Both the position numbers and the translations under genes were made by a program. From positions 62,001 to 126,000 of the forward strand of contig JALWTX010000022.1 of the NCBI GenBank assembly GCA_026993355.1: a DNA stretch of 64,000 nucleotides. The letters are read 5' to 3'. This stretch comes from Flavobacteriales bacterium. GTDB taxonomy: Bacteria > Bacteroidota > Bacteroidia > Flavobacteriales > Flavobacteriaceae. Under the pieces are notes generated by a model that saw nothing but the letters and a program-made list of their open reading frames with translations, was not told the DNA's origin and made no database searches. Below are positions 1 through 64,000 of the stretch, in pieces (position 1 is the stretch's first letter; the number at the start of each line of letters is the position of its first letter).

Positions 1-786
1 GTGGATAAAAGTGGGCATAAATATATGCCGGATGTAAAAAAATATGGTGGAGATAATCAATTAAAAATAACGACCAAGTTTTTAATTGATAAAGAAGGTG
101 AGCAAATTGATAACGAAGTTCAAAAGCGCTTATTTGAAGGATTAAAATCATATTTCCCTAAAAATTATACTTATCAAGATTTTATAAGCAGCGCTGATAA
201 TAAGAAAATAGGTCGAATGCAATCTATTAAAGTTGGGCCTACTATTGCCGATGATATTAAAAAAGGTTCGGTTTATGCAGTGTTAGGTTCCTTGTTCGTC
301 GTTTTCTTATATATTTTATTCAGATTTAAAAAATGGCAATTTAGTGCCGGTGCGGTCATTGCCGTCTTCCACGATGTTTTGGTAGTGTTGGGTATTTTCT
401 CTTTGATGTGGCGATTTGCCCCATTCAATATGGAAATCGATCAAGCCTTTATTGCAGCAATCTTGACGGTTATTGGTTATTCGTTAAACGATACCGTGGT
501 TATTTTTGATCGTATTCGTGAATTTATGAAAGAGCACCCGCGCTGGCCTTTAGCTAAAAAAATTAATGAGGCTTTAGATAGTACCCTGTCACGTACCTTA
601 AATACCTCACTTACAACTTTATTAACTTTGATTGCCATCTTTATTTTTGGCGGTGAAAGTATTCGAGGCTTTGTATTTGCCTTAATTATAGGGGTTATAG
701 TCGGTACCTATTCCTCATTATTTATTGCCACACCTATTATGTACGATTTGGCAAAGAAAGAAGAAGAAGCTAAACGTCAAAAATAA
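1..786 (+). CDS. secDF: Protein translocase SecDF/SecF C-terminal part (5' truncated by window edge)
   Basis: SecF-type membrane region: GPTIADDIKKGSVYAVLGSLFVVFLYILFRFKKWQFSAGAVIAVFHDVL, then IGYSLNDTVVIFDRIRE, RTLNTSLTTLLTL. Confidence 0.93.
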   Translation: MDKSGHKYMPDVKKYGGDNQLKITTKFLIDKEGEQIDNEVQKRLFEGLKSYFPKNYTYQDFISSADNKKIGRMQSIKVGPTIADDIKKGSVYAVLGSLFVVFLYILFRFKKWQFSAGAVIAVFHDVLVVLGIFSLMWRFAPFNMEIDQAFIAAILTVIGYSLNDTVVIFDRIREFMKEHPRWPLAKKINEALDSTLSRTLNTSLTTLLTLIAIFIFGGESIRGFVFALIIGVIVGTYSSLFIATPIMYDLAKKEEEAKRQK

Positions 787-804
787 AATAAATTTCTTCA
801 ACAA

Positions 805-831
805 AAAAAGCCGCTTCCAAAGCGGCTTTTT
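805..831 (+). terminator. Rho-independent terminator after secDF
   Basis: AAAAAGCCGCTT-CCA-AAGCGGCTTTTT hairpin with T-run. Confidence 0.85.
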
Positions 832-857
832 CATTTAAGGAAAGAGAATGCTACGAT

Positions 858-1499
858 TTAAGCCTTATTTTTAAGCATTGGCACAAATTTAAACATGCCA
901 TGTGTTGTTTCTATAATTTCGCCCGAACTAGTTTTTTCTATTAATTTCATTTCTTGAGACCCTTGACCTACGGGAATAACCATTCGTCCTCCCGGATTAA
1001 GTTGATCTATTAGGCTCTCCGGCACGTAGGGTGCTGCTGCGGTTACAATAATTTTGTCAAATGGGGCATACAGCGGTAAGCCTTTATAGCCATCCCCATA
1101 TCCCATATATTTTAGTCGGACATTAATTTTTTCTAAATTTTTTTTCGCTTTTAAATAAAGTTCTTTAATACGTTCAATAGTATAGACTTTAGCACCTAAA
1201 TGGTATAAAATAGCAGCTTGATAACCGGATCCGGTGCCAATTTCCAATATTTTATCGCCTTTTTTTACTGCTAATAAATCCGTTTGAAAAGCCACGGTGT
1301 AAGGTTGCGATATGGTTTGTCCGGCTGCAATTGGGAAAGCTTTGTCTTGATAAGCATGTGGTTCAAAAGCCGATTCGAGTAATAAATGCCGCGGAACACT
1401 TGCAATAGCTGATAAAACTTTTGGGTCGGTAATACCTTTATTTTTCAACTCCGCCACTAATTTGTTTCTTAATCCTTGGTGTCTGGGTGTATCTGTCAT
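858..1499 (-). CDS. pcm: Protein-L-isoaspartate O-methyltransferase
   Basis: GQTISQPYTVAFQTDLL and ILEIGTGSGYQAAIL motifs of PCMT. Confidence 0.93.
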   Translation of the reverse strand: MTDTPRHQGLRNKLVAELKNKGITDPKVLSAIASVPRHLLLESAFEPHAYQDKAFPIAAGQTISQPYTVAFQTDLLAVKKGDKILEIGTGSGYQAAILYHLGAKVYTIERIKELYLKAKKNLEKINVRLKYMGYGDGYKGLPLYAPFDKIIVTAAAPYVPESLIDQLNPGGRMVIPVGQGSQEMKLIEKTSSGEIIETTHGMFKFVPMLKNKA

Positions 1500-1610
1500 T
1501 GCCTGTTTCTTTTGGGTCGAAATTACATAAATTCATAGGAAAAATGACCAAAAAATATTAAATTTGTTTTTATTTGTAAACTAATTGTAAATCAATAAAA
1601 TATTTATTAT

Positions 1611-2498
1611 ATGAAAAAGATAGCCGTAATAGGTGCCGGTACTATGGGCAATGGTATTGCTCATGTTTTTGCTCAATCGGGTTTTGAAGTGCATTTAATC
1701 GATGTGTCAAAATCTGCTTTAGATAGAGCCATTGATACAATCACCAAGAATTTAATGCGTTTGCTTGCCAAAGATAAAATTGATGAGCAAACCAAAGAGA
1801 AAACACTACAAAATATTCAGATTTTTGAGAGTTTGTCAGAAGGTGTCAAAGATGTTGATTTGGTGGTGGAAGCAGCCACAGAAAACATCGATTTAAAATT
1901 AAAAATTTTTAAAGATTTAAGCGAACTCACTCCCCAAGATGTGATTTTAGCCTCTAATACCTCATCTATTTCTATAACCACAATAGCTTCGGTTACAAAC
2001 CGTCCTGATAAAGTAATCGGGATGCATTTTATGAACCCTGTGCCCATTATGAAATTGGTCGAAGTTATTCGCGGTTATTCAACTTCTGACGAGACCTATC
2101 ATCAAATTGAATCCTTGGCCAGACAATTGGGTAAAGTGCCGGTTGAAGTAAATGATTATCCGGGATTTGTTGCCAATCGTATTTTAATGCCCATGATAAA
2201 TGAAGCTATTGAAACGCTCTACACAGGTGTAGCAGGCGTTAAAGAAATAGATACCGTGATGAAATTAGGTATGGGGCATCCTATGGGACCCCTACAATTA
2301 GCTGATTTTATTGGTTTAGATGTTTGTTTGGCTATTTTGAATGTGATGTATGACGGATTTAAAAATCCAAAATATGCGCCGAATCCCTTACTGGTCAAAA
2401 TGGTTGAAGCCGGTAAATACGGTGTTAAATCAGGTGAAGGTTTTTATGACTATAGTCAAAGTAAAAAAGCTGAAATTGTAGCTAAGCAATTTAGATAA
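1611..2498 (+). CDS. 3-hydroxybutyryl-CoA / 3-hydroxyacyl-CoA dehydrogenase
   Basis: GAGTMGNGIAHVFAQ NAD-binding motif, ASNTSSISIT, HFMNPVPIMKLVEVI, GxGFYDY C-terminus. Confidence 0.93.
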   Translation: MKKIAVIGAGTMGNGIAHVFAQSGFEVHLIDVSKSALDRAIDTITKNLMRLLAKDKIDEQTKEKTLQNIQIFESLSEGVKDVDLVVEAATENIDLKLKIFKDLSELTPQDVILASNTSSISITTIASVTNRPDKVIGMHFMNPVPIMKLVEVIRGYSTSDETYHQIESLARQLGKVPVEVNDYPGFVANRILMPMINEAIETLYTGVAGVKEIDTVMKLGMGHPMGPLQLADFIGLDVCLAILNVMYDGFKNPKYAPNPLLVKMVEAGKYGVKSGEGFYDYSQSKKAEIVAKQFR

Positions 2499-2553
2499 AA
2501 CCATTTTTAAAAACAAACGACAAGATATTTTCTTGCCGTTTGTTTATTTTTTA

Positions 2554-2985
2554 TCAGTGCTCATGATGTCCATTGCAATTATGCCCTCCATCACCGTGGT
2601 CATGATGATGATTATGATGTTGAACCGTGCTGGGATCAACGGCTTTTAAAGTACCGGCTATTAGTTTTTCAACCGCTTCATCGGGATTTTTTTCTTCCAC
2701 AATATAAGCTCTAACACCCATACGGGCCAATTTGTTAATACCACCCATACCTATGCCGCCTGTCAGTAAAATTTGACTGGTTAAAACCTCATGGTCTTGC
2801 GGATTGGTTTCAGGGTTGTGGAGCAAATTATGTAAGGTGTGTTCTTTATCTACCTTAATGACTTTGGCCCCGGTAACACCTTCCTTTTCATCAATTTCAT
2901 ATATTTTGAAATAAACGCCATGTCCGGCGTGTTCTGCTATTTTATCACCATTTTTATTAGTGGTTATGGCTACTTTTGCTTTCAT
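2554..2985 (-). CDS. NifB/NifX-type (dinitrogenase iron-molybdenum cofactor biosynthesis) domain protein with His-rich tail
   Basis: MKAKVAITTNKNGDKIAEHAGHGVYFKIYEI and LLTGGIGMGGINKLARMGVRAYIV; C-terminus HHNHHHDHGDGGHNCNGHHEH. Confidence 0.75.
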   Translation of the reverse strand: MKAKVAITTNKNGDKIAEHAGHGVYFKIYEIDEKEGVTGAKVIKVDKEHTLHNLLHNPETNPQDHEVLTSQILLTGGIGMGGINKLARMGVRAYIVEEKNPDEAVEKLIAGTLKAVDPSTVQHHNHHHDHGDGGHNCNGHHEH

Positions 2986-3172
2986 ATTTTAATTTTTTAT
3001 TAAGCAAAGATATTCAAATTTTATCAAAATAATGGAAATTAATAGGTTTTAACTTTTTATGGACAATTGAATTCTAAAATATTTCCTACACATAGAGTAT
3101 CCTTAAAAGATTCATTTTTACGGTTTTTTTTAACCTAAAAAATGATTACTTTTGTTAATACAAGATTATTTT

Positions 3173-4861
3173 ATGAACTACATTGTTTCCGCCTTAAAGT
3201 ATCGTCCACAAACGTTTGAAGATGTCGTTGGACAACAAGCAGTTACAAATACTTTAAAAAATGCGATAGCCAAAGATCATTTGGCACAAGCTTTATTATT
3301 TACCGGCCCGCGTGGTGTCGGAAAAACCACTTGTGCACGTATTTTGGCCAAAGAAATTAATAAAGCCGAAGGTTTAACGGCTGATGAAGATTTTGCTTTT
3401 AATATTTTTGAATTAGATGCGGCTTCAAACAATTCGGTGGATGATATTCGTCATTTAATTGAGCAAGTGCGTATTCCGCCGCAAATTGGTAAATACAAGG
3501 TTTATATTATTGATGAAGTTCATATGTTATCAACTCAAGCATTTAATGCTTTCTTAAAAACCTTGGAAGAACCACCGGCTCATGCTGTGTTTATTTTGGC
3601 AACCACAGAAAAACATAAAATTATACCGACTATTTTATCACGTTGTCAAATTTATGATTTTAAACGTATTAGTGCATATGATATAAAAGAACATCTAAAA
3701 AAAATAGTAGGGCAAGAAGGTTTGGAGGCTGAAGATGATGCACTGTTTTTAATAGCACAAAAAGCAGATGGCGCGTTGCGAGATGCCCTTTCTTTATTTG
3801 ACAAAGTGGTTAGTTATGCTAACGGCAAAATTACCCGGAAAATCGTATCGGAAAGTATGAGCATTTTAGATTATGATGTTTATTTTAAAATGGTCGATTT
3901 ATTTTTGCGCAATGATATCCCTGCCGTTTTAAACTTTTTTAACGAATTGTTATATAAAGGTTTTGATGCGCATCAATTTTTAGCCGGTTTGGCTGGTCAT
4001 TTTAGAGATTTATTAGTTGCTAAGGACCCCAAAACACTTACATTACTCGAAGTTAGTGATAATATAAAAGCTCAATATTTAAAACAATCACAAGCGGTAA
4101 GTATGCCATTTTTGATGCGTGCACTTGATTTGATTACACAAACTGATATTGCCTATAAACAGAGTAAGCAACCTCATTTACTGGTTGAATTGATGTTGAT
4201 GAAATTAGCTTCACTAAATTTAGATGAAGCAAAAAAAAAAATTGAAATAATTCCGGCCAGTTTTTTTAGACAAAGTGTCAAAGTAGTAGAAAGCTTTAAG
4301 CAACCGGATAAAAACTTAAATAAGCCAAATAAAGAACAGCCGGCTTCAATTTCAAAGGTCGCTAAAAAAGAAAAAATAGACCCGATTAAATCTGAAAAGA
4401 GCCCTGGTGTAGCCGGATTATCCTTAAAGGCTTTACGTGAAAAAAAAGCCGAATTAGAACGAATCAATCGTGAAATGGCCGGGCAAAATTTGCCGAAAAA
4501 TTCCTTTTCGCAATCAGATTTTGAAAAATATTGGCAAGCATATTTAAAAAAATTGCGCCTCAATAATGAACGTAATTTACTGTCAATATTAACAATAGAC
4601 CGGGAGCCTCGTGTGCAAATGCCTTATATTCACTTGACCTTACCAAGTGAAGCCTTAAAAAAAGAACTGGAACGTAACAAAGAAAAAGTTCTGAAATTTT
4701 TGCGGCAAAATTTGCAAAATTATGATATAGACTTTGTTATTGAGGTCAAAGAAGAAAAGAAAAAAGAATTTGTTTACACCAAAAAGGATAAATTTCGAAA
4801 AATGATTGAAAAATATCCTGATTTGATTTATTTAAAAGAGAAATTCAATATTGACTTATAA
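3173..4861 (+). CDS. dnaX: DNA polymerase III subunit gamma/tau
   Basis: YRPQTFEDVVGQ, GPRGVGKTTCARILA, ELDAASNNSVDDIR, IDEVHMLS, LATTEKHKIIPTILSRCQ; MNYIVSALKYRPQTF start preferred over the track's TTG start at 3152. Confidence 0.95.
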   Translation: MNYIVSALKYRPQTFEDVVGQQAVTNTLKNAIAKDHLAQALLFTGPRGVGKTTCARILAKEINKAEGLTADEDFAFNIFELDAASNNSVDDIRHLIEQVRIPPQIGKYKVYIIDEVHMLSTQAFNAFLKTLEEPPAHAVFILATTEKHKIIPTILSRCQIYDFKRISAYDIKEHLKKIVGQEGLEAEDDALFLIAQKADGALRDALSLFDKVVSYANGKITRKIVSESMSILDYDVYFKMVDLFLRNDIPAVLNFFNELLYKGFDAHQFLAGLAGHFRDLLVAKDPKTLTLLEVSDNIKAQYLKQSQAVSMPFLMRALDLITQTDIAYKQSKQPHLLVELMLMKLASLNLDEAKKKIEIIPASFFRQSVKVVESFKQPDKNLNKPNKEQPASISKVAKKEKIDPIKSEKSPGVAGLSLKALREKKAELERINREMAGQNLPKNSFSQSDFEKYWQAYLKKLRLNNERNLLSILTIDREPRVQMPYIHLTLPSEALKKELERNKEKVLKFLRQNLQNYDIDFVIEVKEEKKKEFVYTKKDKFRKMIEKYPDLIYLKEKFNIDL

Positions 4862-4870
4862 CTAAAAAGC

Positions 4871-6055
4871 TTAAAATTTGAATTTTTCCCAAAAATCAGG
4901 AAATGATTTCACTACAACATCCGGATGTTCAATAGTTATTGCCGGATATAATATTTGTAAAATAGCAAAACTCATGGCCATACGGTGGTCATCATAGGTT
5001 TTTATGATCGTATCGGTATTTGTGATAACCGGATTTAATATTTCTAACTCACTATTATTAATTTTGACTTTGGCTCCCAGTTTTATCATCTCATTTTTAA
5101 GGGCCAATAAACGGTCGGTTTCTTTTATTTTTAAGGTCTGTAGTCCTGTTAGTTTACATTTTATGCCTAAAGCTAAGCAAGTAACTGCTAATGTTTGCGC
5201 TAAATCAGGGGTATCTATTAAGTCAAATTTTAGAAAATCAGGTTTTTTAAAATCCGGACGCGGTGTTAAAAGAATTTGTTTATTTGATATAAAATCGGTT
5301 TTAATGCCAAATTTTTCAAAATACTGATGTATGAACCGGTCCCCTTGTAAGGAAGTGTGCTTAAAATTTTGCAACAATAAAGTTTGCTTCAAAACGGCGG
5401 CAGCTCCATAAAAATAAGAAGCAGAAGACCAATCGCCTTCTATTTTAATAGTTGTGCTTGTTAGTTTAGGGGTAGGGAATACATTTATCTTGTTTTTGTT
5501 TTGGTTATTCTGGACACCTAGACGACTTAGAATTTGCAGAGTCATCTGGACATAGGGTTTTGAGACTTGTTGTCCCTTTAAATGAATGGATAAGCCTTTG
5601 GGCAAAGCCGGGGCTATTAACAACAAAGCACTGATGTATTGACTGCTGATATTTTGGGTAATACTGACTTCATTATCTGTAAAATCTTTTCCTTGAATCA
5701 AGAGTGGCGGGTAGCCCTCTTTTTCTAAATATGTAATATCGGCACCAAGTTGTCTTAAAGCATCTACTAAAACACTGATAGGACGTTGCCGCATGCGAGA
5801 TGAGCCATCTAAAATAAATTTTTTTCCGGTTTGTATGCTTAGCAGAGCTGTTAAAAAACGCATAGCCGTGCCGGCATGACCAATATTTATTTCATAAACA
5901 TTCTTATCTTGTTTTAAAGTTTGCAAGGCTTTTTGTAAAATTTGGGTATCCTTGGCTGTACTTAGGTTCTCTAATTTTAAATCAGAATATAAATATTTTA
6001 AAATTAAATACCTGTTAGAAAGACTTTTAGAAGATGGTATATTGATCGGTTTCAT
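4871..6055 (-). CDS. aroA: 3-phosphoshikimate 1-carboxyvinyltransferase (EPSP synthase)
   Basis: PSSKSLSNRYLIL, GHAGTAMRFLTALL, GDWSSASYFYGAAAVL, KETDRLLAL, YDDHRMAMSFA. Confidence 0.92.
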   Translation of the reverse strand: MKPINIPSSKSLSNRYLILKYLYSDLKLENLSTAKDTQILQKALQTLKQDKNVYEINIGHAGTAMRFLTALLSIQTGKKFILDGSSRMRQRPISVLVDALRQLGADITYLEKEGYPPLLIQGKDFTDNEVSITQNISSQYISALLLIAPALPKGLSIHLKGQQVSKPYVQMTLQILSRLGVQNNQNKNKINVFPTPKLTSTTIKIEGDWSSASYFYGAAAVLKQTLLLQNFKHTSLQGDRFIHQYFEKFGIKTDFISNKQILLTPRPDFKKPDFLKFDLIDTPDLAQTLAVTCLALGIKCKLTGLQTLKIKETDRLLALKNEMIKLGAKVKINNSELEILNPVITNTDTIIKTYDDHRMAMSFAILQILYPAITIEHPDVVVKSFPDFWEKFKF

Positions 6056-6180
6056 TGAAATCTCTAATTAAGATGCTTTAATTGAATAAGAATTGTAAAA
6101 TTAGGTAAAAAATAGCGAAAACATTTTTTTAAAATACAAAAAGATAAAAATAGTATCTTAGCTATTTCAAATGTATTTGT

Positions 6181-6858
6181 ATGAAATTTATTGCTATTAA
6201 TACGCAATTACAACTCAACAATCATGATGTAATATCTGTCAATGAAGCGGAATTCTATAAATTGCCTTTGACCGATGTTGACTATGTCATAGTAAGTGGG
6301 GGAGATGGTTTGCTCAGACGAGTTATTGAATCGATTATTTTTTCAGGCGAACATAAACCGAAAATTATCGTTGATGCAAAAGGTTCATTTAATGTGATTG
6401 CCAAAAAGCATTTGCTACCTAAAATAGACAGGATCGTTAAAAAAATAAATTCGGGACAAGTGTTAAAGACCAAAAAACAGCCTGTTTATAAATTAAATAA
6501 TTATATTTTTTTGTTTTCGGCCGGTAATATGTTTGACGCTTTACATATTCATTTGGCCGAAATGCTGCGGGTAGGTTTATTAAAAAAGGGACCTTATAAA
6601 TACCTTATTTCCGCCATATTAATTGCACCGGTAATTTTATTGACTACGCCTTTTTTGTTGTTCTCATCAAAACGGTTTTTTATTTTTACACCTTTCAGAA
6701 TATTTAATTTTCAGAATTTTTATACTAAAATTGAACATTTAAAAGTCAATTTAGAAAATAATTATAACTTATTGGAAATAGATGGTGATTTAATTATTAT
6801 TGAAAATGATGAAATTGAAGTGAAGTTATTAGATTATATTGATATTGTTTACAATTAA
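6181..6858 (+). CDS. Short divergent diacylglycerol kinase catalytic-domain-like protein
   Basis: VSGGDGLLRRVI motif of DAGK catalytic domain; GSFNVIAKK where GTGN(D/S) is expected; C-terminal LEIDGDLI. Confidence 0.6.
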   Translation: MKFIAINTQLQLNNHDVISVNEAEFYKLPLTDVDYVIVSGGDGLLRRVIESIIFSGEHKPKIIVDAKGSFNVIAKKHLLPKIDRIVKKINSGQVLKTKKQPVYKLNNYIFLFSAGNMFDALHIHLAEMLRVGLLKKGPYKYLISAILIAPVILLTTPFLLFSSKRFFIFTPFRIFNFQNFYTKIEHLKVNLENNYNLLEIDGDLIIIENDEIEVKLLDYIDIVYN

Positions 6859-6912
6859 TGAAATATAAATTTTTAATCAAAAAAGTGTATTTTTGAAAAA
6901 AACTATTGGACT

Positions 6913-7659
6913 ATGGATAGATTAAAAGATATGAATGTGGTAATTACCGGGGCAGCGCGTGGTATTGGTCGTGTAATTGCTTTATTTTTTGCCGAATATG
7001 GTGCAAATGTAGCTTTCACCGGAAGAAAAATTGACGATAATTTTACCAGTTTGGAAAAAGAATTAAGAGAATTTGGTGTAAAGGCCAAAGGCTATGTATC
7101 TGACGCCTCAGATTTTGAAGCTGCCCAAAACACTGCCAGTGAAATTGTCAAAGATTTTGGTTCGATTGATGCTTTAATTAACAATGCAGGAATTACCCGC
7201 GATAACTTATTAATGCGCATGAGTGAAAAAGATTGGGATGATATCATGAATGTCAATCTAAAATCTGTTTTTAATTGGACCAAAGCCGTTGTGCGTCCCA
7301 TGATGAAAGCCCGCAAAGGCTCCATTATAAATATGAGCTCTGTCGTTGGGACAGGCGGTAATGCCGGACAGTCTAACTATGCTGCTTCCAAAGCAGGTAT
7401 TATTGGCTTTACCAAATCAATAGCCAAAGAATTGGGCAGTCGTAATATTCGTTGCAATGCCATTGCACCGGGTTTTATAGAAACCGAAATGACCAAAGAG
7501 TTGCCCGAAAAAGTCATTAATGAATGGTTGGCTAAAATACCTTTAAAACGCACCGGAAAACCGGAAGATGTGGCCAATGCTTGCTTATTTTTAGCCTCGG
7601 ATTTATCAAGTTATATTACCGGACAAGTTTTGACAGTTGATGGGGGTATGACCATTTAA
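6913..7659 (+). CDS. fabG: 3-oxoacyl-ACP reductase (SDR family)
   Basis: TGAARGIGR, NNAGITRDNLLMRM, YAASKAGIIGFTKS, APGFIETEMT, GGMTI end. Confidence 0.93.
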   Translation: MDRLKDMNVVITGAARGIGRVIALFFAEYGANVAFTGRKIDDNFTSLEKELREFGVKAKGYVSDASDFEAAQNTASEIVKDFGSIDALINNAGITRDNLLMRMSEKDWDDIMNVNLKSVFNWTKAVVRPMMKARKGSIINMSSVVGTGGNAGQSNYAASKAGIIGFTKSIAKELGSRNIRCNAIAPGFIETEMTKELPEKVINEWLAKIPLKRTGKPEDVANACLFLASDLSSYITGQVLTVDGGMTI

Positions 7660-7672
7660 TTTTTTCCATCAT

Positions 7673-9664
7673 ATGTATTATATTTTAGCCATATTAGCGG
7701 CTTTATTATTAAGTGCTTTTCAATATTTATATAAACGAAAAGCACTTCTGCTTTTTATCATTCGTTTTTTAGTATATGCCTTAATTTTTTTGTTATTGCT
7801 CAACCCGAAAATTAGCCATAAAAAAGAGATTATTACTAAACCGGATCTTTATATGTTGGCAGATAATTCATTATCTATAAAATACGCCAAGCATACTGAC
7901 AGCATTAGACAATTAATCCAGATTCTTAAACAGAATAACCGGCTAAATAAGAAATTTAAAATTCATTATTTTAAATTTGGCAAGCAAACACATCTTCTAG
8001 ACACCCTCCAATTTAAAGACAAGCAAACTAATATCGCACAAGCACTTGACAAAATACTTTTTTTAAGTAAACCCGATAGAACTTCACCGGTTCTTTTGTT
8101 ATCAGATGGTCAGCAAAATTTTGGAAAAGATTATAATTCAATTAATTTTAGCTCCAAGAAAATTAATATCTTCCCGGTTATTTTTAGTGATACTATCCCT
8201 CCTCAAGACATACATGTCGATTTAATCAATACCAATCCTTACGCTTTTAAAGACAATAAATTTCCGGTTGAAGTGTTTTTAGCTGCAAATTTAAACCAAG
8301 CAAAAACCGTAAATTTTTATGTACGGGAAAATAAAAAAACACTTTTCCAAAAAAAACTTCAATTTACACCTCAAAAAAAAGCTATAAAATTAAACTTTTA
8401 TTTGCCTGCCGGAAAATTAGGAACTCATTTATACGTTGTTTCATTGTCACCCTTTACAGGTGAAAAAAATATCTTAAACAATCATCAATATTTTAAAGTT
8501 AGAGTAATAGACAATAAACACAACATCTTGTTGGTGTCAGATATTATACATCCTGATTTAGGGGCTATAAAAAGAAGTGTAGAAACCCATAAAAATTTAA
8601 AAATAGACTTAACAACACCGCTAAAATTGCCGGCAAATATCCGGAAATATGAAAGTGTTATTCTCTATCAGCCAAATACAGAATTCAAGCCGGTTTTCGA
8701 AATTATAAAAAAGAAAGAGATGCCATGGTTGATTATTACCGGAACGCAAACCGATTGGCAATTTTTAAATCGACAAAATCTTTTTTTTAATAAATTAACG
8801 ACCCATAGTTTTGAAAATTATTTTCCTTTAAAAAATAAAGCTTTCTCCCTTTTTAAATTACCCTCTCTTAAAGTTGATGATTTTCCACCGCTTAAAGACT
8901 TCTATGGACAAGTAAAATTAAAGGGTATTTATGATATTGTTTTTTACAGCCGTATTAATGGATTTAATAGTAAACAAGCTTTATTTGCTTTCAATTCGCA
9001 AAAAAGACAAGCTGTTGTTTTAGGAGAAAATCTGTGGCAATGGCGTTTACAAGCCGGTATTGAACATCAGATTGACCAGTTTGATCAATTATTATTTCAA
9101 ACAATTCAATATTTGAGCTTAAAAAAGAATTATGACCGGTTAAAAATTTATCATAAAAACATTTATTATCAGGGTAGTCCTATTAAAATTTATGCCCGTT
9201 TTTTAGACAAAAATTTATCCCCTGATTTAAATCTTACGCCTTCTATAGAGTTAAGATCTAAACAAAAAACCTTGTTATTACCATTAATTTTATCTGGCAA
9301 TCAATATCAAGTTACCTTAAACGACTTGCCTCCAGGCAAATATCAATATCGCATTTTTGATAAGCATGCTAATTTATCAAAAAACGGTCAATTTGAAATT
9401 TTGCCTTATAACTTGGAACAAATTAACACTTGGATAAATTTGCCGAAGCTCCGAAGACTAGCGCAACAAACAAATGGCCAGGTTATTTTGGCAAGTTATT
9501 TTAAAAAAGCTCTGGACAACTTGCTGCTTTCCGCCAATTATAAGTCCATTGTATCTTATAAATCAACTGAAGGAAATTTAATAGATTATAAAATTTTACT
9601 CTTCATATTATTGGTTTTACTAGGCATAGAATGGTTTATTAAAAAATTAAAAGGAAGTTTATAA
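7673..9664 (+). CDS. Membrane-anchored protein of unknown function, vWA-like/BatA-like architecture
   Basis: Two N-terminal TM segments, DLYMLADNSLSIK and PVLLLSDGQQNFGKDY vWA-like motifs, C-terminal TM. Confidence 0.5.
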   Translation: MYYILAILAALLLSAFQYLYKRKALLLFIIRFLVYALIFLLLLNPKISHKKEIITKPDLYMLADNSLSIKYAKHTDSIRQLIQILKQNNRLNKKFKIHYFKFGKQTHLLDTLQFKDKQTNIAQALDKILFLSKPDRTSPVLLLSDGQQNFGKDYNSINFSSKKINIFPVIFSDTIPPQDIHVDLINTNPYAFKDNKFPVEVFLAANLNQAKTVNFYVRENKKTLFQKKLQFTPQKKAIKLNFYLPAGKLGTHLYVVSLSPFTGEKNILNNHQYFKVRVIDNKHNILLVSDIIHPDLGAIKRSVETHKNLKIDLTTPLKLPANIRKYESVILYQPNTEFKPVFEIIKKKEMPWLIITGTQTDWQFLNRQNLFFNKLTTHSFENYFPLKNKAFSLFKLPSLKVDDFPPLKDFYGQVKLKGIYDIVFYSRINGFNSKQALFAFNSQKRQAVVLGENLWQWRLQAGIEHQIDQFDQLLFQTIQYLSLKKNYDRLKIYHKNIYYQGSPIKIYARFLDKNLSPDLNLTPSIELRSKQKTLLLPLILSGNQYQVTLNDLPPGKYQYRIFDKHANLSKNGQFEILPYNLEQINTWINLPKLRRLAQQTNGQVILASYFKKALDNLLLSANYKSIVSYKSTEGNLIDYKILLFILLVLLGIEWFIKKLKGSL

Positions 9665-9665
9665 G

Positions 9666-10133
9666 ATGAAAAAAGTAAGTGCCGGAATATTACTCTATCG
9701 ATTTAAAAATGACGAGTTACAAGTATTTTTGGTTCATCCCGGTGGCCCTTTTTGGTATCATAAAGACCGGCATACTTGGAGTATCCCCAAAGGTGAGGTT
9801 GAAGATGGTGAAGATTTATTGGCAACAGCTAAAAGAGAATTTGAGGAAGAAACAGGTCAAAAATTAAATACAAATAAACTAATTCAGTTAAATCCGGTAA
9901 AGCAAAAAGGTGGAAAAATCGTATATGCCTGGGCAACCGAAGGAGATCTTAATCCGGCAGACCTTAAAAGTAACACTTTTGAATTGGAATGGCCACCTAA
10001 ATCAGGCAATCTTCAATCTTTTCCTGAAATAGATAAAGGGGCTTGGTTTTCAATAGGTGAAGCTATGGAAAAAATAAATGAAGCACAGAAATCTTTTTTA
10101 ACCCAATTAGTTGAATTAATTAACAAGTCTTAG
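9666..10133 (+). CDS. NUDIX hydrolase
   Basis: IPKGEVEDGEDLLATAKREFEEETG = NUDIX box GX5EX7REUXEEXG. Confidence 0.92.
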   Translation: MKKVSAGILLYRFKNDELQVFLVHPGGPFWYHKDRHTWSIPKGEVEDGEDLLATAKREFEEETGQKLNTNKLIQLNPVKQKGGKIVYAWATEGDLNPADLKSNTFELEWPPKSGNLQSFPEIDKGAWFSIGEAMEKINEAQKSFLTQLVELINKS

Positions 10134-11239
10134 TTTAAATCTGCTAATATTTTACCGTCTTTCGCCAATAAAGTGTTTTTGATAATTTCATCATTCATAT
10201 CCCATTTAAATTGACCGTTTTCAGTTATGTAATTGATAAAATTATAAAGATTTTTGGCATATAATTCACTGGCATTGATGGCTAGGGTAGAAGGTAAATT
10301 CGTTTTACCTATAATTTTAACCCCATATTTTTCAACAGTTTTATCTGGCTCGCTCAATGCCACGTTTCCGCCTTTTTCGACAGCCATATCAACAATAACC
10401 GCGCCTCTTTTCATATTCTTAATTTGATCTTCAGTTATAAGAACCGGTGCTTTAGCCCCTTGTACAAGGGCTGTTGTAACGACCAAATCAGCATTGTATA
10501 AAGACTTATTAACGGCTTCTTTTTGTTTTTGCAAAAATTCTTCAGATTGTTCTTTGGCATAACCGCCTTCCGATACGTCTTCATTCTCATTCTCTACAGA
10601 TATAAATTTAGCACCTAAACTTTCTGCCTGTTCTTTCGTTTCTGGACGTACATCCGTGGCTTCTACAACAGCTCCTAATCTTTTAGCAGTTGCAATGGCT
10701 TGTAATCCGGCAACCCCAACACCGTAGATTAGAACTTTTGCGGGTGTAATTGTTCCGGCTGCTGTCATCATTAAAGGAAAAATTTTACGCATATTGTCAG
10801 CACCTAAAATTACAGCTTTATAGCCGGCCAAATTGCTTTGTGATGATAAAACATCCATATTTTGTGCACGTGATATGCGTGGAATCGCATCCATCGAAAA
10901 AAGATTCGCGCCTTTTTGCGCAATTTTTTTTACCAAATCAGGGTTAAGACGGTGATAGACTAAAGAAATAACCGTTTGCCCTTTTTTAAGTTTTTCTATT
11001 TCTTGGTCTGTCAAAGGGTTTATTTTAACAATAATATCTGCATTATGGAAAATATCCGCTTTATCAACTACTTTTGCCCCGGCTTTTTCATAAGAATCAT
11101 TATCAAAAGATGAAGCCAAACCGGCATCCTTTTCGACTAAAACCTCAAAACCTTTGTTTTTTAAATCTTGTGCTATTTTTGGGGTAACACTAACACGATT
11201 TTCATTAGCACGTGTTTCTTTAAGGACACCTATTTTCAT
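10130..11239 (-). CDS. pntA: NAD(P) transhydrogenase subunit alpha, NAD-binding part (PntAA-type)
   Basis: MKIGVLKETRANENRVSVTP, MDAIPRISRAQNMDVLSSQSNLAGYKAV, GVGVAGLQAIATAKRLGAVVEATDVR; ends without membrane domain. Confidence 0.9.
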   Translation of the reverse strand: MKIGVLKETRANENRVSVTPKIAQDLKNKGFEVLVEKDAGLASSFDNDSYEKAGAKVVDKADIFHNADIIVKINPLTDQEIEKLKKGQTVISLVYHRLNPDLVKKIAQKGANLFSMDAIPRISRAQNMDVLSSQSNLAGYKAVILGADNMRKIFPLMMTAAGTITPAKVLIYGVGVAGLQAIATAKRLGAVVEATDVRPETKEQAESLGAKFISVENENEDVSEGGYAKEQSEEFLQKQKEAVNKSLYNADLVVTTALVQGAKAPVLITEDQIKNMKRGAVIVDMAVEKGGNVALSEPDKTVEKYGVKIIGKTNLPSTLAINASELYAKNLYNFINYITENGQFKWDMNDEIIKNTLLAKDGKILADLN

Positions 11240-11420
11240 ATTTTTGCATTTATATTATTATAAACAAATATAATAAAAATGTAATATAATTGCAATTATC
11301 CCAGCAATAAGATTAAAAATTTATAGCTATAACAAAATTCAATACGCCTTTACTTTTAATAATTGATAAATGAATGTATAAAATTCATTTTGAGAAGTGA
11401 TGTATTTCTAAAACTTAAAA

Positions 11421-13304
11421 TTATAAGGGGCTTGACAAACAATATTCAAAATTTTTGGAAAAATAAATTTGTTCATTTTCGATCATCCAATCCAAAACTG
11501 ATTGGATTTCTTGTTGGAAATGCTGCTTAAGTTCATGTTGTTTTAAACAATTTTGACGCAATAATTTTATTATTTTTTGTTGTATTTCGCTTGACGATAA
11601 ATGATTATTTTTAGCTAGACATATATCGCAAATACCACATTCTTTAATTGACCTATCGCCTAAATAATGGGCTAAAAATTGTATTCGACAGGTTTGATGG
11701 TTGGTCACATACCGGTAAACAGATTTTAATTGTTCTTTTTTTAAATCCAACCTTTTTTCAAATCTTTTTTGATGATATAAGAATAAATGGTCATCTCTAT
11801 TTTCTAAAAAGTTAATCATAAAAATATCACCGGCGCTTTTATACGAAATAATTTCCCTTTTAGCCAATTCTAATAAATATTCTTTTACTTTGGCAGGATT
11901 TAAATCGGTTTTTATCCCGATTTTGTATTCTGAAATAGGTGTGGGTAAATGAAATATATCGGTATATGACCTGACTAAATCATTTAAAATTTGCCAACCG
12001 GCCCGTTTGTGTTTTATATAACTTCTTACTTCTGCCGGTCGACTTAATATTTGAACAGTTGAATAAAAACGTTTTTTTTGATTGGTTTTGATCACTTCTT
12101 CGCTTTCCAAAATTTGAATAGCTTGTAAGGTTTGATAAGGGTTTAAATTAAATCGTTTACAAAAGTCCATAAAATTAAGGTCATACGATTGACCTTTCCC
12201 ATCATTAAGGCCGATATAAAAATGGTTGAATAAGCTATTATAAACTTTACGTATTAATGTTAAGTCTGGGAGTTGCTCAATAAAATTTTGATCAAAATCT
12301 TTCAATTCCGTTTCATTTGTTAATAAAATGGCTTCAGAATATGTGCCATCTCTACCTGCGCGGCCTGATTCTTGAATATAATTTTCCAAAGAAGCCGGCA
12401 AATCAAGATGAAATACTTGGCGGACGTCTGCTTTATCAATCCCCATCCCGAACGCGGTTGTAGCAAACATAACATTAGTTTTATTTTGCACCCAATCTTG
12501 TAAGGCTTTTTGTTTGTCTTTAAAAGACATTCCCCCATGAAAAAAAGCTGTCTGGTAACCGTATTTTTCAACCAAAGCCGCATACTGATAGGTTTTCTTT
12601 CTCGTTTTTACATATACAATGGCTGAAGTATTTTTTTTTAATAATTGAGTCAAAGCATTCAGTTTGTCCGGTACTTGAAGTACTTTATAGGCAATATTTG
12701 TCCTTAAAACATTCGTTTTAAATATTTTAGGCTTGTTCATAGCCAAATATTGTTCAATGTCTTTAATAACTTCATCTTTGGCTGTCGCAGTCAAGGCTAT
12801 AACAGGTACATTGGGTAACTGCTCTTTCAAAATATGAATTTTGGTATACGAAGGTCTGAAATCATGCCCCCATTCCGATATACAATGCGCTTCATCTACC
12901 GTTATTAATTTAACAGGCATTTGTTGTAAGCGCTTTAAAACATATGGATTTTGAAGCCGTTCGGGCGAGATAAAGAGAAAATTGGTATGGCCAAAAGCCG
13001 CATTGTTTAACAAACGTTCTAAATCTGTAAAATTTAAGTTACCGGTAAGGCTTATGGCTTTTACCCCAAGTTTGTTAAGATTGGCAACTTGGTCTTCCAT
13101 CAATGCGATAAGTGGGGATATAACTATTGTCAAACCGTTAAGGGCTAAACCGGCTACTTGATAAATTATAGATTTGCCACTGCCGGTTGGCAAAATAGCT
13201 ATTACATCTTTTTGTTGTAAAATTTCTTGGATAATGGTTTCCTGTTGAGGACGAAAGTGCTCATATCCCCATATTTTTTTTAATATCTCTTTAGGTGAAG
13301 GCAA
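11421..13304 (-). CDS. recQ: ATP-dependent DNA helicase RecQ (short paralog)
   Basis: FRPQQ, LPTGSGKSIIYQ, DEAHCISEWGHDFRP, AFGMGIDKADVRQVFH, QESGRAGRDG, RecQ zinc-binding Cys cluster. Confidence 0.93.
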   Translation of the reverse strand: MPSPKEILKKIWGYEHFRPQQETIIQEILQQKDVIAILPTGSGKSIIYQVAGLALNGLTIVISPLIALMEDQVANLNKLGVKAISLTGNLNFTDLERLLNNAAFGHTNFLFISPERLQNPYVLKRLQQMPVKLITVDEAHCISEWGHDFRPSYTKIHILKEQLPNVPVIALTATAKDEVIKDIEQYLAMNKPKIFKTNVLRTNIAYKVLQVPDKLNALTQLLKKNTSAIVYVKTRKKTYQYAALVEKYGYQTAFFHGGMSFKDKQKALQDWVQNKTNVMFATTAFGMGIDKADVRQVFHLDLPASLENYIQESGRAGRDGTYSEAILLTNETELKDFDQNFIEQLPDLTLIRKVYNSLFNHFYIGLNDGKGQSYDLNFMDFCKRFNLNPYQTLQAIQILESEEVIKTNQKKRFYSTVQILSRPAEVRSYIKHKRAGWQILNDLVRSYTDIFHLPTPISEYKIGIKTDLNPAKVKEYLLELAKREIISYKSAGDIFMINFLENRDDHLFLYHQKRFEKRLDLKKEQLKSVYRYVTNHQTCRIQFLAHYLGDRSIKECGICDICLAKNNHLSSSEIQQKIIKLLRQNCLKQHELKQHFQQEIQSVLDWMIENEQIYFSKNFEYCLSSPL

Positions 13305-13853
13305 TTACGAATGTTTTTTTAAACTATCAATAATGTAGTCCACACGCTTTTGAACAGGGCCAAAAGGGACAAAAATCAGGTAATAACCTAATTCTTTATA
13401 GTAGTTAACTAATTTGTTATGAATTAATTGTGCCTGATTAAAACTTTCATAACGCTCTGCATCATTGGTGAAAATTTCATCCCAGGGAGGCATAATAAAC
13501 ACAATCCGGTCATATGGATGTGCACGCGTTATTTTTTCAAAATCTTCAGGGATAGGTTGTTTACTATATTTTAAATAAGCATTAACATCCGGAATACCCC
13601 GGTCAAAAAAGATAATGGATTCATTTAACTGATCGGCTTCATGATATTGTTTCACACGTCCTTCAATAAGTTTACGGCTAAAAAGTAAAGGATCGGTCAA
13701 AAATAATTGTTCTATACCTTCCTTTTGCGCTTCTTTGATAATATCCCGTGAAACTTCATCAAAACAACTGAAATGTCTGTTTTTTAATTCTTTAATAACG
13801 GTAGATTTGCCGGTACTTGGTCCGCCGGTAATGACTATTTTTCTCGATTTCAA
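13305..13853 (-). CDS. AAA-family ATPase (NadR/AAA_28-like)
   Basis: MKSRKIVITGGPSTGKSTVIKELKNR P-loop; IIFFDRGIPDVNAYL. Confidence 0.75.
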   Translation of the reverse strand: MKSRKIVITGGPSTGKSTVIKELKNRHFSCFDEVSRDIIKEAQKEGIEQLFLTDPLLFSRKLIEGRVKQYHEADQLNESIIFFDRGIPDVNAYLKYSKQPIPEDFEKITRAHPYDRIVFIMPPWDEIFTNDAERYESFNQAQLIHNKLVNYYKELGYYLIFVPFGPVQKRVDYIIDSLKKHS

Positions 13854-13951
13854 AATTTAATTGCTTAAGGTGTTTAAGCGAACAAATATACATTTTTTTG
13901 CCTTAATATGATAATTAATGTAAAAAATTGAAATCAAGAATTTATTTAGTT

Positions 13952-14317
13952 TTAGATGCTTAACTCTAAAATAAAATGGGCGTTCTTAAAGTCGGCATGA
14001 AAAATCATTTCATCTTTAGTCAAAGTTTTAATGCGGCATTTAACCGTTTGATTTTCAATCATCACTTCAAATGTTTTAGCACTTAAAAATCTGTATTTGA
14101 ATTTGTCAACTCTATTGCCGTAAAGGGCATAAATATGATAGTGACTAAAAACTATTTCAACATCTTTAAAATTAGCTTCGTCAGAAACGATGCCGGTTTC
14201 TGTGATAGATTTCAATTTCCATTTGGTTGAAATAATTTGATCAATACGTTTCTTTAACGCCTCTGTAATAGGAGACGTTTTAAGATTTTGCTGTGGATGA
14301 TGGGCCGTCATTTTCAT
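13952..14317 (-). CDS. Hypothetical protein
   Basis: Open frame of 121 aa in an otherwise empty gap; upstream of divergent queA. Confidence 0.5.
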   Translation of the reverse strand: MKMTAHHPQQNLKTSPITEALKKRIDQIISTKWKLKSITETGIVSDEANFKDVEIVFSHYHIYALYGNRVDKFKYRFLSAKTFEVMIENQTVKCRIKTLTKDEMIFHADFKNAHFILELSI

Positions 14318-14480
14318 AACAATACAAATACAAAAATCTTGCCAAAAAACTTATGAATTTTATAAATTTAAATAAATAGCTGAAAAACTTGACAATGCCC
14401 TGCTTGATGTTGTATATTTGCCCGCTAATTTGTTGATTCATTATTTTTTAATAGTTTCAACTTCAATTAAATATAACCAT

Positions 14481-15530
14481 ATGAAATTATCAGAATTTGA
14501 TTTTAAGTTACCCCCCGAATTATTAGCAGAATATCCTGCCGAATGTAGAGAAGAATCCCGTTTAATGGTGGTTCATAGAGATAGCGGAAAAATAGAGCAC
14601 AAGCTTTTTAAAGATGTGATGGATTATTTTGAGGAAGATGATGTCATGATCTTAAACAACACAAAAGTTTTTCCGGCTCGTCTTTATGGCAATAAAGAAA
14701 AAACCGGTGCTAAAATTGAAGTTTTTTTACTTCGTGAATTAGATCCGGCTACGCGTTTGTGGGATGTTATGGTTGATCCGGCCAGGAAAATAAGAATAGG
14801 TAACAAACTGTTTTTTGATGAAAATGAGACATTGGTAGCCGAAGTGATTGACAATACCACCTCCAGAGGGCGGACTTTGCGATTTTTATATGATGGAACT
14901 TACGAAGAATTCAGAAAAAAATTAAAAGAATTGGGGCAAACGCCTTTACCAAAATATATAAAACGCCCACCAACCGAAGAAGACAAAGAACGTTATCAAA
15001 CTATTTTTGCCAAACACGAAGGGGCGGTTGCAGCTCCTACAGCAGGTTTGCATTTTTCGAAACATTTGCTAAAAAAATTACAGATAAAAGGTGTACATCT
15101 ACCCGAAATTACATTGCATGTAGGTATTGGAACATTTAATCCAGTAGAAGTGGAAGACTTATCCAAACACAAAATGGATTCGGAACAATTTTTTATTGAG
15201 GATAGCGTGGCAGAAATTGTCAACAAAGCTAAAGATGAAAAGCGGCGTATATGTGCAGTGGGAACTACTGTCATTCGTTCTTTAGAATCTTCCGTTACGG
15301 CCGATGGGTATTTAAGACCTTTTCAAGGCTGGACAAATAAATTTATATTTCCGCCTTATGATTTTAAAATAGCTAATGCGCTTATAACTAATTTTCATAC
15401 GCCTAAATCTACTTTATTAATGTTAGTGGCTGCTTTTGGCGGATACGATTTGATTATGGAAGCTTATCAAGAGGCCATTAAAGAAAAATACCGTTTTTAT
15501 TCTTATGGCGATTCTATGCTAATTATTTGA
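14481..15530 (+). CDS. queA: S-adenosylmethionine:tRNA ribosyltransferase-isomerase
   Basis: [72 protein letters not shown] at 14481 preferred over the track start 14418. Confidence 0.95.
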
Positions 15531-15554
15531 TTTTCAATACAGTATTGTAATTCC

Positions 15555-15584
15555 AACTGCATCTTTAACTAGATGCAGTTTTTT
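15555..15584 (+). terminator. Rho-independent terminator after queA
   Basis: AACTGCATCT-TTAACT-AGATGCAGTT followed by T-run. Confidence 0.85.
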
Positions 15585-15624
15585 ATTTCAATACTTTTTA
15601 CCTTTCATTTAACCTAATATAATA

Positions 15625-15642
15625 ATGTAATTTATATTACAT
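15625..15642. promoter_or_regulatory. Palindrome upstream of SQR-like gene
   Basis: ATGTAAT-TTAT-ATTACAT, 7-bp perfect arms. Confidence 0.45.
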
Positions 15643-15676
15643 AAGGATATTTTTTAAGAATTATTTAATTTTTTAT

Positions 15677-15692
15677 TATGATTTTTATCATA
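15677..15692. promoter_or_regulatory. FNR/CRP-like palindrome upstream of SQR-like gene
   Basis: TATGAT-TTTT-ATCATA contains TGAT-N4-ATCA, the core of the FNR consensus TTGAT-N4-ATCAA. Confidence 0.45.
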
Positions 15693-15699
15693 TTTAAGT

Positions 15700-15707
15700 T
15701 ATATTTG
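15700..15707 (+). promoter_or_regulatory. Bacteroidetes -7 promoter element for the SQR-like gene
   Basis: TATATTTG matches TAnnTTTG, 31 bp upstream of the ATG. Confidence 0.6.
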
Positions 15708-15737
15708 TTGCAGTAAAACATAAAAATAACTTGAAAT

Positions 15738-17204
15738 ATGGCAAAAATCGTCGTTTTAGGTTCGGGTATTGCCGGACACACTGCTGCAGCATATTTGCGG
15801 AAGTGGTTAAACAAATCTCATGAAGTGGTGGTCATTTCCCCTAATGAGTATTACCAATTTGTCCCTTCAAATATTTGGGTTGGCGTAGGCCGAATGAAAC
15901 CGGAACAAATCCGGTTTAAATTAGAACCGAAATATAAAAAATGGGGTATTAATTTTAAACGTGCCAAAGCACTAACTATTCATCCTGAAGGGGGTGAAGA
16001 TTCTGAAAAACCTTATGTGACTATTGAATATGTTGGTCAAGGAAAAGAAGGTCAGAAAGAAGTAGTAGATTATGACTTCTTAGTAAATGCTACCGGACCG
16101 CAATTGCGTTTTGATAAAACCGAAGGCTTAGGTCCCGAACATGGACACACTGTTTCGGTTTGTAACTTTAATCATGCTTCACATGCATGGGCGGAATTGC
16201 AAAAATCTATTAAAAAAATGGAGGCCGGTGAACCTCAAAATATCGTCATTGGTATTGGTCATCCCGGAGCAACTTGTCAAGGAGCAGCATTTGAATATAT
16301 TTTAAATGTCTATCACGAAATTGATCGACGAGGTTTGTCTGATTTAGCCAATATTACTTATCTTACAAATGAGTATGAAGTTGGTGATTTTGCTATGGGT
16401 GGTGCATATATTAAAAGAAACGGGTATATCACACCTACCAAAATTTTTGCCGAATCATTTTTGGCAGAACGCGAAATATATTGGATAAAAAGAGCCGGAG
16501 TATATAAAGTTGATGATGAAAAAATTTATTATGAAAATTTAGCCGGCGAGTATAAAGAAATTCCTTATGACTTTGCCATGCTCATACCGGCATTTAGCGG
16601 ACCCGGCTTTAAAGCATTTGATAAGCAAGGCGCGGATATTACCGACAAAATGTTTAAACCAAATGGGTTTATGATTGTTGATGCCGATTATACACCAAAA
16701 CCTTTTGAAGAGTGGAAAGCCAGTGATTGGCCCGAAGTCGTCCAACATCCGGAATATAAAAATGTTTTTGCACCGGGTATCGCCTTTGCGCCACCACATA
16801 CTATTTCTAAACCTTTTACCTCACCAAATGGCACCAAAATAGTTCCGGCACCACCACGTACTGGTATGCCATCAGGTGTTATGGGTAAAGTGGTTGCTCA
16901 AAATATTAGAGATGTGGTGAAAGGAAAAGCTACTTTAGATAAACTAAAACATAAAGCTTCAATGTCAAAAATGGGGGCTGCTTGTATTGTATCTGCCGGA
17001 TATGGTATGACCAATGGTATGGCTGCCACCATGACGGTATTCCCCATCGTTCAAGATTGGGACAAATATCCTGAGTTTGGTCGTTCACTGACTTATACAG
17101 TAGGTGAAGCTGGTTTGGCAGGCCATTGGTTGAAATGGTTTATGCATTATATGTTCTTACATAAAGCAAAAGGTTATCCATTCTGGTGGTTATTACCTGA
17201 ATAG
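15738..17204 (+). CDS. Sulfide:quinone oxidoreductase / flavocytochrome c-type FAD-dependent pyridine nucleotide-disulfide oxidoreductase
   Basis: MAKIVVLGSGIAGHTAAAYLRKWL FAD motif, YQFVPSNIWVGVG, Cys in SVCNF, GATCQGAAFEY and GAACIVSAGYG; amphipathic C-terminus HYMFLHKAKGYPFWWLLPE. Confidence 0.8.
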   Translation: MAKIVVLGSGIAGHTAAAYLRKWLNKSHEVVVISPNEYYQFVPSNIWVGVGRMKPEQIRFKLEPKYKKWGINFKRAKALTIHPEGGEDSEKPYVTIEYVGQGKEGQKEVVDYDFLVNATGPQLRFDKTEGLGPEHGHTVSVCNFNHASHAWAELQKSIKKMEAGEPQNIVIGIGHPGATCQGAAFEYILNVYHEIDRRGLSDLANITYLTNEYEVGDFAMGGAYIKRNGYITPTKIFAESFLAEREIYWIKRAGVYKVDDEKIYYENLAGEYKEIPYDFAMLIPAFSGPGFKAFDKQGADITDKMFKPNGFMIVDADYTPKPFEEWKASDWPEVVQHPEYKNVFAPGIAFAPPHTISKPFTSPNGTKIVPAPPRTGMPSGVMGKVVAQNIRDVVKGKATLDKLKHKASMSKMGAACIVSAGYGMTNGMAATMTVFPIVQDWDKYPEFGRSLTYTVGEAGLAGHWLKWFMHYMFLHKAKGYPFWWLLPE

Positions 17205-17241
17205 TGAATAAAAATTACAATCAAAATAAAATAATTTTATT

Positions 17242-17418
17242 ATGGCAAATACAAAGAAATATTTAACCCGAATTACAAGAGGATACACCGAATTCTCTTA
17301 TGCAACTATACCAACAAAATTTACCAGATTTATGCGTCGTTGTATTATATGGCAAGCATGGCGTTGGTTAGTTTTAAATATTAAAATTTTAAGAATTGTT
17401 GCATTTGGTCACTCCTAA
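17242..17418 (+). CDS. 58-aa basic, tryptophan-rich small protein, partner candidate of the SQR-like protein
   Basis: MANTKKYLTRITRGYTEFSYATIPTKFTRFMRRCIIWQAWRWLVLNIKILRIVAFGHS*; sits between the SQR stop and a terminator; below the 60-aa cut-off of the ORF track. Confidence 0.65.
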   Translation: MANTKKYLTRITRGYTEFSYATIPTKFTRFMRRCIIWQAWRWLVLNIKILRIVAFGHS

Positions 17419-17449
17419 CAAGCTAAACAATCTTGGATTTATATTAAGA

Positions 17450-17476
17450 AAGCTGCCTAAAAAGGGCAGCTTTTTT
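17450..17476 (+). terminator. Rho-independent terminator after SQR + small ORF
   Basis: AAGCTGCC-TAAAAAG-GGCAGCTT followed by T-run. Confidence 0.85.
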
Positions 17477-17493
17477 CCTAGAGATTGTGTATA

Positions 17494-17850
17494 TTAACCG
17501 CCTATTTTTTTTACTTTATACCCTTGATCGGTGAGGATTTTTATAATTTTCTCACGATTGTTCCCTTGAATAATTATTTCACCATCTTTGACACTTCCGC
17601 CAACTCCTAATTTGTTTTTTAAGTTTTTTCCTAATTTTTTTAAATCTTGTTCATCACCTTCAAAGCCTTTGATAATAGTCACAGTTTTACCTCCCCGTCC
17701 TTTTTTAGAAAAATGAGCTTCTAAAAACTGTTTTTCTGGTGGTAAAGTTTGAGAAAATTCTTCCTCTTCCGGTTGATAATCCGGATTGGTTGAATAAGCA
17801 AAAGATGCTAATTGACTTAAATCATTTAATGTTTTTTTCTTTTTTGCCAT
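17494..17850 (-). CDS. SUI1/eIF1 (YciH) family translation factor
   Basis: RGGKTVTIIKGFEGDEQDLKKLGKNLKNKLGVGGSVKDGEIIIQGNNREKIIKILTDQGYKVK. Confidence 0.92.
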   Translation of the reverse strand: MAKKKKTLNDLSQLASFAYSTNPDYQPEEEEFSQTLPPEKQFLEAHFSKKGRGGKTVTIIKGFEGDEQDLKKLGKNLKNKLGVGGSVKDGEIIIQGNNREKIIKILTDQGYKVKKIGG

Positions 17851-17854
17851 AATT

Positions 17855-18673
17855 TTATTTCTTTTTATTCATAAAAATGAGCCTTAACATTTGATATAAT
17901 TCAGGATGATTTTTTTTGAGTTCTTCAGGGTTCTCAAAAAAGGATACCCCGGATTCTGCAAAAAATTCAGCCGCATTCACGCCGGCATACTCATTTAAAA
18001 CAGAATTTTCATTATAAATTCTCTCTATTTCTTTTATAATCAAATTTTCCCAAGGTTTAATATAACTTTTCGGTATTAAAATGTCGGGGATGCCGTCCGC
18101 TTTACCATCTTCCATATCTATTAAGTGTAAAAATTCATCCATGCCGGTATGTTGTCCATCATAATCTTTTTTAAAACTTTCATATAAAGCTTTGCGCGAT
18201 AAATACATTTTGTTTTTCATGCCGCCATAGCCAACCAATCCATTTAAGAGTGTACCATTTGGCAACATAGGATGCTTAATTTGAAAGGAATTGTCATACA
18301 AGTAAATGTTTTTTAAGTCTTTATAATACCAAGTAGGAAAAGAAAAAACAGGAATAACACCGCTGGAGGCAACCAATAATTTGTCTATGTCTGTTATGTC
18401 AATCCCGACACCATGAATTTTGTAGGTATTGATGAATTCTAATATTTTCTGTTCAAACAGAATTTTTTGTCTGGGCGTCAGGTTTTTATAAAAGGAGACT
18501 TTTTCTGTTAAAATTTTTCGCCAACCGGCTTTAAAAAAATTTTGTTCAGGAGAAAAAGCATTTTTTAACTTATAAAATTTGTCATAATAGGCAGGAGGGA
18601 TAAGCCACAGAATGAAAAGAATGAGCAAATAAGCCAAAAAGAAAACCTCTATATAAACCTGGATATTTTTCAT
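17855..18673 (-). CDS. M90-family zinc-dependent peptidase (MtfA-like)
   Basis: N-terminal TM; C-terminal EYAGVNAAEFFAESGVSFFENPEELKKNHPELYQMLRLIF typical of MtfA. Confidence 0.75.
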   Translation of the reverse strand: MKNIQVYIEVFFLAYLLILFILWLIPPAYYDKFYKLKNAFSPEQNFFKAGWRKILTEKVSFYKNLTPRQKILFEQKILEFINTYKIHGVGIDITDIDKLLVASSGVIPVFSFPTWYYKDLKNIYLYDNSFQIKHPMLPNGTLLNGLVGYGGMKNKMYLSRKALYESFKKDYDGQHTGMDEFLHLIDMEDGKADGIPDILIPKSYIKPWENLIIKEIERIYNENSVLNEYAGVNAAEFFAESGVSFFENPEELKKNHPELYQMLRLIFMNKKK

Positions 18674-18756
18674 AAGAATTTTAAAAATGCCTTAAAATTT
18701 CAACTAAAAGTAAAGTTGTTTTTAAGGCATTTATTTTTTATAAAATTATTGGTTGT

Positions 18757-20775
<2,019 letters not shown>

Positions 20776-20934
20776 TTAAATTATTATTCACTTCAACTTA
20801 AAAATAAAATACTTTGTTGATTTACAGTTGATTAGACTGAAAACATCTAGTCTTTACACATTATTTTTTGTTAAGTTTATAAAAGAAATGAAATTTAGCG
20901 TAAAAAAAGCATTTTTAGCCTTAATTTTATCGTT

Positions 20935-20942
20935 TATATTTG
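20935..20942 (+). promoter_or_regulatory. -7 promoter element immediately before the glycosyltransferase ATG
   Basis: TATATTTG ends 6 nt before ATG at 20949. Confidence 0.5.
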
Positions 20943-20948
20943 CAGCAT

Positions 20949-22088
20949 ATGAAAATTTTATTACTGGGAGAATACAGTCGCTTGCATAATTCATTAAAGG
21001 AGGGGCTTATCGCCTTGGGACATCAGGTTTTATTGGTTGGAACCGGTGACGATTTTAAAAATTTTCCGGTTGATAGAAATGTGTTTCCTCAATCACGACA
21101 ACATTTTTTAAAGAATAAATGGTGGTTATTCGTCTATAAATTAACCGGATATAATTATTTTAGAAAAGAAACCTATAAAAATTTACGCCGGCTTTTGCCT
21201 GAATTAAAAGGCTTTGACATTGTACAGCTTATAAATGAAGATGCATTTTTAATAGATCCTGAGGATGAAATTAAATTTTTCAGGTCAGTTTTTCATCAGA
21301 ATAATAAAATATTTTTAGCAGCCTGCGGAGAAGATCATCATGTGATTAATTATTATAATTCGGGAAAAATGCGTTATAGTATTTTGGATCCATTTATAGA
21401 TAATCCACATTTGGTGAATGAAGCCGCTTTTTCTTACAAATATTTACAACCGGCTTATCATAAATTGCATTCTTTTGTTTTGAAACATATTGATGGACTT
21501 ATTCCGACAGATTTAGATTATGCCATCCCTTACCGGAATCATCCTAAAGCCTTACCAATGATTCCAAACCCCATTAATACTGACCGGATAAAATATACGC
21601 TAATGGAAATTAATGGCCCCATTAATATATTTTTCGGTATCAATCGCTTAAGTTATTATAAGAAAGGCAGCCATCTTATTTTAAAGGCTTTAGAACAACT
21701 AAAGAAAAAATATAAAAACAAGATTTCTATTATAATTGCAGAAAATTTACCTTACAACACATATATTAAAAAATACCGGCAAGCCCATATTTTTATTGAT
21801 CAGGTTTACTCATATGATCAGGGCTACAATGCTTTAGAGGCGATGGCGCAAGGAAAATGTGTACTGACCGGTGCCGAAAAAGAGTTTGTAGATTATTATC
21901 AATTAAAAGAAGATGTGGCTGTCAATATTTTGCCGGAAGTGAATGATATTGTGGAAAAAATAGCTGAATTGGTTGAAAACCCTAACCGGATAGTGCGGCT
22001 ATCACAAAATGCCCGTCAATTTGTCGAAAAATATCATAATTACAAACAAATAGCCCAAAAATATGTAGATGTTTGGACGGGAAAATAA
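20949..22088 (+). CDS. Glycosyltransferase (GT4-like)
   Basis: MKILLLGEYSRLHNSLKEGLIALGHQVLLVGTGDDF; C-terminal DQGYNALEAMAQGKCVLTGAEKEF donor-site-like motif. Confidence 0.8.
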   Translation: MKILLLGEYSRLHNSLKEGLIALGHQVLLVGTGDDFKNFPVDRNVFPQSRQHFLKNKWWLFVYKLTGYNYFRKETYKNLRRLLPELKGFDIVQLINEDAFLIDPEDEIKFFRSVFHQNNKIFLAACGEDHHVINYYNSGKMRYSILDPFIDNPHLVNEAAFSYKYLQPAYHKLHSFVLKHIDGLIPTDLDYAIPYRNHPKALPMIPNPINTDRIKYTLMEINGPINIFFGINRLSYYKKGSHLILKALEQLKKKYKNKISIIIAENLPYNTYIKKYRQAHIFIDQVYSYDQGYNALEAMAQGKCVLTGAEKEFVDYYQLKEDVAVNILPEVNDIVEKIAELVENPNRIVRLSQNARQFVEKYHNYKQIAQKYVDVWTGK

Positions 22089-22142
22089 CATAAAAAAACC
22101 CGCTAAAAGCGGGCTTTGGGTAAAAAATTTATTCAATAAAAA

Positions 22143-22334
22143 TTAAGCTTGCTTAACATTTACTGCATTCAATCCTTTTTTTCCTTCTTTGAGTTCAAAC
22201 TCTACTTTGTCACCTTCTTGGATGTCGTCAATTAATCCTGTAACGTGTACAAAATACTCTGTGTTTGAATCGTCGTCGATAATAAAACCAAAACCTTTGG
22301 TTTCATTAAAGAACTTTACTGTTCCTGTTTTCAT
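22143..22334 (-). CDS. Cold-shock domain protein
   Basis: MKTGTVKFFNETKGFGFIIDDDSNTEYFVHVTGLIDDIQEGDKVEFELKEGKKGLNAVNV. Confidence 0.95.
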   Translation of the reverse strand: MKTGTVKFFNETKGFGFIIDDDSNTEYFVHVTGLIDDIQEGDKVEFELKEGKKGLNAVNVKQA

Positions 22335-22360
22335 TATTGTAATTTAATTTATTAATACCG

Positions 22361-22368
22361 CAAAGGTA
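22361..22368 (-). promoter_or_regulatory. -7 promoter element for cold-shock gene
   Basis: TACCTTTG on the minus strand, matching TAnnTTTG. Confidence 0.6.
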
Positions 22369-22475
22369 GGGTTTTTTTATTTGTAATAGCTATTTTTTAT
22401 TTATTTTTTAAAGAAATATTAAAATTTCTAAAAATATTAAACTTGTTGCGAATAACGTAAACTTTGGCCACAAAT

Positions 22476-23717
22476 CTAATTAAAAAAAGTTTTTTCAACC
22501 GGATTAGTTGCGAAAAAGTAGGGGATTTCTTTATAATCCTCAATGTAGGATTTTAATAAAATTAATTGCGCTTTTTTCCCTTTATGAATACTCCCGATTT
22601 CATTAGTAAGTTCTAAAGCTGCTGCCGCATTAATGGTTGCAGCGTTGATGGCTTGCTCAGGTGTTAGTTTTTGTTTAATACATGCCAAAGAGACAACAAA
22701 ATTCATATTAAAACTTGGCGTAGAGCCCGGATTAAAATCTGTTGCTAAGGCAACGGGAATGTTATTTTCAATTAATTTTTTTACCGGCGTATAAGGAATA
22801 TCAATAAAAAAACTACAGGCGGGCAGAGTAGTAGCAATGGTATCCGTGCCGGCTAGCGTTTTAAGATCTTCTTCGGTTATAACTTCCAAATGGTCCACAG
22901 AAACAGCCTTATTTTTAACTGCAACATCAATACCACCTATGCTATTAAATTGATTCACATGGACTTTTGGCTTTAATCCGAATTTTTGACTGGCTTTTAA
23001 AATACGATCTGTTTCTGCTGCAGTAAAATAATTTTTTTCACAAAAAACATCAATATAGTCAGCTAAATTATCTTTTGCAATAGCCGGTAGCATTTCATTG
23101 ATAATCAAATCGATGTACTCCTTTTTATTATTTTTATATTTTTCGGGGACAGCATGCGCACCCAAGAACGTGGCTTTTATGGAAATCGGAAAATTTTGTT
23201 TTAATCGTTTGATTACCCGAAGCATTTTAAGTTCGGCATCCAAGCTCAGTCCATAACCCGATTTGATTTCAATAGCACCGGTTCCGTATTGCATCACTTC
23301 TTTAAGTAATTTGGCACTCTTTTGATACAATTCATCTTCAGGAATATCTACCATTTTTTTTGCAGAATTTAGTATGCCCCCACCACGTTTAGCAATCTGC
23401 TCATATGTCAGCCCGTTAATTTTATCGACAAATTCGTCAGCCCGCGATGCGGCAAAGACCAAATGTGTATGGCTATCAGTCCAAGCAGGCATTAATATTT
23501 TTTGTTGGGCATCATATATATCACCCTTATATTCCGGACAATTTTTCATAGGCCCAAAGTCATCAATCAGCCCATCTTTTATACTTAAATAGGCATTTTT
23601 AAGAAGGGGTAACTCACCCATTTCTTTGCCTCTTAAACTTTTTTTGCCCGGTCGTACTTGAAGAAGTTGTCCTATATTGGTTATTAACAAGTTAGTTGAA
23701 TTAATTGGTAAAGACAT
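22476..23717 (-). CDS. hutI: Imidazolonepropionase
   Basis: MPAWTDSHTHLVFAASRADEF, GTGAIEIKSGYGLSLDAELKMLRVI, ATDFNPGSTPSFNM, LTPEQAINAATINAAAAL. Confidence 0.92.
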   Translation of the reverse strand: MSLPINSTNLLITNIGQLLQVRPGKKSLRGKEMGELPLLKNAYLSIKDGLIDDFGPMKNCPEYKGDIYDAQQKILMPAWTDSHTHLVFAASRADEFVDKINGLTYEQIAKRGGGILNSAKKMVDIPEDELYQKSAKLLKEVMQYGTGAIEIKSGYGLSLDAELKMLRVIKRLKQNFPISIKATFLGAHAVPEKYKNNKKEYIDLIINEMLPAIAKDNLADYIDVFCEKNYFTAAETDRILKASQKFGLKPKVHVNQFNSIGGIDVAVKNKAVSVDHLEVITEEDLKTLAGTDTIATTLPACSFFIDIPYTPVKKLIENNIPVALATDFNPGSTPSFNMNFVVSLACIKQKLTPEQAINAATINAAAALELTNEIGSIHKGKKAQLILLKSYIEDYKEIPYFFATNPVEKTFFN

Positions 23718-24357
23718 AATAAAGAATATTGGCCCCCATTTTTAAAGCTTTTTGATGTACTTCAGGGGGATCATGATGGATAACCTGACTTTCCCAGCCA
23801 TCCCCCAAATCACTTTCATAGGTATATAAAAGCATCAGGCGTCCATGGTCATCAAAAATACCGAATGCTTGCGGACGCTTCCCATTATGTTCATGAATTT
23901 TAGGTAATCCATTGGGAAACTTAAAGTAAATAGAAAAAATGGGGTGATTTTTAGGAAGTTCGACTAATTTTTTGTCCGGAAATAATTTTTTTATTTCCCG
24001 GCGTATATATTTATCCATTCCATAATTGTCATCGACGTGTAAAAAACCACCATTTAAAAGATATTTTCTCAAATTTTTGATATCCGATTCATCAAAAAAC
24101 ACATTACCGTGACCGGTCATATGGATAAAAGGATAATTGAAAATCTCCGGCGAGTCAGGTGTTACAACAGGAATATCCTTGGCAATTTTGGTATGAATTT
24201 GCCGGTTAGAAAACCGTACTAAATTGGGGAGCGATGTGGTAATATTGGCATACCAATCACCCCCCCCTTTATATTTTAATAAAGCTATTTGTTGTGCAAT
24301 CGCATTTATTGAGATGATAAAAAAACTCGCAACAAAAAAAGCTTTAAATAATTTCAT
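23701..24357 (-). CDS. DUF4159-like exported protein
   Basis: Signal peptide, LLKYKGGGDWYA, FIHMTGHGNVFF, GGFLHVDDNYGMD. Confidence 0.8.
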   Translation of the reverse strand: MKLFKAFFVASFFIISINAIAQQIALLKYKGGGDWYANITTSLPNLVRFSNRQIHTKIAKDIPVVTPDSPEIFNYPFIHMTGHGNVFFDESDIKNLRKYLLNGGFLHVDDNYGMDKYIRREIKKLFPDKKLVELPKNHPIFSIYFKFPNGLPKIHEHNGKRPQAFGIFDDHGRLMLLYTYESDLGDGWESQVIHHDPPEVHQKALKMGANILYYVFTN

Positions 24358-24369
24358 TTGTCACAAAGT

Positions 24370-24528
24370 TTAATCTTCGTCATCATTGGCAACTGAAGAT
24401 TTACTACTTCCACCGGTTACCATTTTATACACGGCAAAACCTAATAAGAAAATGACTAAAAAGAAAATAGCTCCCATAATATTGCCTAGATTCCACATAC
24501 TTGAGTTGTCTGCTGCTAAAAATAACAT
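24370..24528 (-). CDS. 52-aa small single-TM protein
   Basis: MLFLAADNSSMWNLGNIMGAIFFLVIFLLGFAVYKMVTGGSSKSSVANDDED; fills the gap between the E1 and DUF4159 genes, same strand. Confidence 0.6.
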   Translation of the reverse strand: MLFLAADNSSMWNLGNIMGAIFFLVIFLLGFAVYKMVTGGSSKSSVANDDED

Positions 24529-24599
24529 AGTTTTTTATTTTTTGGTTAATAGAACAAATTTAAACTAATTTTTTATTTATAAAAAATAATTAGTGTAGA

Positions 24600-27020
24600 T
24601 TAGTATAGGTCCGGATATTTTTGCGGATAAGCTTCAGCCATAATCTCATAGACTTTTTCAAAGATATCTTCGGTTGATGGTTTTGAAAAATAATCGCCAT
24701 CATGACCATAAGCCGGTCTATGTTCCTTGGCTGTTAAGGCTTGCGGTTTACTATCCAGATATTTCCAACCATTTTGTTCATTCAATATTTTGTCCAGAAT
24801 ATAGGCTGATGCACCACCCGGAACATCTTCATCTATAACTAACAAACGGTTTGTTTTTTTAAGACTTTTTACAATATCATGATTGATATCAAAAGGCAAT
24901 AATGATTGTACATCAATAACTTCCGCATCAATTCCGGCTTCTTTTAATTCTTGTGCGGCTTTTTGAACCAAACGTAAGGTAGAACCATATGAAACTAAAG
25001 TGATATCTTTTCCGTTTTTCAAAATTTCCACTTTGCCTACCGGCACTTTAAATTCACCCAAATTTTTCGGCATGGGTTCTTTTAGCCGGTATCCGTTTAA
25101 ACTTTCTACAATTAAAGCAGGATCGTCACTTTCTAACATGGTATTGTAAAAACCGGCTGCTTGTGTTAAATTACGCGGCACCAAAATATTGATTCCCCTT
25201 AAAAGGTGCAATAAACCGCCCATGGGCGATCCTGAATGCCAAATACCTTCAAGGCGATGACCACGTGTGCGAATGATAGCCGGTGCTTTTTGACGGCCAA
25301 AACTTCTATAATGCACCGTAGCTAAGTCGTCACTCATAGTTTGCAGGCCATATAAAATATAATCTAAATATTGTATTTCGGCAATAGGACGCAGCCCACG
25401 CATAGCTAAGCCTATACCTTGTCCGATAATGGTAGCTTCACGTATGCCTGTATCCGAGATGCGGGTTTCACCAAATTTAGCTTGCAAACCTTCCAAGCCT
25501 TGATTAACATCGCCAATTTTGCCACTATCTTCACCAAATGCTAATAATTCCGGATATTTTTCAAATAATTTTTCAAAATTATCTCTTAATATAATACGGC
25601 CATCAACAAGGGGGGCATTTTCATCGTATTCCGGTTTAACTTCTTTAATATGGATTGCCTTTTTAGTGCCTTCACTAAACAAATATTTACTATATTTAGG
25701 TTGTTGGATGGCTTTATAATGTTTAATCCAATCTGCTAACTTTGTTTTATTGAGAGTATTTTCTTGGCGTATATAACGTAAAGCTTTTCTGGCTGTTTCT
25801 AATATATCTGCCCGTTTAGGTTCTTTATTTTGGGCTAACTTATTGCGCAAGGGTAAAACGAAATTTTTCTGTTGACTTTCTTTGATTATGTCATCTAAAA
25901 TTTTAATTAATTCAAGCTTTTCGGCTTTCATGGGGGCCGTATAATCTGCCCAGGCTTTTTTACGTGCATCTTTGACACGTTTTTTGGCGTCTTTCTCTAT
26001 TTGATCCAAAGTTTCGGCGTCGGCTAAATTATTGGCCAAAATCCATTCACGCATTTTTTTAATACCGTCAAAATCTTTTTCCCATTGCAAACGTTCTTTT
26101 GATTTGTAACGCTCATGTGAGCCCGAAGTGGAGTGGCCCATAGGTTGTGTGCATTCTTGCACATGAATTAAGACAGGCACATGCTCTTCACGGGCTATTT
26201 TTTCGGCTTTTTGATAAGTTTCTATTAAGGCCGGATAGTCCCATGCTTTTACAGTCAATATTTCAACGCCTTTATCTTGCTCATCGCGTTGAAAACCTTT
26301 CATGACTTTTGAAATATTTTCTTTGGTCGTTTGGTATTTTGCATGGACCGATATGCCATATTCATCATCCCATACTTGCATGACAAGTGGTACTTGCATA
26401 ACGCCGGCAGCATTCATGGTTTCCCAAAAATGACCTTCAGATGTACTGGCATTACCAATGGTTCCCCAAGCAATTTCTTGTCCGTTATGAGAAAATTTAT
26501 CCGCATTAGCAGGCCGTTTTTCCAAATTACGATAAACTTTTGAGGCTTGTGCCAACCCAAGCAAACGTGGCATTTGTGCCGCAGTTGACGAGATATCGGC
26601 ACTACTGTTTTTTTGGTTCATAAGATTTTTCCACTCACCGTTTTCATCCAAACTATGCGTTGAAAAGTGATTGTTCATTTGCCGGCCGGCCGAATGGGGT
26701 TCAAAATTAATATCGGGATGTCCATATAAAGCCGCAAAAAATTGTTCGGGAGTTAAAGCATCAATGGCTAGCATAAATGTTTGATCACGGTAATAACCCG
26801 AACGAAAATCGCCGTTTTTAAATACTTTGGCCCAAGCCAACTGTGGCAATTCTTTGCCATCTCCAAAAATACCAAAACTACCTTTGCCTGACAGCACTTC
26901 TTTACGGCCATCCATACTTAAGGCACGGCTTAAATTGGCTAATTTGTAATCGTTTAAAATTTCTTGTTTAAATTCTTCAAAACTAAGGTCTTGTTGTAAA
27001 TCTTGTATATTTTGAGGCAT
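24600..27020 (-). CDS. 2-oxoacid dehydrogenase E1 component, alpha and beta fused (branched-chain/pyruvate type)
   Basis: N-terminal TPP half (GNASTSEGHFWETMNAAGVMQVPLVMQVWDDEYGISV), C-terminal transketolase-like half (FGEDSGKIGDVNQGLEGLQAKFGETRISDTGIREATIIGQGIGLAMRGLRPIAEIQYLDY). Confidence 0.88.
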   Translation of the reverse strand: MPQNIQDLQQDLSFEEFKQEILNDYKLANLSRALSMDGRKEVLSGKGSFGIFGDGKELPQLAWAKVFKNGDFRSGYYRDQTFMLAIDALTPEQFFAALYGHPDINFEPHSAGRQMNNHFSTHSLDENGEWKNLMNQKNSSADISSTAAQMPRLLGLAQASKVYRNLEKRPANADKFSHNGQEIAWGTIGNASTSEGHFWETMNAAGVMQVPLVMQVWDDEYGISVHAKYQTTKENISKVMKGFQRDEQDKGVEILTVKAWDYPALIETYQKAEKIAREEHVPVLIHVQECTQPMGHSTSGSHERYKSKERLQWEKDFDGIKKMREWILANNLADAETLDQIEKDAKKRVKDARKKAWADYTAPMKAEKLELIKILDDIIKESQQKNFVLPLRNKLAQNKEPKRADILETARKALRYIRQENTLNKTKLADWIKHYKAIQQPKYSKYLFSEGTKKAIHIKEVKPEYDENAPLVDGRIILRDNFEKLFEKYPELLAFGEDSGKIGDVNQGLEGLQAKFGETRISDTGIREATIIGQGIGLAMRGLRPIAEIQYLDYILYGLQTMSDDLATVHYRSFGRQKAPAIIRTRGHRLEGIWHSGSPMGGLLHLLRGINILVPRNLTQAAGFYNTMLESDDPALIVESLNGYRLKEPMPKNLGEFKVPVGKVEILKNGKDITLVSYGSTLRLVQKAAQELKEAGIDAEVIDVQSLLPFDINHDIVKSLKKTNRLLVIDEDVPGGASAYILDKILNEQNGWKYLDSKPQALTAKEHRPAYGHDGDYFSKPSTEDIFEKVYEIMAEAYPQKYPDLY

Positions 27021-27102
27021 TGTTTTCTTTTTTATGTCCTGGACAAATTTAAGAAAAAAAAATGAATAATGCTTTATGCCATGCTTATGCTTTGATGATA
27101 AA

Positions 27103-27996
27103 CTAAGGGGTTAATAAATGAATTGCTTTGGGTAATATTTCAATATTTACGGGTAATTGTCCGGTAATTTCACCATCGGGGGAAGTAATTTTTGTGGATG
27201 GCGATTTGAAAGATATGTTATTTGTTTGAAAATAAGTTACATAAGGACTATTAATATAACTTCCATCAAAAATTTTAGGAAAAGTTTTCAATAAATTCCA
27301 ACGGCTTATTTTATTAACAATAACCACATCAAACAAGCCATCATCCATTATGGCTTTTGGGGCGATTAAAAAATCATTCCCGGAAAATTTGGAATTGGAT
27401 ACGGTAACAAATAAATTGTCAACCGTATAACTTTTGCCTTCAATCTTATAAGTTAACGGATAAGTTTTCAGTTTAAGGGTATTTATCAATACGCCGATAG
27501 TATATGCCCATTTTTTTAGCCATTTGTATTTAATGGCTGTTAAAGTTACATCTGTTGTAAAACCAAACCCCATCATATTGGCAAAATAATAAGAGGTATT
27601 TTCAGTTTTTACTTTAATAATATCTACCGGTTTTATGTGTCCTTGCCGGATAATTTTAACAAAATCTGCCAGTTGCCCTTTGGCCGGAAGTAATTCTCTT
27701 GACAGTGAATTGCCGGTCCCCATAGGTATGATGCCTAGTGGTAACGAAACTTTTTGCGGATGGTTTTTATAAGCGTTAAGGATATCAAAAAAACTACCAT
27801 CACCGCCGGCTGCTACAAGTGCATCATATTTTGACAGATTAAAATTAATTAAAGTATCTTGAGCAAATTGTGGGTAAGCAGTCTGAATAATTTCGGCGTC
27901 AATATTTTGTTGACTGAACAAGTGTTTTAATTCAGGTAAATCTTTGGCTGCTTGCCCACCGCCTGCTTTGGGATTGAAAAAACAAAGGATTTTCAA
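27103..27996 (-). CDS. Diacylglycerol kinase family lipid kinase
   Basis: FFNPKAGGG, ALVAAGGDGSFFDILN, GIIPMGTGNSLSREL. Confidence 0.88.
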   Translation of the reverse strand: MKILCFFNPKAGGGQAAKDLPELKHLFSQQNIDAEIIQTAYPQFAQDTLINFNLSKYDALVAAGGDGSFFDILNAYKNHPQKVSLPLGIIPMGTGNSLSRELLPAKGQLADFVKIIRQGHIKPVDIIKVKTENTSYYFANMMGFGFTTDVTLTAIKYKWLKKWAYTIGVLINTLKLKTYPLTYKIEGKSYTVDNLFVTVSNSKFSGNDFLIAPKAIMDDGLFDVVIVNKISRWNLLKTFPKIFDGSYINSPYVTYFQTNNISFKSPSTKITSPDGEITGQLPVNIEILPKAIHLLTP

Positions 27997-28031
27997 ATAG
28001 AATAATTTTAATGTGTTACAATTTGCCGGTT

Positions 28032-28946
28032 TTAGTCTTTATAACCGAATCTACGGAGTTGATCGGCTTTTTTTCGCCAGTCTTTATTTACTTTAACATA
28101 AAGTTCTAAATAAATTTTCTTGCCAAAAAATTTTTCAAGGTCTTTGCGCGCTTCAGTTCCAATTCGTTTTAATCCGGCACCTTTATGGCCGATTAAAATG
28201 CCTTTTTGTGATTCGCGTTCTACATAAATAATAGACCTGATGCGTATGCGGTCGCCTTCATCTTTAAATTCTTCTGTTTCTACTTCTACTGAATAGGGGA
28301 TTTCTTTTTTGTAATGCTTCAGTATCTTTTCCCGGATTTTTTCATTGACAATAAAACGTTCTGTTTTATCGGTTAGTTGATCTTTGGAAAAATAAGGCGG
28401 CGATTCGGGCAATAGTTCCAAAATACGGTTCAAAACCTGATTGACACCGAACCCATGCAAGGCGGAAATCGGAAAAATTTCGGCGTTTGGCACTTTTTCT
28501 TGCCAATATTTTATCATTTCTTCCAATTTTTCTTGATCGGTTTGATCAACTTTATTAATAAGCAACAAAACTGGAACTTTTGATTTGGCTATTTTGTCAA
28601 AAAAAGCTTCATTTTTCAAATCTTTTTCACCGGCTTCAACCATATAAATTAAAATGTCGGCATCTTCAAAAGATTCTTTGACAAAGTCCATCATGGCTTC
28701 TTGCATTTCGTAAGCCGGTTTAATAATACCTGGCGTATCAGAAAAAACAACTTGATAGTCATCGCCGTTGACAATACCTAATATTCGCTGTCTCGTCGTT
28801 TGTGCTTTTGGGGTAGTAATGGCTAAATCTTCACCGACGACGGCATTTAAAAAGGTTGATTTGCCCACATTAGGATTGCCTATTATATTGACAAAACCGG
28901 CTTTGTGTTTTTTGGGATTTTCTCCCTCTTTTTTTGGTTCATTCAT
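28032..28946 (-). CDS. era: GTPase Era
   Basis: GNPNVGKSTFLNAVVGEDLAITTPKAQTTRQRILGI, FSDTPGI, NKVDQTD, KH domain GILIGHKGAGLKRIGTEARKDLEKFF. Confidence 0.95.
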   Translation of the reverse strand: MNEPKKEGENPKKHKAGFVNIIGNPNVGKSTFLNAVVGEDLAITTPKAQTTRQRILGIVNGDDYQVVFSDTPGIIKPAYEMQEAMMDFVKESFEDADILIYMVEAGEKDLKNEAFFDKIAKSKVPVLLLINKVDQTDQEKLEEMIKYWQEKVPNAEIFPISALHGFGVNQVLNRILELLPESPPYFSKDQLTDKTERFIVNEKIREKILKHYKKEIPYSVEVETEEFKDEGDRIRIRSIIYVERESQKGILIGHKGAGLKRIGTEARKDLEKFFGKKIYLELYVKVNKDWRKKADQLRRFGYKD

Positions 28947-28959
28947 TTTATATAATATT

Positions 28960-29691
28960 TTATTTCTTTTTTCTCAATTCAAAATTTTGTCCCAAATAGA
29001 CTTTCCTGACCATCTCATCATTGGCCAGTTCTTCGGGTGTACCGTGTTTCAAAATTTTTCCTTCAAACATCAGATAAGTTTTATCGGTAATAGCCAAAGT
29101 TTCTTGCACATTATGATCTGTAATTAAAATACCGATATTTTTATCTTTTAAATGTGCTACAATTTTTTGAATATCTTCAACGGCAATCGGGTCAACACCG
29201 GCAAATGGTTCGTCTAATAAAATAAATTTAGGGTTAGATGCCAACGCACGGGCTATTTCTGTACGTCGTCTTTCGCCCCCCGATAAAAGTTTTCCCAGAC
29301 GCTTGCGTTTTTCGGTTAAACCGAATTCCTCTAACAAACTTTCTAATTTTTCTTTTTGTTCTGCTTTTGACAGCGGGGTAAACTCCAAGGCAGCTTTAAT
29401 ATTATCCTCAATGCTTAGATCTCTAAAAACCGAATTTTCTTGTGCCAAATAACCTATTCCCAATTGCGCCCGCTTATACATAGGATAGTCGGTAATATCT
29501 GTTTGATCAAGATAAACATGCCCGCTGTTAGGTTTAATTAAGCCGACAATCATATAAAAAGTGGTGGTTTTTCCTGCACCATTTGGGCCCAATAAACCGA
29601 TTATTTCACCTTGATTTACTTCTAAACTATTTCCCCGGACAACTTCTTTTGACCCATATTTTTTGACTAAATTTTCAGCACGCAATTTCAT
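28960..29691 (-). CDS. lptB: LPS export ABC transporter ATP-binding protein
   Basis: GLLGPNGAGKTTTFYMIVGLIKPNSG, YLAQENSVFRDLSIEDNI, LSGGERRRTEIARALA, DEPFAGVDPIAV. Confidence 0.94.
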   Translation of the reverse strand: MKLRAENLVKKYGSKEVVRGNSLEVNQGEIIGLLGPNGAGKTTTFYMIVGLIKPNSGHVYLDQTDITDYPMYKRAQLGIGYLAQENSVFRDLSIEDNIKAALEFTPLSKAEQKEKLESLLEEFGLTEKRKRLGKLLSGGERRRTEIARALASNPKFILLDEPFAGVDPIAVEDIQKIVAHLKDKNIGILITDHNVQETLAITDKTYLMFEGKILKHGTPEELANDEMVRKVYLGQNFELRKKK

Positions 29692-29716
29692 ATTTTGATT
29701 TTTTTATGATAACTTC

Positions 29717-30514
29717 CTAAGCTTCAGTTATATCTGTTGAATATTTTTTACCCACAATTTTAGCTACATAAATACTTATTTCGTATAAAATTAACAATGG
29801 AATAGCGACAATAATTTGACTGACGATATCCGGTGGTGTAATAACGGCGGCTAAGATAAGAATTAAAACCAAGGCGTATTTACGGTTTTGTTTTAAAAAT
29901 TTATCATCAATTAAACCCATTTTGGCTAAAAAATAAATGATGATTGGCAATTCGAAAACAATGCCATTGGCCAAGACTGTGGTCCGTACTAAGGAATTAT
30001 AGGACGAGAGATCGATGTTATTTTTGATTTCGCTGGTCACAAAATAATTTCCTAAAAAATTGACAGACAGAGGTGTAATTACATAATATCCAAACAAAAT
30101 CCCCAATATAAATAAAATACTACTGACCAATATAAAAGCCAGGCCGTATTTTTTTTCGTTGTCATATAAAGCCGGTTTGATAAATTTCCATAATTCATAT
30201 ATTATATAAGGAAAAGCTATAATCAAACCAAAAATAATAGACGTCCAAATATGGGCGGAAAACTGTCCGGACATTGACCGGTTGATAATATTGATGGGAA
30301 TTTGCTTAATACAAAGGGCTTCACTAATTTTACAGAATAAGCGATAGGTAATAAAATCAGGATTTTTAGGCGCAAAAATAATTTTATCATAGACAAATTG
30401 AATATTGATGGCAATAATAACTGCACCGATAGCCACTGCCACAGCCGAATGAAATAAAAATTTTCTTAAATCATTCAGGTGATCGATGATACTCATTTCT
30501 TTTTGGTCGCTCAT
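29717..30514 (-). CDS. tatC: Sec-independent translocase TatC
   Basis: IDHLNDLRKFLFHSAVAVAIG, FGLIIAFPYIIYELWKFIKPALY, ITPPDIVSQIIVAIPLLILYEISI. Confidence 0.94.
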   Translation of the reverse strand: MSDQKEMSIIDHLNDLRKFLFHSAVAVAIGAVIIAINIQFVYDKIIFAPKNPDFITYRLFCKISEALCIKQIPINIINRSMSGQFSAHIWTSIIFGLIIAFPYIIYELWKFIKPALYDNEKKYGLAFILVSSILFILGILFGYYVITPLSVNFLGNYFVTSEIKNNIDLSSYNSLVRTTVLANGIVFELPIIIYFLAKMGLIDDKFLKQNRKYALVLILILAAVITPPDIVSQIIVAIPLLILYEISIYVAKIVGKKYSTDITEA

Positions 30515-30537
30515 AAAATGTTAATTTAAAATCAATT

Positions 30538-31506
30538 TCATATAATGCCTTCTTTAATCAAATCATGTAAATGTATCATTCCTTGATAATTTCCTTGTTG
30601 ATCAATCACAATGAGCTGATTGATGTTATGGGTTTTCATTATTTTTAAAGCATCAACCGCCAAGGCATCATTCGTTATTTTTTTGGGGTTAGGGCTCATA
30701 ATATCCGCTGCTTTTATAGCCGATAAGTCCGTTTTTTGTTGTAACATACGACGTATATCGCCATCGGTTATAATGCCTGTAATGTCATTTTTATCGACAA
30801 TGGCTGTTGCACCCAATCTTTTTTTAGTTATTTCAATAATAACATCTTTAACAGGATCGTCAGGGTGGGATAAAGGTTTTTCGTTGTTGCTAATTAAGTC
30901 ACGCACTCTAAGATATAATTTTTTACCCAAGGTGCCACCGGGGTGATATTTGGCAAAATCGCGTTCATTAAAACCTTTATTTTCAAGCAAAGCTACAGCC
31001 AGTGCATCGCCCATAACCATTTGTAATGTCGTACTGGTAGTAGGAGCCAAATTGTTTGGACAGGCTTCTTTCTCCATGGGGGTATATAAAAGATAATCAG
31101 TATTTTTGGCCAAATAAGATTGGTTATTGGCCGTTAGTCCAATCATTTTATTACCAAAATTCTTAATTAATGGTATCAACACTTTTATTTCGGGTGTATT
31201 GCCACTTTTAGATAATATTAATACCACATCTTCTTTTTGGATAATCCCCAAATCGCCATGAATGGCATCACTGGCATGCATAAAAACAGCCGGTGTACCT
31301 GTTGAATTTAGAGTAGCTACTATTTTGCCGGCAACATTGGCACTTTTGCCGATGCCGGTGACAATTAGCCGGCCATTTGATTGCGCGATAAGTTGTACAA
31401 CATCCGCAAAATTTTCATCAATATGATCCTGAAGTTTTTGCAAAGCTTCAATTTCAATGTTTAAAGTTTGCTGTCCGGATTTGATAATTTTTTTTCTACT
31501 TTCCAA
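30538..31506 (-). CDS. kdsD: KpsF/GutQ family arabinose-5-phosphate isomerase (SIS + CBS)
   Basis: GRLIVTGIGKSANVAGKIVATLNSTGTPAVFMHASDAIHGDLG, YHPGGTLGKKL, two CBS repeats. Confidence 0.93.
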   Translation of the reverse strand: MESRKKIIKSGQQTLNIEIEALQKLQDHIDENFADVVQLIAQSNGRLIVTGIGKSANVAGKIVATLNSTGTPAVFMHASDAIHGDLGIIQKEDVVLILSKSGNTPEIKVLIPLIKNFGNKMIGLTANNQSYLAKNTDYLLYTPMEKEACPNNLAPTTSTTLQMVMGDALAVALLENKGFNERDFAKYHPGGTLGKKLYLRVRDLISNNEKPLSHPDDPVKDVIIEITKKRLGATAIVDKNDITGIITDGDIRRMLQQKTDLSAIKAADIMSPNPKKITNDALAVDALKIMKTHNINQLIVIDQQGNYQGMIHLHDLIKEGII

Positions 31507-31669
31507 CTAATTAAAGTTTAATTTTGTTAAACATTCAAAAAAATCTTTTATATTTGAATAAACAAACAGCTTATAACAGCTCCAAATGCAAATTTAAAAT
31601 ATAATTTAATGTAAAAGTATTTTTCATATTTTTATTTTTTGCATTCAAAATAAGTTAATCAGAGGATTT

Positions 31670-33868
31670 ATGACAGAAGCACAATCAAAAGAACTCAAAG
31701 CTGCCTTAAAAAAATATTTTGGTTTTGACCAATTTAAAGGTTTGCAAGAACAAGTAACAGAAAGTATTATGGACAATCATAATACGTTTGCCGTTATGCC
31801 AACCGGTGGAGGAAAATCTTTAACTTATCAATTACCGGCACTTTTAAAAGAAGGCACGGCTATAGTGGTTTCTCCTTTAATTGCCCTTATGAAAAACCAA
31901 GTGGATGCTTTGCGTGGTATTTCCGAAAATCCCGGAATTGTTCATTTGCTCAATTCCACTTTAAATAAATCAGAAATACGACAGGTTAAAGAAGATATTC
32001 GCAATGGTGTAACCAAGTTGTTATATGTTGCCCCGGAATCTTTAAAAAAAGAAGAAAATGTTGAATTTTTGAGATCGGTCAAACTATCTTTTGTCGCTAT
32101 AGATGAAGCCCATTGTATCTCTGAATGGGGACACGATTTCCGGCCGGAATATGGTAATTTGAGAAAAATTATCAATGATATTGATCCCAATTTGCCTATT
32201 ATTGCGCTGACAGCTACGGCAACGACCAAAGTTCAAGAGGATATATTAAAAAATTTGCATATACAAGATGCCAATGTTTTTAAGGCTTCTTTTAACCGGC
32301 CCAATTTATTTTATGAAGTTCGTCCTAAAACCAAAGAGGTTGATAAAGAATTGATTAAATTTATCAAGCAACGAGAAGGGCAATCCGGGATAATTTACAC
32401 TTTAAGTCGAAAATCGGTTGAGCAATTAGTCCAAACTTTGCAAGTAAATGGCATTAAAGCCATTCCATATCACGCCGGTTTGGATAGTAAAACCCGTTCA
32501 AAACACCAAGATATGTTTTTAATGAACGATGCCGATGTGGTTGTTGCTACTATCGCATTTGGGATGGGTATAGATAAACCGGATGTTCGTTTTGTTGTTC
32601 ATTATGATATGCCTAAAAGTTTAGAAAGTTATTATCAAGAAACCGGAAGGGCCGGACGGGATGGGGGCGAAGGTCATTGTTTGGCTTTTTACTCTTATAA
32701 AGATATTGAGAAACTGGAAAAATTTATCACGCAAAATAAAACAGTGGGTGAAAAAGAAATTGCCATAGCCTTACTCAATGAAGTGGTGGCTTATGCCGAA
32801 ACTTCCATTTCACGGCGACAATTTTTATTGCATTACTTCGGAGAAGAATTTGACCCGGCTACCGGTGAGGGAGGCGATATGGATGACAATGTGCGTAATC
32901 CTAAGAAAAAAATTGAGGCCAAAACCGAAGCTGAGAAAGTATTGCAAGTGGTAGATAAAACCAAAGAAATATATAAGCCTAAAGAAGTTATTAATACTCT
33001 TATAGGTAAAGAAAACGCCTTGATAAAATCGCATAATACGCATACCCAACCTTATTTTGGAATAGGTAAAGATAAAGACGAACATTTTTGGATGGCGCTT
33101 ATCCGGCAATTGTTAGTAGCCGGCTATCTAAAAAAACAAATAGAAAATTATGGTGTTTTACAACTTACCGGTAAAGGACGAGAATTTTTGAAACAACCCG
33201 CTTCCTTTATGATGACTGAAGATCACCGGTATGATGAAGAGGTAGCAAACAGTTATGCACCCGCCAAATCTGCTGCTTCGGATGAGAAATTGATAAAAAT
33301 GCTTAAAAACTTGCGAAAAGATGTTGCCAAACAAAAAGGGGTGCCGCCTTATATCATTTTCCAAGAACCCTCATTAGAAGATATGGCGCTTAAGTATCCG
33401 GTAAGCATTGAGGAGCTAGCGAGTATTTATGGCGTAGGAGAGGGTAAAGCACGTAAATTCGGAAGACCTTTTGTCGAACTTATTGCCAAATATGTTGACG
33501 AAAATAATATAGAACGACCGGAAGACTTTATTGTTAAATCGACGGCTAACCGCTCTGCTTTAAAAATATTTATTATTAAAAATACCGACCGTAAAATCCC
33601 CTTAGATGATATTGCTGCAGCTAAAGGCTTGAATATGGATGAATTGCTGAAAGAAATGGAGCAAATTGTGTATATGGGAACCAAATTAAATATCGATTAT
33701 TATCTTGAAGAAATTTTTGATGAAGATCAAATTGAAGAACTTCATGATTATTTTATGGAAGCAGATTCAGATAAAATAAGTTTGGCGATGGAAGAATTTG
33801 AAGGCGAGTATGAAGAAGAAGAATTGCGACTTTTCCGGATAAAATTTATTAGTGATGTTGCCAATTAA
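31670..33868 (+). CDS. recQ: ATP-dependent DNA helicase RecQ (long paralog with HRDC)
   Basis: MPTGGGKSLTYQLPAL, DEAHCISEWGHDFRPEY, FGMGIDKPDVRFVVHYDMPKSLESYYQETGRAGRDG, HRDC-like C-terminus. Confidence 0.94.
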   Translation: MTEAQSKELKAALKKYFGFDQFKGLQEQVTESIMDNHNTFAVMPTGGGKSLTYQLPALLKEGTAIVVSPLIALMKNQVDALRGISENPGIVHLLNSTLNKSEIRQVKEDIRNGVTKLLYVAPESLKKEENVEFLRSVKLSFVAIDEAHCISEWGHDFRPEYGNLRKIINDIDPNLPIIALTATATTKVQEDILKNLHIQDANVFKASFNRPNLFYEVRPKTKEVDKELIKFIKQREGQSGIIYTLSRKSVEQLVQTLQVNGIKAIPYHAGLDSKTRSKHQDMFLMNDADVVVATIAFGMGIDKPDVRFVVHYDMPKSLESYYQETGRAGRDGGEGHCLAFYSYKDIEKLEKFITQNKTVGEKEIAIALLNEVVAYAETSISRRQFLLHYFGEEFDPATGEGGDMDDNVRNPKKKIEAKTEAEKVLQVVDKTKEIYKPKEVINTLIGKENALIKSHNTHTQPYFGIGKDKDEHFWMALIRQLLVAGYLKKQIENYGVLQLTGKGREFLKQPASFMMTEDHRYDEEVANSYAPAKSAASDEKLIKMLKNLRKDVAKQKGVPPYIIFQEPSLEDMALKYPVSIEELASIYGVGEGKARKFGRPFVELIAKYVDENNIERPEDFIVKSTANRSALKIFIIKNTDRKIPLDDIAAAKGLNMDELLKEMEQIVYMGTKLNIDYYLEEIFDEDQIEELHDYFMEADSDKISLAMEEFEGEYEEEELRLFRIKFISDVAN

Positions 33869-33884
33869 AATACAGAAAGAAAGA

Positions 33885-33909
33885 AACGCCAATTAAGGCG
33901 TTTTTTTTT
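33885..33909 (+). terminator. Rho-independent terminator after recQ
   Basis: AACGCC-AATTAA-GGCGTT followed by T-run. Confidence 0.75.
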
Positions 33910-34981
33910 ATGGTAAATCACGCCATGCTTTTTTCTCTACTACAGTGCCATATTCCAGTTTAATTAAACCGGGATTACTCCTTATCATTGTTTTAAGTGT
34001 TGTGGCATCGGTCAAATAAATAGGAAAATGGAATCGTTGCGAAATATTTTGGTCATTTAAAGCAAACAGACCTATAACTTTATGGCCTTTTTTTATTAAT
34101 AGATCAGCCGTTCGATTTATAATTTTCTGTGCCTCGGGTGTGATTTTAGCCGGGTTAGATGAAATAATTAAATAAATTTCCGGTTCTTTTAATACTTGCC
34201 CTGTAATATCACCAGCTTTTTCGTTTTCGATACTGAAATCATGAATTGGCGGTGTATATCCCTCTTGCAAAGTAATGGTTTTGCGCTTAACAAATTCGGC
34301 TCCTTTAATATTCCAAGGTTGCTCATCGCTAGAAAATTTTTGCACTTTTCCATTGATTTTATAATACCAAATATCTTTAAAACGGGCTTGGGGGGCATTA
34401 GGCGGTATAGTCATACCGGCTTTAATATTTTTGCCAATGGCATATGGTCTGAAATCAATTAATGGCAAATGACGAATGGTGTAGATCATCAACACAAAAG
34501 CCGCAAAACTAAAACCATGTGCCAGTGCAGTTCTTATTTTCTTATTAAAAAAAGTTTGGATGTAATCTACCTTAAAATTTAAATATAAAATCAGAAAAAA
34601 CAGAACAATATTTTTATAAAAAGTTTCCCAATTGGATAATTTAACCGCATCACCAAAACAGCCGCAATCGGTTACTTTATTATAAATAGCGGAATAACCG
34701 GTTAAAAATAAAAAAAATAAAATTAGGAGGAATAAGGCTCTTACCGTAAATTTAGGACGATAGCCTACCAATAGCCAAATACCCAAAGAAAATTCCAAAA
34801 GGATTAACAAGACACCAATCCATAAAGCATAAGGACTCAAAAAAGCTAAATTAAGCACATCTTCGCTAAAATATTCCAAAAGTTTAATTTTAGTACCGAC
34901 CGGATCAATCATTTTGACAAAACCGGAAAAAATAAAGACTATAGCCACTAAAAATTGAACAACCGGAACAAATTTTTTCAT
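33908..34981 (-). CDS. DoxX/MauE-like membrane protein with C-terminal soluble domain (BT_3928-like)
   Basis: VVQFLVAIVFIFSGFVKMIDPVGTKIKLLEYF, CGCFGDAVKL motif, C-terminal domain without CxxC. Confidence 0.75.
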   Translation of the reverse strand: MKKFVPVVQFLVAIVFIFSGFVKMIDPVGTKIKLLEYFSEDVLNLAFLSPYALWIGVLLILLEFSLGIWLLVGYRPKFTVRALFLLILFFLFLTGYSAIYNKVTDCGCFGDAVKLSNWETFYKNIVLFFLILYLNFKVDYIQTFFNKKIRTALAHGFSFAAFVLMIYTIRHLPLIDFRPYAIGKNIKAGMTIPPNAPQARFKDIWYYKINGKVQKFSSDEQPWNIKGAEFVKRKTITLQEGYTPPIHDFSIENEKAGDITGQVLKEPEIYLIISSNPAKITPEAQKIINRTADLLIKKGHKVIGLFALNDQNISQRFHFPIYLTDATTLKTMIRSNPGLIKLEYGTVVEKKAWRDLP

Positions 34982-35076
34982 ACAAATTTTTAGTCAAAAA
35001 TAACTTATTTTTCCTTTGATTAAAAGAAATAAACTTAATTTAAATTTTGTAATTTAGCTCAGGCAAATTAAAAAAT

Positions 35077-35943
35077 ATGGCAAAAAGTAAAAATAAACAA
35101 CAGGGAGGCATGAAAATTCCACCTAACATTATTCGTTTGGGTAAATTTTTACAATTTTTTTCTCCCGGTTTAACAGTGAAATATGTCCGTTACCTATTTC
35201 AAAAACCAATACGGCATAAAATGCCTTTGGCAGAAAAACCACTTTTCCGGCAGGCGGATATTTCTTATTTGGCTATACCCGAAATTGGCAAAACCATTGC
35301 TGTTTATAAATGGGGTAACGGCAAAAAAAAGGCTTTGATTATTCATGGCTGGTCCGGACGAGCCACACAAATGTATAAAATTATAGAGGCCTTGTTGGCT
35401 GAAGGTTTTACCGTTTATAGTTTTGATGCTCCTGCTCATGGTAAGTCTACCGGTAAAAAAACGATGATGCCCGAGTTTATTAAAACCATTGAAACAGTTG
35501 CCCAGACATTTGGCCCGTTTGACGTAGCTGTAGGTCATTCAATGGGCGGAATAGCTCTATTAAACGTACAAGCAAAAGAAGCTTTGTTTAAGAAAATTGT
35601 CGTTATTGGCACACCTGATTCAATTTACAGAATTTTTAATGAATTTGTCGAAAAACTTGAATTGAAACCTATAATTGCTGAGAAATTGATAAAAGTATTT
35701 GAGAAAATTTCAGGCCAATCTATTTTTGATTTTCATGGCAGTACACAAACAAAGAAAATAAAGACCCCAACTTTAATTATTCATGATGATAATGATAAAG
35801 AAGTGCCGGTTACAGATGCTTTAAACAATTATAAACATTTAAAAAATGGTGAATTATTGCGGACCAAAGGGTTAGGGCATAACCGCATTATGAAAAACCA
35901 AGCGGTTATTGATAAAATAATTGAATTTGTTCAAAAAAAATAG
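35077..35943 (+). CDS. Alpha/beta hydrolase
   Basis: LIIHGWSGRATQMYKI, FDAPAHGKSTGK, AVGHSMGGIALL, GLGHNRIM. Confidence 0.88.
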   Translation: MAKSKNKQQGGMKIPPNIIRLGKFLQFFSPGLTVKYVRYLFQKPIRHKMPLAEKPLFRQADISYLAIPEIGKTIAVYKWGNGKKKALIIHGWSGRATQMYKIIEALLAEGFTVYSFDAPAHGKSTGKKTMMPEFIKTIETVAQTFGPFDVAVGHSMGGIALLNVQAKEALFKKIVVIGTPDSIYRIFNEFVEKLELKPIIAEKLIKVFEKISGQSIFDFHGSTQTKKIKTPTLIIHDDNDKEVPVTDALNNYKHLKNGELLRTKGLGHNRIMKNQAVIDKIIEFVQKK

Positions 35944-35951
35944 ATGTTAAA

Positions 35952-35984
35952 GAGGCTGTTACAAAATGGACAGCCTCCTTTAAA
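35952..35984. terminator. Hairpin between convergent hydrolase and metK
   Basis: GAGGCTGT / ACAGCCTC inverted repeat. Confidence 0.65.
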
Positions 35985-35989
35985 AGATT

Positions 35990-37258
35990 TTATTCCAAGT
36001 TAAATGCTTTTTTGATATCGGCCACTCTGTCAAGTTTTTCCCAGGTAAATAATTCAACTTCAAGGTTTTTGGTCATTATTTTTCCTTCAGTATAATCATA
36101 ACGTGAAAAATTTTTCGTTATTTTTTTAGGTTGTCTACCAAAATGGCCATAAGCGGCTGTTTCACTATAAATCGGGTGACGCAATTTCAAAGTTTGTTCA
36201 ATACCGGCAGGGGTTAAATCAAATAATTGGGTAATTTTTTCGGCTATTTCTTTATCAGACAAATTGTTTTTGGCGCTATTGTATGTATTGACAAAAATAT
36301 TAACCGGTTGAGCCACACCAATAGCATAGGACACTTGAAGTAGCAATTCATCTGCGACACCGGCAGCAACTAAATTTTTGGCTATATAACGGGCCATATA
36401 GGCACCACTTCTATCTACTTTACTCGGGTCTTTACCTGAGAATGCTCCACCACCATGAGCGCCTTTACCGCCATAGGTATCAACAATTATTTTCCGTCCG
36501 GTCAAACCGGTATCGCCATGCGGGCCGCCAATAACGAATTTTCCTGTCGGATTGACTAATAGTTTGTAATCATAAAATAGGGGTTGCCAATCCGGATTTT
36601 CGCACAATAGCTTGGGAATAAGAATATTTTTTACATCATCCTTTATTTTTTCTAACATTTTTTGATCATTGGCATCAAAAGGGTCATGTTGGGTAGATAC
36701 AACAATGGTATCTATTTTAACCGGTTTATGATTATCATCATATTCAATGGTTACTTGCGATTTGGCATCAGGGCGCAAATAGGTCATTTCTAAGCCTTCT
36801 TTTCTGATTTCAGCCAATTTTTGCACCAATTTATGGGCAATATCCAAAGTTAAAGGCATAAAATTTTCACTCTCGTTGGTTGCATAGCCAAACATCATAC
36901 CTTGATCACCGGCACCTTGTGCTTCTTTGGTTTCACGGACCACGCCTTGGTTTATATCTTCACTTTGGTCATGAATAGCCGATAACACGCCCAAAGATTT
37001 ATAACTAAAATAATAATCGTCTTTGTTATAGCCGATGTTTTTAATCGTATCACGGGTTATTTTTTGTACATCGACATAAGTCTTGCTTTTGACTTCACCC
37101 GCAACAATAACTTGTCCGGTTGTAACCATCGTTTCAACAGCCACTTTTGAGTCGGGGTCAAAGGCTAAAAAATTATCTAATAAATGATCCGATATTTGAT
37201 CAGCTACTTTATCGGGATGACCTTCCGACACTGATTCTGAGGTAAATAAATATGACAT
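35990..37258 (-). CDS. metK: S-adenosylmethionine synthetase
   Basis: [75 protein letters not shown]. Confidence 0.96.
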
Positions 37259-37340
37259 AAAGTTTACTTTTTTTAAATTAATATTTTTTTCGAAATATAT
37301 AATTTACTTAAAAGCAGATAAGATTGGTCTAAATGTAACA

Positions 37341-37389
37341 CATTTTAGCATTTTTTTAAAAGGTTGCAAGCGGCCAAATCTGTCCTTTG
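37341..37389 (-). ncRNA. SAM-II-like riboswitch in the metK leader
   Basis: Minus strand CAAAGGACAGATTTGGCCGCTTGCAACCTTTTAAAAAAATGCTAAAATG; P1 AAAGG/CCTTT, loop GATTT-NN-CCG-N-TTGCAA, 3' AAATG-CTAAAA as in SAM-II. Confidence 0.78.
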
Positions 37390-37403
37390 AAGTAAATTTG
37401 GTG

Positions 37404-37411
37404 CAAATATA
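37404..37411 (-). promoter_or_regulatory. metK: -7 promoter element for the metK leader
   Basis: TATATTTG on the minus strand, just upstream of the riboswitch-like element. Confidence 0.6.
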
Positions 37412-37497
37412 CAGTTATTTTAGTATCTGAAAAAAGTTTTTTAGAACAATTCTAAATATTTAAAAAAATTGTAATTTTAATCTGTAAAAAATAATTT

Positions 37498-38076
37498 ATG
37501 AGAACAATTTTAATTTACATTTTTTTCTTATCTAATTTCATTTCTTCCATGAACGCGCAATGTTTTAAAACTGCTACTAGCGATAAGTTTAAGTTTGAAG
37601 GACATACGTACATTTTGGTTAAAAATAAATTTTCGTGGCAGAACGCTGCTAAATGCGCTGTTGAATCCGGCGGATACTTGGCACACATAAATAACCGGAG
37701 AGAACAAAAAAATATCTTTGAAAAATTAAAAAAAACTATCACGAATCCGGCACTAACTATTGCCAATGATGGCGGAGGCGCTTCCTATGTTTGGCTGGGA
37801 GGAACCGACTTACATCATGAAGGTGTTTGGATTTGGGATGGCGATAATGATGGAATAGGCATGCAGTTTTGGCAAGGTGGTGTTGATGGAAACCCGGTTG
37901 GCAATAATTTTGTTAATTGGGGACATGAACCCGATAATTTTAACGGCCACCAAAATGCCTTGGCGATTGCATTAACTGAATGGCCTTTGGGTATAGGCAG
38001 CTTGGGGCAACAGGGCCAGTGGAATGACTTGAATGAAAATGACCGTTTGTACTTTTTAATCGAAATAAATCATTGA
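37498..38076 (+). CDS. Secreted C-type lectin-domain protein
   Basis: Signal peptide; FKFEGHTYILVKNKFSWQNAAKCAVESGGYLAHINNRREQKNI, VWLGGTDLHHEGVWIWDG, WGHEPDNF, QGQWNDLNENDRLYFLIEI. Confidence 0.85.
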   Translation: MRTILIYIFFLSNFISSMNAQCFKTATSDKFKFEGHTYILVKNKFSWQNAAKCAVESGGYLAHINNRREQKNIFEKLKKTITNPALTIANDGGGASYVWLGGTDLHHEGVWIWDGDNDGIGMQFWQGGVDGNPVGNNFVNWGHEPDNFNGHQNALAIALTEWPLGIGSLGQQGQWNDLNENDRLYFLIEINH

Positions 38077-39134
38077 TAAGTTTTAGGTTTTAATTCACCA
38101 TTATAAACCAACCAGCCATTATATGCCAGTGCTTTTAATTCATCTTCTCCCGGATATATTTTGACGGGGGCAATAAAGGATACGCGTTTTGTAATTTCAT
38201 CTGTGATTAACCGGTTATGCGCCAAACCACCGGTTAATATTATGGCTTGTACATCACCTTTTAGCACAGTGGCCATTTCACCAATTGTTTTAGCCACTTG
38301 GTAGGCCATGGCTGCTAAAACTTCTTGTTTTTCGGGCGTCAGATTTTCAACTATTTTTTTAACATTATTGGTACCTAAATAAGAAACCAAACCACCTTTG
38401 CCGACAATCATTTCGGCCATTTCAGGATAAGAATATTTACCCGAAAAAGCTTTTTTTAGCAAATCGCCTACCGGAAGGCTACCGCTTCGTTCGGGCGAAA
38501 AAGGTCCTTCGCCATCTAAAGCTTGATTGACATCTATAACTAAGCCATGTTGGTGTGCGCCTACAGAAATGCCCCCTCCTAAATGTGCCACAATAAGATT
38601 CAAATCTTCATAATTTTGCCCTTTTTCTTTGGCAAAACGTCTGGCTGTTGCTTTATGGTTCAAGGCATGAAAAATTGATTTTCGTTCAAACAGTCGGTGC
38701 CCGGCATATCGGGCCAAATCTTGCATTTCATCCACTACAACCGGATCGGCAATAAATACATTTCGTTTATTTTGACTTAAGTGGTAACCTATTACGGCCG
38801 ATAAATTACTGGCATGTTGTTTAGGCGCATTTTTTAAATCGGACAGCATTTTTTCATTGACTTGATATACACCGGACTGAACCGGATTTATAAGACCACC
38901 CCGGCACATAAACAGATCAATTTTTTTGATATCTATATTTTTTTGATTTAAAAAATTTTTAATTAAACGTTTTCTAAAAGCAACTTGTTGATCAAAATTT
39001 TCTAAGTCAGCTAATTCGTGTGTCGAATGGTCAAATTTTTGTTGCCAAAGTTCTTTTTCTCCTTCAAAAAAACCAATTTTAGTAGTTGTCGAACCAGTAT
39101 TTATGACTAATATTTGAGGGGATTTTTTTTTCAT
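38070..39134 (-). CDS. buk: Butyrate kinase
   Basis: ILVINTGSTTTKIGFFEGE, HLGGGISVGAHQHGLVIDVNQALDGEGPFSPERSGSLPVGDL. Confidence 0.92.
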   Translation of the reverse strand: MKKKSPQILVINTGSTTTKIGFFEGEKELWQQKFDHSTHELADLENFDQQVAFRKRLIKNFLNQKNIDIKKIDLFMCRGGLINPVQSGVYQVNEKMLSDLKNAPKQHASNLSAVIGYHLSQNKRNVFIADPVVVDEMQDLARYAGHRLFERKSIFHALNHKATARRFAKEKGQNYEDLNLIVAHLGGGISVGAHQHGLVIDVNQALDGEGPFSPERSGSLPVGDLLKKAFSGKYSYPEMAEMIVGKGGLVSYLGTNNVKKIVENLTPEKQEVLAAMAYQVAKTIGEMATVLKGDVQAIILTGGLAHNRLITDEITKRVSFIAPVKIYPGEDELKALAYNGWLVYNGELKPKTYQ

Positions 39135-40046
39135 TTAAGCTTTATTTACAGAGGCTGCAGCCAGCAAAATACTATTTAATTTCGTTTCTTCGGAGTCAGC
39201 ACGAGAGGTTAATACAATGGGAAATTCGGCACCTAATACAATTCCTGCTACTTTGGCACCGGCAAAGGCCACTAAAGATTTGTACAAAATATTACCCGAT
39301 TCTACATTAGGTACCAATAATATGTCAGCGTTACCGGCCACTTCCCCACCTAATTTTTTTTGTTTTTTACTTTCTAAACTTATGGCATTATCAAAAGCTA
39401 AGGGACCATCAATGATACAATGTTTAATTTGCCCGCGCCGCTGCATTATGGATAATAAAGCTGCGTCCATGGTTGATGGCATTTTTTCATTGACCATTTC
39501 AATGGCGGATAAGGCAGCAATTTTAGGTTCTTTTATTCCAATTTTCCGGATAAAATTAACCGCATTTTCAACAATATGAACTTTGTGTTCCAATGAAGGC
39601 AAAATGTTTAAGGCGACGTCAGTTATAGCCAGTAATTTGTGATAATTAGGAATTTCGAACAAAGCAAAATGTGAAAGAAATGACTTTTTATGCATGCCGT
39701 AATCTTTATTTAAAACACCTTTTAAGAGAGTAGCGGTCGTTACATTTCCTTTCATTAAAATATCAGCATCGCCATTTACAACCAGCGAAACGGCTTTTTT
39801 TACGATTTCTTTATCATTGGACAAATCATAGATTTCAAACTTGTCAATATCTTTACAATCCTTCATTAAACGTTTAATTTCGTCTTTACGTCCTACTAAA
39901 ATGGGGTTAATAACGCCCATCTTGTAAGCTTCAATAACGGCATCGATAGAATGTTCGTCGCCGGCAGCTGCCAAAACCAGCTTTTTAGGCTTATTTTTTA
40001 GTGCTAAATCCTTTAAATCGGATATTTTATTTAGTTGTTGTAGCAT
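39135..40046 (-). CDS. ptb: Phosphate butyryltransferase / phosphate acyltransferase
   Basis: ILMKGNVTTATLLKGVLNKDYGM, ITDVALNILPSLEHK, GPLAFDNAIS; paired with buk. Confidence 0.9.
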   Translation of the reverse strand: MLQQLNKISDLKDLALKNKPKKLVLAAAGDEHSIDAVIEAYKMGVINPILVGRKDEIKRLMKDCKDIDKFEIYDLSNDKEIVKKAVSLVVNGDADILMKGNVTTATLLKGVLNKDYGMHKKSFLSHFALFEIPNYHKLLAITDVALNILPSLEHKVHIVENAVNFIRKIGIKEPKIAALSAIEMVNEKMPSTMDAALLSIMQRRGQIKHCIIDGPLAFDNAISLESKKQKKLGGEVAGNADILLVPNVESGNILYKSLVAFAGAKVAGIVLGAEFPIVLTSRADSEETKLNSILLAAASVNKA

Positions 40047-40179
40047 TTTTTCAAATTTTTAGTCAAAAATACGTTTTATTCCTTAAAATAAATCTGATTT
40101 AAAGGTGTTTTTTATATATACCATAAAAAGCTTTTTAAATTATATTTAAAACTTTTAAATTAGACAGTAAGATTATTTA

Positions 40180-40187
40180 TACCTTTG
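40180..40187 (+). promoter_or_regulatory. -7 promoter element
   Basis: TACCTTTG, matching TAnnTTTG, before the 40202 ORF. Confidence 0.55.
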
Positions 40188-40201
40188 CAAAAAATAGAGT
40201 C

Positions 40202-40441
40202 ATGAAAAGATTAATTCAACTTATTTTGTTTATAGATTTATCGCTTTTCGGTTATGGTATTTATTTGCAAAATTTCAAGCCCGAATCAGTCTATCATGAC
40301 AAAATTATGGGTTTTGGCGTTTTGCTTTTGGTTTTTCTTTTAATGCCATTGTTCATTTATTACCGTTATAAAGACAAATCTATTGAAGATTATCAATTTA
40401 AAGGTTTTAAGAAAAATGAGGAAGATGAAGAAAAAAAATAA
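40202..40441 (+). CDS. Small two-TM hypothetical membrane protein
   Basis: 79 aa with two hydrophobic segments and own promoter-like element. Confidence 0.65.
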   Translation: MKRLIQLILFIDLSLFGYGIYLQNFKPESVYHDKIMGFGVLLLVFLLMPLFIYYRYKDKSIEDYQFKGFKKNEEDEEKK

Positions 40442-40511
40442 AGTAATATTATCTCTAATTTAATGATACAAATTTAATTAACGGTATCTTATTATAATTT
40501 TTAAAGGCTCA

Positions 40512-41042
40512 TTAAAACTTGTAATTAAAACCGACAAGATAAGATTGCTGCACTTTATCAAAATAAAAACTTAATTTTTGTTTTGGCTGTGGTTTTACAA
40601 AAAGATAGGCACTTCCAATTCCAATTAAGGCTCCGGCTGCTACATCCCAGGTATAATGTTTATGAGCATAAACACGCGAAAAACCAACAAAGCTTGCCAA
40701 TAAATAAGCAGGGGCACCAATTTTCCATCCATATCGTTTTTGTAAAAATGCAGCGCCACTAAAAGCAGAAGTTGTATGTCCGGAAGGAAATGAATAAGCA
40801 CCACCATTAGGACGCTTTTCGTTTATAATTCGTTTTAAACCATGTGTTACAAGCAAGCTTAATAAATAGGACTTTACAAATTGGACTACCGGTTTATCCT
40901 TGCTATTATCAGTGATGGAAGTACCTAAAGCTGCTGCCGGAATGGCAATTTGTAAGATATCACCCGATTTTTCAATCCATTTGTTTTGGGCATTTATAAA
41001 GAAAAATGCGACAATTAACAAAACAGTTAAAACAGGTTTCAT
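40512..41042 (-). CDS. PAP2-family phosphatase
   Basis: KRIINEKRPNGGAYSFPSGHTTSAFSGAAFLQKRYG and RVYAHKHYTWDVAAGALIG PAP2 motifs. Confidence 0.9.
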   Translation of the reverse strand: MKPVLTVLLIVAFFFINAQNKWIEKSGDILQIAIPAAALGTSITDNSKDKPVVQFVKSYLLSLLVTHGLKRIINEKRPNGGAYSFPSGHTTSAFSGAAFLQKRYGWKIGAPAYLLASFVGFSRVYAHKHYTWDVAAGALIGIGSAYLFVKPQPKQKLSFYFDKVQQSYLVGFNYKF

Positions 41043-41728
41043 TTTTTATCTATTATGGTTTTAATTTTTTGCGCATAAATAGATTTTTTTATTTCGGGAG
41101 ATAAGGTTTTGTATACCGTATCCAAAACTTTTGGATTGTTATAAAAGTTAATCATGGCAATATAAGGAGCAATAGCTTTGTCTTTATTTCGTAAAATGAA
41201 GTTTAAGGTATAAAGACTGCGTTTACGTTTTAGTCTGTCGAGTTTTTTTCCTAAGGAATCCGCTTCCGTTAATAAATGTTGTTTGGAAGCTTCAAATTTG
41301 GCTTTGAACAAATCCAATTCTCTATTATTAAATTGACGCATCATTTTATCAAATTCATTCTTGGCAGTCTGGTTTGCGCCACCTTTAATCATGGGATTGG
41401 TTCCAAAACTTTCGACATAGGTAAATATATGAATCGTATCATTAGGCGCTGCAAAAAAAACAAGTTGACCGTTTTTTACTTCCGGTAAAGTCAATACCAT
41501 TGCTTGTGGTTGTTTGATAGACGTTGCAAAATGAAATTTTTCATTGCCGTCTATCTTGATAGAATCTATGGTTTTTAAAGTGTCCTTTTCTAATTTTTGT
41601 AGTTTTAAAGTTCCCAAACGCAAGCCTTTAACCGTTCCGTCAACAATCAAATTTTGACTTTTTTTGGTTGGCGAACAAGCTAAAAAAAAGAATATGATTA
41701 AAGTAAAAATAAATATCTTTTGTGACAT
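41039..41728 (-). CDS. DUF4369-like lipoprotein
   Basis: Lipoprotein signal FFLACSPTKKS; VDGTVKGLRLGTLKLQKLEKDTLKTIDSIKIDGNEKFHF; no thioredoxin domain. Confidence 0.7.
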   Translation of the reverse strand: MSQKIFIFTLIIFFFLACSPTKKSQNLIVDGTVKGLRLGTLKLQKLEKDTLKTIDSIKIDGNEKFHFATSIKQPQAMVLTLPEVKNGQLVFFAAPNDTIHIFTYVESFGTNPMIKGGANQTAKNEFDKMMRQFNNRELDLFKAKFEASKQHLLTEADSLGKKLDRLKRKRSLYTLNFILRNKDKAIAPYIAMINFYNNPKVLDTVYKTLSPEIKKSIYAQKIKTIIDKK

Positions 41729-41933
41729 AAATTAAAATTTTAAATGGAGCGTAAAAGTAATAAAAAACGGACGGTTTTGCCCAATATAAGCAGTATTTTT
41801 GTAAAAAATTAAACAAAGCTTTCATTTTCAATAGGAAAAAAGGGACATGATTATTAAAATGGATAATATATAAAATTTAAGCAAGTATATCATAAATAAT
41901 TGTATTTTTGTAAGCAATAAAATTAAAAAAATT

Positions 41934-42491
41934 ATGCATAAGAATATAAAATTAGTAACTGCTATTATTGTTTTCTCACTCGCAATATGGCAATTTGTTG
42001 AAGGAAATATCGGTAATGGTATTGCTTTAATACTCGGAACTTTAATTGTTTTGTTTTTTTATGTCCGAAATGAATATTTGTTACTGGCATTTTTACGTCT
42101 GCGTAAAGAAGATATGGATGGGGCTGCCAAGTGGTTAAATAAAATTCATAATCCAAAAGCACAATTAATAAAACCACAAGAAGCTTACTATTATTTATTG
42201 AAAGGCACATTGGCTCAACGAAATAATATTACACAATCAGAAAAATATTTTAGGCAAGCATTGGCTACCGGTTTGATGATGGACCATGACAAAGCCATGG
42301 CCAAGTTAAATTTGGCGGGTATAGCCATCGCCAAAAAACGCAACCGTGAGGCCATTAATCTTTTGCGGGAAGCAAAAGAATTGGACAAGAAAAAAATGTT
42401 TTTAGATCAAATTAAAGAATTACAACACCGTATTGATCCGACGACCAAAGGGCGAAAATATACACCCAAAAAGAAAAAACGTAAAAAATAA
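41934..42491 (+). CDS. TPR-like membrane protein
   Basis: N-terminal TM pair, helical repeat region, very basic tail KGRKYTPKKKKRKK. Confidence 0.6.
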   Translation: MHKNIKLVTAIIVFSLAIWQFVEGNIGNGIALILGTLIVLFFYVRNEYLLLAFLRLRKEDMDGAAKWLNKIHNPKAQLIKPQEAYYYLLKGTLAQRNNITQSEKYFRQALATGLMMDHDKAMAKLNLAGIAIAKKRNREAINLLREAKELDKKKMFLDQIKELQHRIDPTTKGRKYTPKKKKRKK

Positions 42492-42525
42492 ATCTATTTT
42501 TTAATAGAAATTTTAATTGCAGTAA

Positions 42526-43164
42526 ATGCCTGAAATTTTAAAATTGATATATCATTTTGTAGTTGGGTATTTGATGGCATTTATTGGGTTAATGTCACCG
42601 GGTTTATTAACCCTGACAACTTTAAATACCGCTATAGACCGTGGCACAAAAGAAACCGTAAAATTTGCCATTGGGGCTGCTTTGCCCATTGTCATACAAG
42701 CTCATTTGGCTTTATTAGGCGCACAATATATCAAAAAACACCCGGAAATTTTGACTAATTTTTCTAAAATTGCCGTAATCGTTTTTTTGGGTTTATCTGT
42801 TTTATTTTATAAGCAGTATAAGAAACGGAGTTTAGTCATTCAACCGCCTAAATTTCATATAAAAAATAGTTTTTTGTATGGCTTATTTATTTCAAGCATA
42901 AATCCCTTAGCCATTCCTTTTTATTTTACTTATAGCACCCTGTTGGAAATGCAAGGCTGGTTAAGCATACGTGAACCTTACATCAGTTTTTTTGTATTAG
43001 GGGCCGTTTTGGGAGTCATTAGTATTTTGAGCATTTATGGCAAACATGCTCCTGCTTTATTAAGCCGCTTGCAATTTGTAGTCAAACATTTTAAGTTAAT
43101 TTTATCTATCAGTATGTTTGCTTTGTCAATTATCTCATTACTTCACGCTTTACATTTATATTAA
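42526..43164 (+). CDS. LysE-family translocator-like membrane protein
   Basis: MAFIGLMSPGLLTLTTLNTAIDRGTKETVKFAIGAALPIVIQAHLALLG. Confidence 0.65.
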   Translation: MPEILKLIYHFVVGYLMAFIGLMSPGLLTLTTLNTAIDRGTKETVKFAIGAALPIVIQAHLALLGAQYIKKHPEILTNFSKIAVIVFLGLSVLFYKQYKKRSLVIQPPKFHIKNSFLYGLFISSINPLAIPFYFTYSTLLEMQGWLSIREPYISFFVLGAVLGVISILSIYGKHAPALLSRLQFVVKHFKLILSISMFALSIISLLHALHLY

Positions 43165-44505
43165 TTGGTCTGCCATATTTTTAGCTTGTTTTATCCGGTC
43201 GGCCATTCCAACGCCATCTCTAATGCTACCGGCTAAAATAATGCCCGGATATTTTTTTTGTATTTTTTCGATATTTTCCAAACGCAGGGCGCTATCTTTA
43301 CCATATTGGGCAATGGCTTTTTTATAAGATTTTATATGAACTAATTCGGGATTGAATGTTTCAATATTCATCATTTCCATAAAATCTTTTTGGACCACTG
43401 ATAATAATTTTTCGTTGGATATTTGTGTAAGTTCCGGTTTTTTGGTGCCCCCAATAAACAAAGTAAATAAAGCACCATTTTTAGGTGCTCGTTCTTTAAA
43501 AATAGAAGACATAAAAAGTAACCCTAAAATATGCCGGTTTTCTTTGTTAGGGACTAAGCCGCCAAAAGCATTTAAGTCACGGCCTTTCCATTGACGAAAA
43601 CCCAGACCAACTTCAACAACCGGGGCATATTTTAAGCTTTGTATGGGTGTTAACAATGTTGGTGTTATAAAAGGGAAAATCGAGGATAATTGATCGGCAG
43701 GTACCGTGCTGATAATTTTAGAAAAAAAATGATTGTTAACCGTATAACCATTTTCAACTTGTTGGATACACAAGTGTGATTGACCGGTTTGTATATTTTT
43801 TTGGCCAATTTTTTCGCCTAAAGTTTTGACCAACTCTTCCAAGCCGCCTTTTACAGAAAAAATTTGCTTTGTTACACGTTTCTGTTCAGTTGTTTTTGGC
43901 TCTTTGGCTTTTTGAAGGGCGCCTTTGATAAAACTGCCATAGGTTTGCTCTAGATGGTATAATTTGGGCAAAGCATAGCGGGTAACCAAATAATTTGGAT
44001 CGCCTGCATAAATACCTGATATAAAGGGATCTACAGCATAATCTAAAAAACTTTGACCTAAACGGCGCTTAACCATGCCGGCAATACTTTCATCCGGATT
44101 ATTTCCTTTCCTTTTGAATGGCTCCAATAAAATATTTAGTTTATCTTTAAAATTAAAGAGAGGAGTTTTTATTCCGGTTATTAAGTTATCGGGCAAGGCT
44201 TCCCATTGATTATTTTTCCAAATAAGACGTTTTTTGGCAGTTTCGTTTGCCAAATCTATTTCAATATCACCGGATAATTCGTCTAATAAATTGACCGTTT
44301 CAATATTTGAAAGTGTGCCTGAATTTGGTCCTTGTTCATATATAAATCCTTCATATTGAAAACTTTTGATTACTCCACCAATACGGTCAGATTTTTCAAA
44401 AATGGTCACCGGCACCCCGTTTTTTTGTAAATAATAGGCCAAGGTTAATCCCGTGAGGCCTGCACCTATAATAACAATGGGTTGTTTAACGTGTTGTTTA
44501 GTCAT
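43156..44505 (-). CDS. hemG: Protoporphyrinogen oxidase (HemY/HemG type)
   Basis: VIIGAGLTGLTLAYYLQKNGVPVTIFEKSDRIGGVIKS, EQGPNSGTLSN, VDPFISGIYAGDP. Confidence 0.9.
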   Translation of the reverse strand: MTKQHVKQPIVIIGAGLTGLTLAYYLQKNGVPVTIFEKSDRIGGVIKSFQYEGFIYEQGPNSGTLSNIETVNLLDELSGDIEIDLANETAKKRLIWKNNQWEALPDNLITGIKTPLFNFKDKLNILLEPFKRKGNNPDESIAGMVKRRLGQSFLDYAVDPFISGIYAGDPNYLVTRYALPKLYHLEQTYGSFIKGALQKAKEPKTTEQKRVTKQIFSVKGGLEELVKTLGEKIGQKNIQTGQSHLCIQQVENGYTVNNHFFSKIISTVPADQLSSIFPFITPTLLTPIQSLKYAPVVEVGLGFRQWKGRDLNAFGGLVPNKENRHILGLLFMSSIFKERAPKNGALFTLFIGGTKKPELTQISNEKLLSVVQKDFMEMMNIETFNPELVHIKSYKKAIAQYGKDSALRLENIEKIQKKYPGIILAGSIRDGVGMADRIKQAKNMADQLI

Positions 44506-45547
44506 GAAGTGGAATTCTTGCTTTTGGAATTAAATCATAATCATCAAACAAGCCTTGTTGATATTTTAAATAGCCGACTATAGCTACCATGGCTGCATTG
44601 TCTGTTGTATATTCAAAATTTGGAATATAGACTTGCCATGCATCGTTTTGCTGTGCAATACGCAAAGCTTGACGAATACCGCTGTTGGCCGATACACCAC
44701 CGGCAATAGCAATACGTCTTATACCGGTTTGTTTAACGGCTTTTTGGAGTTTATCCATTAATATTTGCACAATTGTATATTGAATAGAAGCCGACAAGTC
44801 ATTTAAATTTTTTGAAACAAAATCAGGCTCTTCCTTTTGTTTTTTTTGTAAAAAATAAAGAATGGAGGTTTTTAAACCGCTAAAACTAAAATTTAAGCCT
44901 GCCACTTTAGGTTTCGGAAATTTAAAAGCTTTCGGATTACCTTTTTGTGCATATTTATCAATTAAAGGGCCACCGGGATAAGGTAATCCCATGATTTTGG
45001 CTGTTTTATCAAAAGCTTCGCCAACTGCATCATCCAGCGTTTCGCCTAAAATTTTAAAATCAAAATAATCATTAACTTGAACAATTTGGGTATGTCCGCC
45101 GCTAATGGTCAAAGCTAAAAAAGGGAATTCGGGCAAATTCATCCGGTCGTCCTTAATAAAATGTGCCAAAACATGCGCTTTCATATGATGAATACCAATT
45201 AATGGAATGTTTAAAGCCAAACTCATTGATTTGGCAAAAGATGTCCCTACTAAAAGAGAACCTAATAATCCGGGGCCTTTGGTAAAAGCTATAGCGGACA
45301 GCTCTGAGGGTTTGACACCGGCTTCTTTTAAGGCTAAATCAACAACAGGGACAATATTTTGTTGATGGGCACGCGAAGCCAGCTCGGGGACCACACCGCC
45401 ATATTGCTCATGTATAGCTTGATTAGCTACTTTATTACTGATTATTTTTCCATCTTTTAAGACCGCTGCAGCGGTGTCATCACAAGATGACTCAATGCCT
45501 AAAATATAGATATTTTCTTTATTTTGATTTTTTGAGTTTTCGGGCAT
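44498..45547 (-). CDS. tsaD: tRNA N6-adenosine threonylcarbamoyltransferase
   Basis: ILGIESSCDDTAAAV, VVPELASRAHQQNIVPV, HHMKAHVLAHF, SGGHTQIV, GGVSANSGIRQAL. Confidence 0.96.
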   Translation of the reverse strand: MPENSKNQNKENIYILGIESSCDDTAAAVLKDGKIISNKVANQAIHEQYGGVVPELASRAHQQNIVPVVDLALKEAGVKPSELSAIAFTKGPGLLGSLLVGTSFAKSMSLALNIPLIGIHHMKAHVLAHFIKDDRMNLPEFPFLALTISGGHTQIVQVNDYFDFKILGETLDDAVGEAFDKTAKIMGLPYPGGPLIDKYAQKGNPKAFKFPKPKVAGLNFSFSGLKTSILYFLQKKQKEEPDFVSKNLNDLSASIQYTIVQILMDKLQKAVKQTGIRRIAIAGGVSANSGIRQALRIAQQNDAWQVYIPNFEYTTDNAAMVAIVGYLKYQQGLFDDYDLIPKARIPLHD

Positions 45548-45665
45548 AAAAAATTACTATTTTTATAGGCAAAATTAACATTATCCCGTCGATATTAAAA
45601 GGTTTGTAAAAATATTATCTCGTTCAATTATAATACTGCTGATAATCAGTCTATTATTTAGTATT

Positions 45666-48600
45666 ATGATGATGCTTCCTGCTGTTCAAACTGCTTTAGG
45701 TAAATATATGACCCGTAAAATAAATGAAGATACGGGAGTCCATTTACGCATCAATAGACTGCAAGTAACCATAACGGGCAAAATCATTTTAAAGAATTTT
45801 CTTGCTTTGGATGAGCATAAAGACACCATATTTTACGGGAATCGTTTACAAACCTATATCAGAAATCCTTGGCGATTTAAAAAACAAAATGTTTTAAAAT
45901 TTGGACGCACCTACATTGAAGGCTTAATTGGAAAAGTTGCCGTTTATAAAGGCGAGAAAAAATCTAATTTGGATAAGTTTATTGCGAAATTAGATGGAGG
46001 AGCTTCTTCCGGGGAAAAAACAAGCACGCCACTAGGCATTAAAATTCAGCAATTAAATTTGAGAGATTCTCATTTCAAGTCTTTAAATTATAATTTGACC
46101 GATTCTCTTCTCTTGAATTTTTCCCATATTCAAACTGATATCAGAAACTTTACAGTCCAAGGTAAAGAAATTAGCCTAAAGGCTCATAAAATTCAGATGA
46201 TTGAAACGCATGGTATCAAAATTGAACATTTTTCTACAGATTTCCGGTACAATGACCGGATTATGGATTTTAAACACCTGGTGGTAAAAACACCTGTTTC
46301 ATCTTTAAAAGCCGCTTTCTCTTTTAAGTCAGACAAGCCGGGGTTTAAAGATTTTAATAAAGGGGCGCAAATTTTGGGTAAAATTGACTCCGCTGGAATC
46401 AATACTGTTGATTTACATAAAATTTCGCCCATTTTTTCTCCTCATAAAATTATTATTTTTAAGACGCGTATAAATGGCTCTCTTAACCATCTTTCTCTTA
46501 GTAATTTAGATTTGAAAACCGGAAAAGATATCAGGATAAAAGGAAACATTTTATTTAATAATTTATTGACCTCACAAAGTTTAGAACTGAATGCCAACTT
46601 ACCAGTGCTGAATTTTTCTTTTGATGAATTGCATAATTTATTTCCTAAACTTTTAGATAGACAATTAGTCGAAAATTTTAAAGTTTTAGGGAAAAACCAT
46701 CTTTCAGGACAAATTTATTACGGGAAAGATCAATTAAAAACTAATTTAAAATCACAAACAGATTTGGGCGATGTGTATTTGAAATTAAACCTAAAGCATC
46801 TCTCTATTCCATCCAAAACAATTTATCATGGTCATATTCAAAGTTTTAATTTCAAAGTTAAACCGCTAATCCATGCAGACTTTAATGATATTACCGCTAA
46901 TTTAAATGTCAAAGGTCAAGGATTGACACTTTCGTCCATTAACGCAAATTTTACAGGCGAAATAAAAAATCTATTGTTCCATGGCTATCATTATCAAAAT
47001 ATTAATGTAAATGGTGATTTTAAACGAAAATTGTTTAGAGGGCAATTTGATGTTGCTGATAAAAATTTGGAAATGGATTTCAACGGTTTAATTGATTTTT
47101 CAAAGCCAAAGCGTCATGTCGATTTTTATGCCGAAATTTGTCAAGCAAATTTATACCCTTTAAATTTTTCCACTGACAAACAAGCCCAATTAAACGGCAA
47201 TATAAGTGTTCAAGCCAATGGTTCGAATATCGATGATGTTATAGGAAAGGCCAAAATCGAAAATTTAAAAATTACCAATAAAAATGGGCAATACAACTTT
47301 AAAGAATTTTTAATGTCTTCCTACTTTAATGATGCAGGCGAACGTCAAATATCCTTTAAATCTGAAAATATTATAAATGGTTTTATTCATGGCAAATTCA
47401 AATTTAACAATATTCCTGTTTTGTTTAGAAATGCTGCAGGCAGTGTTTTTCCAAACTATAAAATTCAAGCTTTAAAAGAACATCAATATTTATCTTACCA
47501 TTTAAATATAAAGCCAAAACTTTTGGCACTGCTTGATCCTTCATTAGACATAGATCCGGCAACCTTTATCCAAGGAAAAATTGATTCAAAAGATAATTTT
47601 TTAAAATTAAAATTTGCTTCTGACAAGATTATTTATAAGGATTATAATGTAGAAGGAGTCAGTGTAAGGGTAGATAATAAAAACCCCTTATACAATACTT
47701 TTATCAAAATTGACAGTATTAATTTGGGTTTTTATAAATTTAAAAATTTCCGTCTATTAAACACCACCATAAAGGATACATTGTATCTAAAAACCAAATT
47801 TAAAGGAGGACAAAAATTTAAGGATAATTACGATATTTCATTTTATTACACCATGGATCAAATGCAAAATTTTGTCTTGGGTTTTAAAAAATCTATTTTT
47901 AATTTTAAATCCATTCCCTGGTTAATTGATCCAAAAAAATATCCAAATCAAATTATTTACAACCCCACTAAAGATTTTTTTTCTCTTAACAATCTCATAT
48001 TATTTCATAACAACGAATTTTTGCGTATCAATGGACATAAAACAAAAGATAGTGTCGATTTTAAAATAAATTTAGATAGTATTCGCCTTAAACATATTTT
48101 GCCCGATATAAATGACTTTGATTTTGACGGTCAAATAAATGGCTTTGTTCGCATAGCCAGATACAAAAAAGAAATATTACCCTCGACTGTTTTAAAAATT
48201 AAAAATTTTAAACTAAATAATGAACTATTAGGTGATGTCTCACTTAAAGTAAAGGCTTTGCCCGGAAAAAATATTTTTATCGATTTGTCAATTATAAAAA
48301 AAGGGCAACAAAAATTAAAACTAATCGGTTATATCGATTTAAAAAACGATCGTCCAAAATTGAATGCCGGTTTATTAGTTAATGATTTTCCGGGAAAACC
48401 TTTGCAAAAATTATTTAAAGACACATTTGCCAATTTACGGGGAAAAATAAGCGGGCGCATTCAAATAAACGGTGATTTGGCAAATTTATCCTATAAAGGC
48501 AAACTTTATCTTAAAATGTTCGGGTTAAAAATTAAAGCCCTTAATGTCGATTACCAATTCGAAGACAAGACAGTTGTCTATTTGCACGATCAAAGCTTTG

Positions 48601-49976
48601 AACTGAAAGATGCCGCCTTTTATGATACAAAATACCACACAAAAGGCAAAATTTCAGGCATTATTAAACACCATAATTTTAAAAATTGGTATTTGGATTT
48701 GCATATTATCACGCCCAATTTATTGGTTTTAGACACACCTCCAGATCCTTTGGAAATGTTTTACGGAACTGTTTTTACAAGTGGTAATGCCCATATTTAC
48801 GGCTATGTTAATAAATTAAAAATTGATGCAGGCATGAAAACAATGCCCAATACCAATTTTGTCATTACCCTTAATGATGTAGAAACCATGGGGGATAATG
48901 ATTTTGTGCGTATTATCTCTAAAAAGGATTATTTAAAAGAGAAAAGGAGTAAGAAAAAGAAACACAAAATTTATGAAGGCTTAGAGATGAATTTCGATTT
49001 GGATATCACACCCGATGCCCAAGTTAAAATACTGCTCGATCAAGAATTTGGCAGCACACTGGTTGCCAAAGGTACAGGGGGGGTATTAATGGAAATAAAT
49101 ACAAATGGTCAATTTAATATTTTCGGTGATTTTGCTGTTGAAGAAGGTTATTATAATTTTAAGTATGGTGGATTTATCGACAAAAAATTTATAGTAGAAC
49201 CCGGTAGTTACATCAGTTGGGAAGGCGATCCTTATACCGCAACTTTAGACATTAAAGCTGTATATGAAACTTATGCAGACCCAACTGTAATTTTGGCAGA
49301 ACAAGGTTTAACAGCCAAAAAAATGCCGGTAGAAGTCATTATCTACCTCAAAAATAAATTGATAAAACCCGATATCAGCTTTGATTTAGAATTGCCAAAA
49401 GCCAATGCCATCTTAAAATCACAAGTAGATTACTTGCTCAGTGACCCCGACAAAAAAACCCTGCAAGTATTATCACTCTTATCCTTTGGCAATTTTATCA
49501 ACGAAAATAATTATAATTTGTCCAAGCAAGCGGGGGAAACCATGTACAAAACCATTTCCGAAACCGGTTTAAATATTTTGAACAGTATCATGGCGCAAGA
49601 CGATAAATTTCAGGTGAACCTTAATTATACCCGCGGCGATGAAAATATAGCCCAAAATATTATCACCGACCCGCAAGTAGGCCTGAGTTTGGTTACACAA
49701 ATCAATAAAAAGGTTTATATAAACGGTAAAGTTGCCATTCCCGTTGGCAGATATACCAAATCCTCAATTGTGGGTGATGTTGAATTAGAAGTTTATTTGG
49801 ACAAAAAAGGACATCTTATTTTCAGAGTATTTAATAAGCAAACCGAATTGGAATATATTGGACAACAAGAAGGTTATACCCAAGGTGTGGGACTTTCTTA
49901 TCAAGTGGATTTTGACACATTATCAGATATCTTAAAAAAACTTGGAATATTCATAAAAAAAGAACCCGAAAATTGA
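45666..49976 (+). CDS. TamB/AsmA-like translocation and assembly module protein (DUF490); real start may be ATT at 45594
   Basis: Long beta-rich protein with C-terminal TamB signature ILKSQVDYLLSDPDKKTLQVLSLLSFGNFI, GLSLVTQINKKVYINGKVAIPVG; N-terminal TM extends upstream of the ATG. Confidence 0.87.
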   Translation: MMMLPAVQTALGKYMTRKINEDTGVHLRINRLQVTITGKIILKNFLALDEHKDTIFYGNRLQTYIRNPWRFKKQNVLKFGRTYIEGLIGKVAVYKGEKKSNLDKFIAKLDGGASSGEKTSTPLGIKIQQLNLRDSHFKSLNYNLTDSLLLNFSHIQTDIRNFTVQGKEISLKAHKIQMIETHGIKIEHFSTDFRYNDRIMDFKHLVVKTPVSSLKAAFSFKSDKPGFKDFNKGAQILGKIDSAGINTVDLHKISPIFSPHKIIIFKTRINGSLNHLSLSNLDLKTGKDIRIKGNILFNNLLTSQSLELNANLPVLNFSFDELHNLFPKLLDRQLVENFKVLGKNHLSGQIYYGKDQLKTNLKSQTDLGDVYLKLNLKHLSIPSKTIYHGHIQSFNFKVKPLIHADFNDITANLNVKGQGLTLSSINANFTGEIKNLLFHGYHYQNINVNGDFKRKLFRGQFDVADKNLEMDFNGLIDFSKPKRHVDFYAEICQANLYPLNFSTDKQAQLNGNISVQANGSNIDDVIGKAKIENLKITNKNGQYNFKEFLMSSYFNDAGERQISFKSENIINGFIHGKFKFNNIPVLFRNAAGSVFPNYKIQALKEHQYLSYHLNIKPKLLALLDPSLDIDPATFIQGKIDSKDNFLKLKFASDKIIYKDYNVEGVSVRVDNKNPLYNTFIKIDSINLGFYKFKNFRLLNTTIKDTLYLKTKFKGGQKFKDNYDISFYYTMDQMQNFVLGFKKSIFNFKSIPWLIDPKKYPNQIIYNPTKDFFSLNNLILFHNNEFLRINGHKTKDSVDFKINLDSIRLKHILPDINDFDFDGQINGFVRIARYKKEILPSTVLKIKNFKLNNELLGDVSLKVKALPGKNIFIDLSIIKKGQQKLKLIGYIDLKNDRPKLNAGLLVNDFPGKPLQKLFKDTFANLRGKISGRIQINGDLANLSYKGKLYLKMFGLKIKALNVDYQFEDKTVVYLHDQSFELKDAAFYDTKYHTKGKISGIIKHHNFKNWYLDLHIITPNLLVLDTPPDPLEMFYGTVFTSGNAHIYGYVNKLKIDAGMKTMPNTNFVITLNDVETMGDNDFVRIISKKDYLKEKRSKKKKHKIYEGLEMNFDLDITPDAQVKILLDQEFGSTLVAKGTGGVLMEINTNGQFNIFGDFAVEEGYYNFKYGGFIDKKFIVEPGSYISWEGDPYTATLDIKAVYETYADPTVILAEQGLTAKKMPVEVIIYLKNKLIKPDISFDLELPKANAILKSQVDYLLSDPDKKTLQVLSLLSFGNFINENNYNLSKQAGETMYKTISETGLNILNSIMAQDDKFQVNLNYTRGDENIAQNIITDPQVGLSLVTQINKKVYINGKVAIPVGRYTKSSIVGDVELEVYLDKKGHLIFRVFNKQTELEYIGQQEGYTQGVGLSYQVDFDTLSDILKKLGIFIKKEPEN

Positions 49977-50003
49977 CTATAAAGTAAACAAACCTATTTT
50001 TTT

Positions 50004-50035
50004 GAAAATTTATTATGCACGCATAATAAATTTTC
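50004..50035. promoter_or_regulatory. MarR-family operator candidate at marR promoter
   Basis: GAAAATTTATTATGC-AC-GCATAATAAATTTTC, perfect 15-bp arms; -7 TATATTTG follows at 50037-50044. Confidence 0.75.
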
Positions 50036-50065
50036 TTATATTTGAAACACCAATGAATAAGCCTT

Positions 50066-50503
50066 ATGTTGAAAGAAAAAACAATAGATCAATTAATTAG
50101 AGAATTGTGGATGAGTATAACCAAACTATATAATGAAGAGGCAGCCAAATATGGCGGTACTATGTCTATCGGATATGTTCTATTAAAAATAGATCCGCAA
50201 ATTGGCACCCCTTCAACTGCTTTAGCGCCCATGTTAGGTATGGAAACGACTAGTTTATCGCGTACCTTAAAAAACATGGAGGATAAAGGCTTGATTTTTA
50301 GAGAAAAAAATCCAATGGATGGTCGCAGTGTTTTGATTAAATTAACAGATTATGGGTGTCAAATGCGAGAAAAATCAAAAGAAACCGTTTTAAATTTTAA
50401 TGCAGCAATAAATGAAAAAATAGATGCCCAAGATTTAGAAGTCTTTAAAAATGTCTCTACAACGATGCTCGATTTAGTCAACGAACGTAAAATTTTTAAA
50501 TAA
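50066..50503 (+). CDS. MarR-family transcriptional regulator
   Basis: wHTH: TPSTALAPMLGMETTSLSRTLKNMEDKGLIFREKNPMDGRSVLIKLTDYG. Confidence 0.92.
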   Translation: MLKEKTIDQLIRELWMSITKLYNEEAAKYGGTMSIGYVLLKIDPQIGTPSTALAPMLGMETTSLSRTLKNMEDKGLIFREKNPMDGRSVLIKLTDYGCQMREKSKETVLNFNAAINEKIDAQDLEVFKNVSTTMLDLVNERKIFK

Positions 50504-50529
50504 ATAAACAGTCATTTAAATATAATATT

Positions 50530-52932
50530 ATGAAAAGAAGAATAGAAAAAGCCGCAGTTATTGGTTCAGGAATAATGGGTTCCGGTATAGCCGCCCATTT
50601 GGCCAATGCAGGGGTGCAAGTTTTGTTACTCGATATTTTACCGAGAGAACTGACCGAAGCCGAAAAAGCCAAAGGTCTAACAATGGAAAGCCCGCAAGTA
50701 CGTAACCGTATTGCAAGCGAGAATTTGAAAAAAGCCATGAAGGCCAAACCGGCATTGTTTTATGATAAATCATTTGCCAACAGAATAACAGTAGGTAATA
50801 CTGAAGATGATATGGCAAAAATAGCCGATGTTGATTGGATTATTGAAGTTGTTCCGGAACGTTTGGACATTAAAAAAGCGGTATTTGATCAAATTGAAAA
50901 ACACCGTAAACCGGGAACAATCGTTTCGTCTAACACTTCCGGTATTCCTATTTCCTTAATGGCAAAAGGACGATCTGAAGATTTTAAGAAAAACTTTTTA
51001 GGAACACATTTTTTTAATCCGGTACGTTACTTACGTTTATTAGAAATTATTCCAACCAAAGATACCGATCCGGAATTGGTCAAATTCTTCTTGGAATATG
51101 GCGATAAATTTTTAGGAAAAACAACTGTTTTAGCCAAAGATACCCCCGCCTTTATTGGTAACAGAATAGGGGTCTACGGTATTATGGACATATTTCATTT
51201 AGTCGATAACAATGATTTAAGTGTTGAAGAAGTTGATAAATTGACCGGTCCGGTCATTGGAAGACCAAAATCAGCCACATTCAGAACTGCCGATTTAGTC
51301 GGTTTGGATACCTTAGCCCATGTGGCAACCGGCTTATATGAAGGCGTGCCAAATGATGAAGCGCATGATTTGTTTAAGCTGCCGGATTATGTTCAAAAAA
51401 TGCTCAAAAACAATATGTTGGGCGATAAAACCGGACAAGGCTTTTATAAAAAAATCAAAAAAGACGGTAAAAAAGAAATTCAAGTCCTTGACCTTAAAAC
51501 CCTTGAATATCGTCCGAAGAAAAAAGTACACTTTGCCACTTTGGATATGACCCAAAATATTGATAAAGTTTTAGATCGTTACAAAGTTCTGATCAAAGGT
51601 AAAGACAAAGCCGGCGATTTTTATCGCAAAACTTTCAGCGGTTTGTTCTCTTACGCTTCCCATCGTATTCCGGAAATTGCCGACCATCTCTATCAAATAG
51701 ATGATGCCATGCGAGCCGGTTTTGGTTGGGAATACGGCCCTTTCCAAATGTGGGATGCAATAGGCGTAGCCAAAGCCGTTGAAATGATGGCCAAAGAAGG
51801 AAAAGATATACCCGATTGGGTGGCACAAATGTTGGCCAATGGGGTCGAAAGTTTCTATACCGTTAAAGATGGTGCCACGTATTACTATGATATTGCCAGC
51901 AAGTCATATAAAAAAGTGCCCGGTCAAGAAGATTATATTAACTTAGATAATCTGCGTAAAACCAATACTTTATGGCAAAATAATGATGCTTCTATAATCG
52001 ATTTGGGTGATGGCATTATAGACATCGAATTTCATTCCAAAATGAATACCTTAGGTGTTGGCGTGATTGAGGGTATTAACCGTGCTATCAATATGGCTGA
52101 AGAAAAATACGACGGTTTGGTAATCGGTAATCAAGGCTCCAATTTTTCTGTTGGTGCTAATTTGGCCATGGTTCTTATGTTAGCCGTCGAACAAGAATGG
52201 GATGAACTTTATATGGCTGTCAAAACCTTCCAAGAAACCGCCATGCGTGTTCGTTACTCAAGCATTCCGGTCGTTGTAGCACCCCATGGTATGACCTTTG
52301 GCGGTGGTTGTGAAATAACCCTTCATGCCGATAAAGTTGTTGCAGCAGCCGAAACATATATCGGTTTGGTCGAAGTAGGTGTAGGTTTAATTCCTGCCGG
52401 TGGCGGAACCAAAGAATTGGTATTGCGCACTTCTGATAGTCTTAAAAAAGGTGATGTTGATATAAACCGTTATACAGAAGCCTTTATGACCATTGCAACG
52501 GCTAAAGTAGCTACCAGTGCTTTCGAAGCTTTTGAATTAGGCTTCTTGCAAAAAGGACGTGATGTCGTTGTATTAAATAAAGATCGTCAAATTGCGACTG
52601 CTAAAAGGCATGCTTTACAAATGACACAAGATGGTTATGTAAAACCGGTTAAACGTACTGACATAAAAGTTTTAGGACAAGAAGTCTTAGGAACATTTAT
52701 GGTTGGCGCAGACAGCATGCGTGCCGGAAATTATATTTCTGAATATGATCAAAAAATTGCCAATAAATTGGCGTACGTTATTGCCGGCGGCGATTTATCA
52801 GGGCCTTCACGTGTTAGTGAAGATTATTTAATTGAATTAGAAAGAGAAGCTTTCTTAAGCCTTTTAGGTCAACGTGAAACTTTGGAACGCATTCAACATA
52901 TGCTTAAAACCGGTAAACCATTGAGAAATTAG
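50530..52932 (+). CDS. 3-hydroxyacyl-CoA dehydrogenase / enoyl-CoA hydratase fusion
   Basis: AAVIGSGIMGSGIAAHLANAGVQVLLLDI, SNTSGIPISLMAKG, HFFNPVRYLRLLEII, then crotonase region APHGMTFGGGCEITLHADKVVAAAETYIGLVEVGVGLIPAGGGTKEL. Confidence 0.93.
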   Translation: MKRRIEKAAVIGSGIMGSGIAAHLANAGVQVLLLDILPRELTEAEKAKGLTMESPQVRNRIASENLKKAMKAKPALFYDKSFANRITVGNTEDDMAKIADVDWIIEVVPERLDIKKAVFDQIEKHRKPGTIVSSNTSGIPISLMAKGRSEDFKKNFLGTHFFNPVRYLRLLEIIPTKDTDPELVKFFLEYGDKFLGKTTVLAKDTPAFIGNRIGVYGIMDIFHLVDNNDLSVEEVDKLTGPVIGRPKSATFRTADLVGLDTLAHVATGLYEGVPNDEAHDLFKLPDYVQKMLKNNMLGDKTGQGFYKKIKKDGKKEIQVLDLKTLEYRPKKKVHFATLDMTQNIDKVLDRYKVLIKGKDKAGDFYRKTFSGLFSYASHRIPEIADHLYQIDDAMRAGFGWEYGPFQMWDAIGVAKAVEMMAKEGKDIPDWVAQMLANGVESFYTVKDGATYYYDIASKSYKKVPGQEDYINLDNLRKTNTLWQNNDASIIDLGDGIIDIEFHSKMNTLGVGVIEGINRAINMAEEKYDGLVIGNQGSNFSVGANLAMVLMLAVEQEWDELYMAVKTFQETAMRVRYSSIPVVVAPHGMTFGGGCEITLHADKVVAAAETYIGLVEVGVGLIPAGGGTKELVLRTSDSLKKGDVDINRYTEAFMTIATAKVATSAFEAFELGFLQKGRDVVVLNKDRQIATAKRHALQMTQDGYVKPVKRTDIKVLGQEVLGTFMVGADSMRAGNYISEYDQKIANKLAYVIAGGDLSGPSRVSEDYLIELEREAFLSLLGQRETLERIQHMLKTGKPLRN

Positions 52933-53010
52933 TTGAGAGTTCTCATTGTGTTCAAAATGACATGAAAAGTCAAATAATTAATTCACCAACTAACCAGAAA
53001 ATTTAAAAAA

Positions 53011-54216
53011 ATGAAAGATATATATATAGTAAAAGGTTACAGATCAGCTGTGGGCAAAGCCAAAAAAGGCAGTTTTAAAAACTACCGTCCCGATGATTTA
53101 TCAGCTGATGTTATCAAGTACATGATAAAAGAAATCACTGAAGAATCCGGTGGCAAATTCAATCCTGAAATGATTGATGATGTCATCGTAGGTAATGCCA
53201 TGCCCGAAGCCCAACAAGGTTTGAACATGGGGCGTATGATAAGTTTAATGGGATTGGATACTATTAAAGTTCCCGGACAAATTATGAATCGTTTTTGTGC
53301 CAGTGGTTTGGAAACTATTGCTACAGCTGTAGCAAAAATAAATGCAGGTCATGCCGATATTGTCTTAGCAGGTGGTGCTGAAAGTATGTCCATGGTGCCA
53401 ATGGGTGGTTTTAAACCGGCTTTGGCTTATAGTGTCGTCAAAAATGGTCATCCCGATTGGTATTGGGGAATGGGCTTAACAGCCGAAGAAGTGGCTAAAG
53501 AATACCATATTAGTCGCGAAGAGCAAGATGAATTTGCTTATGAGTCGCACCAAAAAGCCATTCGTGCCATTAAAGAAGGACGTTTTAAAAATCAAATTGT
53601 CCCGGTTGAAGTCGAAGAAATTTACTACGATGCCAAAACCGGCAAAAAGAAAAGTAAAAAGTTTGTAATGGATACCGATGAAGGACCCCGAGCCGATACA
53701 ACCTTGGAAAAATTGGCTAAATTGAAACCTGTTTTTGCAAAAAATGGGACTGTAACAGCCGGTAATTCTTCACAAACTTCAGATGGTGCAGCATATGTTA
53801 TGGTTATGTCCAAAGAAAAAATGGAAGAATTAGGCCTCAAACCTTATGCCCGTTTGGTCGATTATGCAGTGGTTGGCGTACCGCCACGTATTATGGGTAT
53901 CGGCCCGTTATACGCCATTCCCAAAGTGCTTGAGAAAGCAGGTATGACATTAGATGATATTGACTTAATTGAACTTAATGAAGCTTTTGCTTCACAATCC
54001 GTTGCCGTTATTAAAGGTTTAGGATTAGATAAAAATAAAGTGAACATCAACGGAGGTGCGATAGCCTTAGGACATCCTCTAGGTATGACCGGAGCTAAAT
54101 TAACCGTTCAAGTTTTAGACGAATTAAAACAAACAGGCGGACGATATGGTATGGTAACTATGTGTGTGGGTGCCGGACAAGGTGCTGCCGGTATTTTCGA
54201 ATTATTAGACAGATAA
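53011..54216 (+). CDS. Acetyl-CoA C-acyltransferase (thiolase)
   Basis: MNRFCASGLETIATA, GGAESMSMVPMGG, NEAFASQSVAVIKGLGL, NINGGAIALGHPLGMTGAKL, CVGAGQGAAGIFE. Confidence 0.95.
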   Translation: MKDIYIVKGYRSAVGKAKKGSFKNYRPDDLSADVIKYMIKEITEESGGKFNPEMIDDVIVGNAMPEAQQGLNMGRMISLMGLDTIKVPGQIMNRFCASGLETIATAVAKINAGHADIVLAGGAESMSMVPMGGFKPALAYSVVKNGHPDWYWGMGLTAEEVAKEYHISREEQDEFAYESHQKAIRAIKEGRFKNQIVPVEVEEIYYDAKTGKKKSKKFVMDTDEGPRADTTLEKLAKLKPVFAKNGTVTAGNSSQTSDGAAYVMVMSKEKMEELGLKPYARLVDYAVVGVPPRIMGIGPLYAIPKVLEKAGMTLDDIDLIELNEAFASQSVAVIKGLGLDKNKVNINGGAIALGHPLGMTGAKLTVQVLDELKQTGGRYGMVTMCVGAGQGAAGIFELLDR

Positions 54217-54222
54217 AAATAA

Positions 54223-54258
54223 AACAGGATTTGTGACAAGAACAGCACAAATCCTGTT
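54223..54258 (+). terminator. Hairpin after thiolase gene
   Basis: AACAGGATTTGTG / CACAAATCCTGTT, 13-bp perfect stem; weak T-run. Confidence 0.65.
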
Positions 54259-54272
54259 ATAATAATACACTA

Positions 54273-54292
54273 TTATTATGCATGCATAATAA
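54273..54292. promoter_or_regulatory. Second MarR-operator-like palindrome, upstream of acyl-CoA dehydrogenase
   Basis: TTATTATGCATGCATAATAA, perfect 20-bp palindrome matching the core of the marR site. Confidence 0.75.
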
Positions 54293-54332
54293 GTTATTTT
54301 AAAAATAAAAATTAAGTTAAAAATTTATAAAA

Positions 54333-56141
54333 ATGAAAAAAGGAGCAGATTTTATAATCAAAGAGTACAAACCCGATGAAATCTTTACATTAGATGATTT
54401 GTCGGAAGAACAAAAAATGATGGCTGATGCTGTCAAAGAATTTGCAGATCGTGAAATGTGGCCGGTAAAACCTCGTTTTGAGCAACATGATTATCAATTG
54501 GTTTGGGATCTGATGAAAAAAGCCGGTGAAATGGGCTTTTTAGCCATAGGTATTCCTGAACAATACAATGGAATGGGAATGGATTTTGTCTCTACCATGC
54601 TGGCATGTGATAGAATTTCCGGAGTAACCGGATCATTTGCAACAGCTTATGGCGCCCATACAGGTATTGGTATGATGCCTATTTTCTTATACGGAACTGA
54701 AGAACAAAAAGCTAAATACTTACCCAAATTATCTACTGGCGAATGGATCGGTGCCTATGCCTTGACCGAACCAACGGCCGGATCTGATGCCAATGCAGGA
54801 AAAACAACCGCTGAATTGTCAGAAGATGGTAAATATTGGATTATAAACGGCCAAAAAATGTGGATAAGTAATGCCGGTTTTGCCCATACCTTTATTGTTT
54901 TTGCCAAAGTGGTCGAAAATGGTAAAAAAGATGAGCGTTTATCCGCTTTTATTTTTGAATATGACCCCGAAAATCCGAATGGTTTTAAATTAGGCGAAGA
55001 AGAAAAAAAATTAGGTATTCGTTCCTCTTCAACCCGTCAAATATTTTTCTCCGATACAAAAATTCCGGTTGAAAATATGCTTGGCAAACGGCAAGAAGGC
55101 TTCAAAATTGCCCTTAATGTCTTAAACATTGGTCGTATAAAATTATCAGCCGGTATAGTGGATAGTATGCGACGTATCATTACCGAAAGTATTCAATATG
55201 CCAATGAACGCAAGCAATTTGGACAACCTATTATTAATTTTGGCGCTATTAAAAAGAAAATTGCCGAAATGGCTACCAAAGCTTACGTATCTGAATCCGG
55301 AATTTATCGTGCAGCCAAGGATATTTCTGATCGCATTGCCGAGCATAAAGCCAATGGCATGAGTGAAGAAGCAGCAGAAAAGAAAGCTTTTGAAGAATAT
55401 GCCATTGAAGCCGCTATTTTAAAAGTATATGTTTCTGACAGAGCGCAAGAAGTGTCCGATGAAGGTATTCAGATTTTTGGCGGAATGGGCTTTTCTGAAG
55501 AAATGCCAATGGAAAGTTGGTGGCGCGATGCCCGTATCACCCGTATTTATGAGGGGACCAATGAAATCAACCGTTTATTAACGGTAAGTATGATGTTACG
55601 TAAAGCTTTAAAAGGTGAATTGGATTTATTGGGCCCGGCTAAAGCCGTTGCCGGTGAATGGATGGGAATTCCATCATTTGACAAACCGGAATTTAAAAAT
55701 CCATTAGACGAAGAGTTAGAACTTGTCAATCGCCTAAAAAAGGTCTTTTTAATGATTGCCGGTACAGGAGCCCAAAAATTTGGAGATAAATTGGGCGGAC
55801 AACAGCAATTGGTTTTAGATGCTGCCGATATCTTGATCGAAATTTATATGGCCGAAAGTACCATTTTGGCAACGCAAAAGAAATTGATGCAAAATGATGA
55901 TGCCGATTATAGTGCAGAAATTGCGATGAGTAAACTCAATCTGTTCAATGCAGTTGAAAAAGTTAAATTCAAAGCTACAGAAGCAATATACTCCATTGCT
56001 GAAGGTGATGAACTTAAAATGATGCTTATGGGTGTTAAACGTTTTACCAAATATAATAACACCCCTAAACTTAATGAGTTAAGAAGAACTATTGCCAAAA
56101 AAGTAAGAGAAGATAATAGATATAGCTTTAATGGGTATTAA
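54333..56141 (+). CDS. Acyl-CoA dehydrogenase
   Basis: ALTEPTAGSDANAGKTTAELSEDGKYWIINGQKMWISNAGFAHTFIVFAK, ANERKQFGQPI, GMGFSEEMPMESWWRDARITRIYEGTNEINR. Confidence 0.94.
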   Translation: MKKGADFIIKEYKPDEIFTLDDLSEEQKMMADAVKEFADREMWPVKPRFEQHDYQLVWDLMKKAGEMGFLAIGIPEQYNGMGMDFVSTMLACDRISGVTGSFATAYGAHTGIGMMPIFLYGTEEQKAKYLPKLSTGEWIGAYALTEPTAGSDANAGKTTAELSEDGKYWIINGQKMWISNAGFAHTFIVFAKVVENGKKDERLSAFIFEYDPENPNGFKLGEEEKKLGIRSSSTRQIFFSDTKIPVENMLGKRQEGFKIALNVLNIGRIKLSAGIVDSMRRIITESIQYANERKQFGQPIINFGAIKKKIAEMATKAYVSESGIYRAAKDISDRIAEHKANGMSEEAAEKKAFEEYAIEAAILKVYVSDRAQEVSDEGIQIFGGMGFSEEMPMESWWRDARITRIYEGTNEINRLLTVSMMLRKALKGELDLLGPAKAVAGEWMGIPSFDKPEFKNPLDEELELVNRLKKVFLMIAGTGAQKFGDKLGGQQQLVLDAADILIEIYMAESTILATQKKLMQNDDADYSAEIAMSKLNLFNAVEKVKFKATEAIYSIAEGDELKMMLMGVKRFTKYNNTPKLNELRRTIAKKVREDNRYSFNGY

Positions 56142-56184
56142 CCAAAAGCGTAGTAGTTAGTTGTCTATTTGTTTTGATTAACAT

Positions 56185-56213
56185 AAAGCACAGATTTTTT
56201 TCTGTGCTTTTTT
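56185..56213 (+). terminator. Rho-independent terminator after acyl-CoA dehydrogenase
   Basis: AAAGCACAGATTTTTTTCTGTGCTTTTTT. Confidence 0.85.
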
Positions 56214-56290
56214 ATAAATTATGTTGATAATCATTTTATATAAAATTTTATTTCAGTAAATTTGAAAGGAATTTATAAAAAAATACAATT

Positions 56291-57232
56291 ATGAATAAAA
56301 AAGTAACCATTATTGGTGCCGGTAATGTAGGTGCTACTGTAGCAGATGTTGTCGCTAAAAAAAATATTGTAAATGAAGTTGTCTTAATTGATATTAAACC
56401 CAACTTTGCAGAAGGTAAAGCCTTAGATATTTGGGAGTCATCGCATATTAATTACTTTGACACCAAAGTAAAAGGATATACCGATGATTATGCTAAAACA
56501 GCCGATTCTGATGTCGTTGTCATAACTTCAGGTGTGCCCAGAAAACCCGGTATGAGCCGTGACGATTTAATTGGGATTAATGCCAAAATAATGAAAGAAG
56601 TATCCCAAAAGGCATATGAATATTCGCCTAATGCCAAATTTATTATTGTTGCTAACCCACTGGATGTTATGACATATACCGCCTATTTGGCAACCGGTTT
56701 GCCACGTACTCAAGTTTTTGGTATGGCAGGCGTATTAGACACCGGTAGATTTGAAGCATTTATTGCTGAAGAATTAAATGTATCACCAAAAGATGTCAAC
56801 GCCATGTTATTGGGTGGTCATGGCGATACTATGGTGCCACTTCCCCGTTTAACCAGCGTTTCGGGCATTCCGTTACCGGAATTGATGGATGCCGCAACGA
56901 TTGAAAGATTAGTAGAAAGAACCAAAAAAGGCGGTGGCGAAATTGTTAAATTATTAGGTACTTCTGCTTGGTATGCGCCGGGAGCTGCTGCTGCCGAAAT
57001 GGTGGAAGCCGTTGTCTTAAACTCCCATCGTGTCTTGCCTGTTTGTGTAATGCTCGAAGGCGAATATGGTTTGGACAATGTGGCATTAGGTGTGCCTGTC
57101 AAATTGGGGTATAACGGCATTGAAGAAATTATAGAGCTCAAATTAACCGATGAAGAAATGAAATTGATGGAAACATCAGCCAATCATGTCAAAGCAGTCA
57201 TGAAAGTTTTAGATGATTTAAAATTGTTTTAA
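56291..57232 (+). CDS. mdh: Malate dehydrogenase
   Basis: KVTIIGAGNVGATVADVVA, VVITSGVPRKPGMSRDDLIGINAKI, VANPLDVMTYTAYLATGLPRTQVFGMAGVLD, LGGHGDTMVPLPR. Confidence 0.95.
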   Translation: MNKKVTIIGAGNVGATVADVVAKKNIVNEVVLIDIKPNFAEGKALDIWESSHINYFDTKVKGYTDDYAKTADSDVVVITSGVPRKPGMSRDDLIGINAKIMKEVSQKAYEYSPNAKFIIVANPLDVMTYTAYLATGLPRTQVFGMAGVLDTGRFEAFIAEELNVSPKDVNAMLLGGHGDTMVPLPRLTSVSGIPLPELMDAATIERLVERTKKGGGEIVKLLGTSAWYAPGAAAAEMVEAVVLNSHRVLPVCVMLEGEYGLDNVALGVPVKLGYNGIEEIIELKLTDEEMKLMETSANHVKAVMKVLDDLKLF

Positions 57233-57257
57233 TAATTTTTTTTAATAATCAGCACAT

Positions 57258-57283
57258 AAGCCGGAAATATTTCCGGCTTTTTT
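57258..57283 (+). terminator. Rho-independent terminator after mdh
   Basis: AAGCCGGAAATATTTCCGGCTTTTTT. Confidence 0.85.
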
Positions 57284-57351
57284 ATTATTCATCAGTTTAT
57301 TTCATATATTTTTCATTATATTTATAGTCATAAACATAAAAAAATACCACT

Positions 57352-59472
57352 ATGAAAATTTATGATAACAAACACATTAAAAATGTTGCCTTTGTTGGCG
57401 CCCACGGCAGTGGCAAGACCACGCTTGCCGAAACAATGTTATACGAAGCCGGTTTATTAAAACGACGTGGTAGTGTAGAAAACAAAAATACGGTTTCGGA
57501 TTTTACGGAAATAGAAAAAGAAAGACAAACATCAATTTTTGCGACACCTTTACATACTGAATGGCGAAATTATAAAATAAATATTATAGATACCCCCGGA
57601 CTGGACGATTTTATTGGCGAAATTATTTCGGCCATGCGTGTGTCCGAAACGGCCTTAATGGTTATAAACGGTCAGCATGGGGTAGAAGTAGGCACCGAAA
57701 TTATATGGAATTATATCAATCGTTTTAACCGGCCAACTGTTTTTGTCATCAACCAAATAGACCACCCGGATGTAGATTTTGAAGAAGCTTATAACAGTAT
57801 TGTAGATTTGGTGGGAAAAAATGCGGTAAAAATACAATTTCCTCATAAAATGCCGGATGGACGACCGGCTATTATCGATGTATTAAAAATGAAAATGTAT
57901 GTTTTTGGTCCGGAAGGTGGCAAGCCTGAAAAACATGACATTCCTGATGAACATAAAGAATTGGCTGAAATGCTTCATAATGAATTAGTTGAAAAAGCAG
58001 CAGAAAATGAAGAAGAGTTAATGGAGCTCTTTTTTGAAAAAGGCAGTCTGAATGAAGATGAAATGAAAAAAGGCATCAAAAAAGGAATGTTAAACTTAGA
58101 ATTATTTCCGGTATTTATTATGTCGGCTTTAAATGATATGGGTAGTGGCCGGTTAATGGGTTTTATAGACAATGTAACGCCTTCGGCATTGGATATGCCG
58201 GCTGAGCAAAGTTTGGAGGGAGAGATTATTGAACCCAAACTTGATGCCGATCCTTCCATATTTGTTTTTAAAACAAAATATGAACCAAATGTTGGAAAAA
58301 TCAGTTATTTTAAAGTAAAATCCGGTGAAATTAAAACAGGGGACAAGCTTTTAAATACCCGTACGGGTGAATTAGAAAATTTGGGACAATTATATATTAT
58401 TAATGGTAAATTACGGGAGCCAGTAGATAAATTAGTAGCAGGGGATATTGGGGCAGTGATTAAACTTAAAACAACTGAAACAAGTGATAGCTTATCAGCC
58501 CCGGAACATAAAATAAGCTTTAAACCGATTCAGTTTCCTGCACCCAGAATTCGAAAAGTTGTAAAAGCTGCAAACAAAAATGAAGAAGAAAAATTGCAAG
58601 AAGCACTGAAAAAAATTCACAGCCAAGATCCGACAGTTGTCGTAACCTATGACAAAGAAATGAAACAGCAGATTTTGGGTTGTCAAGGTGAATTGCATTT
58701 GGCTATCGTCGATTGGTTACTACAAAAAGAATATGGCATTAAAGCTATTTTTGAAAAACCGCGTATTTCCTACCGTGAAACCATTCAACGTTCAGCATCT
58801 GCCAGTTATCGCCATAAAAAACAATCGGGGGGTGCCGGGCAGTTTGGCGAGGTGCATCTGAAAATAGAACCATATTATGAAGGCATGCCCGATCCGGACA
58901 GCTTTCCTGTAAGAGGCAAAGAAGAAGAAAAATTACCTTGGGGCGGCACTTTGCAATTTATCAACTCTATTGTTGGTGGTGTAATTGATGCCCGTTATTT
59001 ACCTTCCATCAAAAAAGGAATTTTAGAAGTGATGGAAGCCGGTCCTTTGACAAAATCCCCGGTTAGAGATGTACGGGTAATTGTTTATGATGGTAAAATG
59101 CATCCGGTCGATTCTAATGATATTTCTTTTAAAATAGCAGGAGCCAATGCTTTTAAACAAGCTTTTTTAGATGCCAACCCAAAATTGCTTGAACCTATTC
59201 AGGAAGTTACAGTGAAAATGCCTGAAGAAATGATGGGAAATGTGATGACGGACTTGCAAAGCCGGCGAGCCATAATTATGGGAATGGAAACTGCAGGAAA
59301 ATATCAAAAAATTAAAGCACGGGTTCCTTTAGCAGAAATGTATCGCTATTCAACCAGTTTGCGCTCCTTAACCCAAGGACGTGGAACTTTCACATCTGAA
59401 TTTGCCGGATATGAAATGGTCCCTCAAAATATTCAAGAAGAATTGATTAAACAAAATAAAGACGAAGCCTAA
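57352..59472 (+). CDS. Elongation factor G paralog (EF-G2-like) with degenerate GTPase motifs
   Basis: GAHGSGKTT P-loop, DTPGLDDF (canonical DTPGHVDF), NQID (canonical NKxD), ERQTSI (canonical ERGITI); domain IV RISYRETIQRSASASYRHKKQSGGAGQFGEV, C-terminal SLRSLTQGRGTFTSEFAGYEMVP. Confidence 0.92.
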   Translation: MKIYDNKHIKNVAFVGAHGSGKTTLAETMLYEAGLLKRRGSVENKNTVSDFTEIEKERQTSIFATPLHTEWRNYKINIIDTPGLDDFIGEIISAMRVSETALMVINGQHGVEVGTEIIWNYINRFNRPTVFVINQIDHPDVDFEEAYNSIVDLVGKNAVKIQFPHKMPDGRPAIIDVLKMKMYVFGPEGGKPEKHDIPDEHKELAEMLHNELVEKAAENEEELMELFFEKGSLNEDEMKKGIKKGMLNLELFPVFIMSALNDMGSGRLMGFIDNVTPSALDMPAEQSLEGEIIEPKLDADPSIFVFKTKYEPNVGKISYFKVKSGEIKTGDKLLNTRTGELENLGQLYIINGKLREPVDKLVAGDIGAVIKLKTTETSDSLSAPEHKISFKPIQFPAPRIRKVVKAANKNEEEKLQEALKKIHSQDPTVVVTYDKEMKQQILGCQGELHLAIVDWLLQKEYGIKAIFEKPRISYRETIQRSASASYRHKKQSGGAGQFGEVHLKIEPYYEGMPDPDSFPVRGKEEEKLPWGGTLQFINSIVGGVIDARYLPSIKKGILEVMEAGPLTKSPVRDVRVIVYDGKMHPVDSNDISFKIAGANAFKQAFLDANPKLLEPIQEVTVKMPEEMMGNVMTDLQSRRAIIMGMETAGKYQKIKARVPLAEMYRYSTSLRSLTQGRGTFTSEFAGYEMVPQNIQEELIKQNKDEA

Positions 59473-59490
59473 TTAATTTGTTTTTATGAT

Positions 59491-59518
59491 AAGGCAGCCA
59501 ATGGCTGCCTTATTTTTT
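59491..59518 (+). terminator. Rho-independent terminator after EF-G paralog
   Basis: AAGGCAGCCAATGGCTGCCTTATTTTTT. Confidence 0.8.
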
Positions 59519-59614
59519 GCTATATATTCAACTGACAAAATATTTTTATGGTAAAAATTTGATTTGAATAGGCTTTTGTTGTATTTTTAAGAAAAATTAT
59601 TAAAACATTTTGCT

Positions 59615-59923
59615 ATGAATGAAATTTTAAACTTTATCCATGACAATATACAAATGATATATATTGTCATTTTAATGGTATTTGTCGGTATAGAAATCAT
59701 CAGTCATGTGCCCGCTGTGTTGCATACCCCTTTAATGTCGGGAGCCAATGCCATACATGGTGTTGTAATTATAGGAGCAATTTTGGTTATGCTACACATG
59801 GATCCTACAAACAAACCAGGTTTAGCCATAGGTTTTGTAGCCGTTGTATTGGGAACTCTCAATGTCGTTGGTGGTTTTGTGGTAACCGACAGAATGCTAG
59901 ATATGTTTAAAACTAAAAAATAA
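59615..59923 (+). CDS. NAD(P) transhydrogenase alpha subunit, membrane part (PntAB-type)
   Basis: VFVGIEIISHVPAVLHTPLMSGANAIHGVVIIGAILVM, LGTLNVVGGFVVTDRMLDMFK. Confidence 0.93.
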   Translation: MNEILNFIHDNIQMIYIVILMVFVGIEIISHVPAVLHTPLMSGANAIHGVVIIGAILVMLHMDPTNKPGLAIGFVAVVLGTLNVVGGFVVTDRMLDMFKTKK

Positions 59924-59927
59924 AAAA

Positions 59928-61325
59928 ATGGAAACAGCTTTACTCGATATTTTATACTTATTGGCCTCCATTGGCTTTATTGTCGGACTCAAAATGTTAG
60001 GAAGTCCAAAAACAGCCAGAAAAGGAAATTTTTATTCGGCCATCGGAATGACTTTAGCCATATTAGGGACAATTTTTATTTATCCTAAAATAGCCCATTT
60101 GACCATTCCCGGTTTTGTATATGCCTTAATTTTTACGGCCATATTAATCGGAACAGTTATAGGATGGGGGATAGCAAAAAGAGTAGAAATGACAAAAATG
60201 CCGGAATTGGTTTCTTTTTTCAATGGTATGGGTGGTGCGACAGCTGCATTAATCGGTTTAATGGAGTTTGAACACAATATCGGACATGCTTCTAAAATGT
60301 CTATGATAGTAGCCGGTTTGGTTATTGGTAGTATTTCATTTGCCGGTAGTATGATCGCTTGGGCAAAATTAAGTGGAAAGCTCAGAAAACCAGTTAGATT
60401 GCCTCAATATAATATATTAAATACCTTATTGGCTATTTTGATTATTATTTTTGGTATTTACATAGTGGCAGCACAAGTCAACAATCCATTGTACATTTAC
60501 AGCCTTTTTGCCTTAGCCATTATTTACGGCGTTTTATTTGTTTTACCTATTGGCGGTGCTGATATGCCGGTTGTTATCTCATTATTAAATTCATTTACCG
60601 GATTGGCGGCTGCATTCGGCGGATTTTTGTATGATAATATGGCCATGCTAACCGGCGGGATTCTTGTTGGTTCGGCAGGAACTATTTTAACGGTAGCAAT
60701 GACAAAAGCAATGAACCGCTCATTGACAGCTGTCATATTTGGCGCTTTTGGTGAAGGAAGTAAACATGCAGATAGTAAGGAAAAAATTAAAGGGAATATA
60801 AAAGAAGCCGGTCCGAGTGATGCTGCCATACTCCTTAATTATGCCAATAAAGTTATCATTGTGCCGGGTTATGGGTTAGCAGTTGCACAGGCCCAACATG
60901 TCTTGCATGAACTCGAAGAGTTATTAGCAAAAAAAGGCGTTGATGTTAAATATGCTATTCACCCTGTAGCCGGCAGGATGCCCGGTCATATGAACGTACT
61001 GTTAGCTGAAGCCAATGTAGATTATGACAAATTAGTGGATATGGATGACATCAATAATGAATTTCCGAATACCGATGTTGTCTTGGTTGTTGGTGCAAAT
61101 GATGTGGTAAATCCGGCGGCTCATAATGATCCGAACAGTCCGATTTATGGGATGCCCATTTTGGAAGTTGATAAAGCTAAAAATATCATTGTTAACAAAC
61201 GAAGTATGAAACCGGGCTATGCAGGTATTGAAAATGAACTGTTTTATAATCCGAAAACTTCCATGTTATTTGGTGATGCCAAATCTGCATTAACAAAAGT
61301 AGTCCAAGAATTGAAAAATATGTAA
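59928..61325 (+). CDS. pntB: NAD(P) transhydrogenase subunit beta
   Basis: FFNGMGGATAALIGLMEF, VIIVPGYGLAVAQAQHVLHELEELL, HPVAGRMPGHMNVLLAEANV, VGANDVVNPAAHNDPNSPIYGMPILEVDKAK. Confidence 0.96.
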   Translation: METALLDILYLLASIGFIVGLKMLGSPKTARKGNFYSAIGMTLAILGTIFIYPKIAHLTIPGFVYALIFTAILIGTVIGWGIAKRVEMTKMPELVSFFNGMGGATAALIGLMEFEHNIGHASKMSMIVAGLVIGSISFAGSMIAWAKLSGKLRKPVRLPQYNILNTLLAILIIIFGIYIVAAQVNNPLYIYSLFALAIIYGVLFVLPIGGADMPVVISLLNSFTGLAAAFGGFLYDNMAMLTGGILVGSAGTILTVAMTKAMNRSLTAVIFGAFGEGSKHADSKEKIKGNIKEAGPSDAAILLNYANKVIIVPGYGLAVAQAQHVLHELEELLAKKGVDVKYAIHPVAGRMPGHMNVLLAEANVDYDKLVDMDDINNEFPNTDVVLVVGANDVVNPAAHNDPNSPIYGMPILEVDKAKNIIVNKRSMKPGYAGIENELFYNPKTSMLFGDAKSALTKVVQELKNM

Positions 61326-61331
61326 TATTAT

Positions 61332-62033
61332 ATGCGAAAAATTTTGTGTGCTATTAGCCATAAAAAATATCCGGCTAATAGGCTTGTCCGTATCAAAAAT
61401 ATCCGGCCGCAAATATCAAATTTAATTAAAGCAGATTATCCCTATTTGTCTGAAAATGACTTTATTTTAAAAGATTATGTCAACAAATACCGACGAAAAT
61501 ATATCGAACGTCTTTTAAAACAAGAAAATAGGGAACTTAATCAGTTACAACAATCTATTTTAGATAAAATTAGTCAAAATAAAATTGTCAGTCAAGATAT
61601 AGAACCAATATTAGATGAAAAACTAACCTTGGGGCAAAAAATTGCTGATAAAGTAGCTGCTTTTGGTGGTAGCTGGACTTTTATATTATTCTTTAGCCTT
61701 TTTCTTTTTTTATGGATGGGCGTTAATGTATGGTTTTTAACCAAACCATTTGATCCTTATCCATTTATATTACTTAATTTGGCTCTATCCACTTTAGCGT
61801 CTATTCAAGCACCGATTATTATGATGAGTCAGAACCGGCAAGAAGAGAAAGACCGGTTAAGAGGAGAACACGATTTTCAAGTTAATTTAAAATCCGAAAT
61901 CGAAATCCAATTATTACACGAAAAAGTTGATTATTTAATCAGTCAACAAAATGAGAGGTTAATTAAGTTACAGGAAATTCAATTGGAATATATCGAAGAT
62001 ATTGTCAATAGGCTTGAAAAGAAATGTAAATAA
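61332..62033 (+). CDS. DUF1003 domain membrane protein
   Basis: ADKVAAFGGSWTFILFFSLFLFLWMGVNVWFL...FDPYPFILLNLALSTLASIQAPIIMMSQNRQEEKDRLRGEHDFQVNLKSEIEI. Confidence 0.9.
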   Translation: MRKILCAISHKKYPANRLVRIKNIRPQISNLIKADYPYLSENDFILKDYVNKYRRKYIERLLKQENRELNQLQQSILDKISQNKIVSQDIEPILDEKLTLGQKIADKVAAFGGSWTFILFFSLFLFLWMGVNVWFLTKPFDPYPFILLNLALSTLASIQAPIIMMSQNRQEEKDRLRGEHDFQVNLKSEIEIQLLHEKVDYLISQQNERLIKLQEIQLEYIEDIVNRLEKKCK

Positions 62034-62160
62034 TCTGTTTTTAACTTGAAATTTTGATAAAAATTCGCTATTAATTCAAAATATATTATATAAATTTTAA
62101 CGCGACAATTTTAATAGAATTAAATTTCTTTTTACTATTTTTGGCAAAAAATAAACCAAT

Positions 62161-63606
62161 ATGGCTGTACGCTTAAAAGGAGATGTAGAATTAAAATCGG
62201 CTCCCACGCCGATGCAGAAAGCTTTAAAAATAAACTTAAATCAAAATATATACGGCTCTTTTGCCGAAATAGGCGCCGGACAAGAAACTGCCCGTAATTT
62301 TTTTAGGGCAGGAGCCTCTTCAGGTACTATAGCCAAAGCCATGTCTGCCTATTCAAAAGAATTCAGCGATGCCATTTATGGCAGGGAAGAAGATGGCAGA
62401 TATGTCACCAAAAACCGGCTAAAAAAAATGTTGGTGCACGAAACCAATTTATTAGAAGAACGTATTGACCGTAACCAATTTCCAGACCGTTTTTATTTTA
62501 GTTATGCCAATACGGTTGCAACAATCGATTTTGCTAAAAAATACAAAGGTCATGGTTGGGTAGGCATTCGTTTTCAGTTAGGACCTCATGAAGAGTACAA
62601 TGAAATTATTTTGCATGTTCGCTTTCATGAAAATGATGCCAAGCATCAACAAGAAACCTTAGGTAAAATGGGGGTAAATCTCATTTATGGAGCATTTTAC
62701 TATAATGATGATCCTAAAACTTTATTGACCTCACTATATGATTATATAGATAAAGACAAAATTGAGATTGACATGATCAATTTCTCAGGTCCAAGGTTTG
62801 CATTTGTAGATAACCGGTTAATGAGTTTACTTTTGGTAAAAAATGGTTTTACAGATGCAGTCATGTTTGGTCCCGATGGCTTTAATTTACTACCTGCTGA
62901 CGAATTATACAAGAAAAATATTTTAGCTTTAAGAGGCAGTTTCAGACCGGTTACCAAATTGGCTTTGGATATGCTGGATAAGGGTTTGGCAAAATTCAAA
63001 GAGGAAAAAGATGTGAATCCTGAGAAAACAGATGTGATATTTGAAATGACTTTGGACAATCTAACCAATGGCAATAATGATATTAACGAAAAAGATTTTC
63101 TGGATAGAGTCAATCTTTTAAGTTCGTTAAATCAAATGGTTATGGTCTCAAATTTTAGAGAATATTATCGCTTGGCCGAGTATTTTTCCAGATTTACCAA
63201 GGAACGTATGGGGTTAATTATTGGAACCAATCATTTAATTAAATTATTTGACGAAAATTACTACAAACATTTGAGTGGTGGCATATTAGAAGCAATGGGT
63301 AAACTTTTTAGCAAAAAAATGAAATTATATGTTTATCCTTATAAAGAACGTCATCAAAATGAGGCTGTTTGTAGCCGTAATGTAGTTCTGAACAATAAAA
63401 TGCAAGTTCTTTTTGAATATTTTAAAAATGATGGCCGCTTTGTAGATATTACTGATTACGATGAAAATTTATTAGGCACCTACAATCGTGAAATTATTGA
63501 CAAAATACAAAAGGGCATTCCGGGTTGGGAAAAATTTGTCCCAAAAAAAATAGCCGAACAAATAAAAACACTCAAATTGTTTGGGTATAAACGCTTGAAA
63601 AATTAA
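62161..63606 (+). CDS. Conserved protein of unknown function
   Basis: 481-aa ORF MAVRLKGDVELKSAPTPMQKALKINLNQNIYGSFAEIGAGQETARNFFRAG; family seen in Bacteroidetes but I cannot assign a function. Confidence 0.7.
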   Translation: MAVRLKGDVELKSAPTPMQKALKINLNQNIYGSFAEIGAGQETARNFFRAGASSGTIAKAMSAYSKEFSDAIYGREEDGRYVTKNRLKKMLVHETNLLEERIDRNQFPDRFYFSYANTVATIDFAKKYKGHGWVGIRFQLGPHEEYNEIILHVRFHENDAKHQQETLGKMGVNLIYGAFYYNDDPKTLLTSLYDYIDKDKIEIDMINFSGPRFAFVDNRLMSLLLVKNGFTDAVMFGPDGFNLLPADELYKKNILALRGSFRPVTKLALDMLDKGLAKFKEEKDVNPEKTDVIFEMTLDNLTNGNNDINEKDFLDRVNLLSSLNQMVMVSNFREYYRLAEYFSRFTKERMGLIIGTNHLIKLFDENYYKHLSGGILEAMGKLFSKKMKLYVYPYKERHQNEAVCSRNVVLNNKMQVLFEYFKNDGRFVDITDYDENLLGTYNREIIDKIQKGIPGWEKFVPKKIAEQIKTLKLFGYKRLKN

Positions 63607-63613
63607 AAATAAA

Positions 63614-64000
63614 ATGAAACAAAAAATAATTGTTTTACCTAAATACCGAAGGGGCTATCATTTAATTACAGACCTCTTATCAGATGCTCTAAAAAATGAT
63701 TTACCACAAACTGGCTTGGTGCATTTTTTTATACAGCATACCTCTGCCAGTATTATGGTCAATGAAAATTTTGACCCGACCGTAAGAGAAGATTTGGAAG
63801 CAGCCTTTAATGATATCGTTAAAGAAGATATGCCTTATTATCGTCATACAGTTGAAGGTAGTGATGATATGCCGGCACATATAAAAGCGGCTATGATTGG
63901 GACAGATATCACCATTCCAATTACAAACGGTCAATTTAATTTAGGTCAATGGCAGGGCATTTTTTTATGTGAATTTAGAAATAAGGCCTCAAATAGAAAA
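63614..64000 (+). CDS. YjbQ family protein (UPF0047), 3' truncated by window edge
   Basis: MKQKIIVLPKYRRGYHLITDLL...LVHFFIQHTSASIMVNENFDPTVREDLEAAFNDI...HTVEGSDDMPAHIKAAMIGTDITIPITNGQFNLGQWQGIFLCEFR; missing from the ORF track because it runs off the window. Confidence 0.93.
   Translation, partial: MKQKIIVLPKYRRGYHLITDLLSDALKNDLPQTGLVHFFIQHTSASIMVNENFDPTVREDLEAAFNDIVKEDMPYYRHTVEGSDDMPAHIKAAMIGTDITIPITNGQFNLGQWQGIFLCEFRNKASNRK

Follow-up and report, generated by a model that had tools for sequence, protein, structure and literature searches.

The EFG II subfamily was described by Margus et al. in 2011 as carrying type I residues that differ from those of EFG I, together with loss of the RGITI motif, serine at its fourth position, and NKxD as the conserved G4 motif (PMC3150367). 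Thermus thermophilus EF-G-2 has been reported to possess ribosome-dependent GTPase activity, and the EF-G2 of M. smegmatis binds nucleotide and has no ribosome-dependent GTPase (PMC3832671; PMC3150367). In two papers, Bacteroides thetaiotaomicron EF-G2 is cited as a factor with which translation or translocation proceeds in the absence of GTP hydrolysis (PMC10294740; PMC12775393). In E. coli EF-G, the H91A substitution lowers single-round hydrolysis sevenfold, to 1/7 of the wild-type rate (about 28 per second), and H91Q causes hardly any loss (PMC4532990). For the H92A variant, hydrolysis and Pi release are described as severely impaired, yet multi-turnover translocation remains (PMC12775393), which makes it plausible in mechanistic terms that translocation can proceed when hydrolysis is not normal.

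The window, the 64,000-nucleotide stretch of DNA analyzed here, belongs to a Bacteroidota genome (G000; 2.2 Mb, 99% complete). It contains a complete open reading frame for an EF-G paralog, running from ATG to TAA with no internal stops (Table 1), and EF-G domains II to V were all found in its 706-residue product with Pfam. The sequence-only reading of this DNA had called the gene a paralog and had suggested alignment with the canonical EF-G of the same genome. A GTP_EFTU domain search located that canonical factor at locus L002 (G000:C21), with the motifs AHIDAGKT, ERGITI, DTPGH, and NKMD and 34% identity to the window protein; the gene in the window is therefore a second EF-G and not the only one. 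Its closest relatives in the genome collection come from Flavobacteriaceae or Flavobacteriales metagenome-assembled genomes, at up to 95% identity; cultivable relatives in Winogradskyella or Lutibacter are about 65-70% identical. A malate dehydrogenase-like gene (mdh) precedes the gene, and after it comes a pair of genes interpreted as NAD(P) transhydrogenase. The proposal that the paralog occupies its own transcription unit with terminators on both sides was borne out, with a terminator-like hairpin at each end of the gene. In near relatives (L009, L010, L012, L016, and L017), the stem on the mdh side is kept with different base pairs, supporting its identity as a real terminator.

Table 1. 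Features of the EF-G paralog locus, numbered from the first nucleotide of the window.
Feature	Positions	Strand	Evidence
Terminator-like hairpin between mdh and the EF-G paralog	57258-57279	+	fold -13.6 kcal/mol
Conserved upstream block; TATATTTA at 57317-57324, then GTCA	57308-57351	+	comparison with relatives
fusA2-like gene for a 706-aa elongation factor G paralog of the EFG II type	57352-59472	+	profiles, marker residues, structure match
P-loop GAHGSGKT, residues 16-23; Gly16 typical of EFG II; Gly19 for Asp of AHIDAGKT	57397-57420	+	
Switch I / G2 ERQTSI, residues 57-62; Ser61 for Mg-binding Thr, Thr60 for hydrophobic-gate Ile	57520-57537	+	
Switch II / G3 DTPGLDDF, residues 80-87; Leu84 (57601-57603, CTG) for His	57589-57612	+	
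G4 NQID, residues 134-137 (AAC CAA ATA GAC)	57751-57762	+	
Domain IV insert region YYEGMPDPDSFPVRGKEEEKLPWG, about residues 508-531, edges alignment-dependent	58873-58944	+	block-mean pLDDT about 84-92
Terminator-like hairpin 3' of the EF-G paralog	59488-59514	+	fold -18.9 kcal/mol

Upstream of the gene, the element TATATTTA lies about 28 to 35 bases 5' of the ATG. The block containing it is also conserved where relatives have another gene upstream, which supports its assignment as a probable promoter of the paralog's own. In Bacteroides, the fusA2 promoter has a site for the regulator Cur (BT4338), associated with induction by carbon starvation. A consensus for Cur has been published (PMC6989115). 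We found no match to this consensus (TATGTTNTANAACATA, allowing up to 3 mismatches) near the start codon; a diverged site or another regulator is possible. The starvation role that had been proposed for the gene is therefore carried over by homology only.

We assigned the protein to a family by profile scores and marker residues. It passed the NCBIfam model NF009381 (elongation factor G subfamily) with 877.2 bits against a cut-off of 583, came slightly under the cut-off of 1000 for NF058620 (EFG2_Bacteroid) with 986.9 bits, and fell below the cut-off of 659.4 for the canonical EF-G model TIGR00484 with 553.8 bits, having PGL and not PGH. We rejected assignment to the tetracycline ribosomal protection proteins (NF012153, 283.7 bits, cut-off 775). 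The type I markers of Table 1 of Margus et al. (Gly16, Leu25, Ser61, Thr291, Gly333, and Lys352 in 1WDT numbering) were mapped through an alignment with Thermus EF-G, and all six are present, as G16, L25, S61, T308, G352, and K371. RGITI is replaced by RQTSI, with serine at the fourth position, and an EFG I gene is found elsewhere in the genome. Because all six marker residues are present, the product is an EFG II protein, and it belongs to the branch that holds Bacteroides EF-G2. The closest solved structure by sequence is 7uvp/8dmf. An AlphaFold model built from 29 sequences (mean pLDDT, 85.5) gave ribosome-bound B. thetaiotaomicron EF-G2 (8dmf) as its best Foldseek match (TMq 0.89, 49% identity). 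Kinship with Bacteroides EF-G2, which had been suggested from the letters alone, thus holds in structure as well as in phylogeny, where both fall in one insert-bearing clade (SH-aLRT 99). The molecule name in 7uvp/8dmf is "Tetracycline resistance protein TetQ," yet the title of 8dmf reads "ribosome-bound Bacteroides thetaiotaomicron EF-G2"; EF-G2 genes could therefore be mislabeled as resistance genes through name transfer.

The three G-domain departures described in the sequence-only reading, Leu84 in switch II, NQID in G4, and ERQTSI in switch I, are all present in the sequence. Its description of the P-loop as intact needs qualification: although it makes a good Walker A motif, it lacks the translational-GTPase form, since the Asp of AHIDAGKT is Gly in AHGSGKT. 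Overall, the protein keeps GKT, the Mg-coordinating Ser61, DxPG, Asn134, and Asp137, whereas the Asp of the P-loop, the Ile of the hydrophobic gate, and the switch histidine have given way to other residues. The combination is what a protein that binds GTP but hydrolyzes it inefficiently might show, although it is no proof. NKxD is listed in PMC3150367 as a conserved G4 motif of EFG II. The Gln found here at the Lys position is common among relatives and not diagnostic, because Gln (84), Lys (55), and His (19) all occur there among 159 insert-type members. Nor does Leu84 prove an absent GTPase: Thermus EF-G-2 carries GHAGSGKT, DAPGY, and VTKLD (PDB chain 1wdt) and is reported to hydrolyze GTP on the ribosome. 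The sequence-only reading is sound on kinship and goes too far on mechanism: its step from the His-to-Leu change and NQID to a lack of GTP hydrolysis is weak.

To place the histidine loss in time, we gathered 239 EF-G sequences from genomes of the Bacteroidota phylum and divided them into three groups by motif and loop length. The sequences were picked by search rank, one per genus where practical, so the group counts are not unbiased frequencies: 30 canonical sequences, all 30 of which retain the switch histidine, the Asp of the P-loop, and the Ile of switch I; 50 without His and without an insert (Leu 27, Tyr 20, and Phe 3 at the histidine position); and 159 without His and with an insert (Leu 70, Tyr 47, Phe 15, Thr 14, Ser 8, and others 5). 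The switch histidine is thus absent from 209/209 EFG II-type sequences and present in 30/30 canonical EF-Gs. On a 71-row tree (IQ-TREE, LG+C20+F+G4), the histidine state changes once (non-His clade, SH-aLRT 100), as does the domain IV insert (insert clade, SH-aLRT 99). The no-insert group was paraphyletic in the IQ-TREE tree and a weakly supported clade in FastTree (support, 0.31); under either topology, and assuming a root on the canonical side, His loss predates gain of the insert. Leu84 is therefore an inherited subfamily character, and we rejected a recent loss in this genome, the loss being old and common to the subfamily. Since the loss is shared by the whole EFG II subfamily, the protein is of an already known kind and no oddity of this genome.

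The same collection held further divergent EF-Gs. One sequence, L189 (genome G128), is sister in the tree to all remaining insert-type sequences; its G4 is TKVA, with both Asn and Asp lost, and the insert is present. A Chlorobi-like EFG II group (L089 to L117, L231, and L235) mostly has TKLD at G4, with Asn lost as in Thermus EF-G-2. Some genomes carry two further EF-Gs (L220, L223, and L227 in G279, G247, and G105, with partners L221 and L228), one of each pair with the switch I insertion KDG; G105 and G247 carry EFG II besides this pair. KDG is the mark of spdEFG1, a type restricted in PMC3150367 to spirochaetes, planctomycetes, and delta-proteobacteria.

The domain IV insert, absent from the sequence-only reading, is a better functional pointer than the histidine loss. 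Between the domain IV anchors, the window protein has 31 residues, compared with 11 to 24 in canonical EF-Gs and 11 in no-insert EFG II proteins. Thirty-one residues is also the length in 152/159 insert-type sequences, and a length of 40 residues was confined in this set to four Bacteroides-type EF-G2 sequences, relative to which the insert in the window is 9 residues shorter. In the model, it forms a strand-loop-strand element predicted with good confidence. In the Bacteroides-like genome G230, EF-G2 and canonical EF-G have 40 and 14 residues between the anchors, a difference of 26. Han et al., in 2023, reportedly described a 26-residue region unique to EF-G2 without which the factor fails in protein synthesis and in release from the ribosome, and which is said to be responsible for the missing GTPase. 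We infer that this region is the domain IV insert; if so, nearly all insert-type sequences (152/159) hold a version that is 9 residues shorter.

Matches to NF058620 above about 730 bits were detected in 152/392 sampled genomes of the phylum (a hand count of 150 listed genomes, with G195 and G199 added on their best E-values) and in 8/46 genomes of the window's own family group. Best E-values were 1e-218 or stronger for the insert type and 1e-172 or weaker for all others, a wide gap that isolates the insert type; the no-insert type is not cleanly split from canonical EF-G by this model. NF009381 is unfit for counting EF-G2 genomes because canonical EF-G passes its cut-off too. Against near relatives, dN/dS was 0.02 to 0.05, ratios that are rough because dS is near saturation. 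Retention is patchy and sequence constraint strong. Peptide patterns matched no viral contig, and the only plasmid-collection matches above 40% identity were three Bacteroidales records; on these grounds a mobile or viral origin was rejected.

We favor, with a probability of roughly 0.6, the interpretation that this EFG II-type EF-G, encoded beside a canonical EF-G, is a slow, GTP-sparing or GTPase-silent translocation factor. The protein would bind GTP, since GKT, Ser61 for Mg coordination, DxPG, and both Asn and Asp of the G4 motif NxxD are retained, and would sit on the ribosome like EF-G, with binding itself promoting translocation. Ribosome-stimulated hydrolysis would be absent or slow because three residues, the switch His, the Ile of the hydrophobic gate, and the Asp of the P-loop, have all been substituted. 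The factor would then need hydrolysis less for leaving the ribosome, a step in which the insert of domain IV is the likely helper; in the Bacteroides EF-G2 study, release was reportedly helped by an EF-G2-specific region. Its role would be in slow translation that saves GTP at times when little canonical factor is available. The analysis itself establishes the subfamily markers, the domain architecture, the shared insert, a single origin of the His loss, purifying selection, and a separate transcription unit; our search returned no biochemistry for the protein or its near relatives. Points against this interpretation are the Thermus GTPase, the shorter insert, the 49% identity, the narrowly missed NF058620 cut-off, and the missing Cur site. 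A rather unlikely alternative is that ribosome-bound protein still hydrolyzes GTP usefully fast by a route independent of His, its main differences from canonical EF-G lying in expression or in which ribosome state it acts on. Thermus EF-G-2, with PGY, VTKLD, and GHAGSGKT, is reported to have ribosome-dependent GTPase (PMC3832671; PMC3150367), and E. coli H91A retains about 28 per second in single-round hydrolysis (PMC4532990). The Chlorobi-like EFG II group is without the domain IV insert, which weakens this alternative. To our knowledge, Thermus EF-G-2 is without it too, and Bacteroides EF-G2 is the single insert-bearing member with reported biochemistry. That member is reported in PMC10294740 and PMC12775393 to have no GTPase.

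A main role in ribosome recycling, rescue, or protection, and not in elongation, seems improbable. Paralogs in Borrelia and mitochondria do split translocation from recycling, according to work cited in PMC3832671, and TetQ is the name that Bacteroides EF-G2 received on deposition. However, tetracycline-protection models score far under cut-off (283.7 versus 775), the tree places the protein in the EFG II clade apart from spdEFG-like types, and Bacteroides EF-G2 is reported in PMC12775393 to support translocation. Decay of a functionless duplicate, which the divergent G-motifs might suggest, is scarcely credible: strong purifying selection (the dN/dS values above) already contradicts it, open frames are full-length in nearly all insert-type genomes among the matches listed, and the upstream block is conserved.

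Extending the translocation-factor interpretation, we tentatively propose, as a possibility we would not yet bet on, that GTP-independent translocation is an ancient trait of insert-bearing EFG II proteins across Bacteroidota and no speciality of gut Bacteroides, gained after His, the P-loop Asp, and RGITI were lost. Lineages far from the gut, like this one, would then use GTP-independent translocation with a shorter insert. If the insert branch translocates without hydrolysis, about two fifths of the sampled Bacteroidota genomes (152/392) carry a GTP-sparing translation factor. Canonical EF-G, His-less proteins without an insert, His-less proteins with a short insert, and His-less proteins with a long insert form an ordered natural series, and the causes of GTPase loss and of ribosome release are therefore testable.

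Compared with the described systems, the window protein most resembles B. thetaiotaomicron EF-G2 (BT2167, fusA2; 8dmf, 7uvp), with which it shares full-length EF-G architecture, an MKxY start, a switch II lacking His (PGLDDF in the window protein, PGSDDF in EF-G2), an NQxD motif, Ser in G2, and the insert. It departs from that protein in having DTPGL and ERQTSI in place of DCPGS and EYGYSV, in insert length, and in the Cur-like site, which was not found upstream. With the EFG II subfamily of PMC3150367 it has in common the six type I markers, the loss of RGITI, Ser in G2, and an EFG I partner; NQID here differs from NKxD there. Thermus EF-G-2 (1WDT; Foldseek TMq 0.81) likewise lacks the switch His and has a similar P-loop, but carries Tyr where this protein has Leu and TKLD in place of NQID, and has a reported GTPase (PMC3832671). 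The canonical EF-G of the same genome shares the five-domain fold, whereas its PGH, RGITI, AHIDAGKT, and NKMD motifs, and its domain IV without the long insert, set it apart from the second EF-G described here.
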